Shown here piece by piece: positions 1-64,000 of a stretch of 64,000 bases of DNA. This DNA comes from a virus. A model generated the notes under the pieces. It worked only from the letters and a program-made list of their open reading frames with translations. It was not told where the DNA came from and did no database searches. The position numbers and the translations under genes were made by a program. Location of the stretch: positions 62,001-126,000 of IMG/VR virus record IMGVR_UViG_3300025151_008277; one strand, 5' to 3'. The stretch's first letter is position 1, and each line of letters starts with the position of its first letter.

Positions 1-1
1 T

Positions 2-427
2 GCATATACCGGAGGAGCTAATGTATTTCGTGTAGATAACTTAACCGAAACTCAAAAAAGAATGATGGACGGTGATATTATTGTACCAGAATCTATCAGT
101 AATTGGAAAATTGAGTGTAAAAACTATAAAGATCTTGATTTTCATGGTTTTTTTACCAAATCCCGCCAGTTAGATGAGTGGATTAAACAAGCTGAGAGTG
201 GCACAAAGTGGTTTTTAGTTGTAAAAATTTCTAGAAAATGTAGATTTGTTTGTTTCTCAGAATATTACCGTAGAATTTTTCATTATTTAAATTATACTTA
301 CTATAAGAAATATATCTTAACTGATTATACTGATTTTTTCGAAAATAATTTTTGGAAAATGCGTGAGTTAAATGAAGAAACTATACAACACATTTGTATT
401 ACCGAAAAGTCGGTACAAACTAGTTGA
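2..427 (+). CDS. PD-(D/E)XK-type nuclease, 5'-truncated by the window edge
   Basis: The open frame runs in from the left edge, so the true start lies outside; an internal ATG at 62 is probably not the start because the frame upstream of it stays open and protein-like. The visible part has a G-D-I followed about 14 residues later by I-E-C-K, the usual D...E-x-K metal site of PD-(D/E)XK nucleases. The pattern suits a Holliday-junction-resolvase-like or restriction-like phage nuclease. The exact family is uncertain. The end overlaps the next gene by 56 bases. Confidence 0.6.
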   Translation, partial: AYTGGANVFRVDNLTETQKRMMDGDIIVPESISNWKIECKNYKDLDFHGFFTKSRQLDEWIKQAESGTKWFLVVKISRKCRFVCFSEYYRRIFHYLNYTYYKKYILTDYTDFFENNFWKMRELNEETIQHICITEKSVQTS

Positions 428-890
428 CTTGAATGATGTCTTTGTTAATTCTAACATAGAGCATGTAAAAAATATCTTTGAAAATCAGCTCACAAATAAA
501 CCTATCATAAGAAAATACTTCTATCATACATATATTTTTAATATATGTAAATCTGTAATTGATAACAATAAAAAGCATGTTCCAGTATTAATTTTTAATA
601 CAGAAGATGAGAGTTTATCTAATGATGAATCAAAAATTTTTGATAAGTTTTTAAGAATGTTCCCTGTTATTAATATTAAAACTAAAATTAGTTTTAATTA
701 CTTTATAAAATCATTATCTGACGCTGGAATGAGAGAAGAGATATCTAACGTAATATATTGTAGTCAAGATAAAATATCGCGTAAGCGTTTTTACTTCTCA
801 AAGATAGAAAACTTTTGTAAGAGATACGAATTAACGTTTTTAGACAAAAAATTCTTTGGGGACATAAAAAATAAAATGCTTATGATATAA
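372..890 (+). CDS. Hypothetical protein
   Basis: A 172-residue lysine- and isoleucine-rich soluble protein with no signal peptide or membrane segment. I do not recognise the family. The start at 372 overlaps the preceding nuclease gene by 56 bases, which is long; a TTG at 429 is an alternative start. Its position directly after a nuclease gene suggests a DNA-metabolism role, but nothing in the sequence proves it. Confidence 0.6.
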   Translation: MKKLYNTFVLPKSRYKLVDLNDVFVNSNIEHVKNIFENQLTNKPIIRKYFYHTYIFNICKSVIDNNKKHVPVLIFNTEDESLSNDESKIFDKFLRMFPVINIKTKISFNYFIKSLSDAGMREEISNVIYCSQDKISRKRFYFSKIENFCKRYELTFLDKKFFGDIKNKMLMI

Positions 891-893
891 ATA
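886..893 (+). promoter_or_regulatory. T4-type late promoter box (TATAAATA)
   Basis: Exact TATAAATA match to the T4 late consensus, ending 6 bases before the ATG at 900. Confidence 0.7.
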
Positions 894-899
894 ATTATA

Positions 900-1340
900 A
901 TGAGCAAGTTCCTATCTGTTATTGAAAATTTAGCGTCTAAGAAAAAGTTAGCTTTACCTCCTGAAGATGAAGCTCTCAAGGATATCGACCGTAAAAAGAA
1001 GAACAAGGAAATTCTTTCTCCTCAAGAAAAGGAATTAGATAGGCTTAATAGTTTAGTTTTAAAGAAAGCTAAAGACAGGCTCAAAAAACAATTAGCTACT
1101 GAGGAAGAAGATCAAGTAGCTCAAGAACCCTCTACCGAACCAGAAACAGCTACCCAGGTATTATCCCCTGAAGGAGAAGTGTTTTATGTTGATCAAATAA
1201 AGAAGGCCTTATTTGTAGACTTAGATAACGTTGAGTTAACTTCTTCAGAAAAAGAGGCTATAACTCACGACGTTACACCCGAAAACGCAAAAAAAGTCGC
1301 TGAAGTACTACAAAAGATCATCAGCGACTTTGGTTTGTGA
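900..1340 (+). CDS. Hypothetical late protein, acidic/lysine-rich
   Basis: A 146-residue highly charged protein. The N-terminal 70 residues are lysine-rich and probably helical, residues about 75-95 are a low-complexity E/T/P linker, and the C-terminal 55 residues look like a small helical domain. The late promoter box directly upstream points to a virion or assembly protein. No family is recognised. It converges with folE2, leaving only 9 bases between the stops. Confidence 0.65.
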   Translation: MSKFLSVIENLASKKKLALPPEDEALKDIDRKKKNKEILSPQEKELDRLNSLVLKKAKDRLKKQLATEEEDQVAQEPSTEPETATQVLSPEGEVFYVDQIKKALFVDLDNVELTSSEKEAITHDVTPENAKKVAEVLQKIISDFGL

Positions 1341-1349
1341 GCTTAAATT

Positions 1350-2384
1350 TTATCTCAATCCAGTAGATTCAAATACGTCTCTTGCTACCCCAGCGGTAAA
1401 GCCTCCTGGTACACCTTTAACTATAACTGACACTGCATTATGACTATGTAGGCTCTCGTTATGAGATGCTACAATCTTAAAGTCTGTAATGCGGGATTCA
1501 TTAGTTAGTTTATCATATAACAATCTTACTGCATCTTCTACGAATTTAAGATAAGCACCATTCTTTTCTGCGAATGCTTGCTCATCTTCTCTCTTTACCA
1601 TTACTTGAGTTTCAGTTTGTAGAGCCTCTAAACATAATTCTTGAAGATCTTCTACCCATAGCATTTCATCGAACTTAACACTAACACGGGCCACGCTTCG
1701 TTGACTATGAGGAACAGTTGCTCTATTTCTGTATTTCTCTGCATGTTCACTTAACTCAAAACTGCAAGGACATGCTGAGGAATAAACAAAATCAAAGTGA
1801 ATATATTTTTTGAACTCACCGTCTTTAGTTAAGTCACCTTCAAATACCACATCGTAGTATTGATAACCTTCTAAACCACTTCGTAAACTTTTTTGTTTAA
1901 TAGGATAAGATATTTTCAACATAATACGAGAGTCAAAACTCTTAAGATTATTTTTATATGTTTCTAAAACATCTTTAATTTTACTGATACTGAATACCTC
2001 GTCTTTATGATCATAAAAACTTCTCATAATTCGAGACATATTAATACCTTTTTTATGAGCCTCTAAACTTACACTACCAGTAACACTAGTTTCGAGCTCG
2101 ATAGTATCTCCGTTTCTCTTTTTATAATTTAGAGGTAATTTAAAATTATGTATTCCTACTTGTTGAATAGGTACTGCAGCTCCTTGAATTAAGCTTGATG
2201 GACCGTTTTGTAGATCTGGTAAAGAAGAAATATATTTTTTATCAGCTTTTACCGAATTATCATATACACGAATAGGAGGGAAATAGCTCTTACTGTATTC
2301 ATCTCCCATTATTTCTTTAGCGATGATGTCCTTCTCTCCAGTCAGCTCGTCATCTTCGCCCAGCCATTCATAATTTTTATCCAT
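1350..2384 (-). CDS. folE2: GTP cyclohydrolase FolE2 (type IB)
   Basis: Converts GTP to 7,8-dihydroneopterin triphosphate, the first step of the 7-deazaguanine (preQ0) pathway. FolE2 hallmarks are all present in 344 residues: LPDLQ near 55, the IQQVGIHNF block near 73-81, the catalytic-cysteine block CPCS at 205-208, PHSQRS at 225-230, and the metal/substrate block SHNESLHSH at 307-315. The first 45 residues are a slightly longer leader than in typical family members. It is divergent from queD, with back-to-back promoters in the 71-base gap, so the two genes are likely expressed together. Confidence 0.92.
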
Positions 2385-2390
2385 GGCTTT

Positions 2391-2418
2391 ATTATATAGT
2401 GTTTCCTTTTAATTTCAA
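2391..2418 (-). promoter_or_regulatory. Sigma-70-like promoter of folE2, start-codon-abutting
   Basis: On the minus strand: TTGAAA, 16-base spacer, TATAAT, then 6 bases to the ATG. The predicted transcript start falls at or next to the start codon, so the mRNA should have almost no leader. Four other genes in the window share this layout. Confidence 0.75.
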
Positions 2419-2421
2419 GCC

Positions 2422-2449
2422 TTGATTTTAGTTCGGATAATATTATAAT
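2422..2449 (+). promoter_or_regulatory. Sigma-70-like promoter of queD, start-codon-abutting
   Basis: TTGATT, 16-base spacer, TATAAT, then 6 bases to the ATG at 2456. Same geometry as the folE2 promoter on the opposite strand; the -35 boxes of the two lie only 3 bases apart. Confidence 0.75.
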
Positions 2450-2455
2450 CTTTTT

Positions 2456-2896
2456 ATGAGCGATTTTGAGAGTACAAAAATTATTGAACTTGGAAGCTGT
2501 GCTTTTCGTCAACCTAACGCTACTAGTCATTGTAAATATCTTCATGGATATAGATTAGTTGCTAAGTTCTGGTTTGGATGTAAAGAGTTAGATGACAAGA
2601 ATTGGGTTGTTGATTTTGGTGGTTTAAAACAATTAAAACAAAACCTTGAACGTCAATTTGATCATACTACAATTATATCTTCTTCTGATCGATTTTTAGA
2701 TTCTTTTAAAAAATTAAATGAAGCAGGAGCGATTGATTTACGTATTATGGATGGAGTTGGTATTGAAAAATTTGCTGAATACTGTCTCAAAACCGCGCAG
2801 AACTTTATCGACGATATGACTGACGGTAGATGTTGGGTTAATCAAGTTGAAGTATTTGAACACGAAAAGAATAGCGCGATCTGCAAGAAAGGTTAA
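2456..2896 (+). CDS. queD: QueD-like 6-carboxytetrahydropterin synthase
   Basis: Second step of preQ0 synthesis: dihydroneopterin triphosphate to 6-carboxy-tetrahydropterin. The 146-residue protein has the tetrahydropterin synthase T-fold pattern: a Cys (C26) followed after three residues by H-G-Y, a D-F-G-G-L segment near 53-57, F-D-H-T near 68-71 and a final E-V-F-E. The usual zinc motif H-G-H reads H-G-Y here (H30, Y32) and another His (H25) sits next to C26. This marks a variant subfamily, and the exact product is less sure than the fold. Confidence 0.85.
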   Translation: MSDFESTKIIELGSCAFRQPNATSHCKYLHGYRLVAKFWFGCKELDDKNWVVDFGGLKQLKQNLERQFDHTTIISSSDRFLDSFKKLNEAGAIDLRIMDGVGIEKFAEYCLKTAQNFIDDMTDGRCWVNQVEVFEHEKNSAICKKG

Positions 2897-2898
2897 CT

Positions 2899-3075
2899 AT
2901 GGGAAAGGGAAGTAAAGCTAGACCGTATACTGATAAAAAGGATTTTTATTCTAATTGGGATAATATTGATTGGGATAATAAGAGAGAGGAAGTATCTGCA
3001 GAAGCACCGTCTCCTGATAAAATAAATAAGTTGCCATTTGGTAATGATATTGAATACTATGAAGATAGAAATTAA
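2899..3075 (+). CDS. Small hypothetical protein (58 aa) between queD and queE
   Basis: An intact frame begins with ATG 2 bases after the queD stop and ends one base before the best queE start, so it fills the gap exactly and looks like a real gene. It begins MGKGSK, is hydrophilic and rich in Trp, Asp and Asn, and has no recognised domain. Its presence is the main argument for starting queE at 3077 rather than upstream. Confidence 0.65.
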   Translation: MGKGSKARPYTDKKDFYSNWDNIDWDNKREEVSAEAPSPDKINKLPFGNDIEYYEDRN

Positions 3076-3076
3076 T

Positions 3077-3835
3077 ATGACCGACGAAGATTATAGCACA
3101 AAAGAGTTAATACTATCAGACGATAAGATTTTTTATACGATTGAAGGTGAAGGGGAATTTGTAGGTCAGCCTTCTGTGTTTATGCGATTATCTATGTGTA
3201 ATCTAACATGCATTGGATTTGCGTCACCTAATTCTCCGCATGGATGTGATAGTTATGTTTCTTGGAGCGTTAAGAATAAAATGCAATTTAAAGATATTTT
3301 ATCTTTCCTTGAAACTAGTGGCTATAAAGATCACTTACTTAATGGAGCTATTCTTAAGATTACTGGCGGTGAACCTCTAATACAACAAAAGAAATTATTA
3401 GAGCTTATTGATTATATTAATATTGAATGGGGCTGGCTACCTCGTATAGATTTTGAAACTAATGCTACACTTATGCCTGATCCTCGATGGATTCAAAAAT
3501 ATATTGGAGCAACGTTTACTACATCACCTAAGCTTACTTCTAATGGAGACCCTAGAAATAAAAGGTATATTCCTGAAGTACTTGAATGGCACTCTACTTA
3601 TGGTTCAGGTTTTAAGTTTGTAGTCAAAGATGAATCCGATATGGATGAAATTATTAATGACTACGTTGATAAGTTTGATATTCCTGCATCCAGAGTATGG
3701 TTGATGCCATGCTGTGGTAGTAGAGAAGAGCATTCTCGTGTTTGTAGTACGGTTGCAGAGCTTGCTAAGAAGCATTATTTTAACTTTAGTCCTAGATTAC
3801 AATTAGTTATATGGGATAAAGCGTTGAAAGTTTAA
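3077..3835 (+). CDS. queE: QueE, 7-carboxy-7-deazaguanine synthase (radical SAM)
   Basis: Makes CDG from 6-carboxy-tetrahydropterin using a 4Fe-4S cluster and S-adenosylmethionine. Residues 20-33 (YTIEGEGEFVGQPSVF) are the substrate-binding start of the QueE family and TGGEP at 96-100 is the SAM motif. The cluster cysteines are C41, C45 and C57, i.e. C-x3-C-x11-C rather than the classic C-x3-C-x2-C; expanded loops are known in QueE. A longer frame from 3038 exists, but it would overlap the 58-residue gene, and MTDEDY at 3077 is the better start. QueC, the next enzyme, is not in the window. Confidence 0.9.
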   Translation: MTDEDYSTKELILSDDKIFYTIEGEGEFVGQPSVFMRLSMCNLTCIGFASPNSPHGCDSYVSWSVKNKMQFKDILSFLETSGYKDHLLNGAILKITGGEPLIQQKKLLELIDYINIEWGWLPRIDFETNATLMPDPRWIQKYIGATFTTSPKLTSNGDPRNKRYIPEVLEWHSTYGSGFKFVVKDESDMDEIINDYVDKFDIPASRVWLMPCCGSREEHSRVCSTVAELAKKHYFNFSPRLQLVIWDKALKV

Positions 3836-3842
3836 TTATTTA

Positions 3843-3850
3843 AGTAAATA
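3843..3850 (+). promoter_or_regulatory. Possible late-type promoter box (AGTAAATA)
   Basis: AGTAAATA ends 6 bases before the ATG at 3857. It matches the TAAATA core but not the full consensus. Confidence 0.4.
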
Positions 3851-3856
3851 TAACTA

Positions 3857-4537
3857 ATGAGAATTGCAATCAGCGGCACTGCATGTCAAGGTAAAAGTAC
3901 TTTAATTAAAGACTTTAAAGAAAGGTGGCCGAGTTATAAATCTCCTGATAAAACTTATAGAGATATTATAACTGAACAAAATTTAGAACATTCATCTACT
4001 ACTAATAAGGAGACTCAGATGGCTATTCTTAATTTTATGATTGATGAGCTTCAAAAAACATCTAAAGGAGATAAAGTTATCTTCGATAGATGTCCTCTTG
4101 ATAATATTGTCTATAGTATTTGGGCTGAGGCTAAAAAGGAGTCAGATATTGATGATGCTTTTATTAAAAAGTGTATGACGTTAGTCAGCGAATCTTTAAG
4201 ATTTATTGATATGATTTTATTCGTACCTATAACTAAGGTTGCTCCAGTAGAAATAGAAGAAGATAATTTAAGAGATACAAACGAAGATTATATTGAAGAA
4301 ATAGATAATATTTTCAAAGCAGTTCATAGAGATTATATGAATAATCCTCGTTCTTCTTTTTTCGTAGAAGATGATAGACCCGCTATTATTGAAATTTTCG
4401 GCAGCAGGAAAGAGCGCATAGAATTAATTAAATTATATCTCGATAATGACGGGGATTTCATTGAACCTGGTAATATTATTACCGAAGAAGAATTGAGAGA
4501 AATGGAAAAACTCAAAAAAGCGTTCGGGGTTGACTAA
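3857..4537 (+). CDS. P-loop nucleotide/nucleoside kinase-like protein (AAA_28/NadR-like)
   Basis: A 226-residue protein with a Walker A loop G-T-A-C-Q-G-K-S-T at residues 7-15 and a V-I-F-D-R-C-P-L-D segment near 74-82. That segment is the D-R-x-x-D motif of deoxynucleoside and thymidylate kinase-like folds. It phosphorylates an unknown small molecule. A second kinase of the same type lies inside the queF/dpdA operon (35268-35804), so both 7-deazaguanine loci carry one. The C-terminal 40 residues are acidic and helical. Substrate unknown. Confidence 0.7.
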   Translation: MRIAISGTACQGKSTLIKDFKERWPSYKSPDKTYRDIITEQNLEHSSTTNKETQMAILNFMIDELQKTSKGDKVIFDRCPLDNIVYSIWAEAKKESDIDDAFIKKCMTLVSESLRFIDMILFVPITKVAPVEIEEDNLRDTNEDYIEEIDNIFKAVHRDYMNNPRSSFFVEDDRPAIIEIFGSRKERIELIKLYLDNDGDFIEPGNIITEEELREMEKLKKAFGVD

Positions 4538-4540
4538 ATA
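4533..4540 (+). promoter_or_regulatory. Late promoter box (ACTAAATA)
   Basis: CTAAATA-type late box ending 5 bases before the ATG at 4546; it overlaps the stop codon of the kinase gene. Confidence 0.55.
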
Positions 4541-4545
4541 ATTTA

Positions 4546-4734
4546 ATGAACTATGACGAGCTATGCGAAGGGTATCTTACCGTTAAGACCCGAATGTTTT
4601 ATCCACGTAATCTAGAACTGTCTAAAGAGTTTGTAGAAGCTTTTAAGCGTGAGTACGCTAGACTTTCTGAATCAGGTGAAAATAAGAAAAACTTACACTC
4701 TAGAATGAGTAAAGCTTTACGTTTTCATCTTTAA
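4546..4734 (+). CDS. Small hypothetical protein (62 aa)
   Basis: A basic, probably helical protein without a recognised domain. A late promoter box precedes it. Its last 18 bases overlap the end of phoH on the other strand, and the reading frame is kept to a proper stop, so I treat it as real. Confidence 0.55.
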   Translation: MNYDELCEGYLTVKTRMFYPRNLELSKEFVEAFKREYARLSESGENKKNLHSRMSKALRFHL

Positions 4735-5466
4735 TTCATCTAATCTACCAACGATATACTTCAAAATTTCACTACGTACTACTTCAGTCGCAGTAAATTC
4801 GTAGGTATATATCCCTTGACATTCAGACATATAGTCACTGAATAAGTTATATATATCCATAAAACCAGATCTATTACCGATATCGGATTGTCTTGCATCT
4901 CCTACAATAAAATACTTACAATTAGTACCAATTCTAGTTAAAATAGTAATAATTTCTGGTAGAGTTAAGTTTTGAGCTTCATCTACAATAACACAACTAT
5001 TACGAAAAGTAGCACCTCTAACAAAATTAACTGGAATACCTCTTACAATATCTTCAGAAATTAAATTTTTAGCAGATGTTTCAGTTAGTAATTCCTGAAG
5101 CTTATCAAATAAAGGATACATCCAAGGTAAGAACTTTTCATCAGCTTCTCCGGGAAGAGAACCTAGACTCCTAGAAGAAGATTCTACAATGCTTCTAACA
5201 TATACTATCTCATCTACGTAATTACTTTTTAAACATTGCAATGCTGCTAGTACAGATATATATGTTTTTGCTGATCCAGCTGGACCGTCAATCATTGATA
5301 TTTTAGTCTTTTTATTTAAAGCTAACTCAATAAACGATTTATGAATATCTGTAAGTTCAAATTCTTGGTTAATTTCAAAATTGGTGAAGTAATTTTTTTG
5401 AATCCTCTCTTCAATATCCTTTGAAGCCTTACTGGGCTTCTTAGATTCCCGTTTTTGTCTAGGCAT
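4717..5466 (-). CDS. phoH: PhoH-like ATPase
   Basis: A P-loop ATPase of the PhoH family, common in marine phages; its biochemical role in phages is unproven. The 249-residue protein has a basic N-terminus, Walker A G-P-A-G-S-A-K-T at 61-68, Walker B V-I-V-D-E-A-Q-N and a G-D-x-x-Q sensor segment (GDARQ). These correspond to the helicase-like core of PhoH. It is divergent from thyX with 49 bases between the start codons and convergent, overlapping by 18 bases, with the small gene at 4546. Confidence 0.9.
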   Translation of the reverse strand: MPRQKRESKKPSKASKDIEERIQKNYFTNFEINQEFELTDIHKSFIELALNKKTKISMIDGPAGSAKTYISVLAALQCLKSNYVDEIVYVRSIVESSSRSLGSLPGEADEKFLPWMYPLFDKLQELLTETSAKNLISEDIVRGIPVNFVRGATFRNSCVIVDEAQNLTLPEIITILTRIGTNCKYFIVGDARQSDIGNRSGFMDIYNLFSDYMSECQGIYTYEFTATEVVRSEILKYIVGRLDELKMKT

Positions 5467-5476
5467 ATCGTATAAT

Positions 5477-5484
5477 TATTTATT
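5477..5484 (-). promoter_or_regulatory. Late-type promoter box (AATAAATA) before phoH
   Basis: On the minus strand AATAAATA ends 10 bases before the phoH ATG; spacing is longer than at most late genes here. It overlaps the -35 box of the thyX promoter on the other strand. Confidence 0.45.
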
Positions 5485-5509
5485 GACTTTTCTCTATTAT
5501 CGATATAAT
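5483..5509 (+). promoter_or_regulatory. Sigma-70-like promoter of thyX, start-codon-abutting
   Basis: TTGACT, 15-base spacer, TATAAT, then 6 bases to the ATG at 5516. The TTG at the start of the -35 box can be misread as a start codon of a longer thyX; the promoter reading makes ATG 5516 the better start. Confidence 0.7.
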
Positions 5510-5515
5510 AATAGC

Positions 5516-6166
5516 ATGGAAGTTAACTTAGTTTCAATTACTAAACCAGAAATTAAATTTGATACTGAAGGAACGGCTGAAGATTTAATCGCTTACTGTG
5601 CTCGAGTCTCTAATCCCACTAATCAACACAATACAGCAACTGCACCTAAGCTTTTAGGTTACCTTATTAAACATAAACATTGGTCTCCTTTTGAGATGGT
5701 TGATATGTGTCTAGAAATTAAAACCTCTAGAGCAATTGCAGCTCAAATTTTACGACATCGTTCTTTTTCTTTTCAAGAGTTTAGTCAGAGATATAGCAAC
5801 GCTACAAATTTAGAAGATATTACTTGGCGTCTACAAGGTAAAACTAATAGACAAGTCGGTGAAGAGACATATTATTTGGATGATGTAAACCAAGATATTA
5901 TTGATCAACATCTCAAACTATCTACTACGTTATATAATGATTTAATTGATAAAGGAGTAGCAAAAGAGTGTGCTCGTATGATTTTACCTTTGTGTACTGA
6001 GACTACTATGTATATGAAAGGATCAATTAGATCTTGGGTACATTATATTGATTTAAGATCTAAAGAAGACACCCAACAAGAACATAGAGATATTGCATTG
6101 AAATGTAGAGATATTTTTGTAAATAATTTTCCTAATACTTCTAAAGCATTAACATGGACTCAGTAG
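5516..6166 (+). CDS. thyX: Flavin-dependent thymidylate synthase ThyX
   Basis: Methylates dUMP to dTMP using methylenetetrahydrofolate and FAD/NADPH. The ThyX signature R-H-R-x7-S is present (R80-H81-R82 to S90), with the H-W-S-P-F-E segment near 55-60. Length 216 residues is normal for the family. It supplies dTMP for phage DNA together with the ribonucleotide reductase encoded near 50-53 kb. The gene end overlaps the next glycosyltransferase start by 13 bases. Confidence 0.95.
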   Translation: MEVNLVSITKPEIKFDTEGTAEDLIAYCARVSNPTNQHNTATAPKLLGYLIKHKHWSPFEMVDMCLEIKTSRAIAAQILRHRSFSFQEFSQRYSNATNLEDITWRLQGKTNRQVGEETYYLDDVNQDIIDQHLKLSTTLYNDLIDKGVAKECARMILPLCTETTMYMKGSIRSWVHYIDLRSKEDTQQEHRDIALKCRDIFVNNFPNTSKALTWTQ

Positions 6167-6909
6167 GTGTAATAATTCTCACAAAAGATAACTTTGATGT
6201 AATTAAAAGATGCTTAGATTCTTTTGTAGAAAAAAATACCTATGATAATATTAATTTTTATATTGGGGATACCGGGTCAAGCCAGAATAATTTAGATAAA
6301 TTATACGAATATGTTAAAGAGTTTAAATATACTACTAGAGTTATAAAATTTAATTATTATAATTTTGCAAAAAATAATAATTGGATAGTCAACAACTTAA
6401 TAAAAGAGCGTTTCATTTTATTCTGTAATGATGATATTGAACTTATTAACGACTCATTAACTAATTTAGTTAATAACTGGTCTGAAGATTTGGGAACCGT
6501 GGGCTGTAAGTTACTCTTTTCTAATAATCTTATACAGCACGCTGGCCAAATACACGTTATGTCAGGCTCTGACCCTATTGGTGCTACTCACAAGTTATAT
6601 AACGAAAAAGATAGAAAGTTAGATATAGAATATAATGCTGGCAATACTTTTGCATTTTGCTTAACAACTAAAAAAGTATTTGATACGGTTAATGGCTTAA
6701 ATACAAACTTTAAAACATGTTTTGAAGATGTAGCTTTTAATATATCTTGCTCTCAGGTAGACTTAAAGCATAAATTTGTCGGAACTACCTCGTGTTACCA
6801 TCATGAAAGTGTTTCTCGTAAGAAAAGTAAAAATGATTATATAGCAGAAAATGATTCTCTTTTATTAATGTCGTTAATGAGAAAATTTTATAAAAATAAA
6901 ACAAAGTAA
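6154..6909 (+). CDS. Family 2 glycosyltransferase
   Basis: A GT-A fold glycosyltransferase of 251 residues beginning with the usual V-I-I-L-T-K-D-N segment. It has a nucleotide-sugar/metal motif C-N-D-D-I-E-L near 90, an F-E-D-V acceptor/base segment near 190, and a C-Y-H-H-E-S segment near 212. It transfers an unknown sugar and is cytoplasmic, with no membrane segment. It opens the long glycan gene block and overlaps thyX by 13 bases, suggesting co-transcription from the thyX promoter. Confidence 0.85.
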   Translation: MDSVGVIILTKDNFDVIKRCLDSFVEKNTYDNINFYIGDTGSSQNNLDKLYEYVKEFKYTTRVIKFNYYNFAKNNNWIVNNLIKERFILFCNDDIELINDSLTNLVNNWSEDLGTVGCKLLFSNNLIQHAGQIHVMSGSDPIGATHKLYNEKDRKLDIEYNAGNTFAFCLTTKKVFDTVNGLNTNFKTCFEDVAFNISCSQVDLKHKFVGTTSCYHHESVSRKKSKNDYIAENDSLLLMSLMRKFYKNKTK

Positions 6910-6910
6910 T

Positions 6911-8227
6911 ATGAAAACTTTAAACAATTTATTTGATCAAAACACTAAACCTTACCTGCTTATTGGCAAAGGCCCGTCGTTTAATATAATTGATAAAATT
7001 TTATTAAACAAGTACTTCACAATAGCATTAAATCATGCAGTAGAAAACACACAATGTGATGCTGTCTCTATTATTGATATAGATGTTGTTAGAGATTGCC
7101 CTGAAGCAATATACCGCAATGCTAAAACTCTTATAATACCGTGGCATCCTCATGATAAAAATAATAATTTTCAACCGTGTAGTAAAACTATCGTAGATTA
7201 TTGTAAGGAAATAAAGGTTTTAGGAGATATGCTTGCTGAGGGTAGAATACACTCCTATAATGCTAGTAGCGCAAAAGCTTTTAACTTTGAAGACAATAAA
7301 GAACTACCTAACTATAATGTTTTTATTAATAACGGAGACAGTATATTCACTATGCTAGTAGCTAACAATAATAAAAAAATATATTCTATTGGTATTGACG
7401 GTGGTACAACATATAGTAGTTCGTTTTCTAATTATAAGCCTGGTGGTAATGGTCGAAGCTTTGAAGAGAGTTTAGCGGTCATTAAGAAGGTAGAAGAACA
7501 AAGTAATGCTGAACTTATTAGATTAGGGGAATTAGAAGAAATAAAAGTATTTGTAGGTTGTTCTGAAGCAGAGCTCGTACCTACTAAAGTATTAGAATAT
7601 TCAATAAAGAAAAACACTAATAATCCTGCATCTATTATTCCGTTATTTCAATGTGATACTAAACATAGAGTGCCTCAGAACCCTCAATGTCGACCTAGAA
7701 CTCCGTTCTCTTTTCAAAGATTTTTTATACCTTCTCTGACTAGCGGTAAAGCATTTTATTTTGACTCTGATATGCTGGTCTTTAAAGATATGGCAGAGTT
7801 ACTCTCTTATGATTTTGAAGGGTATGACGCCTTGTCTTGTAAAGACATGAATATATACGGTCATTGGAAAGGTTCTGAGTATGCAGTATTAATGCTCGAT
7901 TGTGATAATATTAAATGGGATATCAACTCTATTATTGATGATTTAGATTCTGGTAAACTTACATACGAAAAATTAATGTTTGATTTTGCCATGGCTAAAG
8001 TAAATCCGGTTTTTGATCCATCGTGGAATAGTCTTGATACATACGAGGAAAATAAAACAGCAAATCTTCACTATACTAATATGAACACGCAACCATGGCG
8101 ACATAATGGTAGTCCGTATATGAATTTGTGGTTCAAATATTTAAAAGAAGCAGTAGATAATAATATTTTATCTAAAGAGTTAGTAGTAAGTCATGGCCAA
8201 AAAGGTCATATAAGAAAATTTAAATAA
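6911..8227 (+). CDS. Two-domain protein: DUF115/MptE-like domain fused to GT8-like glycosyltransferase
   Basis: The N-terminal half (about 1-205) starts with L-L-I-G-K-G-P-S-F, then N-H-A and I-I-D-I-D; that is the G-x-G-P-S pattern of the DUF115/sialyltransferase-like Rossmann family. The C-terminal half (from about 215) begins I-K-V-F-V-G-C-S-E and carries R-F-F-I-P and F-Y-F-D-S-D-M, the D-x-D block of GT8-type glycosyltransferases, ending with an H-Y-T-N-M block. 438 residues in total. The fusion suggests two consecutive or paired sugar-handling steps. Two bases separate it from the upstream gene. Confidence 0.7.
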   Translation: MKTLNNLFDQNTKPYLLIGKGPSFNIIDKILLNKYFTIALNHAVENTQCDAVSIIDIDVVRDCPEAIYRNAKTLIIPWHPHDKNNNFQPCSKTIVDYCKEIKVLGDMLAEGRIHSYNASSAKAFNFEDNKELPNYNVFINNGDSIFTMLVANNNKKIYSIGIDGGTTYSSSFSNYKPGGNGRSFEESLAVIKKVEEQSNAELIRLGELEEIKVFVGCSEAELVPTKVLEYSIKKNTNNPASIIPLFQCDTKHRVPQNPQCRPRTPFSFQRFFIPSLTSGKAFYFDSDMLVFKDMAELLSYDFEGYDALSCKDMNIYGHWKGSEYAVLMLDCDNIKWDINSIIDDLDSGKLTYEKLMFDFAMAKVNPVFDPSWNSLDTYEENKTANLHYTNMNTQPWRHNGSPYMNLWFKYLKEAVDNNILSKELVVSHGQKGHIRKFK

Positions 8228-8228
8228 T

Positions 8229-8921
8229 ATGATAGGTATCAATTTAAGTAAGAAAATATTAAACGAAGTTAATAACTTATTACCATGGCATACCAAAACT
8301 AATATTTCTAGAGATATAATTTTAGGCAAATCTCAAAATTCTAATAAAAGAAATTATATTGAGAAAATACCTGATGATAGAATTACTAATTTAGATAGCT
8401 TAATTAATTTATCTGATAAAACAGTACTTGAGATGGGTTGTCTTGAAGGTTCTCATACCTTAGGTTTACTGCAATATGCGAAAGAAGTTGTTTCTATTGA
8501 TTGTAGACCGGTTAACGTTATTAAAACTTTAACTCGTTTGAGCTTTCATGGTAAAACTTCCCGAGTTTTTTGTTTTAACGCAGATGACTTATCAGTAGAT
8601 AATTATGGTTTTTATGATGTTATATTTCACTGCGGTGTTTTGTATCACCTTAAAGATCCTATATCTCATTTAAATAATATTTTTAAAATGTGTAACTATA
8701 TATTTTTAGATACACACGTTACAGAAGGTTCTAATAAAATAGTACCTGAAAATAATTGGAAAGCTCCGTTTGCTGGTAAAGATGATACTGCTTTGTGGTT
8801 AAATGTGGATGAGCTAGAAAAAATTTGTACTGATAATAGTTTTACTGTTAATAAACTTGAAAGAAGAGATGAGCGTAATGGTCTTAGAATATCTTGGTTA
8901 CTAGAAAAAAATGAAAAATAA
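8229..8921 (+). CDS. SAM-dependent methyltransferase (class I)
   Basis: A 230-residue Rossmann methyltransferase with motif I V-L-E-M-G-C-L-E-G at 74-82, a motif II acidic segment (V-V-S-I-D) and motif IV Y-D-V-I-F-H-C-G-V-L-Y-H-L, close to CmoB-like and sugar/O-methyltransferases. The acceptor is unknown; the setting inside a glycan cluster favours sugar methylation. Two bases separate it from the upstream gene and it overlaps the cupin gene by 11. Confidence 0.8.
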   Translation: MIGINLSKKILNEVNNLLPWHTKTNISRDIILGKSQNSNKRNYIEKIPDDRITNLDSLINLSDKTVLEMGCLEGSHTLGLLQYAKEVVSIDCRPVNVIKTLTRLSFHGKTSRVFCFNADDLSVDNYGFYDVIFHCGVLYHLKDPISHLNNIFKMCNYIFLDTHVTEGSNKIVPENNWKAPFAGKDDTALWLNVDELEKICTDNSFTVNKLERRDERNGLRISWLLEKNEK

Positions 8922-9273
8922 ATTAGGTAAAATATGGGGTAATACCTTTCCTCTTTTTAATAAAAACAATGTAGAGATACATAGAATTGAAATTAATAAA
9001 GGAGGTTTTTGCAGTAAACATAAGCATGTATATAAGTATAACTGTTTTTTTGTGGAGACAGGTAAGCTTAAAATTTCTGTATGGAAGAATGATTATGATC
9101 TTAAAGATATAACAATTCTTAACAACAAAGAATCTACAATTATACCTCACGGAGAATATCATCAGTTTGAAGCATTAGAAGATACTATATGTTATGAGAT
9201 TTATTGGGTAGAATTAAATGAAAACGATATAGTAAGAGACAATCACGGAGGTAACATAAATTATGAAACATAG
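8911..9273 (+). CDS. Cupin-domain protein
   Basis: A single small cupin of 120 residues. The first cupin box is visible as G-G-F-C-S-K-H-K-H (metal histidines) and the second as I-P-H-G-E-Y-H-Q-F. Such cupins act as sugar isomerases, epimerases or metal-dependent small-molecule enzymes. It resembles the C-terminal cupin of mannose-6-phosphate isomerases but the substrate is not decidable. It overlaps both neighbours by 11 bases, as in a translationally coupled operon. Confidence 0.7.
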   Translation: MKNKLGKIWGNTFPLFNKNNVEIHRIEINKGGFCSKHKHVYKYNCFFVETGKLKISVWKNDYDLKDITILNNKESTIIPHGEYHQFEALEDTICYEIYWVELNENDIVRDNHGGNINYET

Positions 9274-10009
9274 AGTTGCTATTTGTCTATCTGGCTTAGT
9301 AGGCAATAGCAAAGGTAAAAGTCATGACCACGAAGACGACGACTCTAAAGTTCTAGAATTATCTATACCGCATTGGAACTTTTTTACATCAAATTATGAA
9401 TGTGATTATTTCATTCATACTTGGTCCGGTCATTTAAAGCAAGATATTATTAACGGATTAAAACCTGTTGATATCATAACACAAGATCAACCATCGTTTG
9501 ATATACCTAAATATGTGCCTGGTTCTTTTGAGAGAAAACATGCTCACTGGTGTAGATGGTTTTCTATAAAAGAATCTGTGAGATTAAAACAAGAGCATGA
9601 AGAAAAGAATAATATACGTTATGATAGTGTTATAGTTTCTAGATTTGATTTAGCTTGGGCTAAACAAATCGATTTTAAATATCTCGATATGAACAAAATG
9701 TGGTTACCTAGATGGTTTGAGAACGGTAATCTTGTTGACCCTATAAACTACAAATGCAAAGATTATTGGTTTCTTTCTTCATCCAAAAATATTGATAAAT
9801 TTTCTTCTCTTTACGACTCCTTAAACACCTATACAAAAACTGGAGCTTGTCGTATTAATACTGCAATGGGAGTATCTAGTCACTACTTAGCTGCATATCA
9901 CATAAAAAATCTCGGTATTGAAGTTGGCCATGTTTTAGAAGCTCGAGATAATTTTTTAAATTGCGACTTTCCCGTTATAAGATTTAAATACTTTTCCGCA
10001 AATATTTAA
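9263..10009 (+). CDS. Putative glycosyltransferase-like protein (SG-type N-terminus)
   Basis: 248 residues starting R-V-A-I-C-L-S-G-L-V-G, followed by a central Y-D-S-V-I-V-S-R-F-D-L-A-W block. The same layout, (A-I/V-C-x-S-x...), (V-R/S-R-x-D-x-x-W), recurs in the minus-strand gene at 15551-16606, so the two are likely distant paralogs. This family is common in polysaccharide clusters and is usually annotated as glycosyltransferase-like without proof. A clear GGAGG ribosome binding site lies 9 bases before the ATG. Confidence 0.6.
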   Translation: MKHRVAICLSGLVGNSKGKSHDHEDDDSKVLELSIPHWNFFTSNYECDYFIHTWSGHLKQDIINGLKPVDIITQDQPSFDIPKYVPGSFERKHAHWCRWFSIKESVRLKQEHEEKNNIRYDSVIVSRFDLAWAKQIDFKYLDMNKMWLPRWFENGNLVDPINYKCKDYWFLSSSKNIDKFSSLYDSLNTYTKTGACRINTAMGVSSHYLAAYHIKNLGIEVGHVLEARDNFLNCDFPVIRFKYFSANI

Positions 10010-10037
10010 TTGAGTTTTTATTTTTATATCTTATAAT
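10010..10037 (+). promoter_or_regulatory. Sigma-70-like promoter
   Basis: TTGAGT, 16-base spacer, TATAAT, then 8 bases to the ATG at 10046; close to the start-codon-abutting class. Confidence 0.6.
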
Positions 10038-10045
10038 TTAGCGTA

Positions 10046-10513
10046 ATGAGTACATACCAACATAGTGATAAGTGGATCGAAGAAGCTCTTAATCAATATA
10101 AAGATAAGATTGATAACAAAAAAGATCATCGTTTAGATGTTAGTTCTTATAAAGTAGAAAAGCCGTGGGGTCATGAAGTATGGTTAGAATTAAATGAGTT
10201 CTATGCATATAAAATCATTCATATGAAAGCGGGTAACCAAAGTAGTCTTCAATGGCACGAAAAGAAAGTAGAGACTAATTATGTAATTGAAGGAAAAGCT
10301 GAGGTATTGCTACAAAATGAGAAAGGTGAAATCGACTCTAAAATTTATGAAGCTGGTTCCGGTTGGTCAGTGCCTCTCCAAACTAAACATAGAGTAATCG
10401 CTATTACAGATTATACCGCACTTGAAGTATCTACACCTCATCTAAATGATTGTATACGTTTTGAAGATGATAGTAATAGATCTAGTGGTAAAATCGATTC
10501 AGAGCATAGCTAA
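10046..10513 (+). CDS. Cupin, mannose-6-phosphate isomerase type II-like
   Basis: 155 residues. V-E-K-P-W-G-H-E near 36-43, then W-H (first metal box), E-T-N-Y-V-I-E-G-K-A and P-L-Q-T-K-H-R-V are the blocks of the cupin half of bifunctional mannose-1-phosphate guanylyltransferase/phosphomannose isomerase. It may interconvert a sugar phosphate used by the fused nucleotidyltransferase encoded directly downstream (3 bases away). The substrate is inferred only from this context. Confidence 0.72.
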   Translation: MSTYQHSDKWIEEALNQYKDKIDNKKDHRLDVSSYKVEKPWGHEVWLELNEFYAYKIIHMKAGNQSSLQWHEKKVETNYVIEGKAEVLLQNEKGEIDSKIYEAGSGWSVPLQTKHRVIAITDYTALEVSTPHLNDCIRFEDDSNRSSGKIDSEHS

Positions 10514-10516
10514 TAT

Positions 10517-12052
10517 ATGCCTAAAGTATGTATATTAGCAGCAGGTATAGGTTCAAGGAATAAATGTATTGAGGGCTTACATAAAGCTCTCTTACCCTTG
10601 AATAATAAACCTGTTATTTCTCATATAATTGATTCATTTCCTCAAGATATGGAAATAGTCATTGCTCTTGGGTATAAACAAAAGCAATTACTTTCTTATT
10701 TAGAAGAAGTACATACTTCTAAAAATATTACTTATGTTACTGTAGATAATTTTGATAAATCTGGATCAGGTCCCGGATATAGTCTTTATCAATGTAAAAA
10801 CCATTTACAAGAGCCGTTTATTTTTACTTCAGTAGATACTTTATTAGATGAGTTTCCTGTAAGCGTTGATAGTAATTGGATCGGTACTTCTAATATAGAT
10901 GAAAAAAAATCTTCTAGTTATTGTTTAGTTTCAGTAGATAACGAAACCGTAAAAGATTTATATTACGGTAGTGGTAATTTAGCTTTCGTTGGAACTGCTG
11001 GTGTTAAGGATTATAAGACATTTTGGAATAATTTAGAAAAAACATTATTATCAGTTAACGAAATACAAGTTATACCTGCATTACAGAGTCTTACTAATAT
11101 TAAGGCTATTAATTCTGTATGGTATGATACTGGTAACATAGAATCCTATTACAATACTAAAAAGGTATATAATAATGATATTGTAGCCCCTAAAAATAAC
11201 GAAACAATATTTTTAGACAATAATCTCGTAATAAAATACTTTAGTAATTCTAAAAAGAACTTAAGTCGAGTTGAACGAGTTAAATTCTTAAACGATTGTA
11301 CACCAGATACAACATATCTTAATGACAACATGTATTGTTATGAATATATTAATGGAGCTCTATTAAGCAATATTACTAACGTTGAGATTATGAGAGAGTT
11401 TTTTAGTTTTTGTGATAGTAAACTCTGGTTAAAGAAAAATAGAGATGATATTTTTATTAGTAATTGTAGGTCTATGTATGAATTCAAAACTAAATCTAGG
11501 ATAAATGAATTAATAGATAGTGATTTAGATAAAATACGATTTATTAACGGGCTTGAGGTACAACCTATTAGAACAATTTATGAAAAAATAGGTTGGGGAC
11601 AAATTTATAATAATGCTTTACCGGTTTCTTTTCACGGAGACCTACAACCAGAAAATATTATATACAATAATGAGAGATTTTTTCTTATAGACTGGAGAGA
11701 GTCTTTTGGTAACAGTCTTGAAGTGGGGGATATATATTACGATCTATCTAAACTGTATCATGGTTTAGATATTAACGGTACTTTAATGAATAGTAAAAAT
11801 TATTTTTATAACATTGAAGATAAATCTGCCAATATAGGATACAACATAAAGAGTAATTTGATCGATCTTAAAGACACACTCAAAACTTTTGTTATTGAAA
11901 AAGGTTTGGATTGGTATAACATAAGATTGTTAGGTGCATTGCATTATTTGAATATTTGTACATTATATAAAGACTTTCATAACGGAGAGTATGGTAGGTT
12001 TTTATTTCTTTATAGCAAATATCTTTTACAAAACATCTTGCAAAACAAATAA
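10517..12052 (+). CDS. Fused sugar/choline nucleotidyltransferase and APH-type kinase
   Basis: The N-terminal half (1 to about 230) has the nucleotidyltransferase signature L-A-A-G-I-G-S-R, then a basic K-A-L-L-P segment and a D-T-G-N-I-E-S end. The C-terminal half carries the APH/choline kinase active site H-G-D-L-Q-P-E-N near 373-380 and I-D-W-R-E-S near 393. Kinase plus nucleotidyltransferase in one 511-residue chain would phosphorylate and then activate a substrate such as a sugar or choline (compare LicA/LicC). With a SIS isomerase next, a sugar-phosphate substrate fits well. Confidence 0.82.
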   Translation: MPKVCILAAGIGSRNKCIEGLHKALLPLNNKPVISHIIDSFPQDMEIVIALGYKQKQLLSYLEEVHTSKNITYVTVDNFDKSGSGPGYSLYQCKNHLQEPFIFTSVDTLLDEFPVSVDSNWIGTSNIDEKKSSSYCLVSVDNETVKDLYYGSGNLAFVGTAGVKDYKTFWNNLEKTLLSVNEIQVIPALQSLTNIKAINSVWYDTGNIESYYNTKKVYNNDIVAPKNNETIFLDNNLVIKYFSNSKKNLSRVERVKFLNDCTPDTTYLNDNMYCYEYINGALLSNITNVEIMREFFSFCDSKLWLKKNRDDIFISNCRSMYEFKTKSRINELIDSDLDKIRFINGLEVQPIRTIYEKIGWGQIYNNALPVSFHGDLQPENIIYNNERFFLIDWRESFGNSLEVGDIYYDLSKLYHGLDINGTLMNSKNYFYNIEDKSANIGYNIKSNLIDLKDTLKTFVIEKGLDWYNIRLLGALHYLNICTLYKDFHNGEYGRFLFLYSKYLLQNILQNK

Positions 12053-12065
12053 TTTAGAATAAAAT
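12038..12065 (+). promoter_or_regulatory. Sigma-70-like promoter
   Basis: TTGCAA, 16-base spacer, TAAAAT, 11 bases before the ATG at 12077. It overlaps the end of the upstream gene. Confidence 0.5.
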
Positions 12066-12076
12066 ATTTAGTAAAT

Positions 12077-12721
12077 ATGAATACGGGAGATTATATAGAT
12101 TTATACAAAAAAGAATCTATCGATATTGTTAACAATGTTTCTAGCGCTTCAATAGAGCAGTTTATTAATTTAATCTATGAAGCTTATACAACTGAAAATA
12201 CAGTTTATCTTGCAGGTAACGGAGGTAACGCTGCGTACGTACAGAATTTCGTTGTTGACCTAAACATGCATCCGTTTGTTTCAGAAGATAAATCATCTAA
12301 TTCTAGTATACCTCGTAATTTATTTAAATCTGTTAGTCTTTGTAGTGATCCCGCAACTATATCAGGTATAAGTAATGATTTAGGATTTAATTCTATCTTT
12401 AAAGAGCAAATGAAATATCAAGGTATCCGAAATGATATCTTTATTGGTATTTCCGGTTCAGGTAATTCTAAAAATATTCTTGAAGCTATGGAGTTCAATT
12501 CTCGTAAAGGTATAAAAAATATTTTACTTACGAGAAATAAAGAAAATAAATGTAATGAGTTCGCAGATTTAACTATTAGTGTTGACGGCGTTTCTAAATT
12601 CCCTGGCCAAACAGGTGGTAATAATAATAACTTTCATTTTGAAGATTTTATTTCTAAGCTGTCTCATATCACTGTAGGTATTTTAAAATTAAGAGTACAG
12701 CAAAGGATACAAAATGCTTAA
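12077..12721 (+). CDS. SIS-domain sugar-phosphate isomerase (GmhA-like)
   Basis: 214 residues with the SIS/GmhA phosphate loop A-G-N-G-G-N-A-A near 46-53 and the second loop G-I-S-G-S-G-N-S near 131-138. GmhA converts sedoheptulose-7-phosphate to a heptose-7-phosphate. In classical GmhA the helix after the first loop holds zinc ligands in an H-F-x-x-E pattern; here the equivalent reads N-F-V-V-D. The fold is clear but the exact reaction and metal use may differ. Neighbouring transketolase genes would provide sedoheptulose-7-phosphate. It overlaps the next gene by 8 bases. Confidence 0.75.
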   Translation: MNTGDYIDLYKKESIDIVNNVSSASIEQFINLIYEAYTTENTVYLAGNGGNAAYVQNFVVDLNMHPFVSEDKSSNSSIPRNLFKSVSLCSDPATISGISNDLGFNSIFKEQMKYQGIRNDIFIGISGSGNSKNILEAMEFNSRKGIKNILLTRNKENKCNEFADLTISVDGVSKFPGQTGGNNNNFHFEDFISKLSHITVGILKLRVQQRIQNA

Positions 12722-13475
12722 ACCAAACATATTACGCAAAAAAGTTTTAGATTTAGTCTATAAAAAGAAATCTGGTCATATAGGTGGTAGTTTTTCTATT
12801 GCAGAGCTTATATGTACTTTATATAATGATTATAATATCGGAGAAACTGATAAGCTTATTTTATCTAAAGGTCACTCTGTACCTATTGTTTATGCCGCCT
12901 TACATGAGTTAGGTTTAATTAGTGATGATGATCTTGATAAGTTTAGAGAGATAGACTCTCCCCTTCAAGGTCACCCTGATAAAAATAGGTTAAAACATCT
13001 CCACGCTACTACAGGCTCTCTCGGCCAAGGCTTAAGCATCTCCGTCGGCCATGCTTTAGCTAAAAAGCATAAAAAACTTAATGGTACTGTTTTTTGTATA
13101 TTAGGCGACGGAGAAATTCAAGAAGGTCAGGTATGGGAGGCATTTTTATCTGGTTCCAAATTTAACTTAGATAATCTTGTATGTTTTATTGACTGGAATA
13201 AAGCTCAAAGCGAAGGATTTGCTTCTGATGTTATGCCGATGTATGAAAATTTAACCGAAAAAATATCATCTTTCGGTTGGCATAGCGTTTTAATAAATGG
13301 TCATAATATATACGATATTAAAAGTAGTATAGATAATAGAGTTAAAGATAAGCCTACTTGTATTGTACTCGACACAGTTAAAGGTAAAGGTGTTTCTTTT
13401 ATGGAAGAACCTAAATGGCATTCTAAGTGCCCTACAGAAGAAGAATATAATAAAGCAATAAAGGAGTTATTATGA
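12714..13475 (+). CDS. Transketolase, N-terminal (TPP-binding) subunit
   Basis: 253 residues equal to the thiamine pyrophosphate domain: S-G-H-I-G-G-S near 20-26, S-K-G-H-S near 51-55, H-P-D, T-G-S-L-G-Q-G-L and G-D-G-E-I-Q-E-G. The motif closes with D-W-N-K-A-Q, the Mg/TPP site (G-D-G...N). Split transketolases are known in archaea and in polysaccharide clusters. The ATG of the C-terminal subunit overlaps the stop (ATGA type), implying coupled translation and a heteromeric enzyme that exchanges two-carbon units among sugar phosphates. Confidence 0.92.
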   Translation: MLKPNILRKKVLDLVYKKKSGHIGGSFSIAELICTLYNDYNIGETDKLILSKGHSVPIVYAALHELGLISDDDLDKFREIDSPLQGHPDKNRLKHLHATTGSLGQGLSISVGHALAKKHKKLNGTVFCILGDGEIQEGQVWEAFLSGSKFNLDNLVCFIDWNKAQSEGFASDVMPMYENLTEKISSFGWHSVLINGHNIYDIKSSIDNRVKDKPTCIVLDTVKGKGVSFMEEPKWHSKCPTEEEYNKAIKELL

Positions 13476-14392
13476 AAGCAACAAGAGATGCAGTAAATGA
13501 TATTCTACCACAAGCAGGAGAGAAGCACTCTAACATAGTTGCGTTAGATGCCGACTTAGGCGGAGCTACTAAGATAAAAGCTTTTGGTCAGAAATACCCT
13601 GATAGATATTTTCAAGTAGGTATTGCCGAAGCTAATATGATTAGTATTGCTTCAGGTATGTCTGAATATGGCCTCAAAGTATTTTTAGCTTCTTTTAGTG
13701 CTTTCCTTACTGGTAGATATGATATTATACGTTGTAGTATATGTTATCCTAATCAACCAGTTGTTTTAGTTGGTAGTCATGTTGGAATGGCTATAGGTAA
13801 AGATGGTGTTACTCAAATGGGTCTTGAAGATGTTAGTATAATGCGCGCATTACCTAATATGAATATTTTAAATCCATGTAATTATACACAGGCTTGTAAA
13901 GTTATTGAGTATCTTTGTGATACTGAACTCACTCAACCACATTATTTACGTATTGGTAGAACACCTGTAGAAGATTTTGATATAGATTTTGAGTTTAATA
14001 AAGGAGTGATCGTTAGACCGGGTAAAGATGTAACTTTGTTTAGTACGGGTTGTATTTTGAGTGATGTATTAGAAGCTTCTTACATTATTGAGCGAAATAC
14101 TAATTTATCTGTACGGGTAGTAGACTTCTCTACTTTAAAACCTATAGATAAAAAATTAATATATAAATGCGCCACTGAAACTGATCATCTATTTACAGTC
14201 GAAGATCATTCCATAGTAGGCGGCTTAGGATCGATAGTTTCCGAAGTATTATGTGAAACATATCCTGCAAAATTACATAGAATAGGATTGAATGATCAAT
14301 TCCCTGAATCAGGTCCTCCAGCAGACTTGTATAGCAAATATGGTTTGAATGCAGAAGGTATAGCAAATTCTGTATGCAGTAATATTAGCTAA
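13472..14392 (+). CDS. Transketolase, C-terminal subunit
   Basis: 306 residues covering the pyrimidine-binding and C-terminal transketolase domains: A-L-D-A-D-L-G near 25-31, the catalytic-type segment V-G-I-A-E-A-N-M near 49-56, R-Y-D-I-I-R, and the E-D-H-S-I-V-G-G-L-G block near 247. A GGAG ribosome site lies before the ATG. With the preceding gene it makes a complete enzyme. The next gene starts on the last base of its stop codon. Confidence 0.92.
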   Translation: MKATRDAVNDILPQAGEKHSNIVALDADLGGATKIKAFGQKYPDRYFQVGIAEANMISIASGMSEYGLKVFLASFSAFLTGRYDIIRCSICYPNQPVVLVGSHVGMAIGKDGVTQMGLEDVSIMRALPNMNILNPCNYTQACKVIEYLCDTELTQPHYLRIGRTPVEDFDIDFEFNKGVIVRPGKDVTLFSTGCILSDVLEASYIIERNTNLSVRVVDFSTLKPIDKKLIYKCATETDHLFTVEDHSIVGGLGSIVSEVLCETYPAKLHRIGLNDQFPESGPPADLYSKYGLNAEGIANSVCSNIS

Positions 14393-15189
14393 TGTTAATA
14401 GACAATAAGACCAAATTATTTTTCTCAGCAGCTATGTCTCCAGGTAATTTTGGAGCTACTGTATATAATTCTCTTTTTAATCACTATCAAATTAATGCAG
14501 TTTACCTTCCAAAGAGATTTGATAACGCTGAGTCGATTATTACAGCGTTATCTGTTTTAGATATACAAGGCTGCAGTATCACTATGCCTTTCAAGAGCGA
14601 TGTTCTTAAATTCTTAGATGTAACTAATGATATAGTTGACAATACCTTTTCAGTAAACACTATAGTTAAAAAAGAAGATAAGCTGTATGGATATAATACA
14701 GATTATTTTGCGGTTCAACAAATAATTAAATCTCTAGACTTTAAAACAGTTTTAGTTTATGGATCTGGATCAGTTACTAATACAGTAATTCACTGCTTGA
14801 TAAAAAACGGTATAAAACCGACTGTTGTATCTCGCAATAAGGAGGCATTAAAAAATATATATTGTAGGTATTATGTTGAAGCAATATATGAGAAAGATTT
14901 TGTTGTAGAAAATAATGCATTTGATCTTTTAATAAATTGTACACCAGTAAGTAACAACGAAGATTCCTTTCCGTTCGAATTATTAAAGGTATGTAATCAA
15001 TTATTTGACTTAGTAGTGGATAAGAAGGAGACTAGGTTATGCGAAGTTGCGAAACAAAATAAAAAGAAGTATATTAAAGGGTGCGACATGTCAAAATGGC
15101 AGCTACAAAATCAATTCTTGCATTATATTGGATTTGCTCCTAATATGGATATAATAAATCGTATACTTAACAGTCAGTTCTATGAATAA
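14392..15189 (+). CDS. Shikimate dehydrogenase-like protein (AroE family)
   Basis: 265 residues with the AroE layout: S-I-T-M-P-F-K near 62-68, where the lysine is the catalytic residue, and G-Y-N-T-D near 98-102, with the partner aspartate. A nucleotide-binding V-Y-G-S-G-S-V-T loop lies near 121-128 and N-C-T-P-V near 182-186. The family reduces 3-dehydroshikimate or related cyclitols with NAD(P)H. An AroE in a phage glycan block is unusual. Its substrate may be a shikimate-like or C7-cyclitol residue. Tight overlaps with the transketolase and HAD genes place it in the same operon. Confidence 0.8.
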   Translation: MLIDNKTKLFFSAAMSPGNFGATVYNSLFNHYQINAVYLPKRFDNAESIITALSVLDIQGCSITMPFKSDVLKFLDVTNDIVDNTFSVNTIVKKEDKLYGYNTDYFAVQQIIKSLDFKTVLVYGSGSVTNTVIHCLIKNGIKPTVVSRNKEALKNIYCRYYVEAIYEKDFVVENNAFDLLINCTPVSNNEDSFPFELLKVCNQLFDLVVDKKETRLCEVAKQNKKKYIKGCDMSKWQLQNQFLHYIGFAPNMDIINRILNSQFYE

Positions 15190-15550
15190 CGACCATCGCC
15201 CTTATACTATTTTTTGTGACATTGACGGTACTTTAACTAAACAGGCAACAGCTAGTGAAGTAGCTAACCCTGAGTTTGTTTTAGAGCTATTACCAGGTGT
15301 GATACAGAAACTAAAAGAGTGGGACCAAAAAGGGTATAATATTATTCTTACTACCGGGAGGAAAGAAAGTATGAGATTTTCTACAGAGTCTCAACTAAAA
15401 CGCGCAGGCATTTTTTATGATAAGCTTATTATGGGTATAGGTGGTGGTAAGCGCTTTCTTATAAATAACTTCAAAAGAGATAGCGATATACCGTACGCTA
15501 GTAGTATCAATATACCTATTAACACAGGATTAACTGATATTGAGATTTAA
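15182..15550 (+). CDS. HAD-family phosphatase, small
   Basis: 122 residues with the HAD nucleophile motif F-C-D-I-D-G-T-L near 11-18 and a T-T-G-R motif II near 58-61. K-R-F-L-I-N-N near 90 may replace the usual motif III/IV region, which is short or degenerate. Such compact HAD proteins occur in capsule and glycan clusters as sugar-phosphate phosphatases. Its stop abuts the stop of the convergent gene with no base between. Confidence 0.72.
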   Translation: MNNDHRPYTIFCDIDGTLTKQATASEVANPEFVLELLPGVIQKLKEWDQKGYNIILTTGRKESMRFSTESQLKRAGIFYDKLIMGIGGGKRFLINNFKRDSDIPYASSINIPINTGLTDIEI

Positions 15551-16606
15551 TTATCTTAAATCTTCTATATTTTTAGTTAAGTCTTCTATTGCTCCTTTAT
15601 ACCCTTTGTATTTAAAAATATCTTTCTCGCGAAAGAACTCTACAACTCTACCATAATTGAGTTTATTCTCTCTTGTAAAATCACATATAAACCTATTCAT
15701 TTCATCTAACCATATGTGATAATATCTCATGGCTTCTGGGTCTGTATTTTTATCATGCTTTTTATAGTAGTACTCTCGAGCTACAGCCCAATCGATAATA
15801 AAGGTATGCTGAAAGCTTATTTGGTTTTTGAGCCCAAAATAACCCCATCTTATTTCTGGCGGTGCATGTCTTAAACTAGCCCAGTATTCATCCCATATGT
15901 TAGGATGGTTATCTCTTTTATTAGCGAGAATATCGGCTGACATTACTGTCATATTTTTATGGTATTGGTCCATTGCTCGCGGTTCCCCACCAAACATTTG
16001 ATCACCTATTTGTAGAACCCCCTTTCTCACATCTATATATGGTATACCTATTACTGATTCAAACTCCGCTCTGTTATTTACATACTTAACCCAGTCATAA
16101 AAATAATTCTTATGAAACCTATGATCAAATTTTCCATTATACCAATAAAAATCAGGTCTTATCCTCACAACATAATCATATTCAAAGTCGTTTTCTAATT
16201 CATATTGTCTTCTCAGCTCAAGAACTCTCTCAGCTTGATAAAATTGACCGAAATACATATAATTCCAATGCTTCGCGGCTTGTAAATCGTCTTTATCAGA
16301 TATGTTTTCTTCTATTATTTTTCTTATACCTTCATCGTCTGATTCAATCTTCATTGAAACAGGTTTAATAACATTTTTAACATTGTCTATAACTGCACTA
16401 GGAAGCTTTTCTGTGTGCGGGTCACCTGCAATATCTGCAAAAAGAGTATGTTTACGAGTTATGTAATCAGGAGCGTATATAAAATAATCGATTTGAGAGT
16501 CATAATAAAAATAATCAAAGGTTTCTTTTATATTTTCCAACGTTAAATGAACATCTCTCAACTGAGAGCTAATACACACTGCTAATCTGTTAAGTTTTTT
16601 TACCAT
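15551..16606 (-). CDS. Putative glycosyltransferase-like protein
   Basis: 351 residues starting near L-A-V-C-I-S-S-Q-L-R and with a central Y-V-V-R-I-R-P-D-F-Y-W block, the same arrangement as in the gene at 9263-10009. R-x-R-x-D is a conserved core in this polysaccharide-cluster family, thought to be nucleotide-sugar related. No membrane segment. It lies two bases downstream of a radical SAM gene on the minus strand. Confidence 0.6.
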   Translation of the reverse strand: MVKKLNRLAVCISSQLRDVHLTLENIKETFDYFYYDSQIDYFIYAPDYITRKHTLFADIAGDPHTEKLPSAVIDNVKNVIKPVSMKIESDDEGIRKIIEENISDKDDLQAAKHWNYMYFGQFYQAERVLELRRQYELENDFEYDYVVRIRPDFYWYNGKFDHRFHKNYFYDWVKYVNNRAEFESVIGIPYIDVRKGVLQIGDQMFGGEPRAMDQYHKNMTVMSADILANKRDNHPNIWDEYWASLRHAPPEIRWGYFGLKNQISFQHTFIIDWAVAREYYYKKHDKNTDPEAMRYYHIWLDEMNRFICDFTRENKLNYGRVVEFFREKDIFKYKGYKGAIEDLTKNIEDLR

Positions 16607-16608
16607 TT

Positions 16609-17664
16609 CTAAAAATAATCTGATATGTTACCTTTTTCTAGTTTATCATACTCTTGTATATTTTTAAGTACGTTCAAAAAATCGTTATGCGATGGATGTC
16701 TCTTATCGAAAATATCATGTTTCATAAAATCTATAGGAGTAAATGTGCCCCAGTTAACTATTCTTGAAGTAGCGCATCTAAAATTATACTTTCGAGCTAT
16801 ATCTAAAAATTGAGGTATTGTTTTATAGTTATTATATTGTACAACCATATCCAATCTCACATCTTCTACTTTACCTTCTTTTTGTAATTTGCTTATAAAT
16901 TCTAAATTTTGATTGACATTATTCCAGTTACCACCTACTCGAGTTAAATTATAAGCTTCTTCTGTACCTGCATCAAGACTAACGATAACATCTACATGAA
17001 ACTTATGTAAGTTTTGTAGGCCTTCCCATCTTTTTTCATTAAAAAGAACACCGTTAGTTTGTAACGTTATATGTAATAGAGGGTTCTTGCTATAATTTAA
17101 TTGCTTCAAAAGATCAAAAAAGTGTTTCGAACCAAAAGGGTCTCCAGACCCGGTAACAATTAAGTTAATTAGCTTTTTTTCTGAATGTACATACTTAAGA
17201 ACAGCTTTATTTATTTCAGTTAATTTGTCAAATTGTTTTTTATGCGTTTCTTTCGTATAATATATAAAATCATTTCTACAAGAAGGACACTTCAAATTGC
17301 ATGATCTATCATAACATAAGTTTATAATATCTGGTTTATCTGCTTGGGTTAAACCAAATTCTAATATTGTAGAAAATTTAGATCCTATTTTACCTGATCT
17401 TACTTCATTCAACGTAGGTAAGGAGTTACTCGCTATATCCGGGCATAATTTCTTATTACAGTACTTAAAACTTCCATCAAGAATTGACCTTCTAAATTCT
17501 TTTGCTTTTTCTCCGTTCCAAACCCCTTCAATATCTAAATCATCTGTAGTCTTACCAACGTAATTATGATTTACCCATGTAGGACAACAATTATAAATTT
17601 CATTCTCTTGTATTTCAAAAAACCCCCATGGTTTGTAGCAAAATTTATCTTTTAAATCAATCAT
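16609..17664 (-). CDS. Radical SAM protein with N-terminal SPASM-like domain
   Basis: 351 residues. The radical SAM cluster motif is C122-x3-C126-x2-C129 (C-N-L-K-C-P-S-C), followed by a G-S-G-D-P-F segment in place of G-G-E-P. Before it, a cysteine-bearing region (C9, C26, C27, C69, C74) with W-N-G and F-R-R-S-I resembles the SPASM/twitch auxiliary cluster domain, here placed N-terminally. The substrate may be a peptide, sugar or cofactor. Co-oriented with the glycosyltransferase-like gene downstream. Confidence 0.82.
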   Translation of the reverse strand: MIDLKDKFCYKPWGFFEIQENEIYNCCPTWVNHNYVGKTTDDLDIEGVWNGEKAKEFRRSILDGSFKYCNKKLCPDIASNSLPTLNEVRSGKIGSKFSTILEFGLTQADKPDIINLCYDRSCNLKCPSCRNDFIYYTKETHKKQFDKLTEINKAVLKYVHSEKKLINLIVTGSGDPFGSKHFFDLLKQLNYSKNPLLHITLQTNGVLFNEKRWEGLQNLHKFHVDVIVSLDAGTEEAYNLTRVGGNWNNVNQNLEFISKLQKEGKVEDVRLDMVVQYNNYKTIPQFLDIARKYNFRCATSRIVNWGTFTPIDFMKHDIFDKRHPSHNDFLNVLKNIQEYDKLEKGNISDYF

Positions 17665-17667
17665 ATG

Positions 17668-17696
17668 TTGTTGATATTTTCAGAATATACTATAAT
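17668..17696 (+). promoter_or_regulatory. Sigma-70-like promoter with a normal leader
   Basis: TTGTTG, 17-base spacer, TATAAT, then 24 bases to the ATG at 17721. Unlike the start-codon-abutting class it leaves a real leader. Confidence 0.5.
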
Positions 17697-17720
17697 TTAT
17701 ATAAGAGATAGCTAAAAGCC

Positions 17721-18074
17721 ATGGAAATTACATATAATAGCGAAACAATTACCCTAAATGAGGAGAAATTCGAAGATATTGAGTATTTTGACATAAAAAC
17801 CCCAAAAACAATCACCGACGACGGGTCTGAAATTTATTGGTGTCCGTTTGAGTGGGATTGGCGCATAATTAATCATAAAGATCAAATGGAAAAGCGGTTT
17901 AAGAATTGTATGAAGACAATTTATTTTACCGAGAAAGTATTTTTAGTTGAAAAGAAGTCAATGCGCAAGCACTTCAAAGACGGTAAATTAGTTGATGTGT
18001 GCCTATTGCCAATTGGTATCTATGTATATTGGGATAATGATACTGAGGAATGGTCTTTTCTTGGTTATAAGTAA
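17721..18074 (+). CDS. Hypothetical protein (117 aa)
   Basis: A beta-rich, Trp- and Tyr-rich soluble protein with no recognised domain. Its stop overlaps the start of the next glycosyltransferase (ATG after TAA sharing one base), so it is probably co-translated with it. A promoter lies 24 bases upstream. Confidence 0.65.
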   Translation: MEITYNSETITLNEEKFEDIEYFDIKTPKTITDDGSEIYWCPFEWDWRIINHKDQMEKRFKNCMKTIYFTEKVFLVEKKSMRKHFKDGKLVDVCLLPIGIYVYWDNDTEEWSFLGYK

Positions 18075-19021
18075 TGCCTTCATGTAGAATTTACTATTGG
18101 GATAACGGGGTTGGAGTTAAAACTGATGCAGCTCTTATTTCTGAATGCTTAAGTAAGAAATTTGAGTGCGAGATATTCGATTTTTCTTATTCAGAATGTA
18201 ATGAAAATTATTTTAATTATACAGTAGAAAAAAAGCCTGTCGATGTTGGTATTTTTGTACAAAATTATTATACAGATTTACTGTCCGATAATAAAATCAA
18301 TATTTTAATTATTAATGAAGAGTGGTTAGCTTTTGAAGACTTAGATGGTCTTAAAAATTTCGACCACGTTATAGTTAAAAGCGAGTACGCAAAAAAATTA
18401 TTATTCGAAGCTCATCCGAGTATTCATGTTTTGCATTTTTGGTCGAGAGATCTATATTCAGATTACTACTCTGGATTTAAAAATAATGACGTACTTCATT
18501 TCGCAGGTAAGTCTATGCAGAAGAATACTGAGAGTGTTATTAATAACACTGATATACATATATTTGACAGTAACGGTCGTTTTAAAGATGTAAGAACCGA
18601 AAAATATTATTATAATTTTATTTCCGATAACAAGTTACAGCGAGTTTTTAACGTATGTGATACTCACATATGTCCTTCATTATATGAAGCTCATGGACAT
18701 TATTTTTTCGAAGCATTATTATGCAATAAAAAAGTTATAGCATCTAAATGTCCGGTATGGGAAGAAATAATTGATCCCGAATATTTAGTTTTTGTTGAAA
18801 CAAGTGCTTGTGTTATAAGTAGCTCTGATCATGATTGGCTTAACGGTGAGCAATCTCAAGGTAAATTTACTAAGTTTCCATTTAGAAGAGGATTTATAGT
18901 ACAATCTGAAGCTATAAATGCGGCTTTAGAAAGTAGTAAATTTAAAAAACCAAGAAAGTATATCCTAGATTTATTTTCTAACAATCAAAAAAAGTTTTTT
19001 GACTTTTTTACAAACCTATAA
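18074..19021 (+). CDS. Family 4-like glycosyltransferase (GT-B fold)
   Basis: 315 residues. The C-terminal half has I-C-P-S-L-Y-E-A-H-G-H-Y-F-F-E-A-L followed by K-K-V-I-A-S near 200-225, the E-x7-E nucleotide-sugar phosphate site of GT4 enzymes. The N-terminal half is a shortened acceptor domain. It has no membrane anchor and probably acts on a cytoplasmic acceptor. It converges with the next minus-strand gene, overlapping by 6 bases. Confidence 0.8.
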   Translation: MPSCRIYYWDNGVGVKTDAALISECLSKKFECEIFDFSYSECNENYFNYTVEKKPVDVGIFVQNYYTDLLSDNKINILIINEEWLAFEDLDGLKNFDHVIVKSEYAKKLLFEAHPSIHVLHFWSRDLYSDYYSGFKNNDVLHFAGKSMQKNTESVINNTDIHIFDSNGRFKDVRTEKYYYNFISDNKLQRVFNVCDTHICPSLYEAHGHYFFEALLCNKKVIASKCPVWEEIIDPEYLVFVETSACVISSSDHDWLNGEQSQGKFTKFPFRRGFIVQSEAINAALESSKFKKPRKYILDLFSNNQKKFFDFFTNL

Positions 19022-19921
19022 TAATTTATTATATAAATTTTTAAGCTCAAAAAACTCTTCATTATCTAGATTATATTTGTTTGTAAGTTGATCTAAAGAA
19101 TTTATACATTCCTCTACACTAAACTTTATAAGATTCATATCCTCTATTTGTCTTAAAGTGGTTATAGAAGAAATATGATTAAAATTTATCGTATGAATTT
19201 TCTTTGAGTAGTGTTGAAGTACATTTGAACTCTTTAAAATAAAATCTATACCATTATGATGGTATAAATGATTCAAATTTTTTTTAAAAAATCTATTAAT
19301 TAAAAATAAACTATTTACTTCTTTTTTTAAAAACCTACTAATTACTCGAAATTTTTCTTTAAAAGGATTTATAATCTTTACTATACTTTTTCGTTTATTT
19401 TTTAAAGGTAGTTCTGTAATTGAAGTTAAAAAAGAGTTTACCGAGCTTTTAGATACTAAAAAGTATTTGTTAAAATCTTCTTTAGTTATGTAAAATAGAG
19501 AATGATTACTCTGAATAATTATATCTTTACCTACATAATTGGTCTTACTTATTAAATCTGCGTAAAACCAATCCCATATATAAAGGTAGCTTTCTTTATA
19601 TAAAATTTTATCTTCTATTTTATTAATAATTAAATCATCATCATCTTGACTATAAAATAATATATCTTCCTCTATTTTATTAGACATAAAATATGTAAGA
19701 AAATCCATATAATTATAAAACACTAAATCAAAGTTTTGTTTAATTATATTTCTTATTACGATATCTCTAATTTCAGATCGAAAATCCCAGTAATCATATT
19801 GTAAGGAGTTTTCCCAATCTTTAATTTTTTCTTCAAGTATTATTTTATTTTGTTTACCATACGTAAACTCTCTACCCGCAATATAATCCTTACTACCTCT
19901 TATTAAACAAACTTTTATCAT
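19016..19921 (-). CDS. Hypothetical protein, possible glycosyltransferase
   Basis: 301 residues, very rich in Lys, Asn and Ile. Around residue 90 it has F-Y-S-Q-D-D-D-D, an acidic cluster like the metal site of marine-phage glycosyltransferase-like proteins, and W-D-W-F-Y-A-D about 25 residues on. The C-terminal half is helical and unrecognised. It overlaps the end of the upstream GT9 gene by 4 bases, suggesting one minus-strand transcript. Function not established. Confidence 0.55.
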   Translation of the reverse strand: MIKVCLIRGSKDYIAGREFTYGKQNKIILEEKIKDWENSLQYDYWDFRSEIRDIVIRNIIKQNFDLVFYNYMDFLTYFMSNKIEEDILFYSQDDDDLIINKIEDKILYKESYLYIWDWFYADLISKTNYVGKDIIIQSNHSLFYITKEDFNKYFLVSKSSVNSFLTSITELPLKNKRKSIVKIINPFKEKFRVISRFLKKEVNSLFLINRFFKKNLNHLYHHNGIDFILKSSNVLQHYSKKIHTINFNHISSITTLRQIEDMNLIKFSVEECINSLDQLTNKYNLDNEEFFELKNLYNKLL

Positions 19922-20742
19922 TTTATATTCTTTAATATTTCTTTATATTCGATTTGCTGACAAGGTATTTGTTTAATTATATCTGTCCGTTTACATTTAT
20001 TCCAAGAAGCACACCCTACGCAATAAATTAAATCCTTTAAAATCTTCATATTATTATCTGGAAATAGTAAGTTTACATTATTTGATTGGCTTAATGTAAT
20101 AATTTTTTTATTGTAACCGTTAGCTATGTGGAGCGGTCCTGTTACAGGTGTGATGATTGTATCACATAAGTATATAAACGTAGTTATATCTAATACATTG
20201 TTGATTGGTAATTTAGGTATATTTGTTTTATCATAATCTAGTATAAAAGAGGTGCCGGGCAAGTTTTCTGCTGTCTTCTCCATAATATGTATAGGTATCT
20301 TTCTAGTAATATCACTATAAGACCCGTGTACAAATATATACCACGGTTTTTTAAAATTTTCTAGATATTTTGTTTTTTCAATAACTTTATCTTTATAAAT
20401 TTTTAACTCAGGTTTTTGTATTTTATAATCTATTTTTTTGTTATGCTTTTTTAAAAAATTATTAGTTTTATTTATCCAATATTTTGGTTCTGCATCTTTT
20501 CGAGTAAGAGTATTGTTAATATTAACATATTCATATACACCATCATAATCAATATCTATTCTCCCTTCGTATTCATTAGTGTGATATACATTAGTAATAT
20601 ATGGAGATAGCAGACCTACTTCTTTATATTGTTCTGAAACTATTAAAGTAACTTCATAACCAATACTAACAAGTTTTTCCGCTACTATAAAAGTAGTAAT
20701 TATATCACCGATCGCTCCTGACCTCTTTAAAGTTATATTCAT
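19918..20742 (-). CDS. Family 9 glycosyltransferase (heptosyltransferase-like)
   Basis: 274 residues from the ATG that precedes N-I-T-L-K-R-S-G-A-I-G-D-I, the nucleotide/acceptor loop that begins GT9 enzymes. A longer frame from 20802 would run through the divergent gene's start. The second signature T-P-V-T-G-P-L-H-I-A is the donor-site block of ADP-heptose:LPS heptosyltransferases. C-terminal cysteines near C-V-G-C-A-S-W-N-K-C may bind a metal. It could transfer the heptose-like sugar made by the transketolase/SIS/kinase genes. Confidence 0.75.
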   Translation of the reverse strand: MNITLKRSGAIGDIITTFIVAEKLVSIGYEVTLIVSEQYKEVGLLSPYITNVYHTNEYEGRIDIDYDGVYEYVNINNTLTRKDAEPKYWINKTNNFLKKHNKKIDYKIQKPELKIYKDKVIEKTKYLENFKKPWYIFVHGSYSDITRKIPIHIMEKTAENLPGTSFILDYDKTNIPKLPINNVLDITTFIYLCDTIITPVTGPLHIANGYNKKIITLSQSNNVNLLFPDNNMKILKDLIYCVGCASWNKCKRTDIIKQIPCQQIEYKEILKNIK

Positions 20743-20758
20743 TTGTGTATATAATATT

Positions 20759-21541
20759 ATGGTAGTATTCGCTAATATTAAAACAGATCCGGAGAATTTC
20801 AATAATACTGGAAACCGTTTCTGTACTCCTTACATTTATTATAAATTCCCATTTGATTGTACTCATAGGTGTATTGTTGGGGATTCTTTTAATGAAGAAG
20901 AGTATCCGTTAGTTTTAGGCGGTGGTGGAATGTTCCAAGGTTGGTTTATTGATAATGTATTTCCTAAATTTAAAAATAAAATAAAAATAGTATGGGGATC
21001 CGGTACTAATTACCACCATACTAGTGAATATATTTTACCAGAGTTCCTCAACAAGTGGGATATGGTAGGTGTGAGAGATAAAGAGACAGATTTTTTTCGT
21101 AATAACAATATTGAGTACGATTGGGTGCCCTGTGTTAGTTGTAAAAATGAGTTATTTGATATTTCGTATACTTCAAAGCACGATATTGTTATCTATGAGC
21201 ACTTACACGCTCCTATTGATATTGATTTTTTACCTAATGCTCCAAAGCTTAATAATATAGGAGGTAATCTCGAAGAGAAAATTAATTTTATAGGATCAGG
21301 AGATATTGTTATTACTAATTCCTATCACGGAGCCTACTGGGGATTACTTTTAAATAAAAAGGTTATTATATATAAACCATTTGCAAATAGATATCTTTAT
21401 TTCCCATGGGATATAAGTATAGCTCATGAGTGGGATATTAAAGATACAATAAAGTCATGCACTAGTTTTAATATTCTACAAGAGTGTAGAGAAGCTAATG
21501 ATGATTTTTATCAAAGAGTTTGCAATCTTATATTAAACTAA
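20759..21541 (+). CDS. Polysaccharide pyruvyl transferase-like protein
   Basis: 260 residues. L-G-G-G-G-M-F near 56-62 and T-N-S-Y-H-G-A-Y-W-G-L-L-L near 186-198 are the two hallmark blocks of PF04230 pyruvyl transferases, which add a pyruvate ketal from phosphoenolpyruvate to sugars. It is divergent from the GT9 gene by 16 bases and converges with the next gene, overlapping by 14 bases. Pyruvylation would add negative charge to a glycan. Confidence 0.75.
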   Translation: MVVFANIKTDPENFNNTGNRFCTPYIYYKFPFDCTHRCIVGDSFNEEEYPLVLGGGGMFQGWFIDNVFPKFKNKIKIVWGSGTNYHHTSEYILPEFLNKWDMVGVRDKETDFFRNNNIEYDWVPCVSCKNELFDISYTSKHDIVIYEHLHAPIDIDFLPNAPKLNNIGGNLEEKINFIGSGDIVITNSYHGAYWGLLLNKKVIIYKPFANRYLYFPWDISIAHEWDIKDTIKSCTSFNILQECREANDDFYQRVCNLILN

Positions 21542-22466
21542 CAAAATCTCTTTTGTAAATATTTTTTAGTAAGTGTTTTTTCTCTAAATTTACACTAACT
21601 GCAACACAGTCATTTATACCGCCGTGTATAGTCAAACAATCTTTTGTTTCTTCTACATTTTGAGGGAAGAATATATCTACTACCCATGTAGAGTTAGTTC
21701 TACTTCTCCAATTGACAAACTCTTTTCTCTGTTCTTTATTATAATTATCAAATGAACCAAATAATGGTATTCTGTTATAAGAAATAGGTATATAATCTTT
21801 AGTAACTTCCATTATACCGCAAAAGTATTTCAACTCCCCTGCTATACCATACAATGTAGATGGATCTTCAACACAATATTCTTTTATAATTTTAGTTTTT
21901 ATACTACTATGAAATATAGTATATGTTTTATTTCTTAATTTAAATGTGTTAGTGCTTAGCCTTGGTATACCATATTTCTTTATCCAAGGTTCCCATTTTT
22001 TATTCTTTTCAAGTTTAACAATATTCCGATTGTTGCTATTATATATTTCTAATGGCTCTATTTTGTAAATAAATTTCCTATTATGTATTTGCCAGTTCTT
22101 TTCGTAAGCCCTATTATTTAAATTATAGATATCACAACTTCTTTTTTTTATAGAACTATGACCCATCTTACACCCTAATACACTTGTAGTTTTTTTATCA
22201 AAGTAAGTTAAACAAAATGTGAATTTACTTTTATTATAAAATCTCGGATCCTCGTATGATTCAAGGAAAAGACCATCTGTATTACTCTCTACTAAAATAT
22301 TATCTTGTTTATCTACTATACTACTTAAAACAAAATCTACTTCATCCACGTATCTTTCCCTTCTGTATATAGGTGTATCATTTAAACAAGACATATTTAA
22401 ATAATTCTCATAACCATCAAAGGATTTGTGTTCCTTTATATCGAAATCTTTTACTAATGGACCCAT
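21528..22466 (-). CDS. Beta-propeller glycosidase/phosphorylase-like protein (GH130/GH43 type)
   Basis: 312 residues. E-D-P-R-F near 71-75, E-K-N-W near 120, a central R-L-S-T-N-T segment and the C-terminal F-F-P-Q-N...I-H-G-G-I-N-D block follow the layout of five-bladed propeller glycosidases and mannoside phosphorylases. No signal peptide, so it acts in the cytoplasm if active. The catalytic residues cannot be assigned securely by eye, and a non-enzymatic glycan-binding role is possible. Confidence 0.5.
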   Translation of the reverse strand: MGPLVKDFDIKEHKSFDGYENYLNMSCLNDTPIYRRERYVDEVDFVLSSIVDKQDNILVESNTDGLFLESYEDPRFYNKSKFTFCLTYFDKKTTSVLGCKMGHSSIKKRSCDIYNLNNRAYEKNWQIHNRKFIYKIEPLEIYNSNNRNIVKLEKNKKWEPWIKKYGIPRLSTNTFKLRNKTYTIFHSSIKTKIIKEYCVEDPSTLYGIAGELKYFCGIMEVTKDYIPISYNRIPLFGSFDNYNKEQRKEFVNWRSRTNSTWVVDIFFPQNVEETKDCLTIHGGINDCVAVSVNLEKKHLLKNIYKRDFVSLI

Positions 22467-22511
22467 CTAAAAATGCTTGAAATTAATTATTTTGTTTCCT
22501 TAAAATATCTC

Positions 22512-22539
22512 TTGATAAAATTAAGATAGATAATATTAT
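22512..22539 (+). promoter_or_regulatory. Sigma-70-like promoter of the DUF366 gene, start-codon-abutting
   Basis: TTGATA, 16-base spacer, TATTAT, then 6 bases to the ATG at 22546. Geometry identical to that of folE2, queD and the dpdA operon. Confidence 0.7.
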
Positions 22540-22545
22540 CGTTGT

Positions 22546-23142
22546 ATGATTCTGCAAGGACAAGAAGAAACTAAAATTTATGATGGTAATCTCATCCATA
22601 ATCGGTTTGCTTATAAATACTTTGGCAAAAAAACACTACCTATCGGAAATATTATTGCTTTTCGTGCTCCAATGCATGTAGAAGCAGAAGGAATGATTGA
22701 TAATGAAGACCTTATTAATAATGATTATATTTACTCTGATGACGCTATTAATTTTTGCTGGGAACTTCCTAATATTTGTCCTCTTGGTGCTGTTGCATTT
22801 CAGAGATTGCTTAACACGCAGATTGCAAACATTCTTTCAACGAAATACCTCAAGAAGCCCATCGAAGTAGACGGGGATGATCTTATTGTTCATGCAGAAC
22901 ATAATCAGCATAACATTATTCAGCAAAAAGGTAAGTGTAGCGTAAGCATTACCTACTCAAAAGATAATGTCGCTATTGGTCACACCGCTATTAACATAAC
23001 TGCAGGTAAGAAAGCTCCTGCTTTTGCTTTTAGTACAGAGCTAAAAGATAATGAATCTATTGATTTCATGAAAGATGTTATTGATGTGTTTTATGAAATG
23101 GCTGATGATATGTTTATCGCTACTACTAAAGTGATTGTATGA
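22546..23142 (+). CDS. DUF366 family protein
   Basis: 198 residues matching the DUF366 layout: I-I-A-F-R-A-P-M near 38-45, M-I-D-N-E-D, I-Y-S-D-D-A near 63-68, Q-R-L-L, a G-D-D-L segment and the closing A-T-T-K-V. The family is best known from archaea and I know no settled function for it. Its promoter is of the same special class as the 7-deazaguanine genes, so a role in that modification is worth testing. It heads an operon that continues into replication-type genes. Confidence 0.72.
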   Translation: MILQGQEETKIYDGNLIHNRFAYKYFGKKTLPIGNIIAFRAPMHVEAEGMIDNEDLINNDYIYSDDAINFCWELPNICPLGAVAFQRLLNTQIANILSTKYLKKPIEVDGDDLIVHAEHNQHNIIQQKGKCSVSITYSKDNVAIGHTAINITAGKKAPAFAFSTELKDNESIDFMKDVIDVFYEMADDMFIATTKVIV

Positions 23143-23507
23143 CGTTATTTGACTTCCTTAACAATATAACACATGATAAGAATAAGCCTGAATTAGATAT
23201 ATCAGACTTATCTAATTACAGCCCTTATATTATTAATCGCTTTTTGTCTCAATACAGTCCTGAGATAAGTTATATAATCAATCATACTGTAAACAAAACG
23301 TGTGAGACTAATTCAGATAAAGAGCATCATTATAAATTTTTAACTTATGCATTACCTGCGTTGAAGAAAAAATTTATACGTTATATTAAGAAGAAAAATG
23401 AAAAAAATAAAGATTTTACTAAGTGTGCTTCTTTACATGAAATATCGAAAAGAGAGGTAGATTTGTATTTTAAAGAATTTAATGTAAATATAGAAAATTA
23501 TGAGTGA
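23139..23507 (+). CDS. Clamp-loader small subunit-like protein (gp62-like)
   Basis: 122 residues. The order D-F-L-N-x-I, Y-S-P-Y-I-I-N-R-F-L-S, H-Y-K-F-L, a basic K-K-K-F-I-R-Y-I-K-K-K stretch and I-S-K-R-E-V resembles the gp62 clamp-loader subunit of marine T4-like phages, which works with gp44 to load the sliding clamp. It is shorter than T4 gp62 (187 residues). Identification is by pattern only. The start overlaps the DUF366 stop by 4 bases. Confidence 0.5.
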   Translation: MTLFDFLNNITHDKNKPELDISDLSNYSPYIINRFLSQYSPEISYIINHTVNKTCETNSDKEHHYKFLTYALPALKKKFIRYIKKKNEKNKDFTKCASLHEISKREVDLYFKEFNVNIENYE

Positions 23508-23985
23508 GTTTGAAAAGGCCCTTGATAAGTCAGGTATTGAACTGACAGATTCTCAACGCGATGCGTTTGATGTTACTGCTAAAAGAAGTTTAATTAATCT
23601 TGATACCTATGAAAATGATACTTTCAGTTTATTAGGTTATAAACTTAGAACAGTTTTAGATGATATTCTTTTAGTTCAATATGTAGATCTATCTAATGAT
23701 GGTAAATCTATTATGCGTAATGGTATTTTAATTCCGTTAGCGCAAGTTCAGCGTACATGGCGTATTGCTCGAGTAATCCTTAAAGGACCGCTATGCAAAT
23801 ACACTAACGTTGGTGACTATATTTGTTTTCCTGATGACAAAGGTATTAAAGTAGATAATATTTCTGTCGCTGGAATCGAAGGATCAGCTAGAGATTGCGT
23901 ATTTTTAAATGAAGCGCGAATCTTTGGTGTTTGTGATCCTGAAGAAATCGAAGTAGTAAACAACGAACAAAATGAAGATCAGTAG
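23500..23985 (+). CDS. GroES-like co-chaperonin candidate (gp31-like)
   Basis: 161 residues. The middle has the GroES order: D-D-I-L-L-V-Q near 55, a mobile-loop-like stretch ending G-I-L-I-P, then V-G-D-Y-I-C-F-P and a final F-L-N-E-A-R-I-F-G-V. T4 gp31 replaces GroES so that host GroEL can fold the capsid protein. Here both ends are extended beyond the about 95-residue core. Identification is by pattern, with no search done. Confidence 0.55.
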   Translation: MSEFEKALDKSGIELTDSQRDAFDVTAKRSLINLDTYENDTFSLLGYKLRTVLDDILLVQYVDLSNDGKSIMRNGILIPLAQVQRTWRIARVILKGPLCKYTNVGDYICFPDDKGIKVDNISVAGIEGSARDCVFLNEARIFGVCDPEEIEVVNNEQNEDQ

Positions 23986-24346
23986 AACAGCATTATTAGC
24001 TGAATTAAATAACAACGTTTGCGAGATTAGGTTTATGAGACGTAACCCAAAAGAGGGTTCCCCGTCAACAAGGCGTATGCTTGCCTGTAATAATCTTAAT
24101 CTGTTAGGTAGTGTTAACGGTCGAACGGTTTTAAATTTTAAACCTAGTAGTTCTAGTCCCAGATATAACACTGCGAATGAAAATACAATTATTACATGGG
24201 ACGTTTTTATGCAAAACTGGCGTACTATAAACTGTGATAACGTGGAGCTTTTGAATACATGGTCTGATGATCAATTTTGGGATGTATTTAACGAAAGTTT
24301 CGCTCCATTATCTTCAGATGATAAGATAGCCTTTATGAATACATGA
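23972..24346 (+). CDS. Small SH3-fold-like phage protein (DUF2693-like)
   Basis: 124 residues. The order V-C-E-I-R-F-M-R-R...T-R-R-M-L-A-C-N...T-W-D-V-F-M-Q-N-W-R-T-I resembles the widespread T4-like small protein with a beta-barrel SH3-like fold (x-V-x-F-T-K-x-D-G-x-x-R-x-M-x-C...V-W-D...W-R). Its role is unknown. It overlaps both neighbours, as in a coupled operon. Confidence 0.6.
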   Translation: MKISRTALLAELNNNVCEIRFMRRNPKEGSPSTRRMLACNNLNLLGSVNGRTVLNFKPSSSSPRYNTANENTIITWDVFMQNWRTINCDNVELLNTWSDDQFWDVFNESFAPLSSDDKIAFMNT

Positions 24347-24669
24347 GTCAAGTTGAATTCATAGAAACACAATTTAAGTCAATTTTATTGGAAACTATAT
24401 CTGTAGAGCTGAGAGGTAAAACTGTAGCTAAAGGTAAGTTAGTTTTCTATGAATTCAAAGACTTTAATTTCAAATTTATATTTGACACTAATAAAAAATT
24501 TGAATTCCCTTATCCTTTCGATGTTGAGTCTAAATCTAAAGAGATTAGGCTTTCTTACCACAACAAGTTCATACATCACAACGATCCATTACAAAAGTTT
24601 AAGATGGTTAATTGTATGAAAAACTTAAAAAATAAGTTTTATAATTCCACGCTAGTAGTTAAAATATAA
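24343..24669 (+). CDS. Hypothetical protein (108 aa)
   Basis: Phe- and Lys-rich beta-type protein, no membrane segment, no recognised domain. The start overlaps the stop of the previous gene (ATGA), and the helicase gene follows after 5 bases. Probably co-transcribed from the 22512 promoter. Confidence 0.65.
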   Translation: MSQVEFIETQFKSILLETISVELRGKTVAKGKLVFYEFKDFNFKFIFDTNKKFEFPYPFDVESKSKEIRLSYHNKFIHHNDPLQKFKMVNCMKNLKNKFYNSTLVVKI

Positions 24670-24674
24670 CTCGA

Positions 24675-26306
24675 ATGAGAAAATACTTTCCTCAAGGTTA
24701 TACCCCTACGGTTAAGCAGGAGTCTGTACTTGATTTGATTGGTGATAAGTTTTTTAACAATAAAAAGTTTCTTATCATACAAGCACCTACTGGAACAGGT
24801 AAGAGCTTTATATCTAAAACTGTAGCAAACGCAGCTAGACAGTGCACTAAGCAGTTTAGGGAGCTAGTTACATCAGGGGACATATACAAGACTCATGGCT
24901 TTGACGGCAGTTACGTTTATGCTGATAAAGTCTATAGTGAACCAGCTCATGGTTGCTTCTCGTTAACTATAACCAAGACGCTTCAAGATCAATATGCTAA
25001 CTTATTTGATGATACAACTGTATTCAAAGGTAAGTCAAATTATGATTGCGCGTTATTTCCAGAGTTTGAAGTTGATACAGCTCCTTGCTCCTATATTGGT
25101 AAACAAAAAGTAGAGTGTTTAGCTAATAAGTGTTGTAGCTACTACAATAAGCGAGATGAATCTCTTACTAGTCAGTTTAGTAGTTTGAGTTATAGTAAGT
25201 TTCTTACTATGGAAGACCATACTAAACGTAGACAGTACTTAGTATTAGATGAAGCTTCAGAGTTAGAGTCGGAGTTAGTTAAAGAATTTACCTTCTCTCT
25301 ACCTCATAAAGACCTCCGAAAGAAGGGTATCATATTTAAAAATAGTTCTAATAGAACAAAGCTATTTGAAAACCTATTTGAGTGTTATGGTGAGTTAAAA
25401 AACTACTTAGATGACGTTAAGAGACTTATTAACAGAAAGAAAACCACCTACACTAATGAAAGTAACCTGGTAAGAGACTATAAAAAGTTTAATAAAATAG
25501 CGCTCGGTCTAAAAACTCTAATTAACACTTATAGGGAAAGTAAGTATATCGTTGAACGAGATAGTTTAGAGACAACGTTTATACCTCTCAAGGTAGATGT
25601 ACTCAGTAAACACATATTCGACCATGCTGAGAAGATTGTTTTACTATCAGCTACAATAGTAGGTGTAAAGAGCTTTGCAAAGTCGTTAGGTATTAGTGAA
25701 GATAACTTTGACTATATTAATATAGAGAGTAATTTTGACGCTAAAAGGTCTCCGATTTTCGTTTATAAAGATACTCCCCTTAATGCTAAGAACTTAAACT
25801 CGACTTTACCTACTATAGTAGATAGAATTGAAGGATTATTAGAACATCATCCTGAAGATAAAGGAATTATACATACTCAGAGTAATGTAATTACAGAATA
25901 TATTAGAGACTTTATCGATAAGAAGTATGCTAAGAGAATGTTATTTAGGGAACCCGGTATTAAAAACGAGACAATACTAAAACTTCATACTGAAAGTCCT
26001 GAGCCTACAGTGTTAGTTAGTCCATCTATGACATATGGGGTCGATTTGAAAGATCATTTAGGTAGATTTCAGGTAGTAGTTAAACTACCATACCTTCCAT
26101 GGCGAGATAAACGAGCAGAAATGATTAGAAAGATTGATGAGAAATGGTACACTTATAAAATGCTTTCTAATCTCATTCAAGCTTGTGGTAGAACTACTAG
26201 AGGTGAAGAAGATCATAGTGTTACCTATATAATGGACTCTACTTTCTTGCGTATATTAGATATATATAGCGAAGATATTCCATCATACTTCTTAAAACGA
26301 CTATGA
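24675..26306 (+). CDS. Superfamily 2 helicase, XPD/DinG type with Fe-S cluster
   Basis: 543 residues. Walker A A-P-T-G-T-G-K-S at 37-44. A cysteine group near 124-155 (C-A-L-F-P, A-P-C-S, V-E-C, N-K-C-C) fits the four-cysteine Fe-S domain of XPD/DinG 5'-3' helicases. The DEAD-box equivalent is D-E-A-S, not D-E-A-H. L-S-A-T-I marks motif III, and Q-A-C-G-R-T-T-R is motif VI. T4 has the unrelated Dda and UvsW; a DinG-type enzyme just before tail genes is a different arrangement. It probably unwinds DNA during replication or repair. Confidence 0.88.
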   Translation: MRKYFPQGYTPTVKQESVLDLIGDKFFNNKKFLIIQAPTGTGKSFISKTVANAARQCTKQFRELVTSGDIYKTHGFDGSYVYADKVYSEPAHGCFSLTITKTLQDQYANLFDDTTVFKGKSNYDCALFPEFEVDTAPCSYIGKQKVECLANKCCSYYNKRDESLTSQFSSLSYSKFLTMEDHTKRRQYLVLDEASELESELVKEFTFSLPHKDLRKKGIIFKNSSNRTKLFENLFECYGELKNYLDDVKRLINRKKTTYTNESNLVRDYKKFNKIALGLKTLINTYRESKYIVERDSLETTFIPLKVDVLSKHIFDHAEKIVLLSATIVGVKSFAKSLGISEDNFDYINIESNFDAKRSPIFVYKDTPLNAKNLNSTLPTIVDRIEGLLEHHPEDKGIIHTQSNVITEYIRDFIDKKYAKRMLFREPGIKNETILKLHTESPEPTVLVSPSMTYGVDLKDHLGRFQVVVKLPYLPWRDKRAEMIRKIDEKWYTYKMLSNLIQACGRTTRGEEDHSVTYIMDSTFLRILDIYSEDIPSYFLKRL

Positions 26307-26321
26307 AAATATGACAGAAGT

Positions 26322-26329
26322 AATAAATA
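26322..26329 (+). promoter_or_regulatory. Late promoter box (AATAAATA)
   Basis: Ends 6 bases before the TTG start of the gp15-like gene. Confidence 0.55.
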
Positions 26330-26335
26330 TTATTA

Positions 26336-27019
26336 TTGAAAACTCAATATTACGGCTTTGAAATAAAAGATATTATGAAGCAGTTCGTTTCTGCTTTTAA
26401 TAGTATCGTTATCGACAGATATAATAAAAACAGAGTTGTCCAAGAAAAGATTCAAGCTAATTTCGTTTATGCTCCTAAGGAGAGAGTAATCCACGACTTA
26501 GTAAATAAGAATCAACATTTAAAATTACCTGTAGTAGCTGTTTCTATGAACAGTGTTACTAGAGATAATGAGAGAGTGTTTAATAAGATACCTGGTTTTT
26601 ACGTATCAAGAGCTCCTTCCGTAAGCGCAGGAGCTACCACAACAAATTTCTTTCCTTCTCCAATACCAGTTAATATAGGAGTTACAATGGATATATTAAC
26701 TAGGTTTCAAACTGATATGGATCAAATTATTAGTAATTTTGTACCATATAATAACCCGTATATTATTATAAGTTGGAAGCTCCCTAGTTCTCAAAACTTA
26801 TCTGAAAATTTAGAAATAAGATCTGAAGTATTATGGGATGGTAATATTAGTTTATCTTACCCTGAAAAGCTTTCTGGGGTAGAACCATACAGAGTTTCTG
26901 CGACGACTAACTTTACAATTAAAGGTTGGTTGTTTAAGAAAAATATTGATAGTACGGTCGCTAATATTTTCACAATCGACCAAAAATTTGTACCAGTAAG
27001 CGGATTCGAATATGAGTAG
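26336..27019 (+). CDS. Tail sheath stabilizer/completion protein, gp15-like
   Basis: 227 residues. Y-Y-G-F-E-I-K-D near the start, P-S-P-I-P-V, T-R-F-Q-T-D-M-D-Q-I-I and a P-Y-N-N-P-Y segment follow T4 gp15 (P-S-P-I, T-R-Y-x-D-D-M-x-Q-I-V, P-Y-F). A W-L-F-K segment near the end matches G-W-M-Y-P in gp15. The protein caps the tail tube and sheath where the head joins. The start is a TTG, supported by gp15 N-terminal length and by the late box 6 bases upstream; no in-frame ATG gives a full protein. Confidence 0.78.
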   Translation: MKTQYYGFEIKDIMKQFVSAFNSIVIDRYNKNRVVQEKIQANFVYAPKERVIHDLVNKNQHLKLPVVAVSMNSVTRDNERVFNKIPGFYVSRAPSVSAGATTTNFFPSPIPVNIGVTMDILTRFQTDMDQIISNFVPYNNPYIIISWKLPSSQNLSENLEIRSEVLWDGNISLSYPEKLSGVEPYRVSATTNFTIKGWLFKKNIDSTVANIFTIDQKFVPVSGFEYE

Positions 27020-27491
27020 ATCAATAAAATACAGCAGTAAACTAACCTCGGTTACTAGTTTTAGCGGTAACTTTGACGCTCAATCTCTTTCAGCACGACC
27101 GCAACTTACTCGTGGCAATACCTTTACTACATTAACTTGTGGTTTCTCAGGTCAGAGCAGAACGTTTGAAGGTTATAGTTTTGATAGTGTAGAATCAGTT
27201 TTATTGAGCTGTCAAAATAATACTAATGTTTTTGTAAGTGGTGGTGACCCTAGTCTTACAAACTGGCCTATATCAGGTTTTACATCTATTTCAACACTTT
27301 GTGACGGTACAACCCTTGATCCTCCCATATCTGGTATTATAATTGGCGGATACACTATAAATAGTTACAGTAGTATGACTATCAAGTTCCCTGAGATCTC
27401 AGCTACAGGTAATATTGACATTTTATTAATGAATGCTGCTGGTTACGGTAGTATGGTGAAGGATTTAAGTACAACAATAACAATAAACTAA
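27012..27491 (+). CDS. Hypothetical structural protein
   Basis: 159 residues, Ser/Thr/Gly-rich and beta-type, without charged clusters, resembling an Ig-like or decoration domain. It overlaps the gp15-like gene by 8 bases and is one base from the portal gene, so it is very likely a virion or assembly protein. No family recognised. Confidence 0.6.
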   Translation: MSRSIKYSSKLTSVTSFSGNFDAQSLSARPQLTRGNTFTTLTCGFSGQSRTFEGYSFDSVESVLLSCQNNTNVFVSGGDPSLTNWPISGFTSISTLCDGTTLDPPISGIIIGGYTINSYSSMTIKFPEISATGNIDILLMNAAGYGSMVKDLSTTITIN

Positions 27492-27492
27492 C

Positions 27493-29247
27493 ATGGATAC
27501 AGGTAAAAGTTCAACTTTTGGAAGAAATTTGCAGCAATTTATATCAAACGCGCTACCATATAGGTCGCCAGCTGCGATTATCGACGACGTACAGCAAGAT
27601 AACCCTAAGTTTAAGGAATTTTATCAAGCTGGGTCTTTGCGACAGGATCTTTTATCGAAGCACTCCGTGGTTACACCTAAAGTACCTGAATCTGATCACC
27701 CTGTAGGTAATTTTTTAGCTGATCGAGCATACAACCAGTTAATGTATGCTAATCTTGACGTTGATAAGGGTAAAAGATTAAGAGATTATCGTATGATGGG
27801 AGCTTTTGCTGAAGTTGCTGATGCCTTAGATGAGATTTGTGACGAGTTTTTGTGCGAGGATGATATGGGTAAGGTTATTGAACTACAATTTAGAGATATA
27901 ATCGACTTTGATCCTTTAGTTAGTAAGCAACTACGAGAAGAGTTTAATAATTTTATCAACATCTTTGAGCTTAAAGAAAAAGGTTGGGAGTATTTGAGGT
28001 ATTTGTTAACAGATGGTGAGGTTTATTTTGAAAATATTATTCATAAGAAACATCCTGAGAGCGGTATACTTGGTGTAGTTAATATTCCTACTCATATTAT
28101 TGATCCTGTGTATGATAATTACCAGAATATGTCTATTAAAGCTTTTTTGTTGCGTAAATTAAAACATCACAAAGATGATCAACGTAACGCAGGTCAAAGC
28201 TCTGTGCATTTAAAAGATAAAGACTTTATTCCTCTTGATAGAAATCAAATTACGTACATTAACTCAGGTACTTGGAACGAAGATAAAACGTTTAGAGTGC
28301 CATTTATTGAAAATGCTCGCCGAGCTTATCGTCAGTTAACGTTGGTAGAAGATTCTGTTATTATTTACCGACTAGTAAGAGCTCCTGAACGTCTTGTTTT
28401 TAACGTCGACGTTGGTAATATGAGTCCTCCTAAAGCAGAAGGATACATGCGCAAGCTAATGCAGAACTATTGGTCTAAGAAAACGTTTAACTTAGATGAG
28501 AGTAAGAGAGTTAACTCCTTTAACCCACAATCTATACTTGATGCTTTCTGGTTCCCTAAAAGAGAAGGCAGTAATGGTACGTCAGTTGATTCTTTACCTG
28601 GCGGAGCTAACTTAGGTGAACTTCAAGACTTAGTATACTTTGTTAAAAAGCTATATAAAGCTCTGAAGGTGCCTACTAATAGAGCAGAAATCGAAAGCAC
28701 GTATCAAGCTGATGCGAATGTACTTAGAGAAGAGCTTAAGTTTGCTAATTTTATCGTGAGACTACAGGCTAGTTTTGCTAAAGGATTGAAAGAGTCTTTT
28801 GTAACTCATCTTAAATTAAAAAAGATGTGGAAGAATTTTGAGTTAAGAGAGAATGCTTTTGATTTAGTTTTCACTCCACCTCGTAATTACCATGAGTTAC
28901 GTAAGCAACAAATTATGGACTTGAAGTTAGGTAACTTCAACACTATTACTCAGAACGAATCCATCTCTAAGGGGTATGCTCAGAAGGTATACTTAGGTTG
29001 GAACGATGAACAGATTAAAGCTAATAGAGAATGGCTTCGCAAAGATGCATCTCTTCAACACGAGATTGGTAAAATTCAAGAAGGTGGTAGTGATTGGAAC
29101 GCTGGTAGTGCTGCAGGACCAGATCTCGGCGCTGGAGTAGATCAGGGTGAAGATACACCTCCTGAATTCGGTCCTTCACCTGGAGGTGAACCCGAAACTG
29201 GTGAAGAACCTGAAGCTTCTGCACCGGAGCCGCCACCAGAAGCCTAA
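27493..29247 (+). CDS. 20: Portal vertex protein gp20
   Basis: Forms the dodecameric portal through which DNA enters the head and to which the tail joins. 584 residues; R-D-Y-R-M-M-G near 96, a L-D-E-I-C-D-E segment, D-G-E-V-Y-F-E, P-x-H-I-I-D-P, the R-A-P-E-R-L-V-F-N-V-D-V-G-N-M core near 297-311 and F-W-F-P-K-R are typical gp20 blocks. The last 45 residues are a Pro/Glu/Gly-rich acidic tail. Followed after 9 bases by the gp13-like gene with its own late box. Confidence 0.95.
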   Translation: MDTGKSSTFGRNLQQFISNALPYRSPAAIIDDVQQDNPKFKEFYQAGSLRQDLLSKHSVVTPKVPESDHPVGNFLADRAYNQLMYANLDVDKGKRLRDYRMMGAFAEVADALDEICDEFLCEDDMGKVIELQFRDIIDFDPLVSKQLREEFNNFINIFELKEKGWEYLRYLLTDGEVYFENIIHKKHPESGILGVVNIPTHIIDPVYDNYQNMSIKAFLLRKLKHHKDDQRNAGQSSVHLKDKDFIPLDRNQITYINSGTWNEDKTFRVPFIENARRAYRQLTLVEDSVIIYRLVRAPERLVFNVDVGNMSPPKAEGYMRKLMQNYWSKKTFNLDESKRVNSFNPQSILDAFWFPKREGSNGTSVDSLPGGANLGELQDLVYFVKKLYKALKVPTNRAEIESTYQADANVLREELKFANFIVRLQASFAKGLKESFVTHLKLKKMWKNFELRENAFDLVFTPPRNYHELRKQQIMDLKLGNFNTITQNESISKGYAQKVYLGWNDEQIKANREWLRKDASLQHEIGKIQEGGSDWNAGSAAGPDLGAGVDQGEDTPPEFGPSPGGEPETGEEPEASAPEPPPEA

Positions 29248-29250
29248 ATA
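29243..29250 (+). promoter_or_regulatory. Late promoter box (CCTAAATA)
   Basis: CTAAATA-type box overlapping the gp20 stop and ending 6 bases before the ATG at 29257. Confidence 0.55.
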
Positions 29251-29256
29251 ATTAAA

Positions 29257-30558
29257 ATGGCAACTACAACATGGTCAGATTCATTTTTAAGCGCAGGTAG
29301 TCATTTATTCTCTACTAATCTTGCTAATAAAATAGCTAAGTACCAAGATTTAGCAGATAGAATATGTTACGATCTAGGATACCCTTTAGTTAATCTAGAG
29401 ATTCACGGTCAGCAACTGTATACTAATATAGCGCGCTCAGTGGAAATGTTTAGTAAGTTCGCTGGGTACACAGAAGAATTTTTAGTTTTTGATAGTAGCC
29501 TTTATACTCGTGGTAAAGGTTTAAATATAGAAAAATTATTAACCAATACACCTGAGTTAACAAGTACGTATGCTACTACTTTACAAACTACCCAGGCTAC
29601 AACTAATACGGTTGCTACACTTACTTCAATTGATTTCGAAGCTAATTCTGACGATACATTTATTACAGTCTTTCAGTTTGATGTTTCTGATATAGTTGTA
29701 GATCCATCTGAATATACCTTTACTGTTACACTAGGAGATACTAATACTCAAATTACTAAACTACTTTCGGTAGCTACGTCTGGTGTTCCAACAGCAACAG
29801 TAAGTGAAACTGAGTTCGGTACTGTTTTTACCACTTCCACTGAAATTTTTGAGCTAAGTACTACAGTAGCTAGTAACTTAATATCTATTGGGTTAGTTCC
29901 TAAGACTGATAAATCTGGTTCTATAGTAGCAAACAGAAACGCTACAGTTATTAACGATACTACGACAACAACACTTACTACACAAAAAGCTATTATAGCT
30001 AATTTTGATGAACTAACCAAACAATATCGTAAAGTTATTGAAGTATATAGCTTTGACGAAGCTAGTAATAGCGGTATCAATAACCTTTTTACCATCGAGC
30101 AGACATTAGCGCAACAAACTTATTTTAGTTATGCTATGGGTAACTATGGATTTGATTTAATTAGTTGGTATATATTAAAGCAGTGGATGGAAACGAGAGA
30201 GAAAATGCTCTCTATACGTCGTACGTTTAAGTTTGATGATAGGACTCAGCATTTACATTTGTTCCCTGAACCAAAAACAGGAGAAAGCTTTTACGGGGTA
30301 GTAGGAGCTTATGTTGAAAAACCAATTAGAGACTTAATTGTAGAGCCATGGGTCTTTCAGTACGCATCTGCATTAACTAAAATATCAATCGGTAGGGTTC
30401 GTAGTAAGTTCGGTGGTACTCAATTATTTGGTGGAGGTACATTAGATACTTCCTTGTTACAAGAAGGTCTTTCAGAGAAGAAAGAGTTGGAGCAAATGTT
30501 ATTGACTGGTACTCCAGGATTTGGTGACGCAGCTCCGCCTCAATTCTTCGTAGGATGA
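29257..30558 (+). CDS. Neck protein, gp13-like, with an internal insertion
   Basis: 433 residues. The ends match the neck protein of marine T4-like phages: an N-terminal L-Y-T-N-I-A-R-S-V-E-M-F helix, and a C-terminal Y-A-S-A-L-T-K-I...S-K-F-G-G...G-G-G-T-L-D ending P-P-Q-F-F-V-G. Between about 95 and 250 lies a Thr/Val/Ser-rich beta domain that looks inserted and is probably surface exposed. The protein would seal the portal after packaging. The downstream start overlaps its stop by 4 bases. Confidence 0.6.
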   Translation: MATTTWSDSFLSAGSHLFSTNLANKIAKYQDLADRICYDLGYPLVNLEIHGQQLYTNIARSVEMFSKFAGYTEEFLVFDSSLYTRGKGLNIEKLLTNTPELTSTYATTLQTTQATTNTVATLTSIDFEANSDDTFITVFQFDVSDIVVDPSEYTFTVTLGDTNTQITKLLSVATSGVPTATVSETEFGTVFTTSTEIFELSTTVASNLISIGLVPKTDKSGSIVANRNATVINDTTTTTLTTQKAIIANFDELTKQYRKVIEVYSFDEASNSGINNLFTIEQTLAQQTYFSYAMGNYGFDLISWYILKQWMETREKMLSIRRTFKFDDRTQHLHLFPEPKTGESFYGVVGAYVEKPIRDLIVEPWVFQYASALTKISIGRVRSKFGGTQLFGGGTLDTSLLQEGLSEKKELEQMLLTGTPGFGDAAPPQFFVG

Positions 30559-31013
30559 TACATAAAAAAGGAGATTTTAAAAAAGGTCTTTTTAGACCAA
30601 AAAATAAAAACAAGTACATCGGTCAAAAGCACCCAGCTTACAGAAGCTCTTGGGAGCTTTATTTTTTTCAGTGGTGTGATCGTAACCCTAATGTACTTGA
30701 ATGGGCTTCTGAAGCAGTAATTGTTCCATATATTTCCCCTTTAGACAATAAAGTACATAGATATTTTGTTGATAACATATTAATACTAAAAGAGGGTAGT
30801 AAGAACGTAAAATACCTTGTAGAGATTAAACCGTATAAACAAACTATACCACCTAACGCTACAAGAAGAAAAAAAAGAGAGACATTGCTACACGAACAAG
30901 CAACATATGAGGTTAATAAAGTTAAATGGGAAGCTGCGTCAGAATGGGCAAAGAAAAACGGTTACAAATTCATTATCATCACAGAGAAAGAACTATTTCC
31001 TGAGAAAAAGTAG
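30555..31013 (+). CDS. Head completion nuclease gp4-like
   Basis: 152 residues. K-Y-I-G, Y-R-S-S-W-E-L, F-F-Q-W-C-D-x-N-P, a W-A-S-E segment and H-R-Y-F-V-D are the gp4/gp50 head completion blocks. Together with the later V-E-I-K they form a TnsA/PD-(D/E)XK nuclease site (E, D, E-x-K). In T4, gp4 trims or protects the packaged DNA end before the tail attaches. Confidence 0.88.
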   Translation: MIHKKGDFKKGLFRPKNKNKYIGQKHPAYRSSWELYFFQWCDRNPNVLEWASEAVIVPYISPLDNKVHRYFVDNILILKEGSKNVKYLVEIKPYKQTIPPNATRRKKRETLLHEQATYEVNKVKWEAASEWAKKNGYKFIIITEKELFPEKK

Positions 31014-31021
31014 TTTATAAG

Positions 31022-31029
31022 TATAAATA
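31022..31029 (+). promoter_or_regulatory. T4-type late promoter box (TATAAATA), with leader
   Basis: Exact TATAAATA; it ends 23 bases before the ATG of gene 21. This is one of the few late boxes here that leaves room for a leader. Confidence 0.75.
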
Positions 31030-31052
31030 TTTAGTAAAAGTAATTTAAGCAA

Positions 31053-31712
31053 ATGGCATTTAAACTTTTAGTAGAAAAACCGGACCTTAGCGAATTCGAA
31101 TACATCGTTGAAGAAAAGAACTCTAAAGAGCCTTCCAAGCTTTATATTCAGGGACCATTCATGATGGCATCTGAGAAAAATCGTAATAATAGAGTTTACG
31201 ATCTCGAAGAAATGGCTAAAGAAGTCGACCGCTATACAGCAGAAATGATCGATGAAAACAGAGCAATGGGTGAACTTAATCATCCTACTACTGCAGAAGT
31301 TGATCTTGAACGTGCTTGTCATGTCGTCACAGAGCTCACTCAAAAAGATAACGTCTTTTATGGTAAGTCTAAAGTTTTAAGTACTCCTTGCGGTCAAATC
31401 GTAAGAAGTCTTGTTATGGACGGTGTAAAAGTAGGAGTCTCTAGTAGAGCATTAGGTCAAGTAGCAGAAAATCCTGCAGGTCATTCTGAAGTAAAGGATA
31501 TGAAGTTAATTGCCATTGATTGTGTTGCTGATCCTTCCTTTCCTGCAGCTTTTGTTAACGGAATCCTCGAATCTAAACAATGGGTACTTGCTGATGATGG
31601 TAAGTATGAAGAAATCTACAATAAATTTGAAAAGGGTGTGAGTAAGCTACCTAAAAAGGATTTAGATAGCTATTTAAGGGAACATATAATTAGTTTCATA
31701 AAAAACTTTTAA
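31053..31712 (+). CDS. 21: Prohead core protease gp21
   Basis: The serine protease that matures the prohead. 219 residues: I-Q-G-P-F-M near 32-37, N-R-N-N-R-V-Y, G-E-L-N-H-P (catalytic His, H77), and G-V-S-S-R-A-L-G near 128-135 (catalytic Ser). A D-C-V-A-D-P-S-F segment follows. It cuts after (L/I)-x-E; a matching site lies in the capsid protein. It is placed before the scaffold and capsid genes as in T4. Confidence 0.93.
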   Translation: MAFKLLVEKPDLSEFEYIVEEKNSKEPSKLYIQGPFMMASEKNRNNRVYDLEEMAKEVDRYTAEMIDENRAMGELNHPTTAEVDLERACHVVTELTQKDNVFYGKSKVLSTPCGQIVRSLVMDGVKVGVSSRALGQVAENPAGHSEVKDMKLIAIDCVADPSFPAAFVNGILESKQWVLADDGKYEEIYNKFEKGVSKLPKKDLDSYLREHIISFIKNF

Positions 31713-31717
31713 TTTAC

Positions 31718-31725
31718 AATAAATA
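31718..31725 (+). promoter_or_regulatory. Late promoter box (AATAAATA)
   Basis: Ends 3 bases before ATG 31729 and exactly 6 before the second ATG at 31732, which suggests the second ATG is used. Confidence 0.55.
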
Positions 31726-31728
31726 ATT

Positions 31729-31881
31729 ATGATGGACAAAAGCTTAAAAGAATCAATTAAGTCTTTTTTGAGTAATCTGGGCAATAAAGACTACAGTAAC
31801 GCTAATAAAGACTTGAATAAAGCGATTGAGCGTAAGCTTCAAGAGCGGATCAATAAAGCATATAAAAAGGATTTATTTTAA
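31729..31881 (+). CDS. Small prohead core-like protein (50 aa)
   Basis: An intact short frame between genes 21 and 22: D-K-S-L-K-E-S-I, then Y-S-N-A-N-K-D-L-N-K-A-I and K-L-Q-E-R-I. Small proteins with this lysine-rich helical pattern sit at the same place in marine T4-like phages and are thought to belong to the prohead core. Two adjacent ATGs (31729 and 31732) are possible starts; promoter spacing favours the second. The scaffold start follows one base after its stop. Confidence 0.7.
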   Translation: MMDKSLKESIKSFLSNLGNKDYSNANKDLNKAIERKLQERINKAYKKDLF

Positions 31882-31882
31882 A

Positions 31883-32752
31883 ATGAGCAACATAACTGAT
31901 ACACTAAAAGAGGCTGCCAAGGACGTTGTTTCTGAGGAGACCCTTCAAGCAATTGAACAGGCCTTCCAAGAACAATTAGACGAGAAGGCAGAGGAGCGTT
32001 CTAAGATTGCAGTCGAAGCTGCTCTTAATGAACAAGACGAGAAATACGCAACTAAGTTAGAGGCTTTACTTGAGGCTATCGACAAAGATCATTGTCGTAA
32101 GCTGAATAAGGTGGTTGAGTCCCTTGATACTGATAGAACTAATAAGCTCAAGCAGATTATTAAGAAGTATCAAACAGAACTTAACACAGAAGCTGCTAAA
32201 TTAAGAGACACAATCGTAGAGAGTGTTTCTGATTACTTAGATTCTTATATTGACGAAGCTATTCCTGCTGATTCAATTCAGGAAGCTGTTGATAATAAGA
32301 AAGCGATTAATATTCTTGAAAGCTTCCGTAAGACTCTTGGTGTTGATCTCGCTCTTGCTAACGAATCTATTCGTGACGGTGTCATGGATGGTAAGAAGCG
32401 CTTAGATGAGTCAGTATCTCATGCTACTAAGTTAGAAGAGAAGAACAGTGCTCTAGAGAATGAATTAACTGAACTTAAGAAATCAGTTTATCTGTCTGAG
32501 AAGACAAGATCTTTTGATGAGAAGAAGACTAAATTCATTAATAAGACTTTCGAAGGTAAAGACATGGAATTCATCGAAGAAAACTTTGACTATACCGTGA
32601 AAATGTTTGAGAAAAAGCATACCGAGGTGCTTGATGTACTGAAGGAAGATGCTATTTCTGAGTCAGAAGTGAAAGATAACGTCGATCAAGAGTTGACTAC
32701 TGAGAAGGTTGTTAAGAACCCTTATGTTGACCAATTATCTAGAATTATCTAA
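31883..32752 (+). CDS. 22: Prohead scaffold protein gp22
   Basis: 289 residues, almost entirely charged coiled coil (Glu/Lys/Asp rich), with a C-terminus like other gp22 proteins (F-I-x-x-N-F-D-Y-T-V near 240 and V-D-Q-L-S-R-I-I at the end). It forms the core on which gp23 assembles and is then digested by gp21. A frame from 31826 is open, but it would overlap the 50-residue gene; M-S-N-I-T-D at 31883 is the better start. Confidence 0.88.
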   Translation: MSNITDTLKEAAKDVVSEETLQAIEQAFQEQLDEKAEERSKIAVEAALNEQDEKYATKLEALLEAIDKDHCRKLNKVVESLDTDRTNKLKQIIKKYQTELNTEAAKLRDTIVESVSDYLDSYIDEAIPADSIQEAVDNKKAINILESFRKTLGVDLALANESIRDGVMDGKKRLDESVSHATKLEEKNSALENELTELKKSVYLSEKTRSFDEKKTKFINKTFEGKDMEFIEENFDYTVKMFEKKHTEVLDVLKEDAISESEVKDNVDQELTTEKVVKNPYVDQLSRII

Positions 32753-32826
32753 TTTAAACTTGTTGAGGTACTTGCTACCTGATCTCCAATGTAAAGGACC
32801 CTTTTAAACCCAATATATAAAATATT

Positions 32827-34293
32827 ATGAACGAAACACAGACAAGACCCAATACAGAATATATTGACGGGAACAGGGCACAACAGTTGTTGGAGAAGTG
32901 GAGTCCAGTTTTGGACTATACCTCTGACAAGGTTGGGGCTATCACAGATAGTCATACCCGTCTTAACACCGCCATGCTTTTGGAAAACCAAGAGACATGG
33001 TGTTTGAAGGAAGCCAATACCTCTTCCCCCGGGAATGGTACAGGTGCTTTAGGATCCCCGCTACGTGCTGATGGACAAGGTGGCGGTATTTATAACAGTG
33101 ATGATACATATGCCGATGGCGATCAGAGACTTCCTAAGATTCTGATTCCAATGATTCGTCGTACGTTCCCTGAGTTGATTACTAACGAAATCGTTGGTGT
33201 TCAGCCCATGAGCGGACCAGTCGGTTTGGCATTTGCACTTCGTTATAAGTACTCTGCTACTGGTATCGGTGGCAACCCTGCTTCTAACGATGGAAACCCA
33301 GAAAGCCAAACAAGCGCAGGTGGCGGAGGTACTGGTGAACTTGGTCATAACTTGTTAGATACTCGTTATACAGGTGATACCGCAGGATTCATGAGCACTG
33401 CAGCAACATCCGCACTTAAAGGTATCGATGGTACCAACGTCGCGATTGTTACTGGTGATCAAGGTTTTGCAGCAGCTCTTAGCTCATTTGAGATGGACGG
33501 AGCATCTGGAATGCCTACTGTTGAGCTTAGCTTCGAAAAGACAGCTGTTGAAGCTGGTACTCGTAGGCTTGGTGCTCGTTGGTCGGTTGAGCTCGAGCAG
33601 GATCTTAAGAACATGAACGGTATTGATGTTGACGCTGAGTTGACTAACGCCATGTCTTATGAAATCCAGGCTGAGATTGATCGTGAAATGATCATTCGTA
33701 TGATTCAGGCTACCTTAGGTGCAGGATCCGGTACAGGTTATACTACCTTTAATATCGCTTCTGCTGATGGTCGCTGGGTTGCTGAAAGAAACCGCGCTTT
33801 CTATCAGAAACTGATCATTGAGGCAAACAGAATGGCTGTGCGCAACCGTCGTGGTGCTGCTAACTTTATTGTTGCTACCCCACGTGTTTGCTCTATCCTC
33901 GAAATGCTTCCTGAGTTCAGCTGGATGACAGTTGAAGGCAATGTTAATACATCGCCAGTTGGTGTTGCTAAGATCGGTAACGTTGGTGGGCGTTTTAATG
34001 TCTATCGCGATACTCGTACCGAAGCTAACTACAACTTAGGTGGAGGCACTAAGGTTGAGTACGCCTTGCTTGGTTATAAGGGCCCAGAATATTATGATTC
34101 TGGTATTATTTACTGTCCTTACATCCCTGTGATGATCCAGCGCTCGATTGATCCTAACGGATTCTATCCGAAGGTTGGTCTCTTAACTCGTTATGGTGTC
34201 GTTGATCACCTCTTTGGTGCTTCTAACTACTACCACACCGTGTTTGTGACCGGTCTGGAAACAGCTGTTGGCGGTTACCAACCATATCAGTAA
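32827..34293 (+). CDS. 23: Major capsid protein gp23
   Basis: 488 residues. M-L-L-E-N-Q near 50-55, I-P-M-I-R-R-T-F-P, the V-G-V-Q-P-M-S-G-P core near 122-130, L-A-F-A-L-R, a R-W-S-V-E-L-E-Q-D block and the final G-Y-K-G-P-E-Y-Y-D-S-G-I and Y-F/Y-H-T-V-F blocks are canonical gp23. A likely gp21 cleavage site is L60-K61-E62 before A63, close to the T4 position. Codon use is visibly richer in G and C than in neighbours, as expected for the most highly expressed gene. A terminator follows. Confidence 0.96.
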   Translation: MNETQTRPNTEYIDGNRAQQLLEKWSPVLDYTSDKVGAITDSHTRLNTAMLLENQETWCLKEANTSSPGNGTGALGSPLRADGQGGGIYNSDDTYADGDQRLPKILIPMIRRTFPELITNEIVGVQPMSGPVGLAFALRYKYSATGIGGNPASNDGNPESQTSAGGGGTGELGHNLLDTRYTGDTAGFMSTAATSALKGIDGTNVAIVTGDQGFAAALSSFEMDGASGMPTVELSFEKTAVEAGTRRLGARWSVELEQDLKNMNGIDVDAELTNAMSYEIQAEIDREMIIRMIQATLGAGSGTGYTTFNIASADGRWVAERNRAFYQKLIIEANRMAVRNRRGAANFIVATPRVCSILEMLPEFSWMTVEGNVNTSPVGVAKIGNVGGRFNVYRDTRTEANYNLGGGTKVEYALLGYKGPEYYDSGIIYCPYIPVMIQRSIDPNGFYPKVGLLTRYGVVDHLFGASNYYHTVFVTGLETAVGGYQPYQ

Positions 34294-34315
34294 TTCTGAT
34301 ATTCACAATATAAAC

Positions 34316-34346
34316 AAAAAGGGTCCGCGAAAGCGGGCCCTTTTCT
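34316..34346 (+). terminator. Rho-independent terminator after the capsid gene
   Basis: GGGTCCGC and GCGGGCCC form an 8-base stem (one G-T pair) around a GAAA loop, followed by TTTTCTTTTT. The A-run on the other side may also let it serve the minus-strand operon that ends at 34366. Confidence 0.85.
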
Positions 34347-34365
34347 TTTTATATGAACACTTACC

Positions 34366-35271
34366 TTATTGTCTACCAGTCTTTGACCATGGAACATCTT
34401 CGTTCCATAGTTTTTCTTCTATTAGATGTTCATGAGAACATCGCTGTGGGTTAATATCCCACCCACCTCGTCTCACATAGAGACAAGTAACAGAAAGTTC
34501 TTGAGGATTGAATTTATCCCAAAGCCTCTTATAAATAGTCTCACAGATCTCTTCATGAAAGTGACATTCATCTCTAAACGATACAATGTACTTTAGCATG
34601 CTACCATATGTAGGGACTTTATTACCTTTCATATGAATATAAACATCCCCCCAGTCAGGTTGCGAAGTAACCCTGCAGTTACTCTTAAGTAGTTGAGAAG
34701 ATACTTTATAGTCTTCAATACCTGTAGATTCAAACTCCTCTAGAATATCAGGATTCTCGGAATACTCTTCAATATCTAAACTAATAAACTTCTCTTCTAA
34801 GTTATCATACAGTAATTGTTCTTTTAAGAACTCATTTACTCCGATTTCAAGATTAACCGGATCAAATAATTGTACCCTTACATCTGTTTGTAGTAGTTTA
34901 CTTAGATCTGCTTCAGCTAATTCTTTTACTTTCTTGAATACTTCACAAGCATCACCGCCTAATTTCTCCATATTGAAGCTATTCCAATAAAGCTTCATAG
35001 ACTTTGATTCTACGATGTATTTACTATTACAAGGGTACACTACCTTCGCTGCAAAAGCCGTCGGGAGACCTGAATCTAGAAGGGCAGACACCTCATATCC
35101 GTTCCATACATCACATCCAACGAAGGGAAGCTGTGTACTTTTGATTTTAAGGTGCTTTCTATTGTTAGATCTAGGCTCTCTCACGAGTAACTTAGGATCA
35201 TATGTAGACTTATATTGACTTGACTGGCCAAGGTGCTTACTGATATTACTATTATCTAATTTATCGCTCAT
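34366..35271 (-). CDS. queF: QueF, NADPH-dependent preQ0 reductase
   Basis: Reduces 7-cyano-7-deazaguanine (preQ0) to 7-aminomethyl-7-deazaguanine (preQ1). The 301-residue length and motif order are those of the bimodal E. coli-type QueF: V-E-S-K-S-M-K-L-Y-W-N-S-F-N at 87-100, L-L-K-S-N-C (catalytic Cys C199) with Q-P-D-W-G, then F-H-E at 238-240 and R-R-G-G-W-D-I-N-P near 267-275. Last gene of the minus operon with dpdA, the formyltransferase and a kinase. The presence of QueF means the DNA base is expected to be preQ1-derived, not preQ0-derived. Confidence 0.95.
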   Translation of the reverse strand: MSDKLDNSNISKHLGQSSQYKSTYDPKLLVREPRSNNRKHLKIKSTQLPFVGCDVWNGYEVSALLDSGLPTAFAAKVVYPCNSKYIVESKSMKLYWNSFNMEKLGGDACEVFKKVKELAEADLSKLLQTDVRVQLFDPVNLEIGVNEFLKEQLLYDNLEEKFISLDIEEYSENPDILEEFESTGIEDYKVSSQLLKSNCRVTSQPDWGDVYIHMKGNKVPTYGSMLKYIVSFRDECHFHEEICETIYKRLWDKFNPQELSVTCLYVRRGGWDINPQRCSHEHLIEEKLWNEDVPWSKTGRQ

Positions 35272-35804
35272 ATTAAAAAGTTTTTTAAAGTTTGCATACG
35301 CTCACTTACTGTTCCTGATATTTTAACTACATTCTCGAATTTTTCAATACCAATCTCTTCGTATATCTCTATAATTCGTTCTCTAAATTTAACATCAGTA
35401 GATCTTTCCCCATCATCCACTAACTTAACATCTTTAGGATCAGTATAAAATATCTTACTATATCTATTCAAATATTTTTCAAAAGACTCTTTTAGTATAT
35501 TATAAGTCTTCTTACTCACTTTATTATTCTCATAAAAGTATTTCGTATAAACATACCCATCAAATATACATCTATCTAATATCCAATTACCCTTCCTATT
35601 AATATTATTCATATGATGTTCCCAAATCTGTAATTGAGTATTATCATAAGAACTAGCTTCATTATTGATATCAAAACCTTTTCTTTTGATATCTCTTGTT
35701 ACTTCATCTACAAATTGATAGCCTTTATGACTATACAATGCTTTACACAATGTAAGTAAAGTAGTCTTTCCAGTTGATTGAGCCCCAGTAAAAGAAAATA
35801 TCAT
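35268..35804 (-). CDS. P-loop kinase-like protein in the 7-deazaguanine operon (AAA_28/NadR-like)
   Basis: 178 residues with Walker A G-A-Q-S-T-G-K-T-T at 7-15 and W-I-L-D-R-C-I-F-D, the D-R-x-x-D-like block, near 74-82. The same layout occurs in the kinase next to queE (3857-4537). Its start and stop overlap the neighbours by 4 bases, so it is translated with queF and the formyltransferase. Substrate unknown. Since DpdA enzymes exchange bases in finished DNA, a nucleotide kinase is not obviously needed. Confidence 0.72.
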   Translation of the reverse strand: MIFSFTGAQSTGKTTLLTLCKALYSHKGYQFVDEVTRDIKRKGFDINNEASSYDNTQLQIWEHHMNNINRKGNWILDRCIFDGYVYTKYFYENNKVSKKTYNILKESFEKYLNRYSKIFYTDPKDVKLVDDGERSTDVKFRERIIEIYEEIGIEKFENVVKISGTVSERMQTLKNFLI

Positions 35805-36373
35805 ATCTTGTTTTTTAAGAAGTTAGTCCATAAGTTTATAGACATACCATGCAATTGCAAAGTTAGCTCAGATAAGGAATCAAACGTATTCTCAGTACTA
35901 TCCGTAGCAATAACGTTACCTGAGTCTAGTTCTGGAATTACTTCATGAATAACACAACCAACTTCTTCGTAGTTGACAGGACTATTCCATACTTTAGCTT
36001 GAGGGTTAAAGCCTTTCAACTCAGGATACTTAGTAATGAGACCAGGATGACCGTTATATACCTTAGAGCTGTCGCAAAACTCTTCAGGTAAGATGCGTAG
36101 ATAACCATGTAATGTCACAATAACATCATCATACCATTTCTCATTTAAGATACTATACCCGAGTTTGTCTGATACGTTTAAGTAGTCTACATCCTTAGGC
36201 CACTTAGGTAGTTGATATATTTTATCCCAACAAGCTCCTTTGAGCTCATTATTTACACCCTCTAGATATGTCCTATTAGTTACTACTAAGTCAGGCCATC
36301 GCCCTAGAGCAGAAGATATTTGAGCGATTTCACTACCGGTTTGAGAGAAGAATGTTACCCATTTACTAGACAT
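35801..36373 (-). CDS. dpdN: Formyltransferase of the PurN/GART fold, candidate dPreQ1 formyltransferase (DpdN-like)
   Basis: 190 residues. V-T-L-H-G-Y-L-R-I-L near 86-95, Y-N-G-H-P-G-L-I-T-K-Y-P near 106-117 and P-E-L-D-S-G near 147-152 match glycinamide ribonucleotide formyltransferase blocks. The catalytic triad is intact as N107, H109 and D150, so formyl transfer from 10-formyl-tetrahydrofolate is expected. No purine synthesis genes are nearby. Its place between dpdA and queF points to formylation of the aminomethyl group of preQ1. A dPreQ1 formyltransferase named DpdN has been proposed in phages; orthology here is inferred from context and fold. Confidence 0.7.
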   Translation of the reverse strand: MSSKWVTFFSQTGSEIAQISSALGRWPDLVVTNRTYLEGVNNELKGACWDKIYQLPKWPKDVDYLNVSDKLGYSILNEKWYDDVIVTLHGYLRILPEEFCDSSKVYNGHPGLITKYPELKGFNPQAKVWNSPVNYEEVGCVIHEVIPELDSGNVIATDSTENTFDSLSELTLQLHGMSINLWTNFLKNKI

Positions 36374-37172
36374 AACGATTTACAATGTGTTTAAACATTT
36401 TAGTATTGTACATGATATCTTCAACTTGATCTTCATCAGGCTTAGCAGCAATTAAATCTGCGAGTAGTTGTGAAGGTTTATGATTAAGTCCATGATCTCC
36501 ATTATATCGATAACCAAGCAAGCCTGCTACTACTGGATTAGAAGTATCAATTGATCGAATATTATATTTACCAGGGTAATAAGCAAACTCCCGAGCAAGA
36601 CTAGCACCTAATAGATGGTGAGGTTTCTTAAAGTTCCATAAACCTTCTCGTACTAGTCGTTCGATTAGATGCTGACGACCGTATGCAAACTTTTCTAGCT
36701 TTGTTTCTCCATTAGCAGTGATCTGATAATAACTAAAATCAAAACTGATCGCAATATAGTCTGCTTTATCAGACATAAATTTATAGCATTCTGAGATCTC
36801 ACTCCAAGTTTTACCTTGAACAGCACCGATTCTCATACATTCTGGTCGACCAATATAGTCACTAGTGAATTTTTCCCATGACTCCATCGTTCCGTCTGCG
36901 TCTTCAAGCACATCTGGTACAATATAGTAGTTAGGATTGATTTTTCTGATCCAGTCAATGTATTTTTGAGGGTCAAAAGAGTGTCCTAACTCAAAAATTG
37001 AGTTATCTAGCAAGATTTCCCCGTCAGGATGCATTGCTTTGTATTTTTCCAAGAACCACTCTGCATATTCAGGTTGTTCTTCCATCAAATGTACGAGACA
37101 ATACTGATAGTCATTATATTCTAATGATTTCTCAAGTAACGCGATAGGTGATTCGTGAGATACTTTGATCAT
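36366..37172 (-). CDS. dpdA: DpdA-like DNA 7-deazaguanine transglycosylase
   Basis: 268 residues of TGT-like TIM barrel type: L-L-D-N-S-I-F-E-L-G at 54-63, I-V-P-D-V-L-E-D at 84-91, R-I-G-A-V-Q-G at 114-120, H-L-L-G-A-S near 186-191, and R-S-I-D-T-S-N-P at 206-213. D56 and D209 stand where TGT enzymes carry the acid/base and nucleophile aspartates. The zinc cysteines of tRNA TGT are absent, as in phage DpdA proteins. It would swap guanine in DNA for the modified base. First gene of the operon, with its own start-abutting promoter. Confidence 0.78.
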   Translation of the reverse strand: MIKVSHESPIALLEKSLEYNDYQYCLVHLMEEQPEYAEWFLEKYKAMHPDGEILLDNSIFELGHSFDPQKYIDWIRKINPNYYIVPDVLEDADGTMESWEKFTSDYIGRPECMRIGAVQGKTWSEISECYKFMSDKADYIAISFDFSYYQITANGETKLEKFAYGRQHLIERLVREGLWNFKKPHHLLGASLAREFAYYPGKYNIRSIDTSNPVVAGLLGYRYNGDHGLNHKPSQLLADLIAAKPDEDQVEDIMYNTKMFKHIVNRYV

Positions 37173-37178
37173 ACAGCT

Positions 37179-37206
37179 ATTATATGGGTTTCTTATGTTA
37201 AATCAA
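37179..37206 (-). promoter_or_regulatory. Sigma-70-like promoter of the dpdA operon, start-codon-abutting
   Basis: Minus strand: TTGATT, 16-base spacer, TATAAT, 6 bases to the ATG. Identical geometry and nearly identical boxes to the queD and folE2 promoters 34 kb away. Confidence 0.78.
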
Positions 37207-37208
37207 GG

Positions 37209-37216
37209 ATTAAATA
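37209..37216 (+). promoter_or_regulatory. Late-type promoter box (ATTAAATA)
   Basis: Ends 6 bases before the ATG at 37223. Confidence 0.45.
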
Positions 37217-37222
37217 TTTCAA

Positions 37223-38059
37223 ATGGCTTTTAGTTTTAACAATTTTGTAAAAAATCAGTCTGATGCTGCTAAACGGGTGTTCAACCCAACCAATATTATA
37301 GACAGAGTAACTCCTGGTCAAGTAAAAAGTTTGGTTAAAGCAGATCCGAAAATGATTTTAGATAAAAAACTCGGAGATCTATCTGGAGTTAAACTCGGTC
37401 AAACCTTTAAGCAAGCTGGAGCTAAGTTTAAAGATAGTGTTTTGGATACTATTGGTGGTATGGCTACTGCTCTCGAAGCTCGTATTGTGGGTTGTTTAAA
37501 TAAAGCGATTCGAGATATCTTAAATAAAAATCCTATATTAGAAAAGATTATTTTCTTCGAAGATTTTATCAATAGAGAGCTTTCTAAGATTAGAAACAAG
37601 CTAGAGTCTAAAATTGATAATGAGCTTAGAAAGATAGCATACAAAAAGATAAAAATTCAACAAGTAGCTCTTTATAAACAAAAAGTTTTATCAAGTATTA
37701 ATAAAGTATGTCCTGGGGCTAGTCCTGCTTCTCCTGGTCAAGTACAGCAATATAGAAACATTATAAAAAATATTGCTAATAAAAATAAAGATGTAGGAAA
37801 GATAGTTGATGTAGAAGAGAACTTACCTGTAGCGGAAGTAAATAACGTTACTAAACCAGTTATACCTGCTCCTCAAGCTAATGCGGATGCAGTCGATCTT
37901 TCAAACAAGACTATAAAAAGAGCAAAAGAAGATCCTGATGAATTTGAAAGGTTAAAAGAAGAGAGTCTTGTAGCAAGTAAAGCAGCAGTTCAAAAACAAG
38001 CCGAAAAACAAATTAAAGGTCAGAGTAATCAAACTTGGAGAGATTTATTAGCAGCATGA
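37223..38059 (+). CDS. Virion/baseplate-associated protein
   Basis: 278 residues, Lys-rich and helical, with a middle coiled region (about 105-160), a Pro-rich linker near 165-215 and a helical C-terminus ending W-R-D-L-L. The stop overlaps the start of the gp5-like hub gene (ATGA), so the two proteins are probably made in proportion and assemble together. No specific family recognised. Confidence 0.6.
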   Translation: MAFSFNNFVKNQSDAAKRVFNPTNIIDRVTPGQVKSLVKADPKMILDKKLGDLSGVKLGQTFKQAGAKFKDSVLDTIGGMATALEARIVGCLNKAIRDILNKNPILEKIIFFEDFINRELSKIRNKLESKIDNELRKIAYKKIKIQQVALYKQKVLSSINKVCPGASPASPGQVQQYRNIIKNIANKNKDVGKIVDVEENLPVAEVNNVTKPVIPAPQANADAVDLSNKTIKRAKEDPDEFERLKEESLVASKAAVQKQAEKQIKGQSNQTWRDLLAA

Positions 38060-40383
38060 GTCAAGAAATTAATATCAACGCAAGTAAGACTAGTAGTTTA
38101 AAAAACTCACAAAAATTTTATGGTAACTACTTAGGTATTGTTATACAAAATAATGATCCTGAAAAGGCAGGTAAGGTTAAAGTGTGGGTTCCTCATATCA
38201 GTCCTTCTGTGTATGAAAAATGGGACAACTCCAGCGAAGATAAAAACTTTAAATTCATCGGTAAGAATATTAACAGCGACTTAAGTGACATACTTGATGA
38301 TTTAAAAAACATCTTACCTTGGGCTACATGTGCAGCCCCCTTAAACGGTTCTAATAGCTCAGGTCGTTATCATGCAAATGATGAAACTGCAACGATTTCA
38401 GATAGTAATAATAAAGATGATTTACTATACGAAGAAGACTTTGTCAAAACTAAGTATGGTTTGAATGACGATGGAGTAGGAGAGAAACCTGCTCGTAAAT
38501 ACGAAGTTGAAGACTTAAAAGTATCAGATGCATTTGTAAATGCTGGAGATACTCCGTTCGAGAATGCTAACAAGTACGGATTCAACTACACTCCTACCTC
38601 TTATAGTAACTCTGCAAAAGGTTCTTTCGGTGTACCTAATGTAGGTAGCCACGTATGGGTATTTTTCGATGACGGTGACCCTATGTGCCCGGTTTACTTT
38701 GCTGTTAGTTATGGTCAAGAAGATTGGAAATCAATATATGAAAACTCTGAAGAGAATGGTTTAGATTATCCAGGTACATTCGAAAATAAAAACGCTAGTT
38801 TACAAGAACAATCTGATCACAATACTACTACTTATAGAAACAAATATGTAATAAACCAAAAAGGCGGTACATTAGAAGTAGTAAACACTGATAACAGAGA
38901 GTTACTCAAACTAACACACTACAGTGGTTCATTTAAAGAGTTTAGTAACTATGTTAATACCGAGTTAGCAGTTAATAACGATCAAAAGCTAGTTCAGAAC
39001 GATCAGTTTTTAACTGTTAAAGGTCATAAAGGAGTTTATGTAGGAGATGATTTAGATTATATTATTAACGGTGATCATTACCACAAGGTAGGTAACCTTA
39101 ACTATAGTGTATTTAAAGAATACAAAGAGTTGTTAGACGGAGTAGCTGATGCTAAGCAATTATTTGATATTAAGCGAGCTACTACTATCAATACCGAGAC
39201 GGGTTTCTTTAAAAAGACTAGCGCCAATCAACAACAGTCAGGTAAGTTTGGTCCGTGTCCAGTTTGCACGGCAGGCTTCAGAGGTAACATTTGGGAAAAC
39301 AAGTATAGCTTTACTTCTTTAACTATACCTGCTTATAATAATAGTGTTAATAGTTACGCATTCACAAATGTATCCTCTAATTATGATAGTTTATCATCTG
39401 AACTTATACAACCTAGCTCTAAAAGCGATTTTTTAGGTGGTAGTAATTGTCCTGTTTGTGGTGGAACTGGTTTGAGTCCTAGTACTGAAAACGGTACATG
39501 GGACGTAGAAGATAAACAAGAGTTGGTAATAAACAGATTACAAACTATTAACGAAGATCTTATTGCTTTAGAAAAGCAAATGGGTAAAGGTGGTAATGAA
39601 ATAATTTCTATTACAAAAAATAAAATAGAAAATATTGGTTTAGTATTAAATGATTTTCCTTCTATTAGAGTTGACAAAGCTGGTAAAATTGATACTCATG
39701 AAATTGCCGTTTTTGACAAAGGTGTAGTAGCTATACAAAAAGAAAGACCTTTATTTGAATATGTACATGTAGATAATTTACCAGGTGGTACGCATGTACA
39801 GAATATTAATAATAAGTGGAATGTACAAGTTGGTGCAGGTGGTGTTTCAATTAAGTCTATTGGTGGGGTAGATATAGGTGGAGCTATAACCAATGTTACA
39901 GGTCAGCAAACTAATATTGTCTCAGAAGAAGAAGTTAATATTGATGCTAAGACTGTTAACATTGCAGCAGAGATGATTCTTTTACGTAATAAGAAAAAAC
40001 GTCAAGTTGTTGTTGATGGTAATTTAGGAGTTAATCAAAATGTAGTTGTTGGTGGTTCATTGCATGTAGAAGGTGAACTAAGTGTTCATCATATAACAGC
40101 TCCTGTTGAAATACAAGAAACAGAGCCTGTAGTATTATATGGTAAGTTAGTAAAAGGTAAGATAAATTACTCTGATATTGGAGGCGGAGAAATTGATGTC
40201 GAGGGATCAGACGATAATCTTGTATACATTTACGCTCATACTCATCCATTTAAGAATGTACCTCTTAAGTTAATGAATAGTAAAGATGATGTGAGAAAAG
40301 TAGGTCAAGCTGCTAATCAAGATGAGAGAGGTAGTGCCATACCTGTTGTACATGAGAAGAAAGACGGAGAAACTATTAGCTAA
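38056..40383 (+). CDS. Baseplate hub/spike protein, gp5-like, without lysozyme
   Basis: 775 residues. The N-terminal OB domain (about 20-230) has Y-L-G-I-V-I-Q-N-N-D-P-E-K-A-G-K-V-K-V-W-V-P and V-G-S-H-V-W-V-F-F-D-D-G-D, as in gp5/VgrG. No T4-type lysozyme is visible; instead two C-P-V-C pairs near 400 and 465 (the second followed by G-G-T-G) look like a split zinc-binding insertion. The C-terminal 230 residues show the regular beta pattern of a triple-stranded spike. The start is ATG 38056; an upstream TTG frame is an overlap artefact. Confidence 0.82.
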   Translation: MSQEININASKTSSLKNSQKFYGNYLGIVIQNNDPEKAGKVKVWVPHISPSVYEKWDNSSEDKNFKFIGKNINSDLSDILDDLKNILPWATCAAPLNGSNSSGRYHANDETATISDSNNKDDLLYEEDFVKTKYGLNDDGVGEKPARKYEVEDLKVSDAFVNAGDTPFENANKYGFNYTPTSYSNSAKGSFGVPNVGSHVWVFFDDGDPMCPVYFAVSYGQEDWKSIYENSEENGLDYPGTFENKNASLQEQSDHNTTTYRNKYVINQKGGTLEVVNTDNRELLKLTHYSGSFKEFSNYVNTELAVNNDQKLVQNDQFLTVKGHKGVYVGDDLDYIINGDHYHKVGNLNYSVFKEYKELLDGVADAKQLFDIKRATTINTETGFFKKTSANQQQSGKFGPCPVCTAGFRGNIWENKYSFTSLTIPAYNNSVNSYAFTNVSSNYDSLSSELIQPSSKSDFLGGSNCPVCGGTGLSPSTENGTWDVEDKQELVINRLQTINEDLIALEKQMGKGGNEIISITKNKIENIGLVLNDFPSIRVDKAGKIDTHEIAVFDKGVVAIQKERPLFEYVHVDNLPGGTHVQNINNKWNVQVGAGGVSIKSIGGVDIGGAITNVTGQQTNIVSEEEVNIDAKTVNIAAEMILLRNKKKRQVVVDGNLGVNQNVVVGGSLHVEGELSVHHITAPVEIQETEPVVLYGKLVKGKINYSDIGGGEIDVEGSDDNLVYIYAHTHPFKNVPLKLMNSKDDVRKVGQAANQDERGSAIPVVHEKKDGETIS

Positions 40384-40615
40384 CAATTCTCTCTGTTCTT
40401 TTATTGGTCTTTAGGTCAATATTAACAGCTTTAGTAATAACACCGTTCTTATATGTATAGAACACATTTCTACCTGATACTGAAGGCGGAACTATGATTT
40501 TACCTGAATTAGTATATGTCTTTTTTATACTACTAGTCTTAGCGTCTCTAATTTCAATAACAATAAAGCCACGACTCTCTTTAGTAGTAACATAAAAATT
40601 TTCGGTATCCTTCAT
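40376..40615 (-). CDS. Small hypothetical protein (79 aa)
   Basis: A basic beta-type protein with no recognised domain. It has its own late box (CATAAATA) 6 bases before the ATG and ends inside the last 8 bases of the hub gene on the opposite strand. Divergent from the fibre gene at 40649. Probably a late protein. Confidence 0.6.
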   Translation of the reverse strand: MKDTENFYVTTKESRGFIVIEIRDAKTSSIKKTYTNSGKIIVPPSVSGRNVFYTYKNGVITKAVNIDLKTNKRTERIVS

Positions 40616-40621
40616 TGTAAT

Positions 40622-40629
40622 TATTTATG
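40622..40629 (-). promoter_or_regulatory. Late promoter box (CATAAATA)
   Basis: Minus strand; ends 6 bases before the ATG of the small gene at 40376-40615. Confidence 0.55.
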
Positions 40630-40633
40630 CGAA

Positions 40634-40641
40634 GATAAATA
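40634..40641 (+). promoter_or_regulatory. Late promoter box (GATAAATA)
   Basis: Ends 7 bases before the ATG of the fibre gene at 40649; back to back with the minus-strand box. Confidence 0.55.
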
Positions 40642-40648
40642 TTATTAT

Positions 40649-41857
40649 ATGGCAGAAATAAAGAAAGCAAGAATTTTTCTACGTAGAGGTACGGATGCTA
40701 GCCGTTTAGGTACAGATCTATGCGAAGGGGAATTAGGTTATTCTACCAATGGTAAGCGTGTATTTGTAGGTGATGGTAGTACGTTAGGTGGTAATTCCTT
40801 AGGAACCACGGTGTTTTTATTGCCTGCAACATCGGCAACACTACCTACTGCAGACCCTTTTACCACTGTAACTACTCTTACAGCTGTCACAGCTGACGGT
40901 CGAGCTGAGATCGGGGATATGGCTTTCGTTCCTGCTAGTACATATAATGTGAGCTCGTTTAATGGTTACGTCTCTGGATATCCTGCAGAAAATGTTACTT
41001 CAACTCCACACTCTACATTTGGTACTTTATATGTATTATCTGCAAGAGATGGTGGTACTGGTGCTTTAACATGGACAGTAGCTAATTCTGGTATACCTGT
41101 ATCTCATCTAGATATTCCTGATAATAGTATTGCAGGTGATAAAATACATGGTGGTAGAATTTCTGGTGACTTAACCTTTAGTGATGATATAACTGCGTTG
41201 AGTTCATTAACATTATCCGGCGTAGCAGCTTCAGCCTCTGAAGTACAGAACTTAACCGGTAGTATTATTTACCCACTAGGTATAACATCATCCGCAGAAG
41301 TTACTGCAGTTAGTTCAATTTATCAATTAGGAGTAACAACCGGTTCTAATACTGTTCCTTGTTCAGGTGCAAATAAAGAGTTAGAAGCTCAATGGAGTGG
41401 TTCAACTTTAACTTTTACTACTAATACTACCAATACTGGAATTACTAATGCAGGTACTGGATCTACTGGTAGTATGAATAGTTATGCTGGATTCGGTGGC
41501 CAAACTCAATTGGGCGTGAATTACGCTAAAATTAGAGTTGATATAGCCGATGTAAGAGCTCTCACTAATAGAAGTGATTTACAGTGGAGCAATATCGATG
41601 ATTTCATTTTCGCTTTCACCTCTGCTAATATGGAAACCAAGTCAGGGTTCTTGGGATATAGAGATCACGGGATGGGTATGAATGTTATTGTTAACTGGGA
41701 TCTAAGAAGTAACGATAAAGGCTCTATGGATACCCGCACACACGCAAATATGCACTATATACCTAACTCATATACTTCAGCTAATCAATATTTAGAAATG
41801 CACCTAGGTGGTGATTATCCGTGTTCGTTAAAATTAATTGCTATAAAATTAAGATAA
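40649..41857 (+). CDS. Tail fibre-type protein
   Basis: 402 residues. The N-terminus K-A-R-I-F-L-R-R-G-T-D, then L-C-E-G-E-L-G-Y and G-K-R-V-F-V-G-D-G-S, is the attachment module shared by many phage fibres (Mtd N-terminal-like). The middle is Thr/Ser/Gly-rich repeat-like beta structure. The last about 130 residues form a distinct globular domain (Q-T-Q-L-G-V-N-Y to K-L-I-A-I-K-L-R) that may be the receptor-binding head. The stop abuts the convergent phosphoribosyltransferase gene. Confidence 0.8.
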   Translation: MAEIKKARIFLRRGTDASRLGTDLCEGELGYSTNGKRVFVGDGSTLGGNSLGTTVFLLPATSATLPTADPFTTVTTLTAVTADGRAEIGDMAFVPASTYNVSSFNGYVSGYPAENVTSTPHSTFGTLYVLSARDGGTGALTWTVANSGIPVSHLDIPDNSIAGDKIHGGRISGDLTFSDDITALSSLTLSGVAASASEVQNLTGSIIYPLGITSSAEVTAVSSIYQLGVTTGSNTVPCSGANKELEAQWSGSTLTFTTNTTNTGITNAGTGSTGSMNSYAGFGGQTQLGVNYAKIRVDIADVRALTNRSDLQWSNIDDFIFAFTSANMETKSGFLGYRDHGMGMNVIVNWDLRSNDKGSMDTRTHANMHYIPNSYTSANQYLEMHLGGDYPCSLKLIAIKLR

Positions 41858-42331
41858 TTACTCCCAAGGAAAGTTAAGCCAAACATCTGCTCCTTCAATA
41901 CTGCTTGCATAATAATCAGGTTTAAACTCTGATTTAGTTTTGTAGTATAAACAAGCAGTTTTAATATTCGGTACTTTTACTTTATTAGATAGAAATTTAT
42001 ATAGTTCGTGAAACTCTGATAATGTCTTTCCTGAGTCAGCTAAATCATCTACAAGTAGAACATTATTATATTTGTTTAGTTCATCAATTAGAGATAACGT
42101 TCCAGAGCTAAAAACAGTAGCCTTCCTTTCATTATCATCATTATAAGATTTTATTTGGATTGTCTTAAACGTAGGTACTTCGAGCTCGTATGATATAAGA
42201 GTTGCTGGTATATTACCACCTTTCGCAATACCTATGATACAATCAAAAACAGTATTTGATTGTTGTATTTCTAAGCAAACTTGATGACTTAACGTCTTAA
42301 TTTCTTTAAAAGAGATATCTTTATATTTCAT
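41858..42331 (-). CDS. Phosphoribosyltransferase (xanthine/hypoxanthine type)
   Basis: 157 residues with the PRPP-binding motif V-L-L-V-D-D-L-A-D-S-G-K-T near 90-102, an I-G-I-A-K-G-G-N-I-P loop near 33-42 and a C-terminal W-L-N-F-P-W-E, the ending seen in Gpt-type purine phosphoribosyltransferases. It would join a purine base to PRPP to give the nucleotide. In this genome it might salvage guanine-related bases released by base exchange. It overlaps the small upstream gene by 4 bases. Confidence 0.82.
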   Translation of the reverse strand: MKYKDISFKEIKTLSHQVCLEIQQSNTVFDCIIGIAKGGNIPATLISYELEVPTFKTIQIKSYNDDNERKATVFSSGTLSLIDELNKYNNVLLVDDLADSGKTLSEFHELYKFLSNKVKVPNIKTACLYYKTKSEFKPDYYASSIEGADVWLNFPWE

Positions 42332-42510
42332 TCTTCCATTTCCAATGTGACTGATTGTCCAATATATGGTATCAACTTTTTCACATCTTGCAAGAATTCT
42401 TTTTTGGCTTTTTCGTTTCCGATTTTTTTAGATTGTTCATACAGCTTTAGAATATAGTCAGCTGTAATGGTTTCGTCGACATACGTAGGTTTTACTTTTT
42501 TACGACCCAT
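42328..42510 (-). CDS. Small hypothetical protein (60 aa)
   Basis: A basic helical protein (G-R-K-K-V-K near the start) that overlaps the phosphoribosyltransferase start by 4 bases (ATGA arrangement) and is thus likely its operon partner. No domain recognised. Confidence 0.6.
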   Translation of the reverse strand: MGRKKVKPTYVDETITADYILKLYEQSKKIGNEKAKKEFLQDVKKLIPYIGQSVTLEMEE

Positions 42511-42528
42511 ATAAATACTTATTAGGAA

Positions 42529-42536
42529 CCTAAATA
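42529..42536 (+). promoter_or_regulatory. Late promoter box (CCTAAATA), with a second box upstream
   Basis: Ends 7 bases before the ATG at 42544. A perfect TATAAATA at 42510-42517 on the same strand is a possible second late start. Confidence 0.55.
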
Positions 42537-42543
42537 ATTCTAT

Positions 42544-45500
42544 ATGAGTAGCGTATATTCAGAAGTAACTGCAACATATTCAAGAGACAGAGTGTTAGAG
42601 AAATTCGATACTGCGAAGAATACTCTACCATATACTATTGATGATATTAAAATTAGTCATAACGACTATTTAGTAAGTAATGTATACAATGATGCTATAG
42701 ATAAGCTATATAAAAACTGGCTTTATTTGATAGCAAATGCAGAAATTTTTACTAAAACATCACCTACTACAGCTTTAACAGGTGATGGTGCTCGTTACAT
42801 ACAATTTGATAACAGTCTAATAACTGAAAATTTAACCGGGAACGGCTATAATCCATCAGGAACAACTACACTTTCATCTACTAATGAGATACATATAATT
42901 AAATCCCCTAATGAAGAAAAGGATTTAGTATTTTTATATGGTAATAAAAATAGTTTAGTTTTTAAAATTAATACTGACTTTACCGCAGGTTCAACTACAT
43001 TATTATTATCAGGTAATGAAGCAGAGTTCAATAAAAACTTTAAATTTGATAATATTGTTTCTGTAGATAATTACAGAGACTTCTTATTTGTATTAGATCA
43101 AGGTAGTAGTACATTATATAAGTATGATATTTCTGGGTTATTGTACAAAGACCCTGCAATTGAAAGGACTGGTATTGACGATAATACACATCCAGGTAGA
43201 TACTTAGTTAAGACTGTAGGCGGAAAAGGTAAGACTAACAGAAAAAATAAACTCGCAAGTCCTACTAGTATTAAAATATACAATAAAGAAGTTTATGTTT
43301 TAGATAACGGTAATTTTTCTATTAAAGTTTATGATACTAATTTTAATTTTATAAGAGATATAGCTGATAAAGAACTTTTTATAACCAACGATGGTAACAC
43401 CCCGGTAAGTGTCACCGTAGATAGGGAATCTGATATTTCTTCTACTGGAAAGGTCTTTGTTTTATCAAAACACGGAACTATCACAACATACTCAGTTGAT
43501 TTTAAAAATAAACAGGTATATAATCCTTTCGGGAAGTTTAGTAATGAGTTTGATTTAAATTACGCAGAACAAAAGAATTTTAAAAAGATAGTATCTTCTA
43601 AGTCTAACAACAATATTCTGTATGTAATAACTAATAAACAAATAATTAAGTTTTATAAAACTAACTTAAACAGACCTATTTCATTTTTTGATATCCCTAT
43701 TAGTACTTTATCAGATGAGAGAATTAATAGCTTAGGAGTTGAGAGTGTTTCTGGAGTAGATAATTTACTTTTGCAAACAAGCTTAAGTTCAGGCCCTACT
43801 AAATTTAGTTTATATAAAGATTCAACTGATAATAAAAAATTATATCACGAAAACTTATATACTAATTTTTATACTCTTTCAGATATTGAAGTGAAGCCTC
43901 AAGAGATAGTTAACGCTATTACTTTTAATAAGACGACAGAAAAGCTAATTTACAATCATAGTTCTCTTTTCGAAAATTTAAATAAAAAGGTTTACGGTAG
44001 ATATTCTAATACTAAAACAGCTTTAATAAGCGCAGTTGTAGAATCTACATTTGATTTACCAGATATTTTTAGTATTACGGATGATTTCTACATAGGGTTA
44101 AATGAACCTTTATTAACCGATATAATTAACAGACCGTTAACTAAATTATATAATCAGCAAGAGTCTTTATTTGACTTAATTAAAGAAAGTTATCTTAATA
44201 ACTATCCCCCTGTTAATGTATCAGAGTTTGTTGAATCTACTGTTGATATTTCTAATTTTCAGTTAATAAAATTTAATACATCCAATGTTACTGTTTCTGG
44301 AGGAGAAAATATAGTATATGAAATAATTAGAAATACAACTATAGGTACTGCGTCTGCATCCTTTTATCATTCAGTAGGAAATAATTTTTCAACTGACGAT
44401 CTAAATGGTGGTTTTGTACCTGAATCTGATCCAGAAAATATCTTTTTTCATACCGGGGTGAGTAGTATATCTGCTACATTTTTTACTGATAGTACATTTT
44501 ATTCTGGACCAGATAAAACATTTGATATTTTACTTTTGAATCCGAGTGAAGGAGCTGTAATTGATAGTAATAATTATATTAGAACTACTACTATAAGACC
44601 AACAAGCGCTGACTATACTATTTCTTTATCCGCTACAAACCCAACAACCCTTACAGAAACACAATTAAGTACATTTAGTGTTATAAGAACCAATACCTAT
44701 AATTCTTTTAATCATGAAATTAGTGCTAATATATTTACTACTAATTTAGGTCATACTTCGGATAGTGATTATCAAAAAATTAGTACAGATAATACATATA
44801 AAGGTAGTGTAACGGATTTTGTAGGTACAGCTCCTGCGCAAGTTTCCGCTCTAGATATTCATAGTCAAGGCACTATTATTTTCCCATTCGGGGTTAGCGC
44901 TATATTTTTTGATATAAGCGCCGCAGGCGGCTCTGGTTTCGAATTTGGAGAACAATTTAAATTACAAATAAAAAACCCTAGTAACGGGGCTACTCTTGGA
45001 GCTGATACTTCTCAAACAATTACAATTACTGAAAAAGTAGAGCCATTATCTATTACAGTTGATACTAGTTTTTCTACCAGACATGCAAATACTTATTATC
45101 TTAGTGGAGTTAATGTTTGGGATTTATTATCTGGAGATAGTACATTTCAAGATGTTTCAAATTTTGCAGTAAGTGCTAATCTTACTTTAGCAGATAACTT
45201 AACAGTGTATAGTCCAACTACTGCTCGTGGAGCTATATATTTTGATGCTGGTACAATAACTGCCCCTTTACTGCAAGGAAGTACATTAAAAATTACTATC
45301 CCATCGAGTACGTATTTAGTAGGAAAAGGAGGAGCTGGAGGTACTGGTCTTAAATGGAACCCTGGTGGTGGTAATGGAACAGATTTAACAGATGTAGCTA
45401 CAATTACAGTTCTTGGTATAGATGATATTGATGGCAAACCAGGCGGTCCTGTTATTACTTTAAGCTCATTTACATATGTTGAAATTGAAAATGCAGGTAC

Positions 45501-46041
45501 AATATACGGCGGAAGCGGCGGTGGTGGAGCTGGAGTTTTACCTATTACAGCTATGGATATGTCTCCAATTTGGCCTGATATTAATGCTTCTTCTGGAGGA
45601 GGTGGAGGCGCTGGTATAGCCCCGAACGGTAATAATAATACTGGAGTAGGAGCTGGTGGTAGTAAGTATGCAGGAGCGGGAAGTTTTGTTAACGCTGGTG
45701 CTGCTGGAACTCAAACAGGTCCAGGCGCCGGAGGAAGTATTAATTTACCTGTTCCTCCAGCAACTGCATCAAACGCTTTTCTCGTTGTTTCAGGAGCCCC
45801 TGGTGGTAATTTAGGAGAAAACGGAGTAGGTAATGACTTTCCTGATGAAGCAAAAGCAATTGCATTACCTTATACATGGACTGAAGATATCTCCGCTTTA
45901 TACGCTTTTCGAGGTGTTGGTGGAACTCGAGGCCGCGCCGTCGCCGGAGCGGAAGGTGGAGAAACTCTCCCGAGTGTTGCATGGACTACTAGAACATCAG
46001 ATGTAAATACTGGTGGAGGTACTTGGTGCGCCAATACTTAA
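42544..46041 (+). CDS. Large virion adhesin with NHL-like propeller, Calx-beta-like and polyglycine domains
   Basis: 1165 residues. Residues about 100-460 hold NHL-like repeats (S-P-T-S-I-K-I...V-Y-V-L-D) suggesting a beta propeller. About 590-840 contains beta sandwich repeats of Calx-beta type. The last about 220 residues carry glycine runs (G-G-S-G-G-G-G-A-G, S-S-G-G-G-G-G-A-G, G-A-G-G) like the polyglycine bundles of gp38-type adhesins that contact host receptors at the fibre tip. No chaperone-like signal or membrane segment. Late box directly upstream. Confidence 0.7.
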   Translation: MSSVYSEVTATYSRDRVLEKFDTAKNTLPYTIDDIKISHNDYLVSNVYNDAIDKLYKNWLYLIANAEIFTKTSPTTALTGDGARYIQFDNSLITENLTGNGYNPSGTTTLSSTNEIHIIKSPNEEKDLVFLYGNKNSLVFKINTDFTAGSTTLLLSGNEAEFNKNFKFDNIVSVDNYRDFLFVLDQGSSTLYKYDISGLLYKDPAIERTGIDDNTHPGRYLVKTVGGKGKTNRKNKLASPTSIKIYNKEVYVLDNGNFSIKVYDTNFNFIRDIADKELFITNDGNTPVSVTVDRESDISSTGKVFVLSKHGTITTYSVDFKNKQVYNPFGKFSNEFDLNYAEQKNFKKIVSSKSNNNILYVITNKQIIKFYKTNLNRPISFFDIPISTLSDERINSLGVESVSGVDNLLLQTSLSSGPTKFSLYKDSTDNKKLYHENLYTNFYTLSDIEVKPQEIVNAITFNKTTEKLIYNHSSLFENLNKKVYGRYSNTKTALISAVVESTFDLPDIFSITDDFYIGLNEPLLTDIINRPLTKLYNQQESLFDLIKESYLNNYPPVNVSEFVESTVDISNFQLIKFNTSNVTVSGGENIVYEIIRNTTIGTASASFYHSVGNNFSTDDLNGGFVPESDPENIFFHTGVSSISATFFTDSTFYSGPDKTFDILLLNPSEGAVIDSNNYIRTTTIRPTSADYTISLSATNPTTLTETQLSTFSVIRTNTYNSFNHEISANIFTTNLGHTSDSDYQKISTDNTYKGSVTDFVGTAPAQVSALDIHSQGTIIFPFGVSAIFFDISAAGGSGFEFGEQFKLQIKNPSNGATLGADTSQTITITEKVEPLSITVDTSFSTRHANTYYLSGVNVWDLLSGDSTFQDVSNFAVSANLTLADNLTVYSPTTARGAIYFDAGTITAPLLQGSTLKITIPSSTYLVGKGGAGGTGLKWNPGGGNGTDLTDVATITVLGIDDIDGKPGGPVITLSSFTYVEIENAGTIYGGSGGGGAGVLPITAMDMSPIWPDINASSGGGGGAGIAPNGNNNTGVGAGGSKYAGAGSFVNAGAAGTQTGPGAGGSINLPVPPATASNAFLVVSGAPGGNLGENGVGNDFPDEAKAIALPYTWTEDISALYAFRGVGGTRGRAVAGAEGGETLPSVAWTTRTSDVNTGGGTWCANT

Positions 46042-46051
46042 ACTTAAAATT

Positions 46052-46531
46052 ATGTTTGATCGTGTTTGTAAGTTTGATATAAGAAGAGACAACAGAGATT
46101 ACATCTACAACTTTAAAACATCTAATGGTATAGAGTTTGATGTAGTATTTGAATATGTTAAAGCAGGTAAATGTAATTTAGATTATAAAAACTTAACTGA
46201 AGATAGTTACAAAGTTTTAAATTATAAAGATAATACTTCTATAGAATTATTCAGCACATTAGTTGCTATTATTGAAGACTTTAATAATTTAGTAGTACCA
46301 GACGAGATGGTTTTAGCTTATAAAAAGAGCGATCCAGAATCGAGGTATAAATTAACTAAAAAATTAGTTTTATTTTTTATTAGAAAATATAAGAAGAAAC
46401 CAGGGTTTGAAAAGGTTTCTTATGAGGAGGAAGAGAAAAACGGGAGAATATATTTTAATCTCAAACGCAATGTAACGAATACTTTTTTACAAGTTAAACG
46501 GAAAAAAATAAACAAAAGGGATGAAGTTTAG
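46052..46531 (+). CDS. Hypothetical protein (159 aa)
   Basis: Soluble, charged, with a very basic last 20 residues. The frame is open from 46013, but that overlaps the adhesin end; M-F-D-R-V-C at 46052 lies 10 bases after the adhesin stop and is the better start. Its end overlaps the Clp gene start by 11 bases. No family recognised. Confidence 0.6.
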   Translation: MFDRVCKFDIRRDNRDYIYNFKTSNGIEFDVVFEYVKAGKCNLDYKNLTEDSYKVLNYKDNTSIELFSTLVAIIEDFNNLVVPDEMVLAYKKSDPESRYKLTKKLVLFFIRKYKKKPGFEKVSYEEEEKNGRIYFNLKRNVTNTFLQVKRKKINKRDEV

Positions 46532-48878
46532 TAAAAATGCGCAAGCCGCACTCACAATAGCTAAGGAATATGCAAACAAGTTTAACAGTAAGAACGTTGG
46601 TACAGAACATTTACTTATTGGGTTAATAGAGAGTGATGACTCCACCCTCAATGATACATTTGATAGATTAAATGTAAGTACTTCTCACATTATAGAAGTA
46701 ATAATTTCTATTCTTAGTATTGATGAAATAAACAAAACTCAGAAACTATCCCCAGCTATAGATTTCACACCACGAGTTTTAAAAATTATTGAATTCGCAA
46801 AAGGTATAGCTCAAAAGCTCAGTAAAAATAACGTAGAGGTAATAGATTTATTTTTAAGTTTACTTTATGAGAATGATGGTGTAGCAGTTAGTATTCTTCT
46901 TGAGTATGGATTAGACTTTATAAGTGTAAAAGATATTCTTAAAAAGGAATTCGGAGATGAGATTGATAAGAAACTAACTACTGAATTACCTGAGTCAGTA
47001 GCTCCTTTTATATACAATATTTCTAAAGAAGTAGAAAACGATTCTTTACCGGTAAAGTTTGTAAGAGATATTGATTATGAAAATATTTTTATGACTCTAG
47101 GAAAGAGGCATAATACTAATCTAATAATTACCGGAGATCCAGGAGTAGGTAAAAAAGATGTAGTAAACGAAATCGCTAGACGTATTCATAAAAAACAAGC
47201 TCCTGAAAGTATTTGTAATAAAATTATTTTAGAAGTAAAATTAAAATCTCTTATTAGCGGTACAAAGTATAGAGGAGATTTTGAAAGTAGAATAGAAATA
47301 CTTCAAGACTTTTTAAAAAACAATAATAACATTATCTTATTCATTAGCGATATTTCTCTTATTACTAGAATTGAAGGAACAACTAATATAGAAGAATACT
47401 TTAGTGAATTATTTGATATTGATGATATTAATTTTATAGGATTGTGTGATACGGATAATTTTAAAAAACATATAGACAGAATTTCTTATATTGTTAATAA
47501 CTTTGAAGTTGTTAATATAGCTCCTACTGACACAAAAGAGACTTTAGAGATACTCAATAATAATATAAAAATGTACGAAGAGTTTCATGGTGTAAAATAC
47601 AAAAAAGATGTATTAGATTATGCTATTAATATGAGCTCTAGATATATTACTGATAGATCTCAACCTACTGCAGCAATAAACTTAATTGACGAGTGTGGAG
47701 CTTATATCAAGATACGTAATCAAAATATAGATGAAGCTATTATTAAAAATGATAGAAAATTAGAAAAATTAGAGAAAAAGAAAGTAGATCTTTTAAAGGA
47801 TTATAAATTAGAAGAAGCTTCTGTAGTTAAGTCTGAGCAAGAAAAACTTAAAATACCAGAAACAATCCAACAAAAGAATTTTAAGAAGACCAAAATAGTA
47901 GACATTAATACGTTAAAGCATGTTATATATAAAAAGACTGGTATACCTGTTACAGATTTAAATGGAGCTCTACCTAATCTTCAAACAGTAAAAGACAAGC
48001 TTACAAAGAATTATGTATCACAATCTCAAGCTATTGGTTCTATAATTAATCATTTTAAAAGAGTTAAAACCGGCTTACAAGACCCAACAAGACCATTAGC
48101 TAGCTTTTTATTTTTAGGTCCAACTGGTGTGGGTAAAACTTATCTATGCGAATTAATCAGCCAAGAGTTTTTCCATAATAAAAATAATTTTCTTAAGATA
48201 GACATGTCAGAGTTTATGGACAAGCATTCCGTAAGTAAGCTCATTGGTTCACCTCCAGGGTATATTGGATATGGAGACTCTTGTTTATTAGGAGACTTTG
48301 TAAAAGAGAAACCTTATTCGTTAATTTTATTAGATGAGGTGGAAAAGGCTCACCCGGATGTTATGAATATATTTCTTCAAGTATTAGATAAAGGTGATTT
48401 AACTGATGGAACTGGAAGAAAGATTAATTTTAAAAATACTATTTTAGTTTTTACAAGTAATATAGGAGCAGAGAACTTCGATAAAGAAAGTATAGGGTTC
48501 GGTAATTCTCCTTCCTCTACCTTAGATATTGAAAATAGTCTTAAAGGTTATTTTAAGCCAGAGTTTTTGAATCGGTTAGATGAGATTGTTCAATTCGATC
48601 ATTTAACTGACAATGATATTTACACATTAGTTGATATCATGAGTAAAAACTTTGTTGATAAATTGAGGAAAGTTCATAACATAAGATTTGTGTTGACTGC
48701 AGAAGCTCGTAAATATATATCTGAACACGGTTATTCCAGAAAATACGGAGCCAGATTCTTACGAAGGTTCTTCGAGAAACACATTGAGTGTGAAGTTGCA
48801 ACTATTATTATTGAGCGAGAAAACAAGCCAAGAAAAATAACTTGCAAATTAGAAGAGAATAAACTAATTATTGATTGA
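46521..48878 (+). CDS. Clp/Hsp100 ATPase (ClpA/ClpC-like) with degenerate first AAA domain
   Basis: 785 residues: Clp N-domain repeats (about 1-150; K-N-V-G-T-E-H-L-L-I-G-L near 24-35), a first AAA domain and a second AAA domain with intact L-G-P-T-G-V-G-K-T near 531-539, L-L-D-E-V-E-K-A-H and a T-S-N-I-G-A sensor. The first P-loop reads G-D-P-G-V-G-K-K-D, without the Ser/Thr after Lys, and its Walker B reads L-F-I-S-D-I instead of ending D-E. That domain is probably unable to hydrolyse ATP. The protein may unfold phage or host proteins; no ClpP is seen in the window. Confidence 0.88.
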   Translation: MKFSKNAQAALTIAKEYANKFNSKNVGTEHLLIGLIESDDSTLNDTFDRLNVSTSHIIEVIISILSIDEINKTQKLSPAIDFTPRVLKIIEFAKGIAQKLSKNNVEVIDLFLSLLYENDGVAVSILLEYGLDFISVKDILKKEFGDEIDKKLTTELPESVAPFIYNISKEVENDSLPVKFVRDIDYENIFMTLGKRHNTNLIITGDPGVGKKDVVNEIARRIHKKQAPESICNKIILEVKLKSLISGTKYRGDFESRIEILQDFLKNNNNIILFISDISLITRIEGTTNIEEYFSELFDIDDINFIGLCDTDNFKKHIDRISYIVNNFEVVNIAPTDTKETLEILNNNIKMYEEFHGVKYKKDVLDYAINMSSRYITDRSQPTAAINLIDECGAYIKIRNQNIDEAIIKNDRKLEKLEKKKVDLLKDYKLEEASVVKSEQEKLKIPETIQQKNFKKTKIVDINTLKHVIYKKTGIPVTDLNGALPNLQTVKDKLTKNYVSQSQAIGSIINHFKRVKTGLQDPTRPLASFLFLGPTGVGKTYLCELISQEFFHNKNNFLKIDMSEFMDKHSVSKLIGSPPGYIGYGDSCLLGDFVKEKPYSLILLDEVEKAHPDVMNIFLQVLDKGDLTDGTGRKINFKNTILVFTSNIGAENFDKESIGFGNSPSSTLDIENSLKGYFKPEFLNRLDEIVQFDHLTDNDIYTLVDIMSKNFVDKLRKVHNIRFVLTAEARKYISEHGYSRKYGARFLRRFFEKHIECEVATIIIERENKPRKITCKLEENKLIID

Positions 48879-48879
48879 C

Positions 48880-49077
48880 ATGAAGACATACAATATCTTG
48901 ATTAAAGATGTTTATACAGAGGAAAAGCGCTCTGAAACCATGGAGTGCGAAGACACAGCAGATGTTAGAGACATTCATAAACAAGCTATGAAAAGTATTA
49001 AAGTAGCTGAAGATATTGAATGTATTAAAGCTAATAACAAACTTGTATACACTCTCGATAGAGGATTCTTAGCATGA
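48880..49077 (+). CDS. Small hypothetical protein (65 aa)
   Basis: Starts one base after the Clp stop; a TTG at 48871 is an unneeded upstream start. Acidic/basic mixed with a beta-type N-terminus, no domain recognised. The next gene overlaps its stop by 4 bases. Probably part of the Clp operon, ending at the terminator at 49345. Confidence 0.6.
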   Translation: MKTYNILIKDVYTEEKRSETMECEDTADVRDIHKQAMKSIKVAEDIECIKANNKLVYTLDRGFLA

Positions 49078-49322
49078 GTAAAACAAACAAACAAGCAGTA
49101 TTATTAATTGACGCTGTAGCAGCATATTTCTTACATAAAAAGACATCTGCACAGGCGAATCTAGAAAACTACCTGAATAATTCTACAGGTATTGGAGAAC
49201 ACGGAGATATTGTCGCTGAGTGTGTTAAATTAGTAGAACAGATAGACCATTCAGAAAGCTGTCTTTCTATTGTAAACAACTATAAGCCAGAGGTATCCAT
49301 AGGGGATACAGCAATGGTATAA
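49074..49322 (+). CDS. Small hypothetical protein (82 aa)
   Basis: Helical protein with a moderately hydrophobic segment A-V-L-L-I-D-A-V-A-A-Y-F near 8-19, too polar to be a clear membrane anchor. ATGA overlap with the upstream gene. Last gene before a strong terminator. Confidence 0.6.
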   Translation: MSKTNKQAVLLIDAVAAYFLHKKTSAQANLENYLNNSTGIGEHGDIVAECVKLVEQIDHSESCLSIVNNYKPEVSIGDTAMV

Positions 49323-49344
49323 TAAGAAATAATAATAATACAAC

Positions 49345-49371
49345 CAAAAGGGCTTTCTTGCCCTTTTTTTT
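49345..49371 (+). terminator. Rho-independent terminator
   Basis: AAAAGGGC and GCCCTTTT form a stem around TTTCTT, followed by a T run. It ends the Clp transcript. Confidence 0.85.
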
Positions 49372-49381
49372 ATGTTGAAAT

Positions 49382-49389
49382 ACTAAATA
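49382..49389 (+). promoter_or_regulatory. Late promoter box (ACTAAATA)
   Basis: Ends 5 bases before the ATG of the holin candidate at 49395. Confidence 0.6.
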
Positions 49390-49394
49390 ATTAT

Positions 49395-49820
49395 ATGATA
49401 CCTACTGAAATTCTTACTTTGTTCGGCGGTTCAATAACCGGCTTTATATTCAAGTTTATGGCTCAACGAAGTAAAGATAATCAGCAAAAATTCGAGATGC
49501 TGATGAAAAGGAATCAATTTGCGGAAGATACTCGTAACGCTGCCGCAGAAAGGGCTAAAGGAAGTGCTGGACAATGGGTCAGGAGATTTATTGTTATCAG
49601 TATTATGTTTGGAGTTATTCTAGCTCCGTTTGTAGCTACTTTATTATCTATTCCAGTAGTGCTGGAAGTTGATACTCAAAAACCTATCCTCTTCGGTCTG
49701 TTCGGTTCCCGACCTGAAAAGCTATTCGTAGAGTCTTTTGGTTACGTTTTAATCCCTGAGATAAGACAAGCGTTGACAGCCATCATAGGATTTTATTTCG
49801 GTCAATCCACAGTTAAATAG
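49395..49820 (+). CDS. Holin candidate, three membrane segments
   Basis: 141 residues. Hydrophobic segments at about 5-22, 64-88 and 118-136, with a charged loop (about 25-60) between the first two. The order resembles the Holin_of_3TMs family (closing G-F-Y-F-G-Q-S). A late promoter box and the preceding terminator give it its own late transcript, as expected for a lysis gene. No endolysin is seen next to it. Family assignment is by topology and not proven. Confidence 0.6.
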   Translation: MIPTEILTLFGGSITGFIFKFMAQRSKDNQQKFEMLMKRNQFAEDTRNAAAERAKGSAGQWVRRFIVISIMFGVILAPFVATLLSIPVVLEVDTQKPILFGLFGSRPEKLFVESFGYVLIPEIRQALTAIIGFYFGQSTVK

Positions 49821-49848
49821 TTGAATCCTTCGAGGTTTTTAATAAAAT
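49821..49848 (+). promoter_or_regulatory. Sigma-70-like promoter of nrdA
   Basis: TTGAAT, 16-base spacer, TAAAAT, 12 bases before the nrdA ATG. Begins directly after the holin stop. Confidence 0.55.
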
Positions 49849-49860
49849 AAAAAACGCTAT

Positions 49861-52107
49861 ATGAAAGTAAAGAAGAGGGACGGTCGACTCGAGGACTTTA
49901 ATATCGAGAAAATTCACGATGTACTTTTTTGGTCTACAAAAGATATCAAGGGTGTTAATGTTAGTGATATCGAGATCAATGCTAAGCTCCAGGTATTTGA
50001 TGGAATTGAAAGTACAAAGATTCATGAAGTATTAATTTATTCAGCTGCTGACTTAATTAGTGAAGCCACGCCTAATTACCAACAAGTAGCTGCAAACTTA
50101 CTTAATTATTATCTCCGTAAGCAAGTTTTTGGGGTATCAGATAATATGCCATCCCTTCAAGAGGTTATCGAGAAAAATATTAAGTACGGAGTATATGATA
50201 AAAATATTTTAGATTTATATTCCAAAGAAGAGATTAATCAGTTAGATAATTTTATAAAGCATAATAGAGACTATATGTTTGTATATGCTGGTCTTCAACA
50301 ACTTGTAGATAAGTATCTTCTTAAAGATAGAACCACAGGTAAAGTTTATGAAACTCCTCAGTATATGTATATGCTTATTGCTATGATTCTTAATAGTAAT
50401 GAGAAAGAAAATAGATTGAAAGCTGTAAAGAGTTTCTATAATGATATTAGCACGTTTGAAATTTCGTTACCTACACCAATCATGTGCGGTGTCCGTACAC
50501 CCTCACGGCAATATAGCTCTTGTACATTGATTGATGTAGGTGACTCCTTACCTTCTATATTCCATTCGAATACCGCAGTGGGATATTATACTGCAAATCG
50601 AGCAGGTATTGGATTAAACTTCGGTCGCATCCGAGGAGTTGGATCTAAGATTAGAAATGGTGAAGTAGTACATACTGGAGTTATTCCTTTTCTTAAAATG
50701 TTCGAAAGTACTACTAAGTGCTGTACTCAAAACGGAGTACGAGGTGGTTCAAGTACTACCCACTTTCCTTTTTGGCATAAAGAGATTGAAGACATTTTAG
50801 TACTAAAAAATAATCGCGGTACTGATGATAATAGAGTACGTAAGATGGATTACTCTATTCAGTTTAATCGTCTTTTCTATAAACGGTTTGTAGAAGATGG
50901 TAATATAACTTTATTCTCTCCTCATGAAGTAACTGATCTATATGATAAGTTCTTTTCTGATACAGAAGAATTTATTAAGCTATATGAAAAGTATGAAAGG
51001 AGTCGCAGTATATTTAAGAGAGAAATATCTGCAAGAAAACTCTTCATGCATTTCTGTCAAGAGCGTATAGAGACAGGTAGGATGTATGTAATGAATGTAG
51101 ACAATACTAATGAACATAGCTCGTTTACTGATACTGTCTATATGTCTAATCTTTGTCAAGAGATTACATTACCTACTGATCCTATAACTCATATAGACGA
51201 TGCTGAGTCTGGAGAGATTGCTCTTTGTATTTTATCCGCTATTAACGTTGGAGCTGTTCGTAAGTTAGAAGATCTTGAAAGTATAACTTACAATATTGTT
51301 AAAGCTCTAGATTATATTATTGACAACCAATACTATCCTGTCGATGCTTCTAAGAAGATGATCAATCGTCGTAGTATTGGAGTTGGCGTTACAAATCTTG
51401 CTTACTACCTAGCTAAGAATGGATATTCATATGAAGATAAAGAAGCAATTAATTTAGTAGATGAGTTAGCGGAGAATATACAATACTACCTACTGAAGGC
51501 TTCAGTACGTTTAGCTAAAGAGAGAGGTAAGTGTGAGTGGTTTGATAGAACGAAATATAGTAAAGGTATTTTGCCTATTGATACATATAGTAAAGAAGTA
51601 GATAAAATTTGTAAAAGAAAACTCACACACGACTGGAAACAGTTACGAGAGGATATCTTAGAACATGGATTAAGAAATAGTACATTAACTGCGTTGATGC
51701 CTTGTGAGAGTTCCTCTTTAGTTACAAACTCAACAAATGGTATAGAACCTCCTAGAAGTTTAGTAACAATTAAAAAGTCTAAGCAAGGATTAATACCTCA
51801 AGTCGTACCTGAAATTGCTAAACTTAAAAACAAATATACATTAGCATACGATATGAAAGACAATATTGGTTATGTTAATATTTGCGCAGTACTACAAAAG
51901 TATTTTGATCAAGCTATCTCAGCAAACCATTACTATAATTTTGCTAGATATGACGAGGGTAACTTACCTATGTCGGTTGTTGCGAAAGATGTTTTATACT
52001 CTTATAAAATGGGATTAAAAACTCTTTACTACGCTAATACAGATGACGGAAAAACAGATACTGTTGCTGAAGAGGATGATTGTGCAGGTGGTGCATGCAA
52101 ACTATGA
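49861..52107 (+). CDS. nrdA: Ribonucleotide reductase class Ia, large subunit
   Basis: 748 residues. The catalytic set is present: Q-Y-S-S-C near 218, N-L-C-Q-E near 429-433 (Asn, Cys and Glu of the active site), A-L-C-I-L-S-A-I-N, the radical-transfer tyrosine pair Y-Y-A-N near 728, and C-terminal redox cysteines C-A-G-G-A-C. An N-terminal ATP-cone-like segment (V-K-K-R-D-G-R) is also visible. It makes deoxynucleotides from host ribonucleotides for phage DNA. Confidence 0.96.
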   Translation: MKVKKRDGRLEDFNIEKIHDVLFWSTKDIKGVNVSDIEINAKLQVFDGIESTKIHEVLIYSAADLISEATPNYQQVAANLLNYYLRKQVFGVSDNMPSLQEVIEKNIKYGVYDKNILDLYSKEEINQLDNFIKHNRDYMFVYAGLQQLVDKYLLKDRTTGKVYETPQYMYMLIAMILNSNEKENRLKAVKSFYNDISTFEISLPTPIMCGVRTPSRQYSSCTLIDVGDSLPSIFHSNTAVGYYTANRAGIGLNFGRIRGVGSKIRNGEVVHTGVIPFLKMFESTTKCCTQNGVRGGSSTTHFPFWHKEIEDILVLKNNRGTDDNRVRKMDYSIQFNRLFYKRFVEDGNITLFSPHEVTDLYDKFFSDTEEFIKLYEKYERSRSIFKREISARKLFMHFCQERIETGRMYVMNVDNTNEHSSFTDTVYMSNLCQEITLPTDPITHIDDAESGEIALCILSAINVGAVRKLEDLESITYNIVKALDYIIDNQYYPVDASKKMINRRSIGVGVTNLAYYLAKNGYSYEDKEAINLVDELAENIQYYLLKASVRLAKERGKCEWFDRTKYSKGILPIDTYSKEVDKICKRKLTHDWKQLREDILEHGLRNSTLTALMPCESSSLVTNSTNGIEPPRSLVTIKKSKQGLIPQVVPEIAKLKNKYTLAYDMKDNIGYVNICAVLQKYFDQAISANHYYNFARYDEGNLPMSVVAKDVLYSYKMGLKTLYYANTDDGKTDTVAEEDDCAGGACKL

Positions 52108-52211
52108 CACCCGGAACTCAGGAAATAGCTGCAAAAATAATTGTTGCACTTAGTCTATATTTTACACTATACTTTCTCTACAAGGAAATCAAAGAAGACT
52201 TAAATGGATAA
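52104..52211 (+). CDS. 35-residue single-pass membrane protein between nrdA and nrdB
   Basis: The ATG overlaps the nrdA stop (ATGA) and the frame ends inside the first 8 bases of nrdB, so it is exactly fitted between the two. Residues 8-28 form one hydrophobic span rich in Ile, Leu, Tyr and Phe, followed by a charged K-E-I-K-E-D tail. Function unknown. Confidence 0.55.
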   Translation: MTPGTQEIAAKIIVALSLYFTLYFLYKEIKEDLNG

Positions 52212-53277
52212 GCAAATTATTAATATTGAAAATGTGGATACCACCAAACAGCCTTTGTTTTTTGGTAAAGGGTTAAATCTTCAGCGCTACGACAAACAGC
52301 GCTATAAGAAGATTTATGATTTATTTCTTCAGCATTTAAGTTTCTTTTGGAGACCTGAAGAAGTTAGTCTAGAAAAAGAACGAGCGGATTACGAACAGTT
52401 AACCGATCATCAAAAATTTATCTTTACTAAGAATTTAGGTTATCAGATTCTTTTAGATTCAATTCAATCTAGAGGTATTAGTCATTTGCTAGAAGATTGT
52501 AGTAATCCTGAACTTGAAGCTTTTGCTAAGACCTGGGAGTTCTTCGAGACTCTTCATAGTTACTCATACACATATATTATTAAAAATGTATACGCTAATC
52601 CATCTGACGTGTTTGATAATATTCTTACTGATCCTGAAATTATTAAGAGAACGACGTCAGTAACAAAATATTATGATACGTTAATTAACGGACTACCTGA
52701 TGATAGTCTGCATGAAAGAAAGAAGAAGTTATATCTCACGTTAGTGAGTATCAACATTCTTGAAGGAATTAGGTTCTACGTTTCATTTGCTTGTTCATAT
52801 TGCTTTGCGCAGAACAAAACAATGGAAGGGAACGCTAAGATTATTTCTCTTATTAATCGAGACGAGAATCTTCATTTAGCTTTTACTCAAAACGTTCTCA
52901 AGTATCTTAAAACTAACGATACAGAAGGCTTTACTAAGATTGTCAAAGAGTGTCAGCCTACCGTTGAGAAAATGTTTAAAGACGCAGCTGAAGAAGAAAT
53001 GGAGTGGGCTAAGTATCTATTCAAAGATGGTTCAATGCTAGGATTGAATGATGAGATTCTCATTCAGTACATGAAGCACTTATGTAACAAGCGATCAAGA
53101 ACGATCGGCCTTGGTAACATTTTTGAAGATACTCCTAATCCTATTTTGTGGATTAAGAACTGGACTGAGTCAAAACATGTCCAGGTCGCACCGCAAGAGA
53201 CACAGATTGAGACTTATAAGGTAGGGTCGTTCAAACAAGATACTTCTGAGACAGATTTTTCGGATTTTAGTTTTTAG
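52204..53277 (+). CDS. nrdB: Ribonucleotide reductase class Ia, small subunit
   Basis: 357 residues. The iron ligands and radical tyrosine are visible in W-E-F-F-E-T-L-H-S-Y-S-Y-T-Y, in L-E-G-I-R-F-Y, and in R-D-E-N-L-H-L-A. It forms the diiron-tyrosyl radical that NrdA uses. It ends convergent with the next gene, overlapping by 11 bases. Confidence 0.96.
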   Translation: MDKQIINIENVDTTKQPLFFGKGLNLQRYDKQRYKKIYDLFLQHLSFFWRPEEVSLEKERADYEQLTDHQKFIFTKNLGYQILLDSIQSRGISHLLEDCSNPELEAFAKTWEFFETLHSYSYTYIIKNVYANPSDVFDNILTDPEIIKRTTSVTKYYDTLINGLPDDSLHERKKKLYLTLVSINILEGIRFYVSFACSYCFAQNKTMEGNAKIISLINRDENLHLAFTQNVLKYLKTNDTEGFTKIVKECQPTVEKMFKDAAEEEMEWAKYLFKDGSMLGLNDEILIQYMKHLCNKRSRTIGLGNIFEDTPNPILWIKNWTESKHVQVAPQETQIETYKVGSFKQDTSETDFSDFSF

Positions 53278-53626
53278 GTTTGAATCGAGATAGGTCGAGT
53301 TGAGCAAGTGGTTTTTCTATTTTAAGCATAGCTAGTCTCTCGTTTTGAATAACTAACTTGCTCCCGCCTATGATTTTACCATCTACTACATCGTATATAA
53401 AAAATACAGTTTTTATAAATCCTACTCTAATTATACGACCAGGTTTCCCGTCTACAAAAACTACATCATCAGTATTATAATCCCCACCGCAAAATACTGC
53501 TAGAGAAGCAACTAAGCTTTTTATTGTAGATTGAAGCATTAATCCTGCCATCCCAGCCAGAATCATCCACCCATACTGACCAATTAAATGCTCAGTAACC
53601 TCTTTTAATTTTGAAGCTTCATCCAT
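53267..53626 (-). CDS. MscS-like small channel protein candidate
   Basis: 119 residues. One hydrophobic, Gly/Ala-rich helix (about 17-45, M-I-L-A-G-M-A-G-L-M-L...I-K-S-L-V-A-S-L) is followed by a beta domain with D-D-V-V-F-V-D-G-K-P-G-R-I, the order of the MscS pore helix and beta domain. It lacks the first transmembrane helices and the large C-terminal domain of bacterial MscS. A late box lies 5 bases before the ATG. Confidence 0.5.
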   Translation of the reverse strand: MDEASKLKEVTEHLIGQYGWMILAGMAGLMLQSTIKSLVASLAVFCGGDYNTDDVVFVDGKPGRIIRVGFIKTVFFIYDVVDGKIIGGSKLVIQNERLAMLKIEKPLAQLDLSRFKPKN

Positions 53627-53631
53627 ATTAA

Positions 53632-53639
53632 TATTTATT
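53632..53639 (-). promoter_or_regulatory. Late promoter box (AATAAATA)
   Basis: Minus strand; ends 5 bases before the ATG at 53626. Confidence 0.55.
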
Positions 53640-53684
53640 ATTTTTTTATCCGGAACTTTAAATATTAAAAAACGGGGTGAGATG

Positions 53685-53692
53685 AATAAATA
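53685..53692 (+). promoter_or_regulatory. Late promoter box (AATAAATA)
   Basis: Ends 5 bases before the GTG start at 53698. Confidence 0.55.
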
Positions 53693-53697
53693 CTTAT

Positions 53698-54048
53698 GTG
53701 TTGAACGACGGTTACCTATATCTCATCACTAATTCTGCATGGCCCGGATGGATTAAGATAGGTACAACTAAAAATATCAAAAGTCGTCTGCGTACATACC
53801 AAACAGGTTCCCCTTTTAGAGATTATAATATTGTTTATTCTGTAAAGCATCCTGCTTATCTAGAAGCTGAAAAACGTATCAAAAAACAAATGAAATATTT
53901 TGCTTCTGATATTCGTAATGAATGGTTTAAGATTAATATTAATATTGCAAAAGATAGATTGATTGAACAATTAGATAATTATTTTTATGGTGAATGCGAT
54001 CATGAGCAAAAATATGAAGCTCCTGAAAGAGAATTACTCACCGCTTAA
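53698..54048 (+). CDS. GIY-YIG/T5orf172-like nuclease-domain protein
   Basis: 116 residues: G-Y-L-Y-L-I-T-N...I-K-I-G-T-T-K-N-I-K-S-R-L near 5-30 and N-E-W-F near 75. These match the MUG113/T5orf172 branch of GIY-YIG nucleases (Y-V-I, I-K-I-G, R, E). No intron or nearby homing site is visible. The start is a GTG; the ATG two bases upstream is out of frame and meets a stop at once. Confidence 0.72.
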   Translation: MLNDGYLYLITNSAWPGWIKIGTTKNIKSRLRTYQTGSPFRDYNIVYSVKHPAYLEAEKRIKKQMKYFASDIRNEWFKININIAKDRLIEQLDNYFYGECDHEQKYEAPERELLTA

Positions 54049-54062
54049 TACTCTCCCTTTAT

Positions 54063-54638
54063 ATGAAAAAACTTAGAGAATTGCTTTTTGGCAAACACGT
54101 AAAAACTATAGGCATAGCTGCTACTGTAATGATTATTTTATTTGTAGTCGCCAAAGTAAGCTTCATTAATAAACTTCAACTTGATAAAGCTGTAAAAAAT
54201 ACTATTACTAACGTTGAAGTAAAATCCTATTTACTAGCTAATGGTGTGAATATGAGCTCGACAGTATTTGCTGACCCGGAATATAATTTATTAGCGCGGG
54301 ATTGGATTGAAGCAAACGCTCAACCTAAGTATGTAGAATTTTTACAAGAGTTAGGATTTAGTAAATGGGAGAAAAATAATAGCGATTGTGATGATTTTTC
54401 AAAAGCATTTACTGTTTTTCTTAAGTCATATGTTAAAAAGGCTCACCCTACTGTATCATCTCCAGCTGTAGGAGAGATTTATTATATTCAAAAGTCTGGA
54501 GGAGCTCATGCGATTAATATTATTGTTTTGTCAAACTCGGAAGGTACTGCTTCTATAGGGTTTTTTGAACCTCAAATACAACAGTTTATTACATTAACTA
54601 AAAAAGAAATAGAATCTATATATTTTGTTTCTATTTAG
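54063..54638 (+). CDS. Membrane-anchored papain/transglutaminase-like protein
   Basis: 191 residues. A hydrophobic helix at about 16-32 looks like an uncleaved anchor, placing the rest outside the inner membrane. C109 in S-D-C-D-D-F, H149 in G-A-H-A-I-N and E169 in F-F-E-P-Q follow the Cys-His-acid order of papain- or transglutaminase-like enzymes. A hydrolase acting on peptide or peptidoglycan cross-bridges is possible but not shown. It converges with the next gene with an 8-base overlap. Confidence 0.55.
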   Translation: MKKLRELLFGKHVKTIGIAATVMIILFVVAKVSFINKLQLDKAVKNTITNVEVKSYLLANGVNMSSTVFADPEYNLLARDWIEANAQPKYVEFLQELGFSKWEKNNSDCDDFSKAFTVFLKSYVKKAHPTVSSPAVGEIYYIQKSGGAHAINIIVLSNSEGTASIGFFEPQIQQFITLTKKEIESIYFVSI

Positions 54639-55212
54639 AATTTCGTTTCTGCCAATTTAAAGACTTTTCGTCTTCAGTTATAGGGCCACCTTTTGCCCAT
54701 GTATGACAGCTCCTTGCGCTATGGCATTTGAAGTGATGCATCCAACAGTAACCTAACCTTCCATCATTATCAGATGTTTCTCCAGGCATACATTCATCCA
54801 TTCTAGGCGAGATATCAAAAGCAACACAGTTACCGCATAGAGATTTTTTAGCTGCTTTAGTGGATGTTTTCCAATACTTGGCAATCTTCTCCCAATAATC
54901 CCCGGGTTCAGTTACATTTAACGGACCATAATTAAACTCTCTTATTGTAGCGTCTCTATTTTGAGTGTTTAATTTTAAATTCTGAGTAGCAGCAGGACAT
55001 TGTTGAGTATCCTCGCAATGATAATTTAAATATCTTTGAGCAGCCTTAGCAGTGTTATTACCTTTATTTTTTTGCTTTGCTTTTAAAGCTCGAGCTTTCG
55101 TGCAGGTTAGTTTACCGGTTGTTTGTCTTTTGAGTATTCCTGGTCTTACAGGATCATGTATAGACTTCTTTTCAAGAATACCATTAACAATATTATCAAA
55201 CTCTAATGTCAT
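54631..55212 (-). CDS. Cysteine-rich conserved phage protein
   Basis: 193 residues. The C-terminal part (about 118-175) has C-G-N-C-V-A-F-D-I, E-C-M-P-G, G-Y-C-W-M-H-H-F-K-C-H and C-H-T-W, a dense Cys/His group that could hold an Fe-S cluster or zinc. Such proteins recur in marine myoviruses; function unknown. It overlaps the start of the lysine-rich gene's stop by 4 bases, so both are read from one minus-strand transcript. Confidence 0.6.
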   Translation of the reverse strand: MTLEFDNIVNGILEKKSIHDPVRPGILKRQTTGKLTCTKARALKAKQKNKGNNTAKAAQRYLNYHCEDTQQCPAATQNLKLNTQNRDATIREFNYGPLNVTEPGDYWEKIAKYWKTSTKAAKKSLCGNCVAFDISPRMDECMPGETSDNDGRLGYCWMHHFKCHSARSCHTWAKGGPITEDEKSLNWQKRNSK

Positions 55213-55661
55213 GTCTTTGAGTAGTTAGGTTTTTTACCTGAACGCCCTTTGCGTTCTGCTTTGCGTTTACGAGAGACTGATGAACTCTTTTGACTCTTAC
55301 TCATAGAATAAGCTTTTTTAGCTGGAACGCATTTAGGGTATTTACCCGTATCTGCATCTTTTCTACCGCATGGTTGATATTTACCGCCTTTCTTTCTTGC
55401 GCCAATATTCACCCATTTTTGCTTAAACCAATCTTTGAGACTTTCATCTACTGCTTCGCTTTTTTTCTTCCAGTCTCTTCTTTTCTTTCCTTTATTATCC
55501 TTTACTTTACCAGCGCAGACTTTTGAAGCATAAGCATTAGCATATGCAGAAGGATATACATCGAACTTAGCTTTTGCCGCTCTTTTTCCTCTTGCACATA
55601 ACTTCTTCTCATCTATACTAGATAAAATATTTTCACATAGATTGTCAAAACTCTCAGTCAC
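55209..55661 (-). CDS. Basic, lysine-rich conserved phage protein
   Basis: 150 residues from a GTG start. L-C-A-R-G-K-R-A-A-K-A-K-F, Y-P-S-A-Y-A-N-A, W-F-K-Q-K-W, C-G-R and K-Y-P-K-C-V-P are conserved blocks; the end is very basic (R-K-R-K-A-E-R-K-G-R). Nucleic-acid binding or capsid packing is possible. A frame from 55706 is open, but the late promoter box 5 bases before the GTG argues for the shorter form. Confidence 0.6.
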   Translation of the reverse strand: MTESFDNLCENILSSIDEKKLCARGKRAAKAKFDVYPSAYANAYASKVCAGKVKDNKGKKRRDWKKKSEAVDESLKDWFKQKWVNIGARKKGGKYQPCGRKDADTGKYPKCVPAKKAYSMSKSQKSSSVSRKRKAERKGRSGKKPNYSKT

Positions 55662-55666
55662 ATAAA

Positions 55667-55674
55667 TATTTATT
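55667..55674 (-). promoter_or_regulatory. Late promoter box (AATAAATA)
   Basis: Minus strand; ends 5 bases before the GTG start at 55661. Confidence 0.55.
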
Positions 55675-55703
55675 ACTTCCTTATAGTAAAGCATTAAAAA
55701 TAG

Positions 55704-55711
55704 CATAAATA
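55704..55711 (+). promoter_or_regulatory. Late promoter box (CATAAATA)
   Basis: Ends 5 bases before the ATG at 55717. Confidence 0.6.
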
Positions 55712-55716
55712 ATTGT

Positions 55717-56193
55717 ATGTCAGCACATAAAACAGACGATTTATATGAAATAGGTAATCTTTTAGATCAAGTATCTAAAGGTAAAATTCTCACTCCAATG
55801 GATGTAGCTAATAAAGTGCATTCATACGTTACAGAGCAACCTAAGCAAGAACCTAAACAAGATGAAGAGGTTGTACAAGAAGGTCTAGACCCTGTAGGTA
55901 AAGAAGACGACGATATTGATAACGATGGAGATACAGATAAGACTGACAAGTACCTTCTTAAGAGACGTAAATCAATTAAAAAGTCTATGAATGAAGATCT
56001 TGGTGATGCTCGATTCCAGCCAGGAGACGTTCTTTCAGCAGAACAACTTGGAGAAGGGAGTGACTTCGTTGTTGTTGGTATTACAGAAGATGAAGACGGT
56101 GGAGTAGCTTATGATTTAATGGAACTTGGCCAAGAAGGTATTACTGTTTCTGATAAGGATATTCAAGGCGATGACTCTTATCCTCTTTTTTAA
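55717..56193 (+). CDS. Acidic protein with EF-hand/dockerin-like loop
   Basis: 158 residues. An acidic loop D-D-D-I-D-N-D-G-D-T-D-K-T-D near 65-78 has the spacing of a calcium-binding EF-hand/dockerin loop, followed by K-Y-L-L-K-R-R. Similar loops occur in virion proteins of T4-like phages. The C-terminal 60 residues look like a small beta domain. Late promoter box upstream; followed after 2 bases by the next gene. Confidence 0.6.
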   Translation: MSAHKTDDLYEIGNLLDQVSKGKILTPMDVANKVHSYVTEQPKQEPKQDEEVVQEGLDPVGKEDDDIDNDGDTDKTDKYLLKRRKSIKKSMNEDLGDARFQPGDVLSAEQLGEGSDFVVVGITEDEDGGVAYDLMELGQEGITVSDKDIQGDDSYPLF

Positions 56194-56195
56194 AT

Positions 56196-56528
56196 ATGAA
56201 AACCGAGAAACGTATAGATGAATTATTAGATGCTTGTAATGTTTGTGGTGATGATAATCAATCACAAGATAGTACTCATGACGAGGATTCACACATGGCT
56301 AAGAGTGATCTTTTCAATATAGCTGACAACGCAAAGACACTTCATGATATGCTTGATGATAACTACCCTTTAGATGATTGGGCAAAAGCTAAACTGACTA
56401 AAGCAGCTGATTATGTAAATGCTGTACTTAAGTATGTTAAATACGAAAAAGAACAGGAAGGCGACCCAGATGGCCAAGATCATACTAAAGTTTACATTGC
56501 TACTGACCCTCGTACATTAGGATTATAA
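56196..56528 (+). CDS. Hypothetical protein (110 aa)
   Basis: A helical domain (about 34-85: D-L-F-N-I-A-D-N-A-K, W-A-K-A-K-L-T-K-A-A-D-Y-V) preceded by an acidic linker with a C-N-V-C pair. Similar helical domains recur in T4-like structural operons. Role unknown; part of the late transcript from 55704. Confidence 0.6.
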   Translation: MKTEKRIDELLDACNVCGDDNQSQDSTHDEDSHMAKSDLFNIADNAKTLHDMLDDNYPLDDWAKAKLTKAADYVNAVLKYVKYEKEQEGDPDGQDHTKVYIATDPRTLGL

Positions 56529-56529
56529 T

Positions 56530-57318
56530 ATGAAATTCGCTAAATTTTTTGAAGGCAGAACTTACTACAATGATACTTTACATCCTAGTTTTTGGGATGC
56601 AGAAGTGTTTGATGAACCCATTCGAACAGCAATTCTCAAAATTGTAGAAGACTTCTTAAAAGAAGACGAGCATGTTGAAGATGATATTATTGATGATATT
56701 CAATTAACAGGTTCATTAGCGAATTATAATTACTCTGAAAAGTCAGACTTAGATGTACATATACTTCTTGACTTTGCTAAAATTAATCAGCAAGAAGATT
56801 TAGTTAAAAGAGCTTTAGATGGTAAGAGATTTATTTGGAATCTAAAGCATGATATTAAATTAAACGGTCATGAAGTAGAATTATATTTTCAAGACATTCA
56901 CGAACCACATACTGCATCAGGTTTGTTTAGTCTACAAGATAATAAGTGGATTAAAAAACCTGTATATGATAAACCTGAAGTAGATCATAGAGATGTAGTA
57001 CGTAAAGCAGAAGAATACAAAAAAGAAATCAGAACTTTAGAACAAATAGTCTCAGAACTTAGTGACGAAAAAGAGTTAAGCTTAGTAAATAAACGTGCTA
57101 AAAAGATCAAAGATCGTATTATGACTATGCGTAAAGAAGGATTATCTTCCAAAGGAGAGTTTTCTGTTGAGAATTTAGCTTTTAAGAACTTAAGAGACAG
57201 TGAATACATTACTAAGCTAAATGATATTATTATTAATTCTTACGATCATATGTTTAATAAAGAAATTCTTGGCGAGAAGGACTTAAGTTCTTGGTTAAAA
57301 GAAAGATGGTACGCATGA
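56530..57318 (+). CDS. Nucleotidyltransferase-fold protein (Pol beta superfamily)
   Basis: 262 residues. L-T-G-S-L-A-N-Y-N-Y followed by S-D-L-D-V-H-I near 60-77 is the G-S-x(n)-D-x-D metal site of Pol-beta-type nucleotidyltransferases. E-V-E-L-Y-F provides the third acidic residue. The C-terminal half is helical. It could transfer a nucleotide to RNA, protein or a small molecule. Its ATGA overlap with the next gene suggests coupled expression. Confidence 0.75.
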   Translation: MKFAKFFEGRTYYNDTLHPSFWDAEVFDEPIRTAILKIVEDFLKEDEHVEDDIIDDIQLTGSLANYNYSEKSDLDVHILLDFAKINQQEDLVKRALDGKRFIWNLKHDIKLNGHEVELYFQDIHEPHTASGLFSLQDNKWIKKPVYDKPEVDHRDVVRKAEEYKKEIRTLEQIVSELSDEKELSLVNKRAKKIKDRIMTMRKEGLSSKGEFSVENLAFKNLRDSEYITKLNDIIINSYDHMFNKEILGEKDLSSWLKERWYA

Positions 57319-58406
57319 GAACATTTAAAGAATTTTTTAGAGAGGCATTTACAGTATTCCCTAAATCATCGAACGAAATATCTGATGAGAATGTTAAACA
57401 GTTATTCGATATTATAAAAGCTTTTCCTGGTCTTGCCGTAGAAGATCCTATAGCAATGCAACCAGATAGTTTTAAAAAAATAAAAATAACACGAGCTCTT
57501 CAAAAAGATAGTAATTTCATATCTTACTTGTCTGATAAGTTAGGAAAACAAATAAACCCTTTTGTAGCTACTACATGGAACGGTGTTAAGATCGAATTCG
57601 GCGAAGGGAGTCGAGGAGGTCGAGGCGTTGAATCTAAAGGATTATCATTTGAATCTGAGTTAGAAAATGACTTAAACAATTATAATAATGGATCTAAAGA
57701 ATTCAAACATGCTGAGTTAGTTGATTCAATTATTAGAGAGTTTGATTTAGAACCTGGTAACTTCGAAGTTATACCTGAAGGAGGTATGAACAAACCTCGA
57801 CCATTAAAATTTAGTGAAGCTGGTCCTTATATTGATTTTTCTGATGATACTATCGCAGCGACTTTAACTGACCTTACTTTAGATAAGCAAGGAGAAAAAA
57901 TTTATCTTTCGTTAAAGCATGGTGGTACAGTTGCATTTTTTAATTCCGGTATTGCAAGAGTTTTACCTGCAAGTGATATAAAAGATGGTAAGATACAAAA
58001 TGATTACGGCGAAGCATTACTTGATACATTTGGTATTGATAATGAGTTATTTTGCAGAGTATTTAATGAGTATGGGGAAACTAATTTTTCTGAATACAAT
58101 AAACAAGTAACTGATTACGATAAAGATAAATTATTTAACTTATTATCTTCAGGAATAGGAGATGGTTACTATATGGTTCATCAGTTAGGTAAAAAGTTTA
58201 AGTTTACTAACATTGATGAAAATTATAATAAATCAGCTTCGAACGTAACTACTCCTTTATCTGTATTTTATGGTGGAGCAAAAGGTAACGGTAAACGAAT
58301 TGATGTTGTCTTTGAATCTGATGTTTATAAGTTCAATCTTAATATAAGAAATAAACAAGGAGGGCTTTACCCATCTCACATAGTGTGTGGTTACAAAGCT
58401 AAGTAA
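57315..58406 (+). CDS. Hypothetical protein (363 aa), possible nuclease fold
   Basis: Starts at the ATG overlapping the upstream stop; a TTG at 57291 is unlikely. G-L-S-F-E-S-E-L-E-N-D-L near 98-109, Y-I-D-F-S near 172 and Y-L-S-L-K-H-G-G near 194 might be the E, D and K positions of a PD-(D/E)XK fold, though the spacing is weak evidence. Position in a late cluster suggests a virion or packaging-related role. The stop abuts the convergent gene. Confidence 0.55.
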   Translation: MRTFKEFFREAFTVFPKSSNEISDENVKQLFDIIKAFPGLAVEDPIAMQPDSFKKIKITRALQKDSNFISYLSDKLGKQINPFVATTWNGVKIEFGEGSRGGRGVESKGLSFESELENDLNNYNNGSKEFKHAELVDSIIREFDLEPGNFEVIPEGGMNKPRPLKFSEAGPYIDFSDDTIAATLTDLTLDKQGEKIYLSLKHGGTVAFFNSGIARVLPASDIKDGKIQNDYGEALLDTFGIDNELFCRVFNEYGETNFSEYNKQVTDYDKDKLFNLLSSGIGDGYYMVHQLGKKFKFTNIDENYNKSASNVTTPLSVFYGGAKGNGKRIDVVFESDVYKFNLNIRNKQGGLYPSHIVCGYKAK

Positions 58407-58787
58407 TTACCACATTCTACAAGACCAATAACGAGCTTTAGTCTTAGGTCCAGGGTTATCACAATTATGTCTCGCTCTAAAAGATTTACGTCGCGCAGGA
58501 TTAGATTTCTTAATTCTCATCGTCTTCTCACCTTTCTTCCTCGCACTACTCCCGCCGTGGCCGAAGTTAACCTTCTTAACGTTCCCGGTCTTAGGGTCCT
58601 TGACGTAAACTTTAAATTTCTTGACGTCGCCACGCATGACTTTATTTAACTTAACTTTACGTCCTCTATACTCTGCTTCCTCGAAAACATCCTCATCAAC
58701 AATCTCAAATTTTAACGTACCGATGTATCCTTCCTTTTCGTAAACAGGAATAGTAATATTTTCGTAGAAGTCTTTAAAGCTCAGCAT
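58407..58787 (-). CDS. Conserved T4-like phage protein with basic Cys-containing C-terminus
   Basis: 126 residues. The end R-R-K-S-F-R-A-R-H-N-C-D-N-P-G-P then K-A-R-Y-W-S-C is an extremely conserved block in marine T4-like phages; its role is unknown to me. The N-terminal half is a beta domain. An exact TATAAATA late box lies 5 bases before the ATG, so it is likely a virion protein. Confidence 0.7.
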   Translation of the reverse strand: MLSFKDFYENITIPVYEKEGYIGTLKFEIVDEDVFEEAEYRGRKVKLNKVMRGDVKKFKVYVKDPKTGNVKKVNFGHGGSSARKKGEKTMRIKKSNPARRKSFRARHNCDNPGPKTKARYWSCRMW

Positions 58788-58792
58788 ATAAT

Positions 58793-58800
58793 TATTTATA
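58793..58800 (-). promoter_or_regulatory. T4-type late promoter box (TATAAATA)
   Basis: Minus strand; exact consensus ending 5 bases before the ATG at 58787. Confidence 0.7.
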
Positions 58801-58801
58801 C

Positions 58802-59011
58802 ATGAATAATATATTTTATGATATTTACATTATGGGTTTCCGAGTTCGGATTGTACCCTATAAAATTGTTATTTATGATGACTATTCCAAAATTAAAGGA
58901 AATAGAATACCAGACAAAATAGTTGAATATTGCTACAATGAAGGGTTTGCTGATACTTGGCCAATTTCAGGACAGCCAATTAAAGTAGAGATAATGAGAA
59001 TCAAGAAATAA
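58802..59011 (+). CDS. Small hypothetical protein (69 aa)
   Basis: Tyr/Ile-rich, basic. An internal ATG at residue 11 (M-G-F-R-V-R) is a plausible shorter start. No domain recognised. Divergent from the preceding conserved gene. Confidence 0.5.
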   Translation: MNNIFYDIYIMGFRVRIVPYKIVIYDDYSKIKGNRIPDKIVEYCYNEGFADTWPISGQPIKVEIMRIKK

Positions 59012-59014
59012 ATA
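59007..59014 (+). promoter_or_regulatory. Late promoter box (AATAAATA)
   Basis: Overlaps the previous stop and ends 7 bases before the ATG at 59022. Confidence 0.55.
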
Positions 59015-59021
59015 ATAATAT

Positions 59022-60269
59022 ATGATACTTTTCGAGAAATATTTTGAGCTTTATGAAGATGCAGGTCCTAACAAGCATCTTACTCACTTAGAAGAACTTG
59101 TTCTTACTAACAAGAGAGAAGGAGCGCAAAGAGCTCTTAAGTATCTATCTACCATGACTGAAGTATTAGATAGTGATACTAAGAAAGCAGTCAATACCAC
59201 AGTTAAATATGATGGAGCTCCAGCTGTAGTTGTAGGTAAAGATCCCAACGGTAAGTTTTTCGTAGGTAGTAAATCAGTCTTCAACGCTGAGCCAAAGCTG
59301 AATTACAGTGTCAAAGATATTAAAGTTAATCATTCAGCTGCTCCAGGACTTATTGATAAATTAGTACAAACATTTGTTCATTTTAAAGATGCGAACATCA
59401 ATGGAGTATATCAAGGTGACTTCTTATTTGATAACGAGATCAAAGAAATTACGACTATTGATGGAGAAGAGCATGTTACATTTAAACCTAATACTATCTT
59501 GTATGCTGTACCAGCAAATACAGAAGAAGGCCAAGATATAATTAATTCCAATATCGGGGTTGTCTTTCACACTGAATATGACGCACAAGTAGATGCAGAA
59601 GGTAAGATAAGATTTACTACTAAGAAGTTTGGAGTAGATGTTACAAGTCTTGATCCAGGACCTAAAGTATATGTTAAAGATGCTTATTTTGAAAATGATG
59701 CTGGATTTGTAACTCTTACTGATGAAGAAACATCAGTTATAAAAGATGTTATTAATTCTTCTGTAGCTCTCATTGATGAGATTAATTTCGAAAGTATAGA
59801 TGATAATATCTATACAGGTCTCAATACATACATTAATACTGAGATTAGACAAGGAGAGTTCCTTAAAGATACTGATGTATCTATGCAGCAATTTATTGAA
59901 TGGATTACTGGTAGATTAGATCGTAAAATCGAAAGTCTTAAAAGTGAGGCTGGTAAACAAAAAGCTCAAGCACTAAAAGAGAGAATGCTAGGGTTAATTG
60001 AAGCAGGTAAAAACGATATTATTAAAATTTTACAACTACAAAACTTTATCAAACAAGGTAAAGATATCTTTATACAAAAGTATAATAATATTATGCGAGG
60101 TGTGAACATGAAACATTATCTATTTGAACCTAATGGTGATTTGGTAGTTACTGATCCTGAAGGATATGTTGCTGTAGATGTAACAGGTAATGCAATTAAA
60201 TTTGTTGATAGATTAGAGTTCAGCCGCGCGAACTTCTCTTTAGGTACAGATCAAAAGTTCAAGAAATAG
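59022..60269 (+). CDS. Ligase/nucleotidyltransferase-like late protein (DUF6267-like)
   Basis: 415 residues. V-K-Y-D-G-A-P-A at 61-68 has the K-x-D-G core (K62) of the DNA/RNA ligase and capping superfamily, followed by F-F-V-G-S-K-S, G-D-F-L-F and V-V-F-H-T, in the order of motifs III-V. The C-terminal third is helical. This family is widespread in T4-like marine phages without known function. It is late-expressed from a box 7 bases upstream, which is unusual for an enzyme of nucleic-acid repair. Confidence 0.65.
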   Translation: MILFEKYFELYEDAGPNKHLTHLEELVLTNKREGAQRALKYLSTMTEVLDSDTKKAVNTTVKYDGAPAVVVGKDPNGKFFVGSKSVFNAEPKLNYSVKDIKVNHSAAPGLIDKLVQTFVHFKDANINGVYQGDFLFDNEIKEITTIDGEEHVTFKPNTILYAVPANTEEGQDIINSNIGVVFHTEYDAQVDAEGKIRFTTKKFGVDVTSLDPGPKVYVKDAYFENDAGFVTLTDEETSVIKDVINSSVALIDEINFESIDDNIYTGLNTYINTEIRQGEFLKDTDVSMQQFIEWITGRLDRKIESLKSEAGKQKAQALKERMLGLIEAGKNDIIKILQLQNFIKQGKDIFIQKYNNIMRGVNMKHYLFEPNGDLVVTDPEGYVAVDVTGNAIKFVDRLEFSRANFSLGTDQKFKK

Positions 60270-60288
60270 TTGTTTCTTAATTAGCCGT

Positions 60289-60296
60289 TGTAAATA
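60289..60296 (+). promoter_or_regulatory. Possible late promoter box (TGTAAATA)
   Basis: Ends 9 bases before the ATG at 60306. Confidence 0.4.
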
Positions 60297-60305
60297 TTTT
60301 TACTA

Positions 60306-60491
60306 ATGGCTAACAAAAAACCTAAGAAAAAATACTCTTTATATCGTCAAGGTGTGAATGACGCTATTAATGTAGTCACTAGTACTATGTTAAATGATAT
60401 TTTTTCCAATGACCCGTATGCTCGCAAAGAGGATATAGAAGAGAAAGTACTCTATATTCAAGAAAAAGTAAAGGAGTTAATTAATGATTAA
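60306..60491 (+). CDS. Small hypothetical protein (61 aa)
   Basis: Basic N-terminus (K-K-P-K-K-K), helical remainder. It overlaps the next gene by 8 bases, with a GGAG ribosome site for that gene inside it. No family recognised. Confidence 0.6.
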   Translation: MANKKPKKKYSLYRQGVNDAINVVTSTMLNDIFSNDPYARKEDIEEKVLYIQEKVKELIND

Positions 60492-61068
60492 CTTTATTTT
60501 TTGTTTTTATGATTTAGGTTATAGTCCTCAGTTTTTAAAGTCATGGGTTAATCTATGTAACTTTTTAAATAAGAAAAAGGTTAAATATCTAATCACGCAA
60601 GGTGATAGCTGTAATGCCTTTTATGCTAAGCAAATGTGCTTAGGTGGATCAGTTCTAGCTGGTTCTAAGCAAAAACCATTCCAAGGAAGAACTAAATATT
60701 CTACTTTAGTATTTTTAAGTAATAACATTATTTTTACTGTAGAAGATTTTGTTAAGTTAGTTAATAGATTTAATAAATTAAACTTACCTACTTTATCTGC
60801 TAACGTAGAAGGTCGTAATAAGCTTATAGGAGAGTATCATAATAATATAGCTTTAGCAGAAAGAGTGGAGTTTGATATGACCTTAATTCGTACAGGTATT
60901 ATTGAAAAACTTTCTTACCCATGGTTTAAGCCTCACATTCCAGAAGACAATATAGATAGAGAATTTGTTGATGTTGAGATATGTAGGCGTATAAGAGAAG
61001 AAGCAATGACTGATTTGTATATATCTAATGAAGTTAATTTGAAAAAGAGAAAGGCTGGCTATGAATAA
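60484..61068 (+). CDS. Glycosyltransferase-like protein, apparently inactive paralog
   Basis: 194 residues. It aligns in layout with the next gene: L-V-F-L-S-N-N-I-I-F-T-V-E-D-F here against I-L-W-I-D-D-D-I-N-F-T-T-D-D-F there, and I-E-K-L-S-Y-P-W-F-K-P-H against F-E-Q-I-D-Y-P-W-F-E-P-T. The D-D-D metal site is replaced by S-N-N, so transfer activity is unlikely. It may act as a partner subunit. It overlaps the next gene by 8 bases. Confidence 0.65.
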   Translation: MINFIFCFYDLGYSPQFLKSWVNLCNFLNKKKVKYLITQGDSCNAFYAKQMCLGGSVLAGSKQKPFQGRTKYSTLVFLSNNIIFTVEDFVKLVNRFNKLNLPTLSANVEGRNKLIGEYHNNIALAERVEFDMTLIRTGIIEKLSYPWFKPHIPEDNIDREFVDVEICRRIREEAMTDLYISNEVNLKKRKAGYE

Positions 61069-61714
61069 AATAATGATATGCTGTCCTGGTAATAATTTTA
61101 GTACTAGATTTGTAAGCTCTATAACCAAATTACTTTTACATCTTGATAACAAAAATATAGAATATAAATTTTGTACTACATTTTCTCGTAATATATATGA
61201 AACAAGAAATAAATGTTTGTTAGGTAATCCATCTGGTGAAAAAGATCAGCTACCATTTAATGGAGAAGAATACTCTCATATACTATGGATTGATGATGAT
61301 ATTAATTTTACTACAGATGATTTTGATTTATTATACGATTCTAATAAAGATGTAATATCAGGTTTTTATATTATGGCAGATGGTAAGCAATATGCTGCTG
61401 TTAAGATATGGGATGAACAATTCTTTTCTAAGAATGGTTATTTCCAGTTTATGACACCGGATGATATTAAAGACGGTAAAAATCCTACAAGAGTAGAATA
61501 TATTGGCTTTGGCTTCTTATTAATTAAAAGCGGTGTTTTTGAGCAAATAGATTATCCATGGTTCGAACCTACATATTTACAAATTAATGATGCAGAGGAT
61601 TTTTCTATGGAAGATGTTACTTTTTGTTTAAAATGTAAGGATAAAGGTATACCAGTTTTCGCTCACCCTAAAGTTATAGTAGGTCACAATAAAGTAATGG
61701 AATTGAAAGCATAA
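61061..61714 (+). CDS. GT-A fold glycosyltransferase
   Basis: 217 residues. W-I-D-D-D-I-N-F near 76-83 is the D-x-D metal site, Y-I-G-F-G-F-L-L-I the acceptor-side block, and S-M-E-D-V-T-F-C-L with a later V-G-H segment the catalytic E-D/H region of family 2-like enzymes. Preceded by its degenerate paralog and followed by the fibre gene. It may glycosylate a virion protein, since it lies among late genes rather than in the 6-22 kb glycan block. Confidence 0.78.
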   Translation: MNKIMICCPGNNFSTRFVSSITKLLLHLDNKNIEYKFCTTFSRNIYETRNKCLLGNPSGEKDQLPFNGEEYSHILWIDDDINFTTDDFDLLYDSNKDVISGFYIMADGKQYAAVKIWDEQFFSKNGYFQFMTPDDIKDGKNPTRVEYIGFGFLLIKSGVFEQIDYPWFEPTYLQINDAEDFSMEDVTFCLKCKDKGIPVFAHPKVIVGHNKVMELKA

Positions 61715-62052
61715 TGCATGAATTCTGGGATGATTTAATAGAACGTAAGTATTCTAATAGATCTAGCTTCTTCGATTTACATATAACTCAATTAACTAAG
61801 TTTAAATCAGGAGATTATAATCAATACTTTGGTTACTGTGCTGATGATATTAACATGGTAAACGTGTGTTATTATAAGAATGATCACGGTAAATTTATAG
61901 GAATCGGAAAAGGAGAGACTGAATATCAAGCAGAAGATATGCATAAAATACACTTGCATATGGAATCTGAGTTAAATGATGATATTATATTAAAAATATT
62001 ATGTAATCATTATAAATGGAAAATTGATAATTTTTTCGACTTATGTGAGTAG
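61714..62052 (+). CDS. Hypothetical protein (112 aa)
   Basis: Starts on the last base of the glycosyltransferase stop. H/D/Y-rich, alpha/beta, no membrane segment, no recognised family. Probably co-expressed with the glycosyltransferase pair. Confidence 0.6.
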   Translation: MHEFWDDLIERKYSNRSSFFDLHITQLTKFKSGDYNQYFGYCADDINMVNVCYYKNDHGKFIGIGKGETEYQAEDMHKIHLHMESELNDDIILKILCNHYKWKIDNFFDLCE

Positions 62053-62057
62053 CCGGA

Positions 62058-62065
62058 AATAAATA
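62058..62065 (+). promoter_or_regulatory. Late promoter box (AATAAATA)
   Basis: Ends 7 bases before the ATG at 62073. Confidence 0.6.
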
Positions 62066-62072
62066 TTAATAT

Positions 62073-64000
62073 ATGGCCATTTGCAATAAAGATTTCAGAG
62101 TAAAACATGGTCTCTACGTAGGTACAGATATAGATGCATCCCGTGGGGCCTTGTCCGCTTTATCAGTTAACGTAGGAGGCGGCTACGGTGATACAGGTTT
62201 AACTGTAACAGCTACTGGCAATTTAAGCGCTAACGGTGGTGGTGTTTTTGATGGTAATTTTATCGCAGAAACTGTTTCAGCTGTAACTTTATCTGGGGAT
62301 GGTAGAGATTTAGTAACTAACGCGACAGTAACATTAGCAGGTGATGTTAGTGGTTCTGTAGCAGTTAGTAGTTTAAACGGTACCAAGACCATTAACACGA
62401 CTATTAGTGATGATAGTGTTACTTTAGGACAGCAAACCGCTGGTGATTATGTTAAATCTTTCGCTCTAAATACTACGGTTCCTACTATAACAGGTACTGT
62501 TGGTACAGGTGAAGGAGCAACAATTACTGGTATTGGTCTTTCCGCTTCAGGTGTGACATCAGGTATATACGGCTCTACTAGTCAAATACCCTCTCTTACA
62601 ATTTTAGAAGACGGCCGTGTAAGTAATGTTGATTTATGTACTATATCTACTACTTTGAGTATATCAGGCTCTAGTGGTACTGGTTCTATAGCTCTCGCTA
62701 CTCAAGGTTTAGGTGTAGTAGGAACAGCTAACGAAATTGAAACAGCCGCTTCAGGTAATGCTATTACTGTTGGTTTACCGAATGATGTTACTGTTAGCAA
62801 TGATTTAACAGTTAGTAATGATGTATGTGTTTCTAACAATATACAAACTGGTGGTAATGTTGTTGTTACAGGTAATTTAACTGTTAACGGTACAACGGTA
62901 ACTCAAGACGTAACAACAGTATTAGTTGAAGACCCGGTAATAAAACTAGCAAATGGCAATAGTGCCGATAATAAAGATATTGGTTTTTATGGGGAATATG
63001 TTGATAGTGGTACTAAATATGCTGGTTTAATAAGAGATACATCATTTACTAGTACTAATCCATTTGTCTTCTTTGATGGCACAACAACAGATGTTTTATC
63101 TGCAAACGCATCAGGTACTGGTAAACCTGCGGTAGCTAATTATGCTGACGTATATTCTGGTAGAATGGTTATCAATACTAGCGCTTATAATGCAAGTAAT
63201 AGATTAACAGTGTCTGGTGCGATTAGCGGTGATAATAATATTACTATTGACGGAACAGCTAATTTTAAAGGTAATGTTACATTAGGAGATGCTAGTGGCG
63301 ATACTCTTACAATTAACGCTGAAACAATTAATCCAGCTAATATCGCTGCTGGTACAGACAATACGGTTGTAGTTTACAATGGTTCATCGTTAGTAACAGA
63401 TGAAATCGATTCTAGAGTATGGGGAGCCACTTTAATTGATACTTCTAACGTTGCTGGTACTTCAAATCATATCGCATTCTTTACTGATACTAATGTTATA
63501 GGTTCAGAGAGCAGTGGTGAGTTATACTGGAATAGTACTAATAATCGTTTAGGTATTAATACTGCTACCCCAAATGAAGCTCTTACTGTTACAGGTAACG
63601 TAAGCGCTACTGGAACAGTATATGCAGATGCTTTTACTTCAACAGTTGGCGGTGGTGAGATTGATTTTAATGATAATATAGCATTATCAGGCAGCTTATC
63701 CTTTTCTCCTTCAAGCGATATTTTAATACCTGACCATGAAGGTGCAGCATTAGAGATTAAAGAAGGTAGTAATTTATATCAAAGATTTGTTACTACTAAT
63801 GGGTCCGAGGGAGTAGAAATTAGTAAGCAGTTAACATTAACTATGGTAGCTGGCACAACAGATTCCGTAGTTATTCAAGATTCCGGGGTAATTAAGAAGA
63901 GAGATATTGACTCAAGAGTCTGGGGAAGTACATTAGTCGACGGATCTGGTACTGATAATAGATTAACTAAATGGACTGAAACAGGGGATACTGTAGGAGA
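62073..64000 (+). CDS. Tail fibre protein, 3' end beyond the window
   Basis: At least 642 residues with no stop before the edge. The N-terminus F-R-V-K-H-G-L-Y-V-G-T-D is a fibre attachment module. The body is Ser/Thr/Gly/Val-rich beta repeats, including I-D-S-R-V-W-G-A/S-T-L twice (nt about 63409 and 63910) and repeated V-S-N-D-(L/V)-T-V/C segments near 62790-62830. V-T-G-N-L-T-V-N-G-T-T-V-T-Q-D near nt 62870-62910 is typical of long fibre proteins of marine phages. Receptor binding is expected at the missing C-terminus. Confidence 0.85.
   Translation, partial: MAICNKDFRVKHGLYVGTDIDASRGALSALSVNVGGGYGDTGLTVTATGNLSANGGGVFDGNFIAETVSAVTLSGDGRDLVTNATVTLAGDVSGSVAVSSLNGTKTINTTISDDSVTLGQQTAGDYVKSFALNTTVPTITGTVGTGEGATITGIGLSASGVTSGIYGSTSQIPSLTILEDGRVSNVDLCTISTTLSISGSSGTGSIALATQGLGVVGTANEIETAASGNAITVGLPNDVTVSNDLTVSNDVCVSNNIQTGGNVVVTGNLTVNGTTVTQDVTTVLVEDPVIKLANGNSADNKDIGFYGEYVDSGTKYAGLIRDTSFTSTNPFVFFDGTTTDVLSANASGTGKPAVANYADVYSGRMVINTSAYNASNRLTVSGAISGDNNITIDGTANFKGNVTLGDASGDTLTINAETINPANIAAGTDNTVVVYNGSSLVTDEIDSRVWGATLIDTSNVAGTSNHIAFFTDTNVIGSESSGELYWNSTNNRLGINTATPNEALTVTGNVSATGTVYADAFTSTVGGGEIDFNDNIALSGSLSFSPSSDILIPDHEGAALEIKEGSNLYQRFVTTNGSEGVEISKQLTLTMVAGTTDSVVIQDSGVIKKRDIDSRVWGSTLVDGSGTDNRLTKWTETGDTVG

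Follow-up and report, generated by a model that had tools for sequence, protein, structure and literature searches.

Downstream of the T4-type major capsid gene gp23, and convergent with it, we identified a cassette of four overlapping genes in a marine T4-like phage (IMG/VR record IMGVR_UViG_3300025151_008277). The stretch that we analysed, referred to here as the window, comprises 64,000 nucleotides (positions 62,001 to 126,000) of this 127-kb virus record. The four minus-strand genes overlap by 8, 4 and 4 bases and encode a minimal protein of the TGT/DpdA fold as predicted by a structure model, a PurN-fold formyltransferase, a P-loop kinase and a bimodal QueF. They lie between gp23 and two plus-strand genes, and a symmetric hairpin with T-runs on both sides separates queF from gp23. 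The T4-like assignment of the record rests on gp23, an S77 prohead protease, a family B polymerase, a DnaB-type helicase, a RecA-like protein, sheath and terminase. Open reading frames were listed for the whole record by joining the sequence outside the window to it, and this revealed further genes of the preQ1 pathway, so that FolE2, QueD, QueE, QueC and QueF are all encoded and the pathway is complete.

Features of the cassette and of associated genes. Positions are those of the window unless stated otherwise.
Position	Strand	Length (aa)	Feature and predicted role	Supporting observation
34316..34350	.		Bidirectional terminator between the cassette and the convergent gp23 gene	GGGcCCGC-TTTC-GCGGaCCC hairpin with T-runs on both sides
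34366..35271	-	301	Bimodal QueF, preQ0 to preQ1 reductase	QueF_N 4e-31 and QueF 1.4e-18; Cys in SNC at 197-199, QPDWG at 204, HFHEE at 237
35268..35804	-	178	P-loop kinase, proposed kinase of the modified dGMP analogue	AAA_28 7.6e-20 (72 bits, cut-off 27); phrog_2107 'thymidylate kinase'; GAQSTGKTT
35801..36373	-	190	PurN-fold formyltransferase, proposed to formylate the preQ1 amine (DpdN-like)	Formyl_trans_N 5e-9; N107/H109/D150
36366..37172	-	268	DpdA3-like, TGT-fold base-exchange enzyme (predicted), minimal, no zinc site	Conserved D56, D87, H186, D209; clade-specific N57 and R166
37173..37222	.		50-base divergent intergenic region before a plus-strand gene; likely holds the cassette promoter (inferred)	Same layout in relatives
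1350..2384	-		FolE2 GTP cyclohydrolase	GCHY-1 2.9e-73
2456..2896	+		QueD	PTPS 6.4e-16; 42% to immuto QueD
3038..3835	+		QueE-like radical SAM enzyme	phrog_2076 3.9e-41
3857..4537	+		Second AAA_28 kinase, paralogue of the cassette kinase	Directly after QueE
41858..42331	-		Phosphoribosyltransferase; may salvage the released guanine (inferred)	Pribosyltran 5e-18; homologue in the immuto Que cluster
50009..50638 of the record, outside the window			QueC	3.6e-54

A preliminary description made from the sequence alone had reported these four genes as a TGT-like protein without zinc cysteines, a formyltransferase with an intact N107/H109/D150 triad, a P-loop kinase and a bimodal QueF with its catalytic Cys, and we confirm that observation, including the coordinates, strand and lengths. 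The 268-residue protein has no Pfam family above cut-off, and sequence searches of Pfam, NCBIfam and the PDB did not place it. However, its AlphaFold model (pLDDT 93.8) matches tRNA-guanine transglycosylases in 50 of the 50 listed PDB hits (best E 4.2e-9, probability 1.00) and viral DpdA-like proteins in BFVD. It carries no CxCxxC motif and only three Cys, and thus lacks the zinc-binding Cys3His site of Tgt proper, and it is about 100 residues shorter than the TGT chains it matches. The formyltransferase scores 37.2 bits against the PurN equivalog TIGR00639, far below the cut-off of 150.1 bits. Its nearest solved relatives are GAR transformylases, with which it shares the fold and the N/H/D triad, but its N-terminal part has diverged. 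The two outcomes that had been named in advance as contradicting the assignments, a 268-residue protein outside the TGT superfamily and a formyltransferase among ordinary purine or sugar enzymes, were therefore not observed. As a profile, the kinase best matches thymidylate kinase over its full length (4.8e-7), followed by deoxynucleoside kinase. QueF has both domains and all of the expected motifs, although it does not reach the NCBIfam equivalog cut-off (255.5 of 293.45 bits), as may be expected of a divergent phage protein.

The cassette recurs beyond this phage. Flavobacterium phage vB_FspM_immuto (NC_055915) carries the same four genes in the same order, with DpdA (44%), formyltransferase (41%), kinase (30%) and QueF (45%), and its DpdA, QueF, QueD, QueE and FolE are already annotated. 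The insertion of 7-deazaguanine into DNA is thus a previously described kind of system. A phosphoribosyltransferase homologue is also present. In immuto, FolE and these genes form a single run on one strand, whereas in our record FolE2 and QueDE lie apart and the four genes form a reversed cassette beside gp23. A scan of IMG/VR with the 268-residue protein gave 25 relatives, and the cassette is retained in every one whose locus is long enough, with the QueF gene further away in one case. A profile scan confirmed at least 575 stretches of this window type. A 13-sequence alignment was too diverse to serve as a query, and the enzyme of Weizmannia phage Youna2 alone found no relatives.

In 81 unique window-type IMG/VR loci with at least 1.5 kb downstream of the transglycosylase, the kinase is found downstream in 76, QueF in 72 and the formyltransferase in 43. 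The kinase occurs without the formyltransferase in 33 loci, whereas the formyltransferase never occurs without the kinase. The core unit is therefore transglycosylase, kinase and QueF, and formylation is an addition. Of the five exceptions, two carry the AAA_28 kinase elsewhere on the contig, two belong to the phiST/MA9V-3 type with another small P-loop kinase upstream, and one is a 13.8-kb fragment. Contigs from MAGs follow the same logic: one carries QueE, PRT, QueD, DpdA, FT, kinase, QueF and QueC together, and another carries DpdA, kinase, QueF and QueC. An extra gene encoding 115–116 aa in 33 relatives has no Pfam match (phrog_1485 only), a moderate all-helical model (pLDDT 70.8) and no fold match, and so we do not assign it a MazG-like role.

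Outside the window clade, related enzymes sit beside kinases of other families. These include a T4 gp1-type dNMP kinase in Aeromonas phage Ahp1 and Vibrio phages D479 and (weakly) Bakedbeans, thymidylate-kinase-like phrog_761 proteins in Youna2 and Bacillus phage BSP7, and P-loop phrog_19196 proteins in phiST and MA9V-3. The association is not uniform. In the gp1-kinase subclade, the kinase is immediately downstream in 42 of 82 loci, while the other 40 mostly have a DUF3310 protein in this position. Campylobacter firehammerviruses CP220/CPt10 (DpdA3-type) have a homologous transglycosylase (40%) followed by an AAA_28 kinase, but no QueF or formyltransferase beside them, so the base differs (ADG rather than preQ1). 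In CP220, 100% of dG is reported to be replaced by dADG (PMC8306585).

As controls we examined nine DpdA1/2-type phages, including phages 9g, CAjan, Dp-1 and the Rosebush group, which cover only about five independent lineages. None has a kinase near DpdA. Their neighbours include Que genes and, in many, polymerase clamps or ParB-like proteins. In a tree, these mostly longer control proteins separate from the whole group described above with 100/100 support, the kinase families follow the subclades, and the window protein falls in a 98/92 clade with CP220, consistent with the subfamily reportedly named DpdA3 by Cui et al. 2023. Residues D56, D87, H186 and D209 are invariant in 163 of 163 relatives and shared with all nine controls, indicating a common catalytic core, although the correspondence of D56, D87 and D209 to TGT D102/D156/D280, and thus to the catalytic Asp pair (general base and nucleophile), is by motif rather than by coordinates. 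In contrast, N57 and R166 are invariant in the 163 proteins, while N57 is Ser in all nine controls and R166 is missing at that column in eight of nine. R166 might be a 5'-phosphate ligand, but this is only a guess. The DpdA3-like proteins are acidic (pI 4.7–6.2). However, some DpdAs that act on DNA are acidic too, and low pI is therefore not an argument against DNA binding.

Other nucleotide-pool genes join the cassettes of some relatives. A dATP/dGTP diphosphohydrolase (PF18909, 8e-22, five loci) or an IMPDH/GMP reductase (4e-55, four loci) is inserted between the formyltransferase and the kinase. PF18909 is the DUF5664 family, which converts dGTP and dATP to the monophosphates in Z-phages (PMC12884076). 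In addition, phiST has a MazG-like gene and immuto a PRA-PH-type gene upstream. No MazG or PF18909 enzyme was found in the record studied here, although the PF18909 search lacked a positive control.

On the basis of these associations we favour, with roughly even confidence, a model in which the base swap is made on free nucleotides before DNA synthesis rather than on finished DNA, the opposite of the current view. In this view, the phage builds preQ0 with FolE2, QueD, QueE and QueC, and QueF reduces it to preQ1. The TGT-fold enzyme would then exchange guanine for the 7-deazaguanine base, most likely on dGMP rather than in finished DNA, the adjacent kinase would phosphorylate the modified dNMP, host or phage enzymes would complete the triphosphate, and the phage polymerase would incorporate it, so that guanine could be replaced throughout the genome. 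The formyltransferase would add a formyl group to the aminomethyl group, on base, nucleotide or DNA, giving formyl-preQ1 in this clade and plain preQ1 in relatives without it. Gene content, predicted folds, catalytic residues and conserved linkage are supported directly by sequence or structure model. However, every reaction, including base exchange, phosphorylation of a modified dGMP and formylation of preQ1, is inferred, as are the nucleotide-level substrate, the final base and protection from restriction. The model would explain why a nucleotide kinase accompanies this subclade, why dGTP-to-dGMP and guanine-depleting enzymes join it, and why replacement in CP220 is reported to be complete, whereas the measured DpdA1/2-type phages reach only part of the guanines (PMC6884629). 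Nucleotide-level base swapping has a recent precedent in Z-genome phages, where DmtZ, DutZ and DUF5664 work in a manner like that proposed here: dNTP to dNMP, base swap on the dNMP, phosphorylation and incorporation (PMC12884076). DmtZ has the NDT fold and uses dAMP, while the protein described here has a predicted TGT fold and a proposed dGMP substrate. It may work like DmtZ but is not a DmtZ.

The interpretation in the preliminary description, that DpdA inserts preQ1 or its formyl derivative into phage DNA to escape restriction, is supported only in part. The gene assignments and the inferred product are well supported, and FolE2, QueD, QueE and QueC add evidence that the description did not use. 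However, formyl-preQ1 appears to be clade-specific, since the formyltransferase is optional, and the kinase, which had been left unexplained, is the conserved partner and makes insertion into DNA only one of two live mechanisms. Escape from restriction is plausible by analogy with published DpdA phages (PMC6884629).

Post-replicative exchange on DNA remains a serious rival and is only somewhat less likely than the favoured model. The fold and catalytic Asp/His residues are those of TGT and DpdA, deletion of DpdA in phage CAjan abolishes modification (PMC6884629), the immuto homologue is annotated as a DNA guanine transglycosylase, and no characterised TGT-superfamily enzyme is known to act on anything other than polynucleotides. 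The formyltransferase could then act on base or DNA. Moreover, dNMP kinases are common in T4-like phages, so part of the linkage could be generic and the kinase might simply feed replication. The use of a modified dGTP by the polymerase had been mentioned for Campylobacter phages (PMC6884629) before Cui et al. 2023 reportedly found DpdA3 and argued for post-replicative insertion. However, DNA-level exchange does not explain why kinases of several families sit beside this subclade and not beside DpdA1/2, nor the dGTP-diphosphohydrolase and GMP-reductase genes in the same cassettes, and complete replacement would need the enzyme to reach every guanine.

Two further readings are less likely. The formyltransferase may make a formylated purine precursor or another metabolite, leaving dPreQ1 or another 7-deazaguanine only in the DNA. 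The similarity to GAR transformylases and the many relatives that lack the gene are compatible with this. We consider it unlikely because of the low PurN equivalog score, the overlapping frames within the cassette, the absence of the gene from cassettes without the kinase, and the same gene order in immuto. In contrast, the linked Formyl_trans_N domain, QueF and DpdA-like protein agree with DpdN, the proposed dPreQ1 formyltransferase (10.1093/nar/gkad657). It is very unlikely that the genes instead boost queuosine in host tRNA. FolE, QueD, QueE, QueC and QueF are shared with tRNA queuosine synthesis, but the transglycosylase lacks the zinc motif, is shorter than TGT and has relatives in phages with fully modified DNA (CP220, PMC8306585).

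7-Deazaguanine DNA is described as a nucleic-acid-level modification made by DpdA (for example PMC12783734), and in its chemistry the cassette belongs with such systems. What differs is the kinase linkage, which suggests a possibly surprising mechanism. The evidence leaves room, at slightly less than even likelihood, for the reading that DpdA3-type enzymes are not DNA transglycosylases but the first TGT-fold enzymes acting on mononucleotides, which with a dedicated dNMP kinase, and in some phages a dGTP diphosphohydrolase or GMP reductase, convert the dGTP pool into a 7-deaza-dGTP pool. If a very large group of phages (at least 575 window-type and at least 491 Ahp1-type stretches in IMG/VR) makes a modified dGTP in this way, complete guanine replacement would have a simple explanation, and the idea raised for Campylobacter phages would gain its missing enzymes. 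It would also offer a one-enzyme route to 7-deaza-dGMP, and guanine in these phages would join adenine in Z-phages as a base replaced through the nucleotide pool by a dedicated base-exchange enzyme.

A second AAA_28 kinase gene is located directly after the gene for QueE, far from the cassette, and Campylobacter CP220 also has two such kinases. Elsewhere in the window, the genes for a family 2 glycosyltransferase, a GT8-like protein and a SAM methyltransferase lie in a row, a 511-aa protein fuses a MobA-like nucleotidyltransferase with a phosphotransferase (APH-like) domain, and a protein with a TnsA-like endonuclease domain is encoded in the head gene cluster.

Coordinates of additional genes in the window and in the loci of relatives (L numbers denote individual relatives' loci)
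Sequence	Coordinates	Strand	Feature
Window	3857-4537	+	Second AAA_28 kinase
Window	6154-8921	+	Glycosyltransferase family 2, GT8-like and SAM methyltransferase genes
Window	10517-12052	+	MobA-like nucleotidyltransferase/APH-like fusion
Window	30555-31013	+	TnsA-like endonuclease domain protein
L126	3932-4336		dATP/dGTP diphosphohydrolase (PF18909)
L109	7381-8337		IMPDH/GMP reductase
L018	9381-9728		115-116-aa predicted all-helical protein (phrog_1485)
L025	8797-10817		HIT-domain protein and ornithine cyclodeaminase-like protein

In some relatives, the cassette itself carries additional genes. The dATP/dGTP diphosphohydrolase lies between the formyltransferase and the kinase, and is also found in L080, L083, L129 and L071. 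The IMPDH/GMP-reductase gene is likewise present inside the cassettes of L098, L116 and L125. The predicted all-helical protein, which has no Pfam match, occupies a position between the formyltransferase and the kinase in L018 and 32 other loci, and has conserved DYG and DKxQRL motifs. The HIT-domain and ornithine cyclodeaminase-like proteins are encoded inside the cassette of two relatives, the second being L070. In the Ahp1-type loci (L149-L228), the slot after the transglycosylase holds either a gp1-type dNMP kinase or a DUF3310 protein, the two being mutually exclusive, and a DCD/dUTPase-like gene follows.
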